26,548 nucleotides of DNA from a virus. Below are positions 1 through 26,548 of the stretch, one piece after another. The notes below the pieces were generated by a model, which was given only the letters and a program-made list of their open reading frames with translations, did not search any database and was not told the DNA's origin. The DNA is taken from IMG/VR virus record IMGVR_UViG_3300030118_001958, positions 1 through 26,548 of that record; one strand, written 5' to 3'. The stretch's first letter is position 1. Each line of letters opens with the position of its first letter. A program made the translations under genes and the position numbers.

Positions 1-2
1 TA

Positions 3-1616
3 TATGGACAATCACCAATAGAAGCAGGTATGAGAGTTCTTACTACTGCAAACGAAGCAGTAGAAACTAATCTTAAATTCTTACACAATCAATCTGCTAG
101 AGGAATGCTTACACCTGACGATGACCAACTGACACCAACCCAAGCACAACAACTTAAAGATGCACTAAGAAGAAACTATCAAGGAAGCAAGTCTGCAAAC
201 GATATTATGATTACTGGTAAGAAGTTCTCGTGGACAAACTTTGGATTATCAACTTCTGACTTGCAACTATTAGAATCATACAATGCAACAATAAAAGATT
301 TGTGTAATCTATATGGTGTACCAGTACAATTATTAAATAATACAGAATCAACCACATACGATAATTATAGGATAGCTAGAAAGGTATTATTTACTAATGC
401 AATCATTCCTGAACTTAATAAGATCAGAGATGAGTTCAATAGATGGCTAGTTCCAATGTATGGCGAGAATCTATACTTTGACTTTGATTATAGTGCGATT
501 CCTGAACTTATGCCTGAGCAACAACAACTGATAGACAATCTATCTAAGAGTTATTGGCTTACAACAAATGAAAAAAGAGAAGCTAGTGGTTATGGTGTAG
601 ATGAAGATAATCCAATTATGAATGAGTATCTAGTTCCAAATCAGTTTGTTCCAATATCTGATTTAGATTTAGGTATATCAGATGACGTTACGTTCCCAGT
701 ACAAGAAGCTGAAGAAGAAGATGATGTTATGACAGAAGATGAGATGGAAGATATGCAAGAGCAAGAAGAAAAGCAGATGACTGCTAGATTGGAAACTGCG
801 TTACGAAATAAAGTAGAAGAACATAACGAAAAGGTCGGTGATGATAAAACAAAAAGAACTACTGTAAGAACATTGTATCAAGTATATAGAAGGGGTGTAG
901 GTGCATATAGAACCAACCCTGCATCTGTACGACCAAACGTAAGAAACGAAGACCAATGGGCTATGGGACGTGTGGGGTCATATTTATTTGCTTTGAGAAA
1001 TGGTAGATTTAGAAGTGGCAAACACGATACTGATTTATTACCATCAGGTCATCCAATGTCTAGCAAAGACGATAAGTCATATCATAATGAGGTTTTTGAT
1101 AATAGAGTTGATGCACAAGAGAGAGCTGAAGCGATTGGTTGTTCTACAACACACACCCACGAAACAGAAGATGGTATGGTATATATGCCTTGTGCAAATA
1201 TGGATGAGTTAGAAGATGCTTTATCTAAGTATAGACACGAAGACGAAGAAGAATACAAACAAGAAACTTATGACGATTATCCCAAATCCGTAAGAGAGAA
1301 CGCAAAGAAAGCACAAGAAATCAATGAATCTTTTAACAATCCTTGTGCTACCTTAGTGGGTAAAAACAGAGCAAACGACCTCATTGCAGGTCGTGGTCTA
1401 TCATTGGAAATCGTAAAGAAAACATTTGCATATCTATCAAGAGCATACGAATATGTTACTGGTGACTACATAGATGAAAAAGATAAACCAATCTGTGGTG
1501 ATATATCTTACTCATTATGGGGTGGTGATAATAAAGTATCTAGGGTTGAAGATGATCCTATGTACAAATGGTGTAAGAGGATCATAGATAAAGCAGAAGA
1601 AGATGCCACTACCTAA
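3..1616 (+). CDS. Portal protein, HK97-type, with long C-terminal extension (5' partial)
   Basis: Portal subunit of the dodecameric DNA-entry ring at the capsid vertex. The frame is open from base 3, before the first ATG at 30, and reads YGQSPIEAG into MRVL, the family's 'YG.SP.E' segment; the true start is therefore off the window. Counting from that ATG, residues 1 to about 215 fit the clip/stem/wing half of an HK97-type portal (VPVQLLNN, then the PELNKIRDEFNRWLVP helix). An acidic Glu/Asp linker covers about 220-255. Residues about 260-528 hold three extra modules: a basic 'LYQVYRRGVGAYRT...QWAMGRVGSYL' module, a 'GCSTTHTHE...VYMPC' module and a 'YPKSVRENAKKA...GKNRANDLIAG...SLWGG' module. 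I recall these from phage head proteins of many kinds; their role is unknown. The gene overlaps the minor head gene by 14 nt. Portal call firm; extension function unknown. Confidence 0.9.
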   Translation, partial: YGQSPIEAGMRVLTTANEAVETNLKFLHNQSARGMLTPDDDQLTPTQAQQLKDALRRNYQGSKSANDIMITGKKFSWTNFGLSTSDLQLLESYNATIKDLCNLYGVPVQLLNNTESTTYDNYRIARKVLFTNAIIPELNKIRDEFNRWLVPMYGENLYFDFDYSAIPELMPEQQQLIDNLSKSYWLTTNEKREASGYGVDEDNPIMNEYLVPNQFVPISDLDLGISDDVTFPVQEAEEEDDVMTEDEMEDMQEQEEKQMTARLETALRNKVEEHNEKVGDDKTKRTTVRTLYQVYRRGVGAYRTNPASVRPNVRNEDQWAMGRVGSYLFALRNGRFRSGKHDTDLLPSGHPMSSKDDKSYHNEVFDNRVDAQERAEAIGCSTTHTHETEDGMVYMPCANMDELEDALSKYRHEDEEEYKQETYDDYPKSVRENAKKAQEINESFNNPCATLVGKNRANDLIAGRGLSLEIVKKTFAYLSRAYEYVTGDYIDEKDKPICGDISYSLWGGDNKVSRVEDDPMYKWCKRIIDKAEEDATT

Positions 1617-2619
1617 ACCAAGAGCAGGAGAATCAAGCAATCAATTTGTTCGAAGATGTATGATTGATGATACATCTATGTCAGAATACCCTGATACACA
1701 ACAACGATATGCAGTCTGTAGAAGCATATCTGCAAGAAAGTCAATACAAACAAAACAGAATAGAAGAAAAGTATCTACTGAATTTGAGAAACAAATAAGG
1801 ATAGCACAAAAGAAGAATCTTCCCATTGCATATCAATTCTATATTATAGGATATGATAAAGCAGTTAAAATGTATGAAGAAAATCCTACACCAACAAACC
1901 AAAACTTCAATACATTATTTACAGAAAAAGAAGTAATTGAAATGTACAAACAGATGTACAGACAAACTGGTCTTAGGTTTGCATATTGGTACAGAAAAAA
2001 CTTTAAGTTATTTGTAAACAAAATGTCAGAGTTTGAATTTGAAAGATTATTAGATAGAATAGAAAGAGGACAACAATTAACTGCACAAGAAAGAAGAAAC
2101 TTAGAATCAACCATAATTGAAGGTCTTGATAGATACGCTACACAAAGAAGCAATTACTTAGCTACTGCAAAGGAAGTAACCTCTGTGAATGGTGTAGCAC
2201 TACAAACACTTAAAAAGGTAATTACAGATTTGACTAAAAATGAAGAATTTATGTCAATGGGTTTAGAAGAAAGAGTTAGAGAAATAAGTAAGAGATTAAG
2301 ATTTAAAGCTAGGTGGATGGCAAGAAGAATAGTGCAAACAGAGACAACTGCTTCTGCTAACTTTGGTATCCAACTATCTGCACAAGATATCTATGGTGAA
2401 GACAACCTAGTAAAAGAATGGATTTCAGGAGGTAGAAATGTTAGGGATACACACAGATCAGCAGACATACAATATGGTAATAATCCTATTGCATCAAATG
2501 AACCTTATCAAGTTGGTGGTTCATTGTTGATGTTTCCTTCTGACACATCACTAGGTGCATCTGCAAAAGAAGTTGTGAATTGTAAATGTTTATCTGTACC
2601 CTTCGTACAAGTAGATTAA
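1603..2619 (+). CDS. Minor head protein, Mu F / SPP1 gp7-like head morphogenesis protein
   Basis: Minor capsid protein thought to sit with the portal and assist DNA exit or entry. The C-terminal part (about 235-335) shows the family pattern: MARRIVQTETTASANFG, a central G..N..RDTHR segment and a Cys-containing end VVNCKCL. The N-terminal 45 residues form a separate small module (KPRAGESSNQFVRRCM, then QQRYAVCRSI) that I recall attached to various phage head proteins, so this protein is probably a fusion of that module with the gp7 domain. The middle (60-230) is helical and charged. It starts at an ATG 14 nt inside the portal gene, implying coupled translation, and is followed by a 47-nt gap with a promoter-like box before the protease. 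338 residues is normal for the family. Confidence 0.85.
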   Translation: MPLPKPRAGESSNQFVRRCMIDDTSMSEYPDTQQRYAVCRSISARKSIQTKQNRRKVSTEFEKQIRIAQKKNLPIAYQFYIIGYDKAVKMYEENPTPTNQNFNTLFTEKEVIEMYKQMYRQTGLRFAYWYRKNFKLFVNKMSEFEFERLLDRIERGQQLTAQERRNLESTIIEGLDRYATQRSNYLATAKEVTSVNGVALQTLKKVITDLTKNEEFMSMGLEERVREISKRLRFKARWMARRIVQTETTASANFGIQLSAQDIYGEDNLVKEWISGGRNVRDTHRSADIQYGNNPIASNEPYQVGGSLLMFPSDTSLGASAKEVVNCKCLSVPFVQVD

Positions 2620-2641
2620 AACATTAGAAAAAAAATTGTAT

Positions 2642-2649
2642 TATTTTTG
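2642..2649 (+). promoter_or_regulatory. Bacteroidetes-type -7 box before prohead protease
   Basis: TATTTTTG matches TAnnTTTG exactly, 17 nt before the protease ATG in a 47-nt gene gap. No -33 TTG lies at the usual 19-21 nt distance, so it would be weak or activator-dependent. Inference from motif and position. Confidence 0.4.
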
Positions 2650-2666
2650 AAAATAAATTTAAGATT

Positions 2667-3377
2667 ATGAGTAAAGTATTATTTAAGCAAGGAGAGATAA
2701 GTGACGTAGATGAAAAACTAGGAATAGTAAAAGGATACGGTTCTGTCTTTGGTAACGAAGATTCAGATAAAGATATTATAGAAAAAGGTGCATATTCAAG
2801 AACCATAAAGAACAATGGTTCTCGTGTAAAGTATTTATATCAGCACGACATTACAAAACCAATCGGCAAGATGAGAGAGCTGTATGAAGATGATAAAGGT
2901 TTAGCATTTGTTGCTGAAGTACCTAAGACTACTTTTGGTAGAGAAGTCTTAGAACTTATGATTTACAAAGTTATTGACGAGAACTCAGTCGGAATAATGC
3001 CAGTAAAGAAAGATTATAATGAAGATGGTGTCAGGGTAATCAAAGAAGCAAAGCTATTTGAAATATCAGCAGTAACTCTTGCATCAAACGAAGAAGCAAA
3101 AATATTAGAGGTAAAAGGCGAATCTGAAAAGATCGACTATTACACAAAGAGATTTGATAACTTAATCAAGTTAATCCGTAAAGGAAACATTACAGATGAT
3201 CTTGGTTATTTAGTCGAATATGAATTAGAAGTTTTAAAATCTTTGATTGCTCGTGATAATACACACCAATCAGACAAGGAACTAACTCGTGGTAATGCAC
3301 ACTTAGAAACTAAGAAAGATAATATCACTTCAGATTCAATCTTTAATTATATGTTTAACAATTTAAATTCGAAATAA
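2667..3377 (+). CDS. Prohead protease, HK97 family (peptidase S78)
   Basis: Serine protease that cleaves the capsid scaffold (delta) domain inside the prohead. The 236-residue protein has the expected layout: N-terminal strand with GYGSVFGNEDSDKDII (about 23-38), catalytic His60 in YLYQHD, Ser107 in ENSVGI, and Glu132 in LFEISAVT. The C-terminal 85 residues (about 150-236) are charged and poorly conserved, as is usual. The start ATG at 2667 follows an A/T-rich leader without a Shine-Dalgarno. Its stop overlaps the capsid ATG by one base (TAATG), so protease and capsid are probably translationally coupled, the standard S78-capsid arrangement. Confidence 0.93.
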   Translation: MSKVLFKQGEISDVDEKLGIVKGYGSVFGNEDSDKDIIEKGAYSRTIKNNGSRVKYLYQHDITKPIGKMRELYEDDKGLAFVAEVPKTTFGREVLELMIYKVIDENSVGIMPVKKDYNEDGVRVIKEAKLFEISAVTLASNEEAKILEVKGESEKIDYYTKRFDNLIKLIRKGNITDDLGYLVEYELEVLKSLIARDNTHQSDKELTRGNAHLETKKDNITSDSIFNYMFNNLNSK

Positions 3378-4594
3378 TGGATGAGAATATAAAAAAACAG
3401 TTAGACGATGTTTGTAATATTATTGATGAGAAACTGGAGAAATCTGCTAAGTCAATCAAAGATAATGTTAATAGTGAAGTCGATACTGTAATCAAAGGCG
3501 AGGTTAAGAACCTTGTCGAGAAACATTCTGAAATAGTAGAGAGATTAGACAAAATCGAAGTTGAAAACAAAAAAGACAACTTTAGTGATGTTTACAAAAC
3601 TAAGTCAGATGTGTTCGGTGATGCTATTGAAAAGAGCGAATCATTCCAAGCAATGAGATCAGGAAATTCAAACAACGCATCATTCGACCTTAAAGCAGAC
3701 GTTTTAATATCGTCTGACTTTGCAGGTGCTAGTTCAGCTAGAGATGCAACTGGTGTTGAGAGAGTAGCAGGAATTAAACGTGATCCGTCAAATGTGACGA
3801 ATATGATGAATATAATTCCAGTAGCTTCTACAACATCTAATGTCATTAGATATGTGAAAGAATCAGCTTATACTGACAATGCAAGTAATGTTGCAGAAGG
3901 TTCAGCACCATCTGATTCTGAGTTCCAATTAACTGCTACTGATGCTGTAGTACAGAAGACAAGTGCTGTTATGACTATCTCACAAGAGATGTTAGATGAC
4001 ACACCTGCTTTGCAGAGTTACTTATCACAAAGGATTCCTGCAAAGATTATGACTGTAGTTGATGATCAGTTACTTAATGGATCAGGAAGTTCACCAAATC
4101 AATTAGGTTTGATGAATGGAGGTACAACTTTCTCAGCAGGTGGGTTTGCTAACGCTATCGAATCTGCACAAGAATTAGATGTACTGATTGTTGCCCTTAA
4201 TCAATTAGCCTTAGCTAATTATGCAGGTAATGGAATCATTTTAAATCCAACTGACTTCCATAAAATCTACTTATTAAAAGATACAACAAACGAGTATCTA
4301 AGAGGTAATTCTGTGGTAACAAGTGAAGGATTCACTAGAATAAATGGTGTGCCAGTCTATCTAAATAATAAGATGGCTTCAGGATCATTTGTTGTTGGTG
4401 ACTTCTCACAAGGATCACAAGTTTTCCAAAGAGAAAACTTAACTGTGGACTTTGGATATGAAAACAACGATAACTTTGACAAGTATCTTGTCAGCGTTAG
4501 AGGTATTATAAGAATGGCTCACGCTATCTATTTACCAAACGCTTTCGTAAAAGGTTCGTTTAGCACAGCTAAAACAGCTTTAGAAACTTCATAA
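3377..4594 (+). CDS. Major capsid protein, HK97 fold
   Basis: Builds the icosahedral shell. Residues 1 to about 100 are charged and heptad-like (KEELEK-type pattern without Pro), fitting the HK97 delta/scaffold domain that the upstream S78 protease removes. The mature shell domain follows, with recognisable segments: residues about 140-160 (NMMNIIPVAS, the N-arm/E-loop entry), SAVMTISQEMLDDTP, VDDQLLNGSGSSPNQLGLMN, and a late 'GVPVYLNNKMASGSFVVGDF' P-domain stretch. 405 residues is typical. Exact cleavage site not determined; the FDLKADVLISSDFAG region near residue 100 is the likely boundary. A strong terminator follows at once, consistent with a highly expressed last gene of the head transcript. 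Confidence 0.95.
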   Translation: MDENIKKQLDDVCNIIDEKLEKSAKSIKDNVNSEVDTVIKGEVKNLVEKHSEIVERLDKIEVENKKDNFSDVYKTKSDVFGDAIEKSESFQAMRSGNSNNASFDLKADVLISSDFAGASSARDATGVERVAGIKRDPSNVTNMMNIIPVASTTSNVIRYVKESAYTDNASNVAEGSAPSDSEFQLTATDAVVQKTSAVMTISQEMLDDTPALQSYLSQRIPAKIMTVVDDQLLNGSGSSPNQLGLMNGGTTFSAGGFANAIESAQELDVLIVALNQLALANYAGNGIILNPTDFHKIYLLKDTTNEYLRGNSVVTSEGFTRINGVPVYLNNKMASGSFVVGDFSQGSQVFQRENLTVDFGYENNDNFDKYLVSVRGIIRMAHAIYLPNAFVKGSFSTAKTALETS

Positions 4595-4616
4595 TAAGTT
4601 ATATTATTGGGTTATT

Positions 4617-4649
4617 AAAAGGGCAACATTTTTGTTGCTCTTTTTTTTT
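4617..4649 (+). terminator. Intrinsic terminator after capsid gene
   Basis: GGGCAACA (4621-4628), loop TTTT, TGTTGCTC (4633-4640) with one G-U pair, then nine T. Four A before the stem can pair with the first T. Starts 22 nt after the capsid stop. This is the clearest intrinsic terminator in the window. Confidence 0.9.
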
Positions 4650-4656
4650 ATCTTTG
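4649..4656 (+). promoter_or_regulatory. Bacteroidetes-type -7 box after the capsid terminator
   Basis: TATCTTTG overlaps the last T of the terminator and is 21 nt before the ATG at 4678. It would restart transcription for the head-tail connector genes. No good -33 TTG at the usual spacing. Confidence 0.45.
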
Positions 4657-4677
4657 TTTAAATCAAATTTTAGAATT

Positions 4678-4866
4678 ATGAAAATAAAATGTAAAGTAGA
4701 TATTGTTCGTGAAGGTGTAGAATATGAGAAAGACGATATTCTTGATATACCTGAATCAAATGTAGATAAGTGGATCGCTAAAGGTTGGGGTACACCTATT
4801 GAAAAAAAAGAACATAAACAAAAAAAAGAAACCAAAGAATTAAAAGTAGATAAAGAAACAAAATGA
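4678..4866 (+). CDS. Small lysine-tailed phage protein of the connector region
   Basis: 62 residues. The first 45 resemble a small phage family of the form 'KV....GV.Y..GDI.DIPES.VDKWI..GWG.P', often found just after the capsid gene; its function is not known to me. The tail (about 43-62) is almost only Lys, Glu and Thr. The start is taken as ATG at 4678, preceded by the usual A/T-rich leader, rather than the TTG at 4654 that lies inside the promoter box. The stop overlaps the next start as ATGA, so the two are coupled. Confidence 0.7.
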   Translation: MKIKCKVDIVREGVEYEKDDILDIPESNVDKWIAKGWGTPIEKKEHKQKKETKELKVDKETK

Positions 4867-5426
4867 TTAGTGTTCAAATAGATTCGACTACTGGAAGCGA
4901 GATTGTTGCAAACTCTGAACTTAAAGATTATGCAAGGATAGAAACATCTGATGATGATACTATCGTTGCAGAAATGATTAAGTCTGCTAGAGAGAAGTGT
5001 GAAGCATATATAAACAGAGATATTGTCGCAAAGACAAGAACGCTGTTCATAAGTGATGTCCATAGATCAGGTGAATACGGTGACTTGTATAGACGTAAGA
5101 TCAAAATAGTCTTGCCATTTGCACCAATAGCATCTGTAACATCTGTGCAACAACAAGATAGTAGTGGTTCACTATCAAGTATAGGTCATAATGTTTATGG
5201 GTTTGAAGATAAATATATTGAGATACCTTCAGACTATGTTCGTAATATAAAGATCGTATATACAACAAGTGGTCTTTCATTTAGTGATATTAAAATGGCG
5301 ATTAAACAATTAGCAACAACGTACTACGATAACAGAGCAGAATATGTTAAAGGAACTATTGTTGCACAGTTACCCACAAACATAAAAAGTATATTATCTA
5401 AATATGTTTACTATAATGAGTTATGA
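4863..5426 (+). CDS. Head-tail connector, gp6-like adaptor
   Basis: First ring of the neck, binding under the portal. The pattern fits the gp6-like family: N-terminal 'SELKDYARIETSDDDTIVAEMIKSAREKCEAYINRDI' helix pair (about 18-58), then a beta region with 'KIVLPFAPIASVTSVQ' (about 80-96), and a C-terminal helix 'IKMAIKQLATTYYDNRAEY' (about 140-160). 187 residues matches the usual size. It lies in the standard order adaptor, head closure, gp10, DUF3168 and is joined to its neighbours by 4-nt overlaps. Confidence 0.88.
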   Translation: MISVQIDSTTGSEIVANSELKDYARIETSDDDTIVAEMIKSAREKCEAYINRDIVAKTRTLFISDVHRSGEYGDLYRRKIKIVLPFAPIASVTSVQQQDSSGSLSSIGHNVYGFEDKYIEIPSDYVRNIKIVYTTSGLSFSDIKMAIKQLATTYYDNRAEYVKGTIVAQLPTNIKSILSKYVYYNEL

Positions 5427-5752
5427 TAAAAGCAGGGGATTTACGATACAGATTAACGGTAAAGAGAAACACTAATTCTGCTGATGGGTATGGTGGCTTC
5501 ACATCTTCTCAGTCAACTATAGGTACATTTTGGTGTGATCGTGAGTTCTTAAATGGAAGAATGATATTTAGAGATGGTAAACGAATACTTCAAACTGGTA
5601 TTGAGCTGACATTGCGTAAGAACACAGCTACGACAAACATTCAAAGAGGTGACATATTATTTCTTACAAACGATTCTAATAAGTATAGAATCAACGAGAT
5701 GTATGAAGAAGATTTATACACATTTAAAATATTAGCAGATAAACAACAATAA
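5423..5752 (+). CDS. Head closure protein, SPP1 gp16-like
   Basis: Second neck ring, which closes the filled head and receives the tail. The 109-residue all-beta protein has the family opening 'AGDLRYRLTVKRNTNSADGYGGF' and the closing 'NKYRINEMYEEDLYTFKILADKQ' (in relatives 'YRI..V........L.....E'). The start overlaps the adaptor gene by 4 nt, and the stop overlaps the next ATG as TAATG. Assignment rests on motif, size and position between adaptor and gp10-like genes. Confidence 0.85.
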   Translation: MIKAGDLRYRLTVKRNTNSADGYGGFTSSQSTIGTFWCDREFLNGRMIFRDGKRILQTGIELTLRKNTATTNIQRGDILFLTNDSNKYRINEMYEEDLYTFKILADKQQ

Positions 5753-6120
5753 TGGCAAAGAAAAACGCAAAGATGTCAGCAGAAAGTAAAAGACGTTTTA
5801 ATCGTAAGATGAAAGCGTTAGCTAAGTTTATAAAACCAAATAAAGGTTTTTCTAAACTTCTTGCAGGTATGGGTACGGATATAATCAGAAGATCATCAAG
5901 AAGAGTTCCAGTAGATACTGGTACTTTAAAACAATCGGTGTTCCTAGAAGGTAAACCATTCAGTATAGTAGTTGGATATAATGCAGACTACGCTACGTTT
6001 GTAGAAGAAGGTACAGCTAATATGAAAGCACAACCATTCTTTGAGCCATCCATACAAGAATCAATCAAAAGATTTAAAGATAATTGGTCAGTACAAATTC
6101 AAAAGGAATATAGGAAATGA
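5752..6120 (+). CDS. HK97 gp10-like neck/tail protein
   Basis: 122 residues. The core 'RSSRRVPVDTGTLKQSV' (about 45-61) followed by 'VVGYNADYATFVEEGT..MKAQPFFEPSI' (about 73-103) is the diagnostic pattern of the HK97 gp10 family, a tail-completion or neck component. The N-terminal 30 residues are strongly basic. It occupies the family's usual place between head closure and DUF3168 genes and overlaps the next gene by 4 nt. Confidence 0.88.
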   Translation: MAKKNAKMSAESKRRFNRKMKALAKFIKPNKGFSKLLAGMGTDIIRRSSRRVPVDTGTLKQSVFLEGKPFSIVVGYNADYATFVEEGTANMKAQPFFEPSIQESIKRFKDNWSVQIQKEYRK

Positions 6121-6551
6121 AAGATGCAAGTCACTTCATACGTAAACAAGTTTTTGATGCACTTAATGGCAACATCACACTTAACTCTGCAAATGTACCA
6201 GTATATAATGTTGTGCCTTCATCAGCAAGTACACCATACATTTTGATTACATCTGTATCTAATTCTATAGCAGAAGATATTAAAGATACGTATTTAAATG
6301 AGATCATAACAGATGTGGAAATCGTAACTGCATTTGATACCAATACTGGTGGACAACTTGATGCTAACCTAGCTATGAATCAGATCACCCAAATACTTGT
6401 AGATAGAACATCGTTCTTTAATATGGCTTCTAACAACTTTAAATGTATTTCTGCACAAAGTAATGGTGTGGCTTATATTAGTACGGATACGGACACAGAA
6501 ACGATTTATAGAGGTATTCTAACGCTATCAAACCTTGTAGAAGAATTATGA
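6117..6551 (+). CDS. Tail completion/terminator protein, DUF3168-like
   Basis: Caps the tail tube and joins it to the neck in related phages. The 144-residue protein shows the family outline: an N-terminal helix (FIRKQVFDALNG), 'VPVYNVVPSSASTPYILI' (about 27-44), a central 'TDVEIVTAFDTNTGG' and a closing 'TIYRGILTLSNLVEE'. It is the last gene of the neck series; normally the tail tube gene would follow, but here the next tail gene is almost 8 kb away. Confidence 0.85.
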   Translation: MKDASHFIRKQVFDALNGNITLNSANVPVYNVVPSSASTPYILITSVSNSIAEDIKDTYLNEIITDVEIVTAFDTNTGGQLDANLAMNQITQILVDRTSFFNMASNNFKCISAQSNGVAYISTDTDTETIYRGILTLSNLVEEL

Positions 6552-7024
6552 GATTAGAATTGTATAGATTTAGTTCACAAAATGAAAGCACACTTGGAAT
6601 ATTATACATAGTAAATGATGAAACAAACCAAAAAGATTTTCTATGCTTTACTCTCGAAGATCAAAAAAGGGAGGTCAAAGTTTATGGAGAAACTCGCATA
6701 CCTAAAGGCACTTATCAAATTGAATACAGAAAAGAAGGAGGTTATCACAATAAGTATTCAAAACGTTTTCCAAGTATTCATAGAGGTATGCTTGAAATTA
6801 GGGATGTGCCTAATTTTACTCACATTCTTCTGCATTGTGGGAATACTGATGACGATACAGATGGTTGTCTTCTTGTTGGAAATGTTGTATCACAAAATAT
6901 TACAAAAGATGGATTTCTAGGACAATCTACTGATTGTTATAAAAGAATTTATCCATTACTAGCAGATATTTTAGATACGCAAAAACATCTATCAATTAAA
7001 ATAATTAATTTTGAAGAAATCTAA
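6548..7024 (+). CDS. DUF5675-like protein, candidate cell-wall hydrolase
   Basis: 158 residues. Recognised by the order of its motifs: 'STLGILY' (14-20), 'FLCFTLEDQKREVKVYGETRIPKGTY' (31-56), and 'HCGNTDDDTDGCLLVG' (96-111). I associate this pattern with the DUF5675 family of phage and bacterial proteins. The His96/Cys107 pair in an 'H-x-G-N...G-C' setting recalls L,D-transpeptidase or cysteine-peptidase sites, but this is only a resemblance. It heads a run of small membrane proteins and a holin-like gene, and no other endolysin is visible in the window, so a lytic role is a reasonable inference. ATGA overlap with the preceding gene. Confidence 0.7.
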   Translation: MRLELYRFSSQNESTLGILYIVNDETNQKDFLCFTLEDQKREVKVYGETRIPKGTYQIEYRKEGGYHNKYSKRFPSIHRGMLEIRDVPNFTHILLHCGNTDDDTDGCLLVGNVVSQNITKDGFLGQSTDCYKRIYPLLADILDTQKHLSIKIINFEEI

Positions 7025-7040
7025 ATCAAAAAAAAATATT

Positions 7041-7346
7041 ATGCCAAAAGAAATCTTAGATAAAAAAGTAGCTATTGATCTTGATTCAGATGGTCGTAGC
7101 GATATAAAGCTTGACATCAAGTTTATAGGTCTATTAGTTGGCGGTATTATATCGCTTACAATGACTTATTCACAACTGACTGCTGAAATAGAAGTAGCTA
7201 AAACACTTCCCGAATATAAGATTCAGCAAGACGATACTAAAGTAATTAATCAAAAAATTGATTATTTGATAAGAGAATTAGAAAAATTTGAAGAACAAAC
7301 AAACAGAAGACTAAATAGTTTAGAAGATAAAGTATATAAAAAATGA
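7041..7346 (+). CDS. Small single-TM protein with C-terminal coiled coil
   Basis: 101 residues from the ATG at 7041. An upstream TTG at 7011 would add ten basic residues and overlap the previous gene; the ATG with its A-rich leader is preferred. Residues about 29-47 (FIGLLVGGIISLTMTYSQL) form one membrane segment. The rest (about 60-101) is charged and heptad-like, so probably a coiled coil. The shape is like a spanin or a holin-regulator membrane protein, and the position inside the lysis-like cassette agrees, but I do not recognise the family. Overlaps the next gene as ATGA. Confidence 0.65.
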   Translation: MPKEILDKKVAIDLDSDGRSDIKLDIKFIGLLVGGIISLTMTYSQLTAEIEVAKTLPEYKIQQDDTKVINQKIDYLIRELEKFEEQTNRRLNSLEDKVYKK

Positions 7347-7534
7347 AATTATTAAGTGATATTAGTTTATCAGAAAAAGATGTAAACGAACAGTTAAAAA
7401 CAACACAGACATTATCAAAGATCAATACACTTATGGATGTAGCAGATGGGTTGAAGGAATGGGAAGGTGTACAAAGGATAGAAATATTTCTTAGAATAGA
7501 ACATAAATTAATGGATTTAATAGATGAATTGTAA
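7343..7534 (+). CDS. Small soluble helical protein of the lysis-like cassette
   Basis: 63 residues, no membrane segment, helical by composition (KLMDLIDEL end). Not recognised. Both junctions support translation: ATGA with the gene before and TAATG with the 37-residue membrane protein after. Its place between two membrane proteins and upstream of the holin-like gene suggests an accessory role in lysis or its timing; this is inference from position only. Confidence 0.6.
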   Translation: MKLLSDISLSEKDVNEQLKTTQTLSKINTLMDVADGLKEWEGVQRIEIFLRIEHKLMDLIDEL

Positions 7535-7647
7535 TGCAAATACATTTGGAAAACGTAGATTTTGCTGTGGTAGCTGTGACACTTGTTGGTGCTTTGCTTG
7601 TTGGGGGGTTGATAATATATGTGTGGCTAACAGATAATGATAGATGA
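7534..7647 (+). CDS. 37-residue single-TM protein
   Basis: A very short gene read from the junctions: its ATG overlaps the previous stop by one base (TAATG) and its TGA overlaps the next ATG by four (ATGA at 7644). The product starts MQIHLENVDF, then has one membrane helix (about 11-31; AVVAVTLVGALLVGG) and ends in a polar TDNDR. Size, topology and position next to a 3TM-type holin make it a candidate holin partner or antiholin. No homology is claimed. Confidence 0.6.
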   Translation: MQIHLENVDFAVVAVTLVGALLVGGLIIYVWLTDNDR

Positions 7648-8030
7648 ATAAGATATTTCAGAAACTCTTTGGAGAAACTGCTAATGGTATCGCAAACATT
7701 GTTGATCGTTTCGTACAGACAAAAGAAGAAAAGCATAAAGCGAATCAAGAGATACAGCAATTATTTCAGTCGTTTGAGATTGAGATGCAGAAGAATACTA
7801 CTGAGAGATGGAAGTATGATTCTACATCAGATAGTTGGTTATCTAAAAACATAAGACCATTAGTTCTCCTGATCCTTGTTATTTCTACTATTCTTCTAGT
7901 ATTCATAGATGCAGGTAAAATATCTTTTGAGGTCAAAGAGAGTTGGGTTGATTTATTGCAGATCGTTCTTATAACAGTCATAGGTGCGTACTTTGGATCA
8001 AGAGGTTTAGAAAAATATTCTAAGAAGTAA
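7644..8030 (+). CDS. Holin-like protein, 3TM/GTA-holin type
   Basis: 128 residues. N-terminal amphipathic, charged half (about 1-65) is followed by 'SWLSKNIRPLVLLILVISTILLVFID' (about 64-90) and a second hydrophobic helix 'LLQIVLITVIGAYFGSRGLEKY' (about 104-125). The 'R/K-N-x-R-P-L' before the first helix and 'GAYFGSRGLEK' at the end are the pattern I associate with the GTA-type 3TM holin family. Likely forms the inner-membrane lesion for lysis. Stop overlaps the next ATG (TAATG). Confidence 0.75.
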   Translation: MNKIFQKLFGETANGIANIVDRFVQTKEEKHKANQEIQQLFQSFEIEMQKNTTERWKYDSTSDSWLSKNIRPLVLLILVISTILLVFIDAGKISFEVKESWVDLLQIVLITVIGAYFGSRGLEKYSKK

Positions 8031-8170
8031 TGGCTAAAAGGTTTTTTCCAAAAGCATACGAAGCTAAACCAAAGAAAAAACGTAAAGGCATACACTCTAA
8101 AAACAGAAACACTAACAACAAGAACGGAAAATACTATAGTGGTACAAAATACAGAGGACAAGGAAGGTAA
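8030..8170 (+). CDS. 46-residue very basic phage protein
   Basis: Begins at the TAATG junction after the holin-like gene. The product (MAKRFFPKAYEAKPKKKRKG, then an Asn/Lys stretch and the ending KYYSGTKYRGQGR) is nearly all Lys, Arg and Asn plus aromatic residues. I recall small phage proteins with the same 'S.N......NY...YRGQGR' ending, but no known function. Its 3' end overlaps the HNH gene by 32 nt. Possibly nucleic-acid binding by charge. Confidence 0.6.
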   Translation: MAKRFFPKAYEAKPKKKRKGIHSKNRNTNNKNGKYYSGTKYRGQGR

Positions 8171-8564
8171 GATTTGTGCTTCTTGTAAAAAGCACAAACC
8201 ATACAATAGATACTACAAAAGAGAAAATAAGAAACCTGAGATACATTGCAAAGATTGTAGAAACAAGAAAAGAGAAGAAAGACACAGACATTGGAAGCAA
8301 GAGTTTATATATAAGCTATCAACACACATAGATATTAAATGTGTAAAGTGTGGTTATGATAAAAACTTTAGTGCTTTAGACTTTCATCATACTAAAAGAA
8401 AGAAGTTATCAATAGCAAGAGAGATCAGAAACTTATCTGAAAAAAGTTTTTATGACGGTAAAGTAGATCGTATATTGACGGAGATTATGAGTAAATGTGA
8501 GATACTATGTTCTAACTGTCATCGTGAGCATCACAACAAGCATATAATGAAAATGAAAAAATAG
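8139..8564 (+). CDS. HNH endonuclease with N-terminal zinc ribbon
   Basis: 141 residues from a GTG at 8139; no ATG is available upstream in this frame, which opens only at 8031. Two Cys pairs (C13/C16 and C37/C40) form a probable zinc ribbon. The HNH part has C68/C71, LDFHH (80-84) and C120...C124-SNCHREHH, the usual beta-beta-alpha metal nuclease layout with a structural zinc. It sits alone between holin and fibre genes, not beside a terminase, so a free-standing homing-type nuclease is more likely than the packaging HNH of cos phages. A role in packaging cannot be excluded because the terminase is outside the window. Confidence 0.82.
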   Translation: MVQNTEDKEGKICASCKKHKPYNRYYKRENKKPEIHCKDCRNKKREERHRHWKQEFIYKLSTHIDIKCVKCGYDKNFSALDFHHTKRKKLSIAREIRNLSEKSFYDGKVDRILTEIMSKCEILCSNCHREHHNKHIMKMKK

Positions 8565-8572
8565 TATATTTG
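8565..8572 (+). promoter_or_regulatory. Bacteroidetes-type -7 box before the fibre gene
   Basis: TATATTTG, an exact TAnnTTTG match, begins one base after the HNH stop and lies 16 nt before the fibre ATG. No -33 TTG. It shares TATATTTGT with the boxes before 13934 and 15568. Confidence 0.5.
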
Positions 8573-8588
8573 TAAATAAAATATTCTT

Positions 8589-11500
8589 ATGGGTACATCA
8601 TTAACTGGAGTAAATATATCAGCGAGTTATCTCGGTCTTCTTAAAAGCACAGATTCATTAGCAATCTCAACGACTGCAAAAACCATTACAGATGGTGCAG
8701 GTAATGACTTGCCCATAAAACTATCTACTAATCAAATGCTGTTTGGAACTGGTACAGAATCCGTTCCTGCACTATCATTTAACGCTAATACATCCGAAGG
8801 TTTCTATATTCCAACTGATGAGAATATTGGTGTCACGATAGCAGGTTCAGAAGTAGCTAGATTCAATGGTACTGGTTTAAGTTTGACTTCATCAAAGCTA
8901 ACTTTAAGTAATGACCAAAAAATTAGATGGACTTCAGATGATGTTTATATACAAGGTACAACAAGTGCTGATAACATACAGATTGGTGTTGGTGGTTCTA
9001 CACAATTCACTTTTGCACAGACTACTGGTATGAGATTACATCAATACGGTAGTGGCTCTATAACTGGTACAGTAACACAAAGACTTGGTGTAACATCTAC
9101 TGGTCAAGTTGTCGAGATACCTATTGGTAGTGGTGCTGTCGATGGTAACGGTACAGCAGGTAAGATAGTAAAGTGGTCAGACACAGATACGATTGTAAAC
9201 AGTATAATAACAGAAAGTAGTAATTTAATTCAAATAGGTCATATTGGTTCAGGAACTTTAAATGAAGCAAGTGGTGTTAAATTAGCAATTATAGGTAATT
9301 TAGGTGATAATACTGATGGTCTTATTATTACAAGAGGTGGTAGTGGACAAGGTCAATTAGACCAATTTTTAAATATATATTATGATGGCGCTTCAAATTT
9401 TTTAACATCAGGTGGTACTTCGACACACGGAAGTTTTGATTTCAGGTCAACAAATGACGAAGGTAATACTTCAACAAGCAGATTATCAATAGATTCTTCT
9501 GGCAATTCCACCTTTCAAGGTAATCTAAATATAGTAGATACAAAAAAAATAATATTTGGTGGTACAGCAAGTTCAGGTGCTGATAGTGCTTCTATAACTT
9601 TTAATGATTCAACTGGCATTCTTAATGTAACAGCTAGTAGTTCTGATTCTCATAAAGTTCAAATATGTGGTGATACCATAGAAGCAGAAGAAGGTGGCAC
9701 AGCAACATTTGCTAATGGTGCAACAGTACAATCTGCTCTTAGTGTTGATTCTATTCAAACTATAGGTTCAGGTACAACTATGTCTTTAGGAACAAGTGCA
9801 GGTAATGTAATGACTTTATTAAATTCTAATTTGGGTGTAAATGTTACAAGTCCAACAACTGCCAAATTAGTAGTAGCAGGTGATGTCAACACTTTTACTT
9901 TAAGAGTAGATGGCTATGACACTACAAATCAAAGTTTTGGTGCAAGAATTAGAGCAGGTACAAGTTCAAGTGACACAGCTTTACTTGTTGAAAATACATC
10001 TGCTTCTGAATTATTTAAAGTTGCAGGTGATGGTAATGCAAGTTTTGGAGGAACTTTAGCTAGTGGTAATGTTACTGTGACTGGTGGTAGTGGTGGAAAT
10101 GGTCAAGTGGATATTCTAAGAACAAGTGGTGCAACATTATTTCACCAAGCACAAGCAAGTGTTGGTGTTGTTGGAACTTCAACAAATCATAGATTAGATT
10201 TAAAAACTAATAGCACAACTGCTTTAACAATAAACACTTCTCAACAAGTCGGCATAAACACGACTTCACCTTCTAATTTATTAGAAATAGATGGTGGTAC
10301 TGGCGTTGCAACAACTGGTACTTTAGTTCTTAGACAGAATGGTGATACAGCAAGTAGTGGTTTGTCTATAACAAGTAGTCACGCAACAAGTCATAGAATA
10401 TGGAAAGATGCATCAGGTAATTTGAATATAGGATCAAGTGCTGATCCAGATGCTTTTAAACAAGACACATCTGGCAATGCCACCTTTGCAGGTGATGTTA
10501 CTGCAACTTCTAAAAAGTTTATATCAACAAGTTCATCTAGTGGTGATTATGTAAGATTATATGCAGGTAGTGGTACTGGTAAATGGGATATTTATGGTAG
10601 TGGTGCAGATTTAAGATTTTCTGATAATGATAGTGCAGGTGCTATAAGATTTGATACTAACGTAGGTATTGGTGCATCACCAAGTGAAGATTTACATATT
10701 ACTGGTGATACGCCAGTTATTAGACTAACCGATTCTGATACATCAAGAGACGCACAAATAGTTGCTATTGATGGTAATTTGAGATTTGATGCAGATAACA
10801 ATGACGCTCAATCTAGCACTCATATTGCATTTAGAACTGACGGTGGTGAGGCAATGAGAATAGACGCTTCTCGTAGGCTTGGCCTAGGCACGACTAGCCC
10901 TGACGAATTATTTCAAGTTGAAGGTGCTTCAGGATTAGATGGTGCAACGCCTCCTACAATTAAAATTAATTCATCATCAGCAGGAAATTGGACAGATAAC
11001 GCTGTATTTGCAAAATTAGCATTTGGAAATGAAGATACAGCAGGTGGTATAGCTTGTGCCATAAATGCGTTTGTAGATAGCACTACTGGAAACAATGCAG
11101 GTTTATCTTTTTCTACATCAGCATCAGCAAATACACCACTTGAAAGAGTTAGAATTGATAAAGATGGTAATGTAGGAATTGGTTTAAATAATCCATCTGC
11201 TTATGGTAAATTTATTGTTAAAGATTCTAGTTCTTCACTTATAAATTTAGATTGTACAAGTGGTTCTGCAAAATTAACTTTTTTTGAAAACGGTACTGGT
11301 CGTTTTGGTTTCCACACTTTAAATGGTTCTGATGGTCTTGCTTTTGTAGATGGTGATGGTAGTAGTGAGCGTTTAAGAATAGATTCTAGTGGAAATGTTG
11401 GAATTGCAACAACCAGTCCGAATCACTTGCTCGACGTTGAATCAGTTGGTGCATCAATGAGATTATACAATACCACTTCCAATGGAAACACAGAATTTTT

Positions 11501-13895
11501 TATAACAACTGCTGGAACTACAGGTGCTTCTAAAATTATGTTTGGTGATACTGATGATGCTGATATCGGTAAGATTATTTACAGACACAATGGTAATTCA
11601 ATGGCTTTTGAAACTAATGATAGTGAATCAATGCGTATTGATTCAAATGGTACTTTACTTGTAGGTACTACATCAGCACAAAGTGGTACTAAATTTCAAG
11701 TGAATGGTGTTTCGTATTTTCAAGGTGTCAATACTACAAATGGTACTGCTGTTTTTGTACCTGATTCAAATAAAGGCACGGCTCAATCACATATACATTA
11801 TGGCACTACTGGTGATTGGTACATAAGACCTGCAAGTAATAGTGGTAAGGTAGTAATTGCTGATAATGCAGGTATGCTAGTGGGCATTGGGACTGCTTCA
11901 CCAAGTGTACCTCTAACAGTTAATAATACAACAGATAACTCAGATATTGCTATTTTTCACGCAGGTGGTGGTACTCCAAACAGAGGTTTAAAAATAAGCA
12001 CATTTGCAAATGTAGATGATAATGCAGGTGTAGAATTTGATGCCCAATTTTCTAACGGTGCCTTCAAATTTAGTTCAAATGGTACAGAACGTCTAAGTAT
12101 CTCATCAACTGGTCTTACAACAATTAAAAGAACTGGCATTACTGGTGTTACTAAAAACGATATGACACTTCATATCGGTTTTGAAGGTAACAATGGTCAA
12201 AACAATTTAATAGGTTTCGGTTATAATGGTGTTAATGCAATACCTGCTTACATAGGTTTTACAACAACAAGTGGTAGCACTAATACAAAAGGTGATTTGA
12301 TATTTGCTACAAGGTCAGTTGTAACAGATTCTGACCCAACGGAACGTTTGCGTATTGATTCAAATGGTAACGTAGGAGTTGGAACTACCTCGCCTTCTTC
12401 CAAATTAACTTTAAGTGATACAAGTTCTAATAGTATTGTACAAGCTCGTTTTATTAACGATGCTAGAGATTATGCAATAGGTGTTCACGGCGGATTGTCA
12501 GATTCATTTGTTTTATATGATGATACAGCAGATGAAACCCGTTTGGTTGTTGATACAAGTGGCAAGATAGGCGTAGGCACAACTTCGCCTTTAGCTAAAC
12601 TTCATACATCTGATAATGATGGTGGAACTATTTATATAGAAGATGCTAATGCAACTAGTACATATAGCATTACTAGTTTTACAAATGGGGCTGGAAATTT
12701 TAGTTTGGATACAAGAACAAGTGCAGGTTCTTTTGTTGCTACTGAATATCAAATTTCTAAAAACGCATCAGGTGCTGATTATCATAGATGGTTTACACAA
12801 GGAACAGAAAAAGTAAGATTAGATTCTAGTGGAAACTTAGCAGTTGGAACGACATCGCCTGATGGACAACTGCACGTTAAAGGAACTAAAAATAAAACTT
12901 TAAAACTTGACCCTACTTTTTCAACTGGTACTTTTACAACGTTAGCTTTTGCAAGAAATGGAACTGATAAGTGGAGAGTTTTTCATATTTCAGATGATAG
13001 CTATTTAAGTTTCTTCAACGAAAATACTTCAGCTCATCAACTAAGTTTAGCGTCTGATGGGAACGTAGGAATCTCAACGACATCGCCTTCTCAAAAACTT
13101 CACGTATCAGGAGGACATTTAAGATTAGATGATACTTATAAAATAGAATGGGGTGGTAGTAATGCAAGAATAGATGGTAGTAATGCAAGTGACTTTTTAA
13201 GATTTTTTACTTCTGATTCAGAACGTTTGCGAGTTGATTCAAGTGGTGTTACTCATATTATGGGTGCAAGTGCATCTACTAATAATTCTTTACAATTAGG
13301 TTATAACTCTACAGCAGGTTCTGCCGAAATATCTGCAAAATCTACAAGTGGAACTACACATTTTGAATTTAGTACTTCAAATTCAGGTACTACTTCAGAA
13401 AAAGTAAGATTCACAGGTGTTGGTACAGTTGGCATAAATCAGACTAGCCCTGATGGCAGACTTCACATAACGTTTAATGATGCCTCAGGTGGTACTATAA
13501 ACGTTGGTGCAAGAATAGAAGCAGAAAGAACAAATTCATCTTCTTGTATTGCTTTTAAAAACCCTAACGGTACTGTAGGTACAATACAGACTTTAGATTC
13601 TGCAACGTCATATAACACCTCATCTGACTACAGATTGAAAGAAGATTTACAAGATTTCAATGCTTTAGAGATTGCATCAAAGATTAAGATGTATGACTTT
13701 AAATGGAAAGCAGATGATTCAAGAAGCTACGGTGTAATGGCACACGAATTACAAGAAGTAGTGCCACAAGCAGTTAGTGGTGATAAAGATGCAGAAGATA
13801 TGCAACAAGTAGATTACAGTAAGCTAGTACCTATCTTACTAAAGTCGATACAAGAACTTGAAGCTAGAGTTAAAGAACTAGAAAAAGAGATTTAA
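8589..13895 (+). CDS. Long repetitive tail fibre with S74 intramolecular chaperone
   Basis: 1768 residues, by far the largest gene. The N-terminus (MGTSLTGVNISASYLGLLKS, then DGAGNDLPIKLS) resembles a conserved anchor of many marine-phage fibres. The body is beta-rich, low in Cys, high in Gly, Ser, Thr and Asn, with about 14 copies of an 'ERLRIDSSGNVGIGTTSP..KL.V.G' motif at irregular spacing, typical of trimeric beta-prism fibres. The C-terminus is a peptidase S74 chaperone starting at SSDYRLKEDL (1678): Ser1679 and Lys1684, spaced five apart as in the known Ser-Lys dyad, then YGVMAHELQEVVP and a final coiled coil (about 1748-1768). Auto-cleavage before Ser1679 would free about 90 residues after trimer folding. 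Likely the receptor-binding fibre. Confidence 0.92.
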   Translation: MGTSLTGVNISASYLGLLKSTDSLAISTTAKTITDGAGNDLPIKLSTNQMLFGTGTESVPALSFNANTSEGFYIPTDENIGVTIAGSEVARFNGTGLSLTSSKLTLSNDQKIRWTSDDVYIQGTTSADNIQIGVGGSTQFTFAQTTGMRLHQYGSGSITGTVTQRLGVTSTGQVVEIPIGSGAVDGNGTAGKIVKWSDTDTIVNSIITESSNLIQIGHIGSGTLNEASGVKLAIIGNLGDNTDGLIITRGGSGQGQLDQFLNIYYDGASNFLTSGGTSTHGSFDFRSTNDEGNTSTSRLSIDSSGNSTFQGNLNIVDTKKIIFGGTASSGADSASITFNDSTGILNVTASSSDSHKVQICGDTIEAEEGGTATFANGATVQSALSVDSIQTIGSGTTMSLGTSAGNVMTLLNSNLGVNVTSPTTAKLVVAGDVNTFTLRVDGYDTTNQSFGARIRAGTSSSDTALLVENTSASELFKVAGDGNASFGGTLASGNVTVTGGSGGNGQVDILRTSGATLFHQAQASVGVVGTSTNHRLDLKTNSTTALTINTSQQVGINTTSPSNLLEIDGGTGVATTGTLVLRQNGDTASSGLSITSSHATSHRIWKDASGNLNIGSSADPDAFKQDTSGNATFAGDVTATSKKFISTSSSSGDYVRLYAGSGTGKWDIYGSGADLRFSDNDSAGAIRFDTNVGIGASPSEDLHITGDTPVIRLTDSDTSRDAQIVAIDGNLRFDADNNDAQSSTHIAFRTDGGEAMRIDASRRLGLGTTSPDELFQVEGASGLDGATPPTIKINSSSAGNWTDNAVFAKLAFGNEDTAGGIACAINAFVDSTTGNNAGLSFSTSASANTPLERVRIDKDGNVGIGLNNPSAYGKFIVKDSSSSLINLDCTSGSAKLTFFENGTGRFGFHTLNGSDGLAFVDGDGSSERLRIDSSGNVGIATTSPNHLLDVESVGASMRLYNTTSNGNTEFFITTAGTTGASKIMFGDTDDADIGKIIYRHNGNSMAFETNDSESMRIDSNGTLLVGTTSAQSGTKFQVNGVSYFQGVNTTNGTAVFVPDSNKGTAQSHIHYGTTGDWYIRPASNSGKVVIADNAGMLVGIGTASPSVPLTVNNTTDNSDIAIFHAGGGTPNRGLKISTFANVDDNAGVEFDAQFSNGAFKFSSNGTERLSISSTGLTTIKRTGITGVTKNDMTLHIGFEGNNGQNNLIGFGYNGVNAIPAYIGFTTTSGSTNTKGDLIFATRSVVTDSDPTERLRIDSNGNVGVGTTSPSSKLTLSDTSSNSIVQARFINDARDYAIGVHGGLSDSFVLYDDTADETRLVVDTSGKIGVGTTSPLAKLHTSDNDGGTIYIEDANATSTYSITSFTNGAGNFSLDTRTSAGSFVATEYQISKNASGADYHRWFTQGTEKVRLDSSGNLAVGTTSPDGQLHVKGTKNKTLKLDPTFSTGTFTTLAFARNGTDKWRVFHISDDSYLSFFNENTSAHQLSLASDGNVGISTTSPSQKLHVSGGHLRLDDTYKIEWGGSNARIDGSNASDFLRFFTSDSERLRVDSSGVTHIMGASASTNNSLQLGYNSTAGSAEISAKSTSGTTHFEFSTSNSGTTSEKVRFTGVGTVGINQTSPDGRLHITFNDASGGTINVGARIEAERTNSSSCIAFKNPNGTVGTIQTLDSATSYNTSSDYRLKEDLQDFNALEIASKIKMYDFKWKADDSRSYGVMAHELQEVVPQAVSGDKDAEDMQQVDYSKLVPILLKSIQELEARVKELEKEI

Positions 13896-13903
13896 AAAAT
13901 TAC

Positions 13904-13911
13904 TATATTTG
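13904..13911 (+). promoter_or_regulatory. Bacteroidetes-type -7 box before gene 13934
   Basis: TATATTTG followed by TTAAA, in a 38-nt gap, 22 nt before the ATG. Exact TAnnTTTG match without a -33 TTG. Confidence 0.5.
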
Positions 13912-13933
13912 TTAAAATATTAAATACAAAATT

Positions 13934-14287
13934 ATGGCAAAAGCAAAAAATACTTATTCGTGGAACTGTAAGACAGTAGATTGTTACCCATCTAAAGACG
14001 ATAATACAGACGTAGTTTACAATATACATTGGAGATATACTTGTACTTCTGATAAAGTAGATGCAGAGAGCAATCCTTATACTGCAACAATCATTGGAAC
14101 ACAAGTTATATCAACTGATGATATTACTGACTTCATACCTTTTGCTGATTTAACAAACGCAAAAGTCACAGAATGGTGTGAATCAGCTCTAGGTGCAGAA
14201 AAGGTTAAGGAGATGAAAGCTAATTTAGATGCACAGATCGCAGAGAAGATAAATCCTACATCTGTAACATTATCAGTATCTGAATAA
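13934..14287 (+). CDS. Small conserved phage protein after the fibre
   Basis: 117 residues. Pattern 'TYSWNCKTVDCYPS....DVVYNIHWRYTC' (about 7-37), a 'GTQVIS' strand, then 'DFIPFADLTNAKVTEWCESALGAEKV' (about 65-90) and a helical end 'LDAQIAEKINP'. I recall the same outline in marine and cyanophage proteins beside fibre or tail genes, where its function is unknown; a fibre-associated or assembly role would be a guess. It has its own promoter-like box upstream and another transcription-start candidate downstream, so it may be an independent unit. Confidence 0.7.
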   Translation: MAKAKNTYSWNCKTVDCYPSKDDNTDVVYNIHWRYTCTSDKVDAESNPYTATIIGTQVISTDDITDFIPFADLTNAKVTEWCESALGAEKVKEMKANLDAQIAEKINPTSVTLSVSE

Positions 14288-14310
14288 AAAAAATTATACA
14301 TTTCTTTATT

Positions 14311-14330
14311 TAAGTTTGTAGTATTATTTG
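14311..14330 (+). promoter_or_regulatory. Promoter-like box(es) before the tail tube gene
   Basis: TAAGTTTG (14311-14318) is an exact TAnnTTTG match; TATTATTTG (14322-14330, one extra base) is followed by TTTAA like the other late boxes. The latter is 25 nt before the ATG at 14356. The two may be alternatives. Confidence 0.4.
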
Positions 14331-14355
14331 TTTAACAGTTTAAAAATATAATACT

Positions 14356-14778
14356 ATGCCTAGCACAGGACTTATGAACGGAACACTTCTTGTACTTCAA
14401 ATTAGTACAGATGGTAGTTCATTTACAAATCTCGGACATTCGACATCATCCAGTTTATCATTCAATTTAGATACGCCTGATGCGACCTCAAAAGATAGTG
14501 GTGGTTACAGAGAGGTGATCGCAGGTGCAAGATCAATCGACATTAGTTTTGATTCTTTTGTTGCCTATGATGATACTGTAGATGTGGATACTATGATAGG
14601 ACACGCAAATAATAGAACAAAAATTCACGCAAGATTTGGTACTGCCGTAAGTGGTGATACTACTTATGCAGTTCAAGGATTTATAAGTTCTATTGATTAC
14701 ACGGCAGATGCAGAAGCACCTATTACTTTCTCAGGTACTTTTACTTCTACTGGTGCAGTTTCTATAGGTACTAACTAA
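14356..14778 (+). CDS. Major tail (tube) protein, TP901-1-like
   Basis: 140 residues, beta-rich. Shows the tail-tube outline: 'NGTLLVLQISTDGSSFTNLGHSTSSSLSFNLDTPD' (about 8-42), 'TSKDSGGYREVIAGARSIDISFDSFV' (about 44-70), and the end 'GFISSIDYTADAEAPITFSGTFTSTGAV'. This is the TP901-1 major tail protein family pattern ('L......T.e..d.T.kds.gw.e...g..s..is..g'). It is followed at once by G and GT assembly chaperones and the tape measure, the invariant siphovirus order. Its own upstream promoter fits the high expression a tube protein needs. Confidence 0.88.
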   Translation: MPSTGLMNGTLLVLQISTDGSSFTNLGHSTSSSLSFNLDTPDATSKDSGGYREVIAGARSIDISFDSFVAYDDTVDVDTMIGHANNRTKIHARFGTAVSGDTTYAVQGFISSIDYTADAEAPITFSGTFTSTGAVSIGTN

Positions 14779-14817
14779 TAATTTTTATATTTTAATTATT
14801 AGTAGTAGTTTTACTTA

Positions 14818-15192
14818 ATGAACAGTAAAAGAGGTTACATAAAAATAGAGATTGGAGGGAAAGAAAGAACCCTCCACTTCTCTATGAATTTTTGGTGTCA
14901 CTTTACAGAAACTCTCGGTATCGGTCTGAATGATCTCGAAAAATACTTCACAGCAGAAAACCTTAATATATCATCAATAAGAGCATTGATATATTCAGGT
15001 CTTATTGCTTACGATCAAGAAGAAAAGAATCCTATTGATTATACCATTTATGACGTTGGTTCTTGGTTAGAAGACTTCGGCGCAGAAGAACTTCAAAAGG
15101 TAATGGTTGCACTTACTGAATCTAGGATACTTGGCAACGATCTTAATATGGGAATACCAAGAGTATCTAAGGAGGAAGTAAAAAAAAAGTAG
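14818..15192 (+). CDS. Tail assembly chaperone G (zero-frame product)
   Basis: 124 residues, small and mostly helical: 'IKIEIGGKERTLHFSMNFWCHFTETLGIGLNDLEKYF' (about 8-45) matches the outline of G-type tail chaperones of Gram-positive and Bacteroidetes siphophages. It lies directly between tail tube and tape measure. It ends in GTA AAA AAA AAG TAG, and the -1 frame continues into the T domain (see the GT entry). G coats the tape measure during tail assembly in lambda-like systems; that role is inferred here. The gene start at 14818 has the usual A/T leader with a near-match to the -7 box (TATATTTT, 14786-14793). Confidence 0.85.
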   Translation: MNSKRGYIKIEIGGKERTLHFSMNFWCHFTETLGIGLNDLEKYFTAENLNISSIRALIYSGLIAYDQEEKNPIDYTIYDVGSWLEDFGAEELQKVMVALTESRILGNDLNMGIPRVSKEEVKKK

Positions 15193-15536
15193 ATACTAAT
15201 ATTTGGGAAGACATCTTAGATTTTTACATTGGTCAATGTGGAATCCATCCTGATACATTTTGGAAGAATACGTTTGCAGAAAATACTAGAATGTCTGAAG
15301 CGTTTCAGATACATCAGAACTTAGAATGGGAAAGACTGCGTTATATATCAGCTATGCTTATCAACGTAAACGCAACCAAAGCATCACAAAGAATACAACC
15401 TAATAAACTATTTAAACTACCACAAGATAACGCAGTTAAAAAGAAAGTCTCTAAACCGTTAAGCAAAGAAGAATTAGATAACGTTTTAAAGGACTGGGAT
15501 AAGACGATGACTGAAGGTAAAATATCTAAGATGTAA
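14818..15536 (+). CDS. Tail assembly chaperone GT (-1 frameshift fusion)
   Basis: Programmed -1 frameshift product of about 239 residues: the 124 G residues, then reading resumes at base 15189 (GTA GAT ACT AAT...) giving VDTNIWEDILDFYIGQCGIH and on to the stop at 15534-15536. The -1 frame is closed by TAA at 15168-15170, so the shift must occur in about 20 nt, which contain A_AAA_AAG (15183-15189). The T part (115 residues) holds 'AFQIHQNLEWERLRYISAMLINVNA' and a lysine-rich linker, fitting T domains that bind the tape measure. An ATG at 15291 is in the same frame, but starting there would discard the conserved-looking first 34 residues. Confidence 0.88.
15169..15189 (+). other. Programmed -1 frameshift signal: SD-like sequence plus slippery A_AAA_AAG
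   Basis: AAGGAGG (15169-15175) lies 7 nt before the in-frame heptamer A_AAA_AAG (15183-15189), which is followed directly by the zero-frame UAG. The layout equals that of the E. coli dnaX signal, with an internal SD-like stimulator upstream and a slippery heptamer. No obvious downstream stem was found. Confidence 0.88.
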
Positions 15537-15542
15537 AATATT

Positions 15543-15550
15543 TATATTTG
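15543..15550 (+). promoter_or_regulatory. Bacteroidetes-type -7 box before the tape measure gene
   Basis: TATATTTG followed by TTACTAAA, 17 nt before the tape measure ATG in a 31-nt gap. Exact TAnnTTTG match, no -33 TTG. Confidence 0.5.
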
Positions 15551-15567
15551 TTACTAAATTCTAATTT

Positions 15568-17400
15568 ATGGCAAGAGAAAGATTACTTTTTGAATTTGAT
15601 GGTGATGCTAGTAAGTTTAAACAAGCTGTCAAGCAAAGTGAAAAAAGCGTAAGTGGTTTTAGTTCTAATCTAGCAAAGGTCGGTGGAGTTATAGCAGGGG
15701 TTTTCGCAGTAGATAAAATAATGGAGTTTGGTAGTGGTGTAATAGAAACTACTGCTACTTTTCAAAGGTTTGAATCTGTATTAACAAATACTTTAGGAAG
15801 CACTTCTGAAGCACAAAGAGCTTTAGATAGGATCACAGACTTTGCATCAAAGACACCATTTAGTGTTTCAGAGTTGACAGATAGTTTTGTACGTCTTGCA
15901 AATCAAGGCTTCAAACCTACATCAGAGGAGATGAGGAAACTTGGTGATCTAGCATCATCTACTGGTAAAGAATTTGTAATGCTAACAGAAGCAATAATTG
16001 ATGCACAAGTTGGTGAGTTTGAGAGATTAAAAGAGTTTGGTATTCGTGCTAGTAAACAAGGGGATCAGGTTACGTTTACATTTAAGAACGTAAAGACACA
16101 AGTTGATTTTACATCTGATGCAATACAAAACTATATACTTTCACTTGGTGATCTTAAAGGTGTATCAGGTGCAATGGTTGGTATATCAAACACTTTGGGT
16201 GGACAAATTTCGAATTTAGGTGATTCATTTGATAAGATGAAGGATACCATTGGTGATGCCTTAATGCCAGTATTAACATCTGTAATAAACAAGTTCAAAG
16301 GATTATTTGAAATGATAACGGATTTACTTAATCCTAATCAGGCGTTAATAGACGATTTTAAAGAAGCAAAAGATGCAGTAGATAATTTAGAAGAAGCAAG
16401 TTTTGCATTATCGGAAACACAAAGAAAATTAGTTGAAGTTACCAATGAAAGAAAAAGACAAAGACTAGCAGAACTTGAAAATCAAATATCAAAAGAAACT
16501 GAAAACTTATCATCTAAAATAGAAAGACAAGGTGAAGTTTTAGATATAGAAAACCAAAAACTTAAAAAATTAAGTGACCTATTGGTTGAATTAGATGGAA
16601 ACCAAAATACTACAGCAAAAAATTTAGAATTTCAAACTGATAGATTTTTAGAACAGAATGAAGTTGTTAGAGAAGCACAGAAAGAATTTGATAATTTAAA
16701 CAAAGAATTATCTGAATTTAATAGAAAGGTTCAAGAGATAAAAACACCTACACAAGAATTATCAAAAACCACACAACAAATAACCTTAGATAGCACTAAC
16801 TATAGTAATAGTTTAAAAAAGGAAACAGTACCCCTTACTACTCAGCTTTCAGAATCCTTAAATGTTGCAAATTTAAAATATAGAGAAATGTTGCCTGTAG
16901 TAGAAGATACTGCAAAAACTCAGCAACAATTTGCAATGGCAACCAACATTGTAACTTCAGGAATGAATTTAATGTTTGATGCACTTTCTAATCCTGATGC
17001 TTTTGATTCCTTCTTAAAATCAGTAAAGCAAATCATAGTACAACTTTTAAAACAACTTGCAATAATGGTTGCTATCGCAGGAGTTATGGCTTTGGTTAGT
17101 GGTGGATCAATGTCATTTGGTAAAGCATTTAAAAAATTATTAGGAATTGGTGGAGGTGGAGGATCAGGTGGTGGTCTTGGAGGAGTTCTTGGTTTTGCTG
17201 AAGGTGGTATTGTAACAAAACCAGTTATGGGTATGATTGGAGAAGCAGGACAATCGGAAGCAGTTATACCATTAAACAGATTACCTCAAATGATTGGTAA
17301 TATAGGTGGTAATCAGAAAGGTGAATTTACACTTAGAGGACAAGACTTAATACTAGCACTTGAAAGAGCAGGTGATTTCAGAGCAAGAATAACTGGATAG
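15568..17400 (+). CDS. Tail tape measure protein
   Basis: 610 residues. Residues about 1-250 match the tape-measure N-terminal domain (ATFQRFESVLTNTLGS, then ITDFASKTPFSVSELTDSFV, then DAQVGEFERLKEFGIRASKQ). Residues about 265-440 are charged, low-complexity coiled coil. A hydrophobic segment near 495-515 (AIMVAIAGVMALVSGG) is followed by a glycine run and the common C-terminal motif 'FAEGGIVTKPVMGMIGEAGQSEAVIPL' (543-568). Using the general rule of about 1.5 angstrom per residue, the tail would be roughly 90 nm, an estimate only. It determines tail length and is ejected during DNA entry. Located after the G/GT chaperones, as expected. Confidence 0.92.
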   Translation: MARERLLFEFDGDASKFKQAVKQSEKSVSGFSSNLAKVGGVIAGVFAVDKIMEFGSGVIETTATFQRFESVLTNTLGSTSEAQRALDRITDFASKTPFSVSELTDSFVRLANQGFKPTSEEMRKLGDLASSTGKEFVMLTEAIIDAQVGEFERLKEFGIRASKQGDQVTFTFKNVKTQVDFTSDAIQNYILSLGDLKGVSGAMVGISNTLGGQISNLGDSFDKMKDTIGDALMPVLTSVINKFKGLFEMITDLLNPNQALIDDFKEAKDAVDNLEEASFALSETQRKLVEVTNERKRQRLAELENQISKETENLSSKIERQGEVLDIENQKLKKLSDLLVELDGNQNTTAKNLEFQTDRFLEQNEVVREAQKEFDNLNKELSEFNRKVQEIKTPTQELSKTTQQITLDSTNYSNSLKKETVPLTTQLSESLNVANLKYREMLPVVEDTAKTQQQFAMATNIVTSGMNLMFDALSNPDAFDSFLKSVKQIIVQLLKQLAIMVAIAGVMALVSGGSMSFGKAFKKLLGIGGGGGSGGGLGGVLGFAEGGIVTKPVMGMIGEAGQSEAVIPLNRLPQMIGNIGGNQKGEFTLRGQDLILALERAGDFRARITG

Positions 17401-17402
17401 AT

Positions 17403-19805
17403 ATGGCTTACGGAGAATTATATAGAGTTAATTTCTTTGACACAGATGAACACAAGTTTTTATTACAAATATTTGAAGATGGTTATAGTGGTTTGGTTTC
17501 GGATAATTTAACACTTGGTGATAATCCAGTTGTTGTATCTTATCAACAAGACAATAATTTTTTTAATCCAATCATTGGTAGTTCTTGCAAATTACAATTC
17601 TATGTAGAAGAAGGTACTGGTGGTGGAGTTTGGAACTTAGAAGAAACAAATTGGAATCTAGCAAATTTTTTATGGAACGCTGAAGGAAGTATTGATTTTC
17701 TTGAACCTTCAAATGATAGAGAATTTAAAGTTGTATTATCAACTAGAAACGCTACTGGCACAACAACATCAACAAGTTCTATAAGCGTATTAAAAGATTC
17801 ATCTGCTACTTTTACATCTAAAGTAAAAGTAGGTGATATTGTAATAAACGAAAACGATAACACATCAGCTTCTGTTACTGCTGTAACAGACAATAATACT
17901 TTAGTATTAAGTTCAGATATATTTACTTCAGGCACAACTACTGGCAAAACATATTCAGTATATAGAAAATATTGGACTGGTTTTATAGTACAAGATTCGT
18001 TTAATCTACCATTACAAGATTTCCCATTTTTAATAGAAGCGTATGCTTCTGATCTAATCGGTACATTAGACGGATACGAATATGAATTGACAACAACACA
18101 ACCTACTGGATTACAAGCAATAGTAGAATGTCTTAGACAGATTAATATAGAGAACGGACAAGGTGATAGTGGTAAATCACTTGACTTCTCATATAAGTTT
18201 TTATGCAGAATTAAACCTACTTCTGCAAGTGGTGTTACACCAAGCTATGGTAATCCCTATGATCAAATAGAAATAAATGATGTTTCTGCTTTTAGAAATG
18301 AAAATGGAAACAATTTAGATGCTAAGTTTATTTTATCGAATCTATTGTTAATGTTCAACTGTAGAATATTCCAACACGAAAACACGTGGACTATCATATC
18401 AAATGATTCTTATTCTTTATCTGCATTTGATACAAGTTATACTAATGCTATAGGTAACAAATTTATAACTTATGATAAGAATGGTTCTAATGAAAGTACA
18501 GAATCCTTTACATCAGCTCAGATAATACAAAATATAAATTCAAGTGGAAGTGCAAACACTATACAACCTATGAATAAAGACTTGATAAAAACTATCAAGA
18601 GACCTGCTGTAAGAGCAAGAGTAAATACAGCAATTAAAAATTTGTTAAAATCAAACTTTACAAATGGAGACTTTGAAAGCACCTCTGCACCTAGTGGATC
18701 AATACCATCTGATGCTTATGCTATAAATACTTGGACTATTACCGATACAGCAACTACGTTTGCAGTAGATAGTAATACTGCTACTTTTGGCATTACACCA
18801 TATCAAGGATCAAAATGTTTAATAAACATAGGTAATGATACTGCTAATGGTGGTGATACTAACTTAATAGCATCCAATAATACTGCTAATTTTAGTAATA
18901 CTTTTTTATCAAAAGACTTAAAGTTAAATTATGCAATCTTTGCTGACCAACCTGCAACATACGATGGCAACTTGCTTAATTATAATTTTTACTGGAGATT
19001 AACATTTACACCTGATGGTGGAGGTACAACTAAATATTGGGATGTTATTAATAATGAATGGAAATCATCTTCTGTAAAAAACAGAATTAATAATGATGTT
19101 GCTAATGAATGGGTAAGATATAGCTTTGATATTTTACCTTTACCATCTACTGGTAATATTACTATAGAATTTTATGAACCTGAAGAAGCAAATTTTCCTT
19201 TAGGCACAAGTTTTAGATTTTATATTGATGATGTTGATTTTGTTGCAGTATCAGATTTAGAATATTATTCTACACTTGTAAATATTACAGATACAACATT
19301 TAGAAAGAATAGTGGTGTAATACCTCCCTTTGATGTTAGGTTTGGACAGATTGAGGATACTGGTTATGCAAATGCTTTGGTTAATACTGTGACACCTCCA
19401 AGTGCAATAGTAACATTTGATCATCAAGATTTATCTGAAGCAGAAGATTTAGAAGCTATGATGTGTCGTTTAAGATTAGCAGACTTGTCAGATAATAACA
19501 ATATGTATGAAGGTACATTTAGAAAGACTTCAGATAGCGATAATTTATTATTACCTATTAGTATGCTTACATTCCCAAAACTTAATTTTACAACATTACC
19601 TGATAATACAGATCAGATGGCAATAGATAATTTAGAATGGAATGTTTCTAAAAATAGATATAAAATAAAAACACACGTATCTAATCAATCGAATTTAAGA
19701 TCATTTAGTAGCACCAGTAGATCAAGAGGTTTCTTTACATCGAGACCTGAAGATAGTGCTGATCCTTTATTACAATATGCTTACGCAAGACTAAAACCAC
19801 GTTAA
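17403..19805 (+). CDS. Large tail-tip/baseplate candidate with carbohydrate-binding-like domain
   Basis: 800 residues, two bases after the tape measure stop. The N-terminal 220 residues (ELYRVNFFDTDEHKFLLQIF, WNAEGSIDFLEPSNDREFKV, YWTGFIVQDSFNLPLQDFPF) resemble tail proteins seen next to tape measures in Bacteroidetes phages, occupying the Dit/Tal position. Residues about 415-630 read like a beta-sandwich carbohydrate-binding module: 'FTNGDFESTSAPSG' opening, central aromatic strands, 'FYIDDVDFVAV' close. The C-terminus is basic (RSRGFFTSRPED...YARLKPR). A distal-tail hub carrying a glycan-binding module is the best guess; fold not proven. Its stop overlaps the stop of the convergent gene by two bases. 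Confidence 0.65.
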   Translation: MAYGELYRVNFFDTDEHKFLLQIFEDGYSGLVSDNLTLGDNPVVVSYQQDNNFFNPIIGSSCKLQFYVEEGTGGGVWNLEETNWNLANFLWNAEGSIDFLEPSNDREFKVVLSTRNATGTTTSTSSISVLKDSSATFTSKVKVGDIVINENDNTSASVTAVTDNNTLVLSSDIFTSGTTTGKTYSVYRKYWTGFIVQDSFNLPLQDFPFLIEAYASDLIGTLDGYEYELTTTQPTGLQAIVECLRQINIENGQGDSGKSLDFSYKFLCRIKPTSASGVTPSYGNPYDQIEINDVSAFRNENGNNLDAKFILSNLLLMFNCRIFQHENTWTIISNDSYSLSAFDTSYTNAIGNKFITYDKNGSNESTESFTSAQIIQNINSSGSANTIQPMNKDLIKTIKRPAVRARVNTAIKNLLKSNFTNGDFESTSAPSGSIPSDAYAINTWTITDTATTFAVDSNTATFGITPYQGSKCLINIGNDTANGGDTNLIASNNTANFSNTFLSKDLKLNYAIFADQPATYDGNLLNYNFYWRLTFTPDGGGTTKYWDVINNEWKSSSVKNRINNDVANEWVRYSFDILPLPSTGNITIEFYEPEEANFPLGTSFRFYIDDVDFVAVSDLEYYSTLVNITDTTFRKNSGVIPPFDVRFGQIEDTGYANALVNTVTPPSAIVTFDHQDLSEAEDLEAMMCRLRLADLSDNNNMYEGTFRKTSDSDNLLLPISMLTFPKLNFTTLPDNTDQMAIDNLEWNVSKNRYKIKTHVSNQSNLRSFSSTSRSRGFFTSRPEDSADPLLQYAYARLKPR

Positions 19806-19815
19806 GATTTTTTTT
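19780..19815 (+). terminator. Possible weak terminator at the end of the late operon
   Basis: CTTACG (19780-19785) can pair with CGTTAAG (19800-19806, one bulged T), followed by A and eight T (19808-19815). The stem is short and overlaps the end of the tail gene and of the convergent gene. Weak evidence. Confidence 0.3.
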
Positions 19816-19975
19816 CTAAATGTTTTAAAGACTTACATTCATCTTTTAGAAGTTCTTGGAATTGGTTTACTTCTTCTTTGTATTCTTCGATGATCTTTCT
19901 TCTTTGCTCTAAATCGTGCATTGAGTTAGAGCAAGAATCAAGAAATGTTTTTTTCAGAAATTCATATAAACTCAT
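19802..19975 (-). CDS. 57-residue charged coiled-coil protein, convergent with the tail operon
   Basis: Read on the minus strand from ATG 19975 to a TAA at 19804-19802. The product begins MSLYEFLKKTFLDSCSNSMH and continues as a highly charged helix (EQRRKIIEEYKEEVNQFQEL) ending LEKKS; it has two Cys. No Pro or Gly, so one long helix or coiled coil is likely. Its ATG overlaps the TGA of the upstream 26-residue gene (ATGA), and its stop shares two bases with the stop of the convergent tail gene. Not recognised. With the membrane peptide before it, it forms a coupled pair at the very end of the leftward operon. Confidence 0.65.
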   Translation of the reverse strand: MSLYEFLKKTFLDSCSNSMHDLEQRRKIIEEYKEEVNQFQELLKDECKSLKHLEKKS

Positions 19976-20052
19976 ACAAAAAGTATTAATGAAACATATA
20001 GTGTTGAAAACAACACGATCAAAAATAAGAAATCTAATATTAATTTTTTCAT
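19972..20052 (-). CDS. 26-residue hydrophobic membrane peptide
   Basis: Minus-strand reading from ATG 20052: two Lys, then an almost wholly hydrophobic helix (LILDFLFLIVLFSTLYVSLI) ending LFV and TGA. The ATG is one base after the stop of the upstream gene and the TGA overlaps the next ATG by 4 nt, so it fits the operon's tight packing exactly. Size and shape resemble small membrane-acting peptides (holin-like, toxin-like or exclusion peptides), but nothing more can be said from sequence. Being so short, it could be only a coupling ORF for the downstream coiled-coil gene. Confidence 0.5.
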   Translation of the reverse strand: MKKLILDFLFLIVLFSTLYVSLILFV

Positions 20053-20053
20053 A

Positions 20054-20248
20054 TTATTCGTTTTCAAATTCAGATAATAAATTATTTGCTTCATCATATA
20101 CTGATTCAGAAACTACATACGTCATATCGCAAGGATCATTCAATGTGATCTTTTGACCATCTTCGGTAGTGTAGTCTAACATCATTATAGTTAATGTGTT
20201 TCTATCTCGTGAAACCTCGAATGTAAAGATGTCGTGTTCAAATGTCAT
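20054..20248 (-). CDS. 64-residue acidic hypothetical protein
   Basis: Small acidic protein with a strand-rich start (MTFEHDIFTFEVSRDRNTLTIMMLDYT) and a helical acidic end (ESVYDEANNLLSEFENE). Not recognised. The ATG shares one base with the stop of the upstream gene (TAATG on the minus strand). Acidic, small and early, it has the general look of a phage host-takeover or inhibitor protein, but no specific evidence supports a function. Confidence 0.6.
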   Translation of the reverse strand: MTFEHDIFTFEVSRDRNTLTIMMLDYTTEDGQKITLNDPCDMTYVVSESVYDEANNLLSEFENE

Positions 20249-20427
20249 TACTTTCTACCAGTTAATTCTTTGATCTCATCAGCTAACTCTTTAATAGACT
20301 TTAGCTGAATATTTATATCACTTTTCTTTACCTTATCAGACCAATCAGTATTGATCCACTCTACACGCTTTTTAAGGCGTTCCTTACGAGCTTTCTCTTT
20401 TGCCCTATGGTAACTATCATTTTTCAT
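20248..20427 (-). CDS. 59-residue basic helical protein
   Basis: From ATG 20427 the product is MKNDSYHRAKEKARKERLKK followed by RVEWINTDWSDKV and a helical end (IKELADEIKELTGRK). An in-frame ATG further up at 20478 would add 17 residues (MGVEIPPFDFKRFKRFI), but that ATG is buried in a perfect 10-bp hairpin and the added residues partly come from a tandem 9-base repeat (AAATCGTTT), so the inner start is preferred. Not recognised; the charge suggests nucleic-acid or protein binding. Confidence 0.6.
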   Translation of the reverse strand: MKNDSYHRAKEKARKERLKKRVEWINTDWSDKVKKSDINIQLKSIKELADEIKELTGRK

Positions 20428-20455
20428 AATAAATCGTTTAAATCGTTTAAAATCA

Positions 20456-20479
20456 AATGGGGGTATTTCTACCCCCATT
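20456..20479 (-). other. RNA hairpin with GAAA loop between two leftward genes
   Basis: On the minus-strand transcript: AAUGGGGGUA, loop GAAA, UACCCCCAUU, a perfect 10-bp stem with a GNRA tetraloop. It begins 4 nt after the stop of the 97-residue gene and is followed by UUUGAUUUU. It can act as a weak terminator/processing site or block initiation at the AUG (20478) inside the stem. Confidence 0.65.
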
Positions 20480-20483
20480 AGTA

Positions 20484-20777
20484 TTACTTTTTTCTAGGCT
20501 TTTTTTCCTCAACTATTATGTGGCTTATTACTCTCCTAGAAGTTTCAAAACGTCTGTTATATTTAATCCATTCATCTACCTCAGATTCATAGATTAACAA
20601 ATCACCAAACCATTCTTTTCTAATTTTAAAGTTTGGTATGTCTGATGGTCTCTCTCCTTTAATAACTTGCCTATCAGCTTTTCTATTAAATACTAATCTG
20701 CCTTTTATAACCTTGCCATCATCTTTAATAATGGTGGGATTTTTCCCACCATTATATTTATAAATCTTTACACTCAT
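20484..20777 (-). CDS. 97-residue basic hypothetical protein
   Basis: MSVKIYKYNGGKNPTIIKDD start, a basic middle (GRLVFNRKADRQVIKGERPS), an aromatic segment 'WFGDLLIYESEVDEWIKYNRRF' and a basic end (EEKKPRKK). Not recognised; small, basic and possibly nucleic-acid binding. Starts at an ATGA junction with the upstream gene. A 12-bp hairpin is encoded within codons 8-17 (20728-20755) and another hairpin lies just after its stop, an unusual pairing that may indicate self-regulation or RNA processing. Confidence 0.65.
   Translation of the reverse strand: MSVKIYKYNGGKNPTIIKDDGKVIKGRLVFNRKADRQVIKGERPSDIPNFKIRKEWFGDLLIYESEVDEWIKYNRRFETSRRVISHIIVEEKKPRKK
20728..20755 (-). other. RNA hairpin inside the start of the 97-residue gene
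   Basis: Minus-strand transcript AUAAUGGUGGGA, loop AAAA, UCCCACCAUUAU: a perfect 12-bp stem, about 22 nt downstream of the start codon. Its left arm AAUGGUGGGA resembles AAUGGGGGUA of the hairpin at 20456-20479. Confidence 0.6.
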
Positions 20778-21154
20778 ACTGATATTGTTTTTAACTCTTC
20801 AACAATATTCTCATAGTGAGACTGTAAACTATCAGGTGAATGATAAGACTTACATCTTACAGTTACCCAGTCATTGACTGGTATTTTAACCTTGTGTTCT
20901 TTTTTAGCTTTTCTAATAGCATTTATAAATGTATTAGAATAACCAAAGTATCCAAAAGGTGAACCCCACTTATCTCTTCTGCCTAGCTTTCCATCAGTTT
21001 TTATTCTGATAATCATATATCCACCAAGATGTTTGTTTTTAAAAGCAAACCATCTTTTAGATTTATGAAGTTTTAGATGATTGAAAACGGTTCTTGATCT
21101 ACCATAAGATGGTTTACCATCCCTCTCTCTCACATCTACATCAAAACTTTCCAT
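20774..21154 (-). CDS. 126-residue basic hypothetical protein
   Basis: Sequence outline: MESFDVDVRERDGKPSYGRS, then aromatic/basic stretches (HKSKRWFAFKNKHLGGYMII), a Gly/aromatic loop (KWGSPFGYFGYSNTFINAIRKAKKEHK, about 82-108 region) and an end 'WVTVRCKSYHSPDSLQSHYE'. The pattern of strand, G-Y-F-G-Y, then a helix with 'AIRKAKKE' suggests a small alpha/beta DNA- or RNA-binding fold (AP2-like DNA-binding proteins have a similar strand-loop-helix shape), but this is a weak impression. First gene of the second leftward block, behind a 160-nt structured leader. Confidence 0.6.
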   Translation of the reverse strand: MESFDVDVRERDGKPSYGRSRTVFNHLKLHKSKRWFAFKNKHLGGYMIIRIKTDGKLGRRDKWGSPFGYFGYSNTFINAIRKAKKEHKVKIPVNDWVTVRCKSYHSPDSLQSHYENIVEELKTISV

Positions 21155-21314
21155 TTTATTTAGTTTAAATTATAGGGGTGAATTTGATTTTTAAGTCTTA
21201 CTCGCACCCCATTTACGTTTGACTACTATTATTCTGATAGTTCAGATGTTCAGTAATTAATTACTTACTAATGACATTACATAGATAAAAAATTTTTTAC
21301 AAATAAAAAAATTT
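21155..21314 (-). promoter_or_regulatory. Structured regulatory gap upstream of the second leftward block
   Basis: Noncoding 160 nt. It holds GGGGTG (21175-21180) paired with CACCCC (21205-21210) in the leader, a perfect 14-bp palindrome AGTAATTAATTACT (21252-21265), GTTCAG repeated at 21240 and 21248, and a long all-A/T imperfect inverted repeat (about 21285-21318) that also contains TTTATTTG on the minus strand, a 7/8 match to the -7 box. It probably separates two transcription units. Confidence 0.5.
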
Positions 21315-21473
21315 TTATATGTATTTTTTTTTAAGTCTAAGAATATGGTCGTGAAGTTTAGACCAGTCATCGGATTCAAGATCAGAAGTTGACCACTCAA
21401 TTTCTTTCTTTGTGATACCTTCTAGTGTTTTTAATAAATCTTTTTTTCTAGTTTGATCTGATATGTATTTCAT
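21315..21473 (-). CDS. 52-residue hypothetical protein
   Basis: Minus-strand gene starting at ATG 21473, which overlaps the TGA of the nuclease-like gene by 4 nt (ATGA). Product: MKYISDQTRKKDLLKTLEGI, then TKKEIEWSTSDLESDDWSKL and a basic end HDHILRLKKKYI. Helical, mixed charge, no membrane segment, not recognised. It is the last gene of the upper leftward block before the 160-nt regulatory gap. The overlap signature, shared by nearly every junction of this operon, is the main reason for calling it. Confidence 0.6.
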   Translation of the reverse strand: MKYISDQTRKKDLLKTLEGITKKEIEWSTSDLESDDWSKLHDHILRLKKKYI

Positions 21474-21814
21474 ATAGAAAATATTTTATGATGAATTAAC
21501 ATTTCAACGAGTTCGTGAAAATCATCTTTTTCCATAATGACATATTCACCATCGTTTTTTCTTTTGTGATAGATGATCTTATAATCATCTCTATCTGCTT
21601 CCATCTCTTTGAATATCTTATGATATGATGGATTATTAATTAAGGATTTACATTGTACTGCAAACGGTTTAGTGTTTACTAAATCAATCTTTCTATCATC
21701 CATCATCTTGGATGCGTACCTTGAAGTCTCACAATAAGACCAACCAAGCTCTCTAAATTCTTTCCTGATTTGTCTTTCGTAGTCGTGACCCTTCCTTCTG
21801 TTTGTGTTTGACAT
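21470..21814 (-). CDS. Small PD-(D/E)xK nuclease / Holliday-junction-resolvase-like protein
   Basis: 114 residues. The motif order fits the restriction-endonuclease-like fold of Hjc-type resolvases: 'RRKGHDYERQIRKEFRELGW' with Glu13, 'SRYASKMMDDRKIDLVN' with Asp44, and 'PFAVQCKS' with the Q54-x-K56 catalytic strand. Relatives of this size in phages are annotated as resolvase- or VRR-type nucleases. In an operon with a RecE-like exonuclease and an SSB-like protein, a role in resolving recombination or replication intermediates is likely. Exact substrate unknown. Confidence 0.72.
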   Translation of the reverse strand: MSNTNRRKGHDYERQIRKEFRELGWSYCETSRYASKMMDDRKIDLVNTKPFAVQCKSLINNPSYHKIFKEMEADRDDYKIIYHKRKNDGEYVIMEKDDFHELVEMLIHHKIFSI

Positions 21815-21878
21815 AAAATATACTTAATACTGCTACTAATAAAATAGCGATAAATTTAATTAATCTTTTTTTTACCAT
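21753..21878 (-). CDS. Possible 41-residue single-TM protein overlapping two genes
   Basis: Minus-strand frame from ATG 21878 to TAG 21755-21753: MVKKRLIKFIAILLVAVLSI then FYVKHKQKEGSRLRKTNQERI. A clear positive-in/membrane-helix/basic-tail design fills the 41-nt gap between the MazG-like and nuclease-like genes. It overlaps the former by 23 nt and the latter by 62 nt, which is more than other junctions here, so the call is tentative. The hydrophobic core falls mostly in otherwise noncoding DNA, which favours it being real. Confidence 0.4.
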   Translation of the reverse strand: MVKKRLIKFIAILLVAVLSIFYVKHKQKEGSRLRKTNQERI

Positions 21879-22182
21879 CTCTTTCTACAAATAAAGCATA
21901 ACCCAAATAACAATAGTTGATAACATCTGCAAACCTAGAATGAATAGGTTCACTCTTTTTAAGGTTAGCGTTTTTTAGGTGAGCATAAATACTTTGTATT
22001 TGTTTCTCAAAAAATGTTGCCCATACTTTCATATCAGATGTTTCTAATCGTTCTGCTGTACTCTTAAAGTTTGCAAGAACATCTGTATCTTCATTTGTGT
22101 ATTCAGGTCTTTTACTAACCATTATATCAAATGAATAATCATTTAATTGTTTTACTAGCTTATCAAATTCTGTCTGTGTCAT
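21856..22182 (-). CDS. MazG-like / nucleotide-pyrophosphatase-like all-helical protein
   Basis: 108 residues, helical. The sequence 'KRPEYTNEDTDVLANFKSTA' (about 24-43), a later helix 'KVWATFFEKQIQSIYAHLKN' and 'EPIHSRFADVINYCYLGYALFVE' (about 78-100) gives the layout of small MazG/DUF1599-like NTP pyrophosphatases, where an E/D-rich pair of helices binds Mg-nucleotide and the final 'R..D..NY..L' helix is common. Catalytic EExxE is not obvious, so this is a fold-level guess. Starts at an ATGA junction. Phage relatives act in nucleotide-pool control or base modification. Confidence 0.5.
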   Translation of the reverse strand: MTQTEFDKLVKQLNDYSFDIMVSKRPEYTNEDTDVLANFKSTAERLETSDMKVWATFFEKQIQSIYAHLKNANLKKSEPIHSRFADVINYCYLGYALFVERDGKKKIN

Positions 22183-22427
22183 AATACTTTTTTTAAAATG
22201 TCATACTTTACTGGATCAAGTTCTTTGATCTTACTTAAAAAGATCAGTTGTTCTTGACTAGCTTTTTCTCTTTCTTCATCAGTTGAATCAATACCAAGAT
22301 TACATTCAATCTTTGCCATTGCTTCCATAAGAGCATCAATCTTTGCTTTCACTTGCTTATTGGTATTATAAGCACCATAGATTTCTCTTTTTTCGTTTCT
22401 ATTTAAATCATCAGTCGTTGGTGTCAT
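22179..22427 (-). CDS. 82-residue helical hypothetical protein
   Basis: Charged helical protein: MTPTTDDLNRNEKREIYGAY, a long helix 'KAKIDALMEAMAKIECNLGI', then 'DSTDEEREKASQEQLIFLSKIKELDP'. No recognised domain. It overlaps the upstream gene by 17 nt and the downstream gene by 4 nt (ATGA). A structural partner or adaptor within the recombination operon is possible, but nothing specific supports a function. Confidence 0.6.
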   Translation of the reverse strand: MTPTTDDLNRNEKREIYGAYNTNKQVKAKIDALMEAMAKIECNLGIDSTDEEREKASQEQLIFLSKIKELDPVKYDILKKVL

Positions 22428-22803
22428 ATATATTCTTTTTATGGTTTGGTAATATGTAACTTTCTTTCTTTACTAATTTATTGTTTTTAAAGTCGGTTGT
22501 TTTAGGACAATCCATAACTGCTAATTCTAGTTCTGAAATATCAATGTCTTTCAGATCATACCAGTACAACTTATGATCATAAGCTACTACATAGTAACAA
22601 CCTTTCTCACCACACAACTTCATCAGCTTATCATACTTATATTTTTCAATCATCCATTTGTCGTAATACGACTTCCTAACTTTTATCTCTATTATACTTC
22701 TTATACTTTCCATATCGTAATGGCTCATTTCTTCAGAATCTTCTATGTCATCAATAATAAATTTTAAATATTCTCTGACATCAGATTCTTTTTTAAATAT
22801 CAT
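22411..22803 (-). CDS. 130-residue protein, possible PD-(D/E)xK-type nuclease fold
   Basis: The N-terminus is helical and acidic (SDVREYLKFIIDDIEDSEEM). The centre has 'SIIEIKVRKSYYDKWMIEKYKYDKLMKL' (about 36-63) and 'GCYYVVAYDHKLYWYDLKD'. The 'IEIKVR' strand with Glu39 and Lys41, followed by a 'W.IEKYKYD' helix and a strand pair, resembles the second half of small PD-(D/E)xK nucleases, where E-x-K is the catalytic strand; the upstream acidic residue could be Asp30. It starts at an ATGA junction with the RecE-like gene. Assignment weak; the gene itself is secure. Confidence 0.55.
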   Translation of the reverse strand: MIFKKESDVREYLKFIIDDIEDSEEMSHYDMESIRSIIEIKVRKSYYDKWMIEKYKYDKLMKLCGEKGCYYVVAYDHKLYWYDLKDIDISELELAVMDCPKTTDFKNNKLVKKESYILPNHKKNIYDTND

Positions 22804-23564
22804 AATATTAAACTTCCATCTTCATTTACATCATCCCAGTAAAAACCTGAAATGTGTTTTTTATCAATATATTTTTTCCAAGAATCAAAAGCTATTCGCC
22901 AAGCTAGTTTACCTTTATTTATAAGATCATCAGACAAAGAATATACTGCAACGTCAAATGGGTATCTGTTTTCAATAGCTATAAATCTAAATGATGCAGG
23001 ATCATATCCTAACATCTCAGAATAGAAACACGCTTGAAGGTGATAAGCATAGAAATAAATAGCACTTCTAAACGCTTTAGGTGAAGCATCTTGACACGTT
23101 TTAATGTCAATGATATATCTACCCTTTTTAATACCATCAGGTCTTATACGGACTGGTACGTCTTCATACGTACCGTAATAACTGTGTTCTATTTCATCTA
23201 AGGTAAATAATAACTTATTTGCAAGTTCATTGTTCATTGCGTTTTGTGCTATCTGATCTAAAGAATCTTTTTCCTCACCTGAAACCACAATCTTATTAGG
23301 GTTGTCAGATATAAGTTGTTTCTTGTATTCTTTGTCTTTCTTTGTTCTAAGGTTTAGGTTTTTGGGTAACGCTATTATTTCTTTTTTTTCAGGTTCTAAG
23401 AGTACGCTATGAACTGCACTACCAAAGTTCATTGCAGGTGTTGATACAAATTTTTCTTGATTAAGATAATGATATACAGACTTCTTATAAATCGTTTTGA
23501 GACCACTAGCAGAGATGCTATCGTGAGAATGGTACTCTAGGTTGCTATCTTTCTTTTTAATCAT
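22800..23564 (-). CDS. RecE/exonuclease VIII-like PD-(D/E)xK nuclease
   Basis: 254 residues, the usual length of phage 'exodeoxyribonuclease VIII, PDDEXK-like' proteins. Signature elements: 'SISASGLKTIYKKSVYHYL' (16-34), 'NFGSAVHSVLLEP' with His52, 'VRIRPDGIKKGRYIIDIKT' with Asp143, Asp153 and Lys155, and 'YAYHLQACFYSEML' with Gln177 and Tyr181, together the complete RecB-family active site. It would resect double-stranded ends for single-strand-annealing recombination. No RecT, Beta or ERF partner is recognisable in this window; the SSB-like gene upstream is the nearest ssDNA-binding candidate. Confidence 0.85.
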   Translation of the reverse strand: MIKKKDSNLEYHSHDSISASGLKTIYKKSVYHYLNQEKFVSTPAMNFGSAVHSVLLEPEKKEIIALPKNLNLRTKKDKEYKKQLISDNPNKIVVSGEEKDSLDQIAQNAMNNELANKLLFTLDEIEHSYYGTYEDVPVRIRPDGIKKGRYIIDIKTCQDASPKAFRSAIYFYAYHLQACFYSEMLGYDPASFRFIAIENRYPFDVAVYSLSDDLINKGKLAWRIAFDSWKKYIDKKHISGFYWDDVNEDGSLIL

Positions 23565-23697
23565 CTAGTTCGTTGATTTTGTTTTTGAAATAATAAATTC
23601 CATATAATACGATAGGACTAAAAGCAAAAATATTAAGTAAGCTAGGATGCCAAAGTTCACCACAGAAACCAAACAGATGTCTAAAAAATTCTACCAT
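23557..23697 (-). CDS. 46-residue single-TM protein upstream of the RecE-like gene
   Basis: Minus-strand gene from ATG 23697 to TAA 23559-23557, overlapping the RecE-like start by 8 nt. Product MVEFFRHLFGFCGELWHPSL, then the membrane helix LNIFAFSPIVLYGIYYF and a polar end KNKINELDD. The 'FG.CGE.WHPSL' box before the helix looks conserved-style (I recall similar small phage proteins), with a Cys-Glu-His cluster that could bind metal. Function unknown. Preceded by a structured leader (23707-23766). Confidence 0.65.
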   Translation of the reverse strand: MVEFFRHLFGFCGELWHPSLLNIFAFSPIVLYGIYYFKNKINELDD

Positions 23698-23706
23698 AAT
23701 CAAAAA

Positions 23707-23766
23707 GTACCACCATCATCACCGATTATTAACCACTTACAATGAGATATGAATCAGGTGGTACAT
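23707..23766 (-). promoter_or_regulatory. Attenuator-like leader with short ORF and competing hairpins
   Basis: On the minus strand GTACCACC (23764-23757) pairs perfectly with GGTGGTAC (23714-23707), which is followed by five T. An alternative stem uses the same CACC plus GATT against AATCGGTG. A nine-codon ORF (23766-23737, MYHLIHISL) starts at the base of the 5' arm and runs into the loop. The arrangement resembles an attenuator; regulation not proven. Confidence 0.4.
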
Positions 23767-23794
23767 AATAAAACTAAACTAAATGTATGAAAAA

Positions 23795-24064
23795 CTAAAA
23801 CGGTAACCCACTATCATCAGTAGATTGCGTTTCAGTCTTACGCTTTATCTTGCTTGGATCATTCCAAACAACATTAACATTCTTACCAAACTTATCAGGT
23901 TGTTCTTTTTTAGATATTCTTAACCTTACAAATTTATTACCTTTATAATCTTCTACAACGTTAGGATTTTGTTTGATCTTATCAAGATTCAAAGTCACGT
24001 TGAAGAACTCTCCATACTGACCAGTAACGGTCTTACCACTACCTAAGTAAATTGTCTCACTCAT
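23795..24064 (-). CDS. SSB-like small OB-fold protein with acidic LPF tip
   Basis: 89 residues. The tail DDSGLPF at the C-terminus closely matches the acidic tip of bacterial SSB proteins (consensus DDDIPF), used to recruit replication and repair enzymes. The body is strand-rich (TGQYGEFFNVTLNLDKIKQN, then GNKFVRLRISKKEQPDKFGK, then NVNVVWND), consistent with a minimal OB fold, though shorter than cellular SSB (about 110 residues before the linker). A linker of Lys/Thr/Ser joins body and tip. It lies upstream of the RecE-like nuclease, 5 nt after the preceding gene. Likely ssDNA binding; the OB fold is inferred. Confidence 0.68.
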   Translation of the reverse strand: MSETIYLGSGKTVTGQYGEFFNVTLNLDKIKQNPNVVEDYKGNKFVRLRISKKEQPDKFGKNVNVVWNDPSKIKRKTETQSTDDSGLPF

Positions 24065-24069
24065 ATTAT

Positions 24070-24261
24070 TTATTTTAAAAGTTTATTATTAATACTTTGT
24101 GCTACCTTTCCGTTAGCACACCAATAACCAAACTGTGATGCAGTTTTAATTATATCACCTTCGGTTATGTCTTCGCAGTTACCACCAGTCTTTAAATTCC
24201 AAAAGTCAATAGATGCTTTTAATGATGATTGTCTTATAATCTGATTCTGTGTATCATTCAT
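24070..24261 (-). CDS. 63-residue hypothetical protein between regulator and SSB-like gene
   Basis: From the ATG at 24261 the product is MNDTQNQIIRQSSLKASIDF, then WNLKTGGNCEDITEGDIIKT and ASQFGYWCANGKVAQSINNKLLK. I recall small phage proteins with the same 'QIIRQSSLKA' start and 'A..F..W' end next to SSB-like genes; function unknown. A further ATG at 24270 would give three more residues, but the ATGA overlap with the regulator's stop at 24261-24258, the rule in this operon, decides for the inner start. Confidence 0.65.
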   Translation of the reverse strand: MNDTQNQIIRQSSLKASIDFWNLKTGGNCEDITEGDIIKTASQFGYWCANGKVAQSINNKLLK

Positions 24262-24449
24262 AGTTCGCATATTAAGGATTTAATAAAACCGATTTTAACC
24301 ATTGATTCTAATTCACTAACTTTTAGAGAACTAGGATCATTGAACTTGTTATGTAACGTCATAGGTGTAACACCCATCTTTTTTGCTAATGTTAGCTTCG
24401 TCATACCAAGTTCTTTTAATCTATATTCTAGTTGCAATCTTTGTAACAT
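24258..24449 (-). CDS. Small HTH transcriptional regulator (Cro/CI-type)
   Basis: 63 residues from ATG 24449. Residues about 5-40 form a classical helix-turn-helix: 'LEYRLKELGMTKLTLAKKMGVTPMTLHNKF', with the L.LA...GV...T.....  spacing, followed by a support helix 'LKVSELESMVKIG'. No C-terminal dimerisation or cleavage domain, so Cro-like rather than full CI. An in-frame ATG at 24485 would extend it by 12 residues, but that ATG lies on the -33 element of a strong promoter match, so the start at 24449 is preferred; the message would then be nearly leaderless. First gene of the leftward early operon, probably acting on the divergent control region beside it. Confidence 0.78.
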   Translation of the reverse strand: MLQRLQLEYRLKELGMTKLTLAKKMGVTPMTLHNKFNDPSSLKVSELESMVKIGFIKSLICEL

Positions 24450-24454
24450 AAGGA

Positions 24455-24485
24455 CAAATCTAAATAAAAATATATTTATATTCAA
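24455..24485 (-). promoter_or_regulatory. Leftward early promoter
   Basis: On the minus strand TTG (24485-24483), 20 nt, then TAGATTTG (24462-24455): both Bacteroidetes elements (-33 TTG, -7 TAnnTTTG) at correct spacing. The expected start of transcription falls within a few bases of the regulator ATG at 24449. Best promoter match in the window. Confidence 0.65.
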
Positions 24486-24520
24486 CTATTTCTTTTTATT
24501 ATTGAAAAAAATATTTTAAA

Positions 24521-24549
24521 TTGCTTCAGAAAGGAAACACTTACCTTTA
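24521..24549 (+). promoter_or_regulatory. Possible rightward early promoter
   Basis: TTG (24521-24523), 18 nt, TACCTTTA (24542-24549), a 7/8 match to TAnnTTTG. If used, the 18-bp inverted repeat would lie in a leader of about 125 nt before the ATG at 24682. Confidence 0.35.
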
Positions 24550-24563
24550 TTATATATATTAAT

Positions 24564-24605
24564 TTATTTCTATTATTTTCTCTATAAAGAAAATAATAGA
24601 AATAA
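24564..24605. repeat. 18-bp perfect inverted repeat in the divergent control region
   Basis: Left arm 24564-24581 (TTATTTCTATTATTTTCT), six-base centre CTATAA, right arm 24588-24605, fully complementary. The arms have internal near-repeats (TTTCTATTATTTTCT). It may be a regulator operator, a leader hairpin or part of a replication origin. Confidence 0.8.
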
Positions 24606-24612
24606 TAAATCT

Positions 24613-24635
24613 ATAGATATAACTAATAGATATAA
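24613..24635 (+). repeat. Tandem direct repeat ATAGATATAA
   Basis: ATAGATATAA at 24613-24622 and 24626-24635, centre to centre 13 bp, within an almost G/C-free stretch (24601-24660). Iteron-like or paired half-operators. Confidence 0.6.
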
Positions 24636-24681
24636 TAATTATAAAATAATAAATTTTTTTGAATTTTTAATAACGCAACAA

Positions 24682-24999
24682 ATGAAAAACAACGCAAAGG
24701 ATAAAATTAAAAGTGAGGCGATGGTTTCTTTGAAAGTTGAGGAGTTGATGACAGACTTTGAAACTGCTGAAGCCACCTTCCGTTTCGCTGACATATCAAG
24801 TAAGAGAAGCAAGTACAATCGAGATATTGATGAAGCGTTTTACAACCACGCTAAAAGCTACATAGAGAAACTCTGTAAGCTACTTGTCTTGGTTAATGCA
24901 GGAGAGATGTACCATCTTCACCATTATAGACAAGCATTGATCAAACACAAGAAAGATATAAACAAGGTGTATGAAAAAATAAATGATATAAAACTATGA
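24682..24999 (+). CDS. 105-residue helical hypothetical protein upstream of the helicase
   Basis: Opens the rightward replication operon. Sequence: MKNNAKDKIKSEAMVSLKVE, 'ELMTDFETAEATFRFADISS', 'KRSKYNRDIDEAFYNHAKSY', then 'HLHHYRQALIKHKKDINKVY'. Basic, helical, no clear motif; the His-rich 'YHLHHYR' and the basic end suggest nucleic-acid contact. Its stop overlaps the helicase ATG as ATGA, so the two are coupled and may work together, for example as a helicase loader or origin-binding partner. Function is inference from position only. Confidence 0.65.
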   Translation: MKNNAKDKIKSEAMVSLKVEELMTDFETAEATFRFADISSKRSKYNRDIDEAFYNHAKSYIEKLCKLLVLVNAGEMYHLHHYRQALIKHKKDINKVYEKINDIKL

Positions 25000-25949
25000 A
25001 AGGTAAATTGCAGATAGTTGATTTTGATGATGTATTAAAACGAGACGATAATGCTAAAGAATGTAAAGAAGTTTACGTCAACGATGTAAGAGATAAGCTA
25101 GACACCTTCTTTAAATATGGTTATGAACTTGGACAACCATCTTACATAGATAAACTCAACGGTATCTTTTCTTGGAGAAAAGGATTCTTATACTGTTTTA
25201 GTGGTTATCCACAATCAGGAAAGTCAGAATTCATTAATTATGCAATGCTACTAAGGGCAAAACATTATGATGATAAGATAGTAATGTATTCACCTGAAAC
25301 AAATACCTATGAGCTGATAACAAATTTAGCTAGAGCATATATAGGAAAGAACGTAAATCCTGAGTTTGATAACGTTTGCACAGAAAAAGAATACAATGAA
25401 GGATTAGATTTTATTCAAGATCATTTTGTGTTTTTAGAAAATCAAGAAGAATTACCATCGGTAGCAGGGTTACTTAACACCTTTGAAAGATTATCAGGTA
25501 AAGGATTTGATTGTTTTGTAATTGATCCTATGAACTGGTTAGTGGAATCAAATGTCGGAGAAACAAATCTTTATAATTATTTAAAAGTATCACTCACTAA
25601 TCTTAAAATGTTTGCAAAGAACTTTGATAAGATTGTTAGCTATATAGAACATCCAAAAACACCCTCACCAGTAAAAGGTAAGATACCACAAGCTACTGCT
25701 TTCTCATTAGCAGGTGGTACTATGCACTTTAATAAAGTCGATTGTATGGCACTTCTTCATAGAATGACAAAAGAAGATTTAGAAGATAAACTTTCCAAAG
25801 GTGATTTATTAGCAAGACAATTAGATAATCTTGATAATAATATTAACTTTGTTGAGTTTGAAACAGTAAAGATGAAATCTCAAAGGTTGAATGGTAAGTT
25901 AGGCAGTCAGCTCTTAGAATATGATTTTATTACTGGTAGGTTTAAATAA
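24996..25949 (+). CDS. Replicative helicase core, DnaB/T7 gp4 (SF4, RecA-like)
   Basis: 317 residues. A family-typical lead-in 'YIDKLNGIFSWRKGFLYCFSG' runs into Walker A 'GYPQSGKSEF' (Lys76, Ser77), then 'MYSPETNTYEL' with Glu101 as likely catalytic glutamate, Walker B 'CFVIDPMNWL' (Asp177), and 'SLAGGTMHFNKVDCMALLHR' (about 235-254) containing the H4-type segment. The end 'LLEYDFITGRFK' matches the C-terminal strand of Twinkle/T7-type helicases. There is no primase or zinc domain and no DnaB N-terminal domain, so this is a stand-alone C-terminal helicase. It would unwind the fork as a hexameric ring; a separate primase must lie outside the window or come from the host. Confidence 0.85.
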   Translation: MKGKLQIVDFDDVLKRDDNAKECKEVYVNDVRDKLDTFFKYGYELGQPSYIDKLNGIFSWRKGFLYCFSGYPQSGKSEFINYAMLLRAKHYDDKIVMYSPETNTYELITNLARAYIGKNVNPEFDNVCTEKEYNEGLDFIQDHFVFLENQEELPSVAGLLNTFERLSGKGFDCFVIDPMNWLVESNVGETNLYNYLKVSLTNLKMFAKNFDKIVSYIEHPKTPSPVKGKIPQATAFSLAGGTMHFNKVDCMALLHRMTKEDLEDKLSKGDLLARQLDNLDNNINFVEFETVKMKSQRLNGKLGSQLLEYDFITGRFK

Positions 25950-25959
25950 ATAATTAATT

Positions 25960-26157
25960 ATGACAAAAGAACAAGCATTGCAATTAATAGTTCAGGTATG
26001 TGAGAAAGGTAACAAATCAGGTCTTTTTACATTATCTGAATCAAGTCTTGTATTACAAGCATTAGAACAATTTGGTGTTCAACCACCTAAAGTAGAAGAA
26101 TTAGAAAAAGATGAGGTGGCAGAAGAAGTATCAGAAACAAAAGAAATCAAAGACTAG
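25960..26157 (+). CDS. 65-residue acidic-tailed hypothetical protein
   Basis: Starts 10 nt after the helicase gene with the usual A/T leader (AATAATTAATTATG). The first 42 residues (MTKEQALQLIVQVCEKGNKS, then GLFTLSESSLVLQALEQFGV) form a compact helical domain; the rest is Glu-rich (EELEKDEVAEEVSETKEIKD). Similar short 'QALQLI.........G.fsl.es..v..AL' proteins accompany phage replication genes, as I recall, but the role is not known. Confidence 0.65.
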   Translation: MTKEQALQLIVQVCEKGNKSGLFTLSESSLVLQALEQFGVQPPKVEELEKDEVAEEVSETKEIKD

Positions 26158-26443
26158 ATACCTTTTTATTTCAGATTACGATAATATACTAGGTGAATCA
26201 CTTAACATTTGCGATACGGTTAGAAAACTGTGGACTTACTACAAATGTGATTCACAGAGTATATTTATTGCTGTTACACCAAGAATAAAAACACATCAGA
26301 TAAGGGAAAAATCAATATCTCTTACAGACATTAACAACAAGAAAACATATAAATATCTCAATAAAGTTATTACAAGAAGTGAATTTATCTTACTTTTAGA
26401 ATGTGATAACAAAAGGCAAGACCAAAGTCATAAGAGAAATTGA
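26111..26443 (+). CDS. Possible hypothetical protein; start uncertain
   Basis: The frame is open from before 26111 to 26443. Downstream of 26157 it reads like coding sequence (YLFISDYDNILGESLNICDT, IFIAVTPRIKTHQI, TYKYLNKVITRSEFILLLEC). Upstream of that, the first 16 residues are just the shifted reading of the acidic-tail gene, so ATG 26111 is not convincing. No other ATG, GTG or TTG lies between 26157 and the core. Either the start is a rare codon near 26158 or the region arises by frameshift from the previous gene. Overlaps the next partial gene by 41 nt. Confidence 0.45.
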   Translation: MRWQKKYQKQKKSKTRYLFISDYDNILGESLNICDTVRKLWTYYKCDSQSIFIAVTPRIKTHQIREKSISLTDINNKKTYKYLNKVITRSEFILLLECDNKRQDQSHKRN

Positions 26444-26548
26444 AACATTTATCTTGCGTTATAAGGAGAAAGCTAAAGAACACCAATACCACAATAACGA
26501 TGATGTTAAATGTTATAAACGCATTTACGCACTAGCAGAACTCTTTCC
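26403..26548 (+). CDS. Small helical protein (3' partial, GTG start)
   Basis: A frame opened by TAG at 26397-26399 begins with GTG at 26403 and continues to the window's right edge: MITKGKTKVIREIETFILRY, then KEKAKEHQYHNNDDVKCYKR and IYALAELF. Regular charged-helix pattern and ending 'Y...K..ALAEL' look like small phage helical proteins with similar 'REIE.FI..YKEKAK' starts. An ATG two bases upstream is out of frame (ATG TGA). Truncated by the window, so length and function are unknown. Confidence 0.55.
   Translation, partial: MITKGKTKVIREIETFILRYKEKAKEHQYHNNDDVKCYKRIYALAELF

Follow-up and report, generated by a model that had tools for sequence, protein, structure and literature searches.

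A conserved −1 frame switch between phage tail genes G and T and an unconserved Shine-Dalgarno-like element beside it

Joining of the phage tail genes G and T by a frameshift is a textbook case (PMC5009743), and for the frameshift in tail assembly chaperone genes of dsDNA phages PMC10885494 cites Xu, Hendrix and Duda (2004). Tail-chaperone frameshifting reached 6–7% in reporter tests (PMC3711429), and in lambda a ratio of only about 30:1 is needed (PMC5009743). In Bacteroidia, a lineage with an occluded anti-Shine-Dalgarno (anti-SD) sequence, prfB carries an SD-assisted +1 frameshift. The site was present in 523 of 726 genomes, the F. johnsoniae sequence reads AGGAGGUAUCUUUGAC, and the authors suggested that the anti-SD is able to leave its pocket during a long pause (PMC8710568). 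Runs of nine A's are also sites of transcriptional slippage, as in Thermus dnaX and in IS elements (PMC1088944).

We analysed a stretch of 26,548 bases from a virus record, the phage being described as marine; "the window" denotes this whole stretch. An initial annotation had proposed that a −1 frameshift in its tail chaperone genes is driven by an SD-like element, and that the anti-SD is therefore available during elongation or exposed by a phage factor. The window holds an ordinary tail-gene frameshift, and what is mildly interesting is a family-wide split between stem-assisted sites and bare A runs.

The G/T overlap and its conservation

To describe the junction, we re-checked all coordinates (Table 1). 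The frame limits, the stop codon, the A_AAA_AAG heptamer within the overlap and the AAGGAGG ending 7 nt upstream of it were all located as the initial annotation had placed them. The −1 frame opens after TAA at 15168–15170, and the zero-frame codons at the junction read AAG GAG GAA GTA AAA AAA AAG TAG. The A9 run includes a second in-phase heptamer, A_AAA_AAA (15180–15186), and the only other plus-strand A9 in the window is intergenic, at 7028. A search of Rfam returned no family at the gathering score.

Table 1. Features of the tail region of the window
Feature	Coordinates	Strand	Evidence
Major tail protein gene, upstream neighbour	14356..14778	+	phrog_1407, E 7e-26
G, putative tail assembly chaperone, zero frame, 124 aa	14818..15192	+	phrog_2115 tail, E 6e-13
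SD-like AAGGAGG (codons AAG GAG G..), probably an incidental synonymous variant	15169..15175	+	among relatives, shared with L018 alone; p = 0.095 relative to synonymous codons
T, predicted −1 frame extension of G	15171..15536	+	phrog_16333, E 6e-8; −1 placement in 142/142 distinct junctions
A9 run, sole feature common to the stem-less cassette type	15180..15188	+	
Candidate slippery heptamer A_AAA_AAG, in phase	15183..15189	+	
Zero-frame stop UAG, immediately 3' of the slippery codons	15190..15192	+	
Tape measure protein gene, downstream neighbour	15568..17400	+	phrog_26804 / 5062 / 1716, E to 2e-57

When joined at the heptamer, G and T formed a coherent fusion of 124 + 115 = 239 residues, in agreement with the earlier reading of two overlapping frames that encode a product of about 239 residues. 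The order of major tail protein, G, T and tape measure corresponds to where G and GT classically lie in lambda. Among solved structures, the AlphaFold model of G matched the HK97 tail assembly chaperone 2ob9 best, though weakly (Z 3.6 over 85 residues). Besides gene order, the locus shares with lambda G/GT the −1 direction, a slip near the end of G, fusion to the T domain and the class of heptamer; it differs in having an A9 run that ends in AAG, and its sisters have a long-range 3' stem as well. Taken by gene order and protein matches, the G/T overlap is probably a lambda-type tail assembly chaperone cassette, a known kind of phage −1 frame switch.

Homologues collected from IMG/VR and three GTDB contigs provided 286 usable junctions, 142 of which were distinct. 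T lay in the −1 frame in all 142, running for at least 80 codons in 141 of them and for 78 in the other, and in the +1 frame in none (0/142). Retention of the −1 T frame in 142 distinct junctions means that the frame switch is conserved far beyond chance, which bears out the proposal of a programmed −1 switch giving a G-T fusion. Of the 142 junctions, 131 contained a standard heptamer (A_AAA_AAN or G_GGA_AAN) in phase, and a subclade of ten had GGCAAAG or GGTAAAG (A_AAG) in its place. Within the window's own clade, the in-phase heptamer was invariant, with adjacent codons drifting. The frame switch is real and conserved; that shifting takes place, and at what level, is inferred.

T is sometimes listed separately by annotators, as with gp086 of Cellulophaga phage phi10:1, and could be imagined as a gene with its own start, or the overlap as a sequencing or assembly indel. 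Both are extremely improbable: the earliest ATG, GTG or TTG in the −1 frame is at 15291, downstream of the conserved YIGQxGI region with which T begins, T is therefore not a gene of its own, and an identical −1 overlap recurred across 142 distinct junctions drawn from numerous metagenomes. In the phi10:1 record (NC_021802), only T is annotated, and G (L298 2492–2866) is left unannotated.

The SD-like element upstream of the heptamer

As the initial annotation had stated, gene starts in the window lack SD sequences. All scored starts but one paired with the anti-SD at −3.9 kcal/mol or weaker, the remaining one at −5.8 kcal/mol; pairing at the frameshift site was −11.1 kcal/mol. This strong pairing potential, at a site in a genome whose starts have none, speaks for stimulation of the shift by SD–anti-SD pairing at AAGGAGG during elongation, with the anti-SD free or exposed by a phage factor. 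So do the precedent of the F. johnsoniae prfB +1 site, which has a perfect AGGAGG (PMC8710568), the partial AAGGA retained in the closest relatives, and the occurrence of AAGGAGA or AGGGAGA in a separate clade (L117–L131).

By contrast, the complete motif was not conserved. Nearly all relatives at 94–100% protein identity had AAGGAAG or AAGGAAA, and AAGGAGG recurred only in L018. Nothing SD-like was present upstream of the heptamer in the 75%-identity clade, and more distant relatives had AAAGATC, AAGAATC, AAAGACG and similar sequences at that position. Because AAGGAGG is missing from nearly all relatives, it is probably not the driver of the switch. Co-conservation of the SD with the heptamer, which the driving role would predict, was not seen in the alignment of related phages: the heptamer was kept and the SD-like bases varied freely, an outcome that the initial annotation had itself listed as counting against its proposal. 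In a tree built from the region without the SD site, the window and L018 belonged to different subclades, both of them surrounded by sequences with GAA. We considered whether GAG had arisen twice through selection for an SD and rejected this reading, since Glu wobble flips were equally common at other sites in G.

The element is also unexceptional by composition. The window contains five copies of AGGAGG where 4.9 are expected, and the peptide KEE combined with the genome's codon use gives AAG-GAG-G with a probability of about 0.06. We compared anti-SD pairing in the 22 nt upstream with synonymous resampling at 131 distinct junctions. The mean was −3.0 kcal/mol, compared with −3.4 by resampling; a single junction out of 131 had p < 0.05, and GGGAAAG cassettes had less anti-SD pairing than their synonymous codons predict. 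In clade L117–L131, where the SD-like motif lies 5' of the A run, pairing was about −9 kcal/mol (p about 0.2–0.3). No gene for bS21, a candidate phage factor for exposing the anti-SD, was found in the record, which may be incomplete. With its bases varying among relatives and no pairing above synonymous chance, the SD-like element did not hold up as the driver of the frameshift, and SD-stimulated shifting is unlikely here. AAGGAGG appears to be a private synonymous variant, at most a minor modulator in one phage.

The parallel drawn with E. coli dnaX stands as far as A_AAA_AAG with an SD-like sequence upstream, in this one phage, and is otherwise loose: the window's spacing is 7 nt, whereas the SD of dnaX precedes its heptamer by about 10 nt, the window lacks a 3' hairpin, its SD is unconserved, and its fusion is an extension rather than a truncation. 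Bacteroidia prfB likewise has an SD-like element inside a coding region in an anti-SD-occluded lineage, but it shifts +1 instead of −1, its SD is adjacent to the P codon, and its site is widespread in the class, whereas the window's SD is private. The further claim that the anti-SD is available in elongation loses its premise in this locus, and the idea had already been published from prfB (PMC8710568). This removes one proposed example of Bacteroidetes ribosomes using an SD during elongation; the window offers no independent support for such use, and prfB stays the reference case. How the tail chaperone ratio is set without an SD becomes a testable question.

Cassette types and the agent of slippage

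The homologous G-T switches form a large comparative set with two main cassettes, a stem-assisted heptamer (GGGAAAG with a covarying 3' stem) and a bare A9–A10 run with neither stem nor SD. In type I, G_GGA_AAG, also lambda's own slippery site, is followed 4–6 nt on by a 5' stem arm, and the 3' arm lies 22–63 nt further; the arms are GCCAACTTGATT / GGTCAGGTTGGC or, alternatively, GCCGTCAAAGA / TTTTTGGCGGC. The stem scored above dinucleotide shuffles (p ≤ 0.05) in 23 out of 31 non-redundant GGGAAAG/C relatives. Its arms paired at 91% of positions, compared with at most 52% when slid, with compensatory change at three pairs, and a second group with a stem paired at 93%. Examples are L053 1074–1166, L048 2113–2205 and L142 1842–1934, among others, with two 3' arms that are clade-specific; we found no published description of this stem. 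Judged by a stem 4–6 nt from the heptamer, these cassettes look plainly ribosomal.

Type II has GGCAAAG with the type I stem at 5 nt, and an A_AAG shift site of this kind has been reported for IS1222. The subclade without a standard heptamer (L270, L276, L281 and L297 junctions) carries GGCAAAG or GGTAAAG with the stem at 5 nt, which suggests a shift on the A_AAG tetramer.

Type III, which includes the window, has an A9–A10 run without SD excess or stem. A 3' stem reached p ≤ 0.05 in 1 out of 20 A-run relatives (L058), and the window gave no sign of a 3' stem or hairpin (stem p = 0.63, structure z +0.23). One stem-less relative, L069, had A7 only. All 16 divergent type III loci examined had at least nine A's at the junction; as these loci were chosen for having the run, the informative figure is that no such run occurred in the 37.7 kb that their remaining ORFs span, against 2.6 expected by codon shuffling.

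The G-T switch in the window is probably made by ribosomal slippage on the A run. Most ribosomes would read G through to the UAG at 15190, and a minority would slip −1 at the lysine codons AAA AAA AAG through tandem re-pairing of tRNA-Lys on A_AAA_AAA or A_AAA_AAG. The 239-residue GT fusion would then be made in the small amounts needed for loading the major tail protein onto the tape measure, and the extended A run may be sufficient by itself for this shifting. That the ribosome is the agent, rather than RNA polymerase, we infer from the strict −1 phasing, the AAG ending kept in the window's clade and the ribosomal sister cassettes.

It is also possible, if somewhat unlikely, that RNA polymerase slips on the A9 and that one extra A in the transcript puts T in frame with G for ordinary translation. 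A run of at least nine always holds an in-phase A_AAA_AAA, so the heptamer alone is no proof of ribosomal slippage in type III. Run length is the single feature shared by the stem-less cassettes (9–10 A's in 16/16 loci), whereas a heptamer needs only 6–7. The base 3' of the run varies, and several runs lack the AAG ending (AAA TAA, ACA, ACT, AAC), which polymerase slippage explains equally well. Conservation of a 9A run in homologues is a published criterion for purposeful slippage, and the conserved A9–A10 joining two ORFs with no detectable stimulators resembles the transcriptional sites of Thermus dnaX and IS elements (PMC1088944). The window's family differs from those sites in its strict −1 phasing: slippage in both directions would tolerate changes of length, yet T was never found in +1. 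Moreover, the ribosomal optimum AAG is retained in the window's clade, the sister cassettes are ribosomal, and 0 against 2.6 is a weak depletion. We therefore favour ribosomal slippage, as roughly twice as likely as polymerase slippage.

Cellulophaga phages showed a different pattern. Their G-T junctions had A9 with T in +1 (phi12:1, 12:3, 18:1 and 18:2), A10 with T in −1 (phi17:1) and A8 with T in +1 (phi10:1), the runs lying at L299 12502, L301 3139, L302 3630, L303 505, L304 917 and L298 2853, so that near-identical phages differ in the frame relation of G and T. Between phi12:1/18:1 and phi17:1 the run is kept and the frame flipped. Either the frame relation is immaterial, as polymerase slippage would make it, or the A9/A10 difference is a homopolymer sequencing error. 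A search for environmental copies of the phi12:1-type junction, to test A9 against A10, returned the same isolates only.

About as tentative as polymerase slippage in the window itself is the idea that, within the family, whose members are marine and SD-less, the switch has moved between ribosomal slippage (GGGAAAG with a stem) and polymerase slippage (bare A9–A10, as in the window). If so, some phages would control a homologous morphogenetic ratio during translation and their sisters during transcription, and polymerase-type cassettes would tolerate A9/A10 frame flips like those in the Cellulophaga phages.

Host assignment and the portal gene

T had no match among cultured phages and the major tail protein had one weak match, so the host was read from portal and tape-measure matches together with start-site features. 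The portal and tape-measure matches were to Cellulophaga and Flavobacterium phages, and the relatives' starts were SD-less with A at minus 3; these features point to a Bacteroidetes host. A contig scan gave only three phage-like contigs, which were binned in unrelated MAGs and thus named no host.

In the portal ORF of the window (30–1616), residues 251–347 shared about 66% identity with a segment found in proteins from Roseobacter phages CRP-821 to 831 that are annotated as "major capsid protein". The shared segment lies beyond the ORF's Pfam portal match and is possibly a mobile inserted domain.
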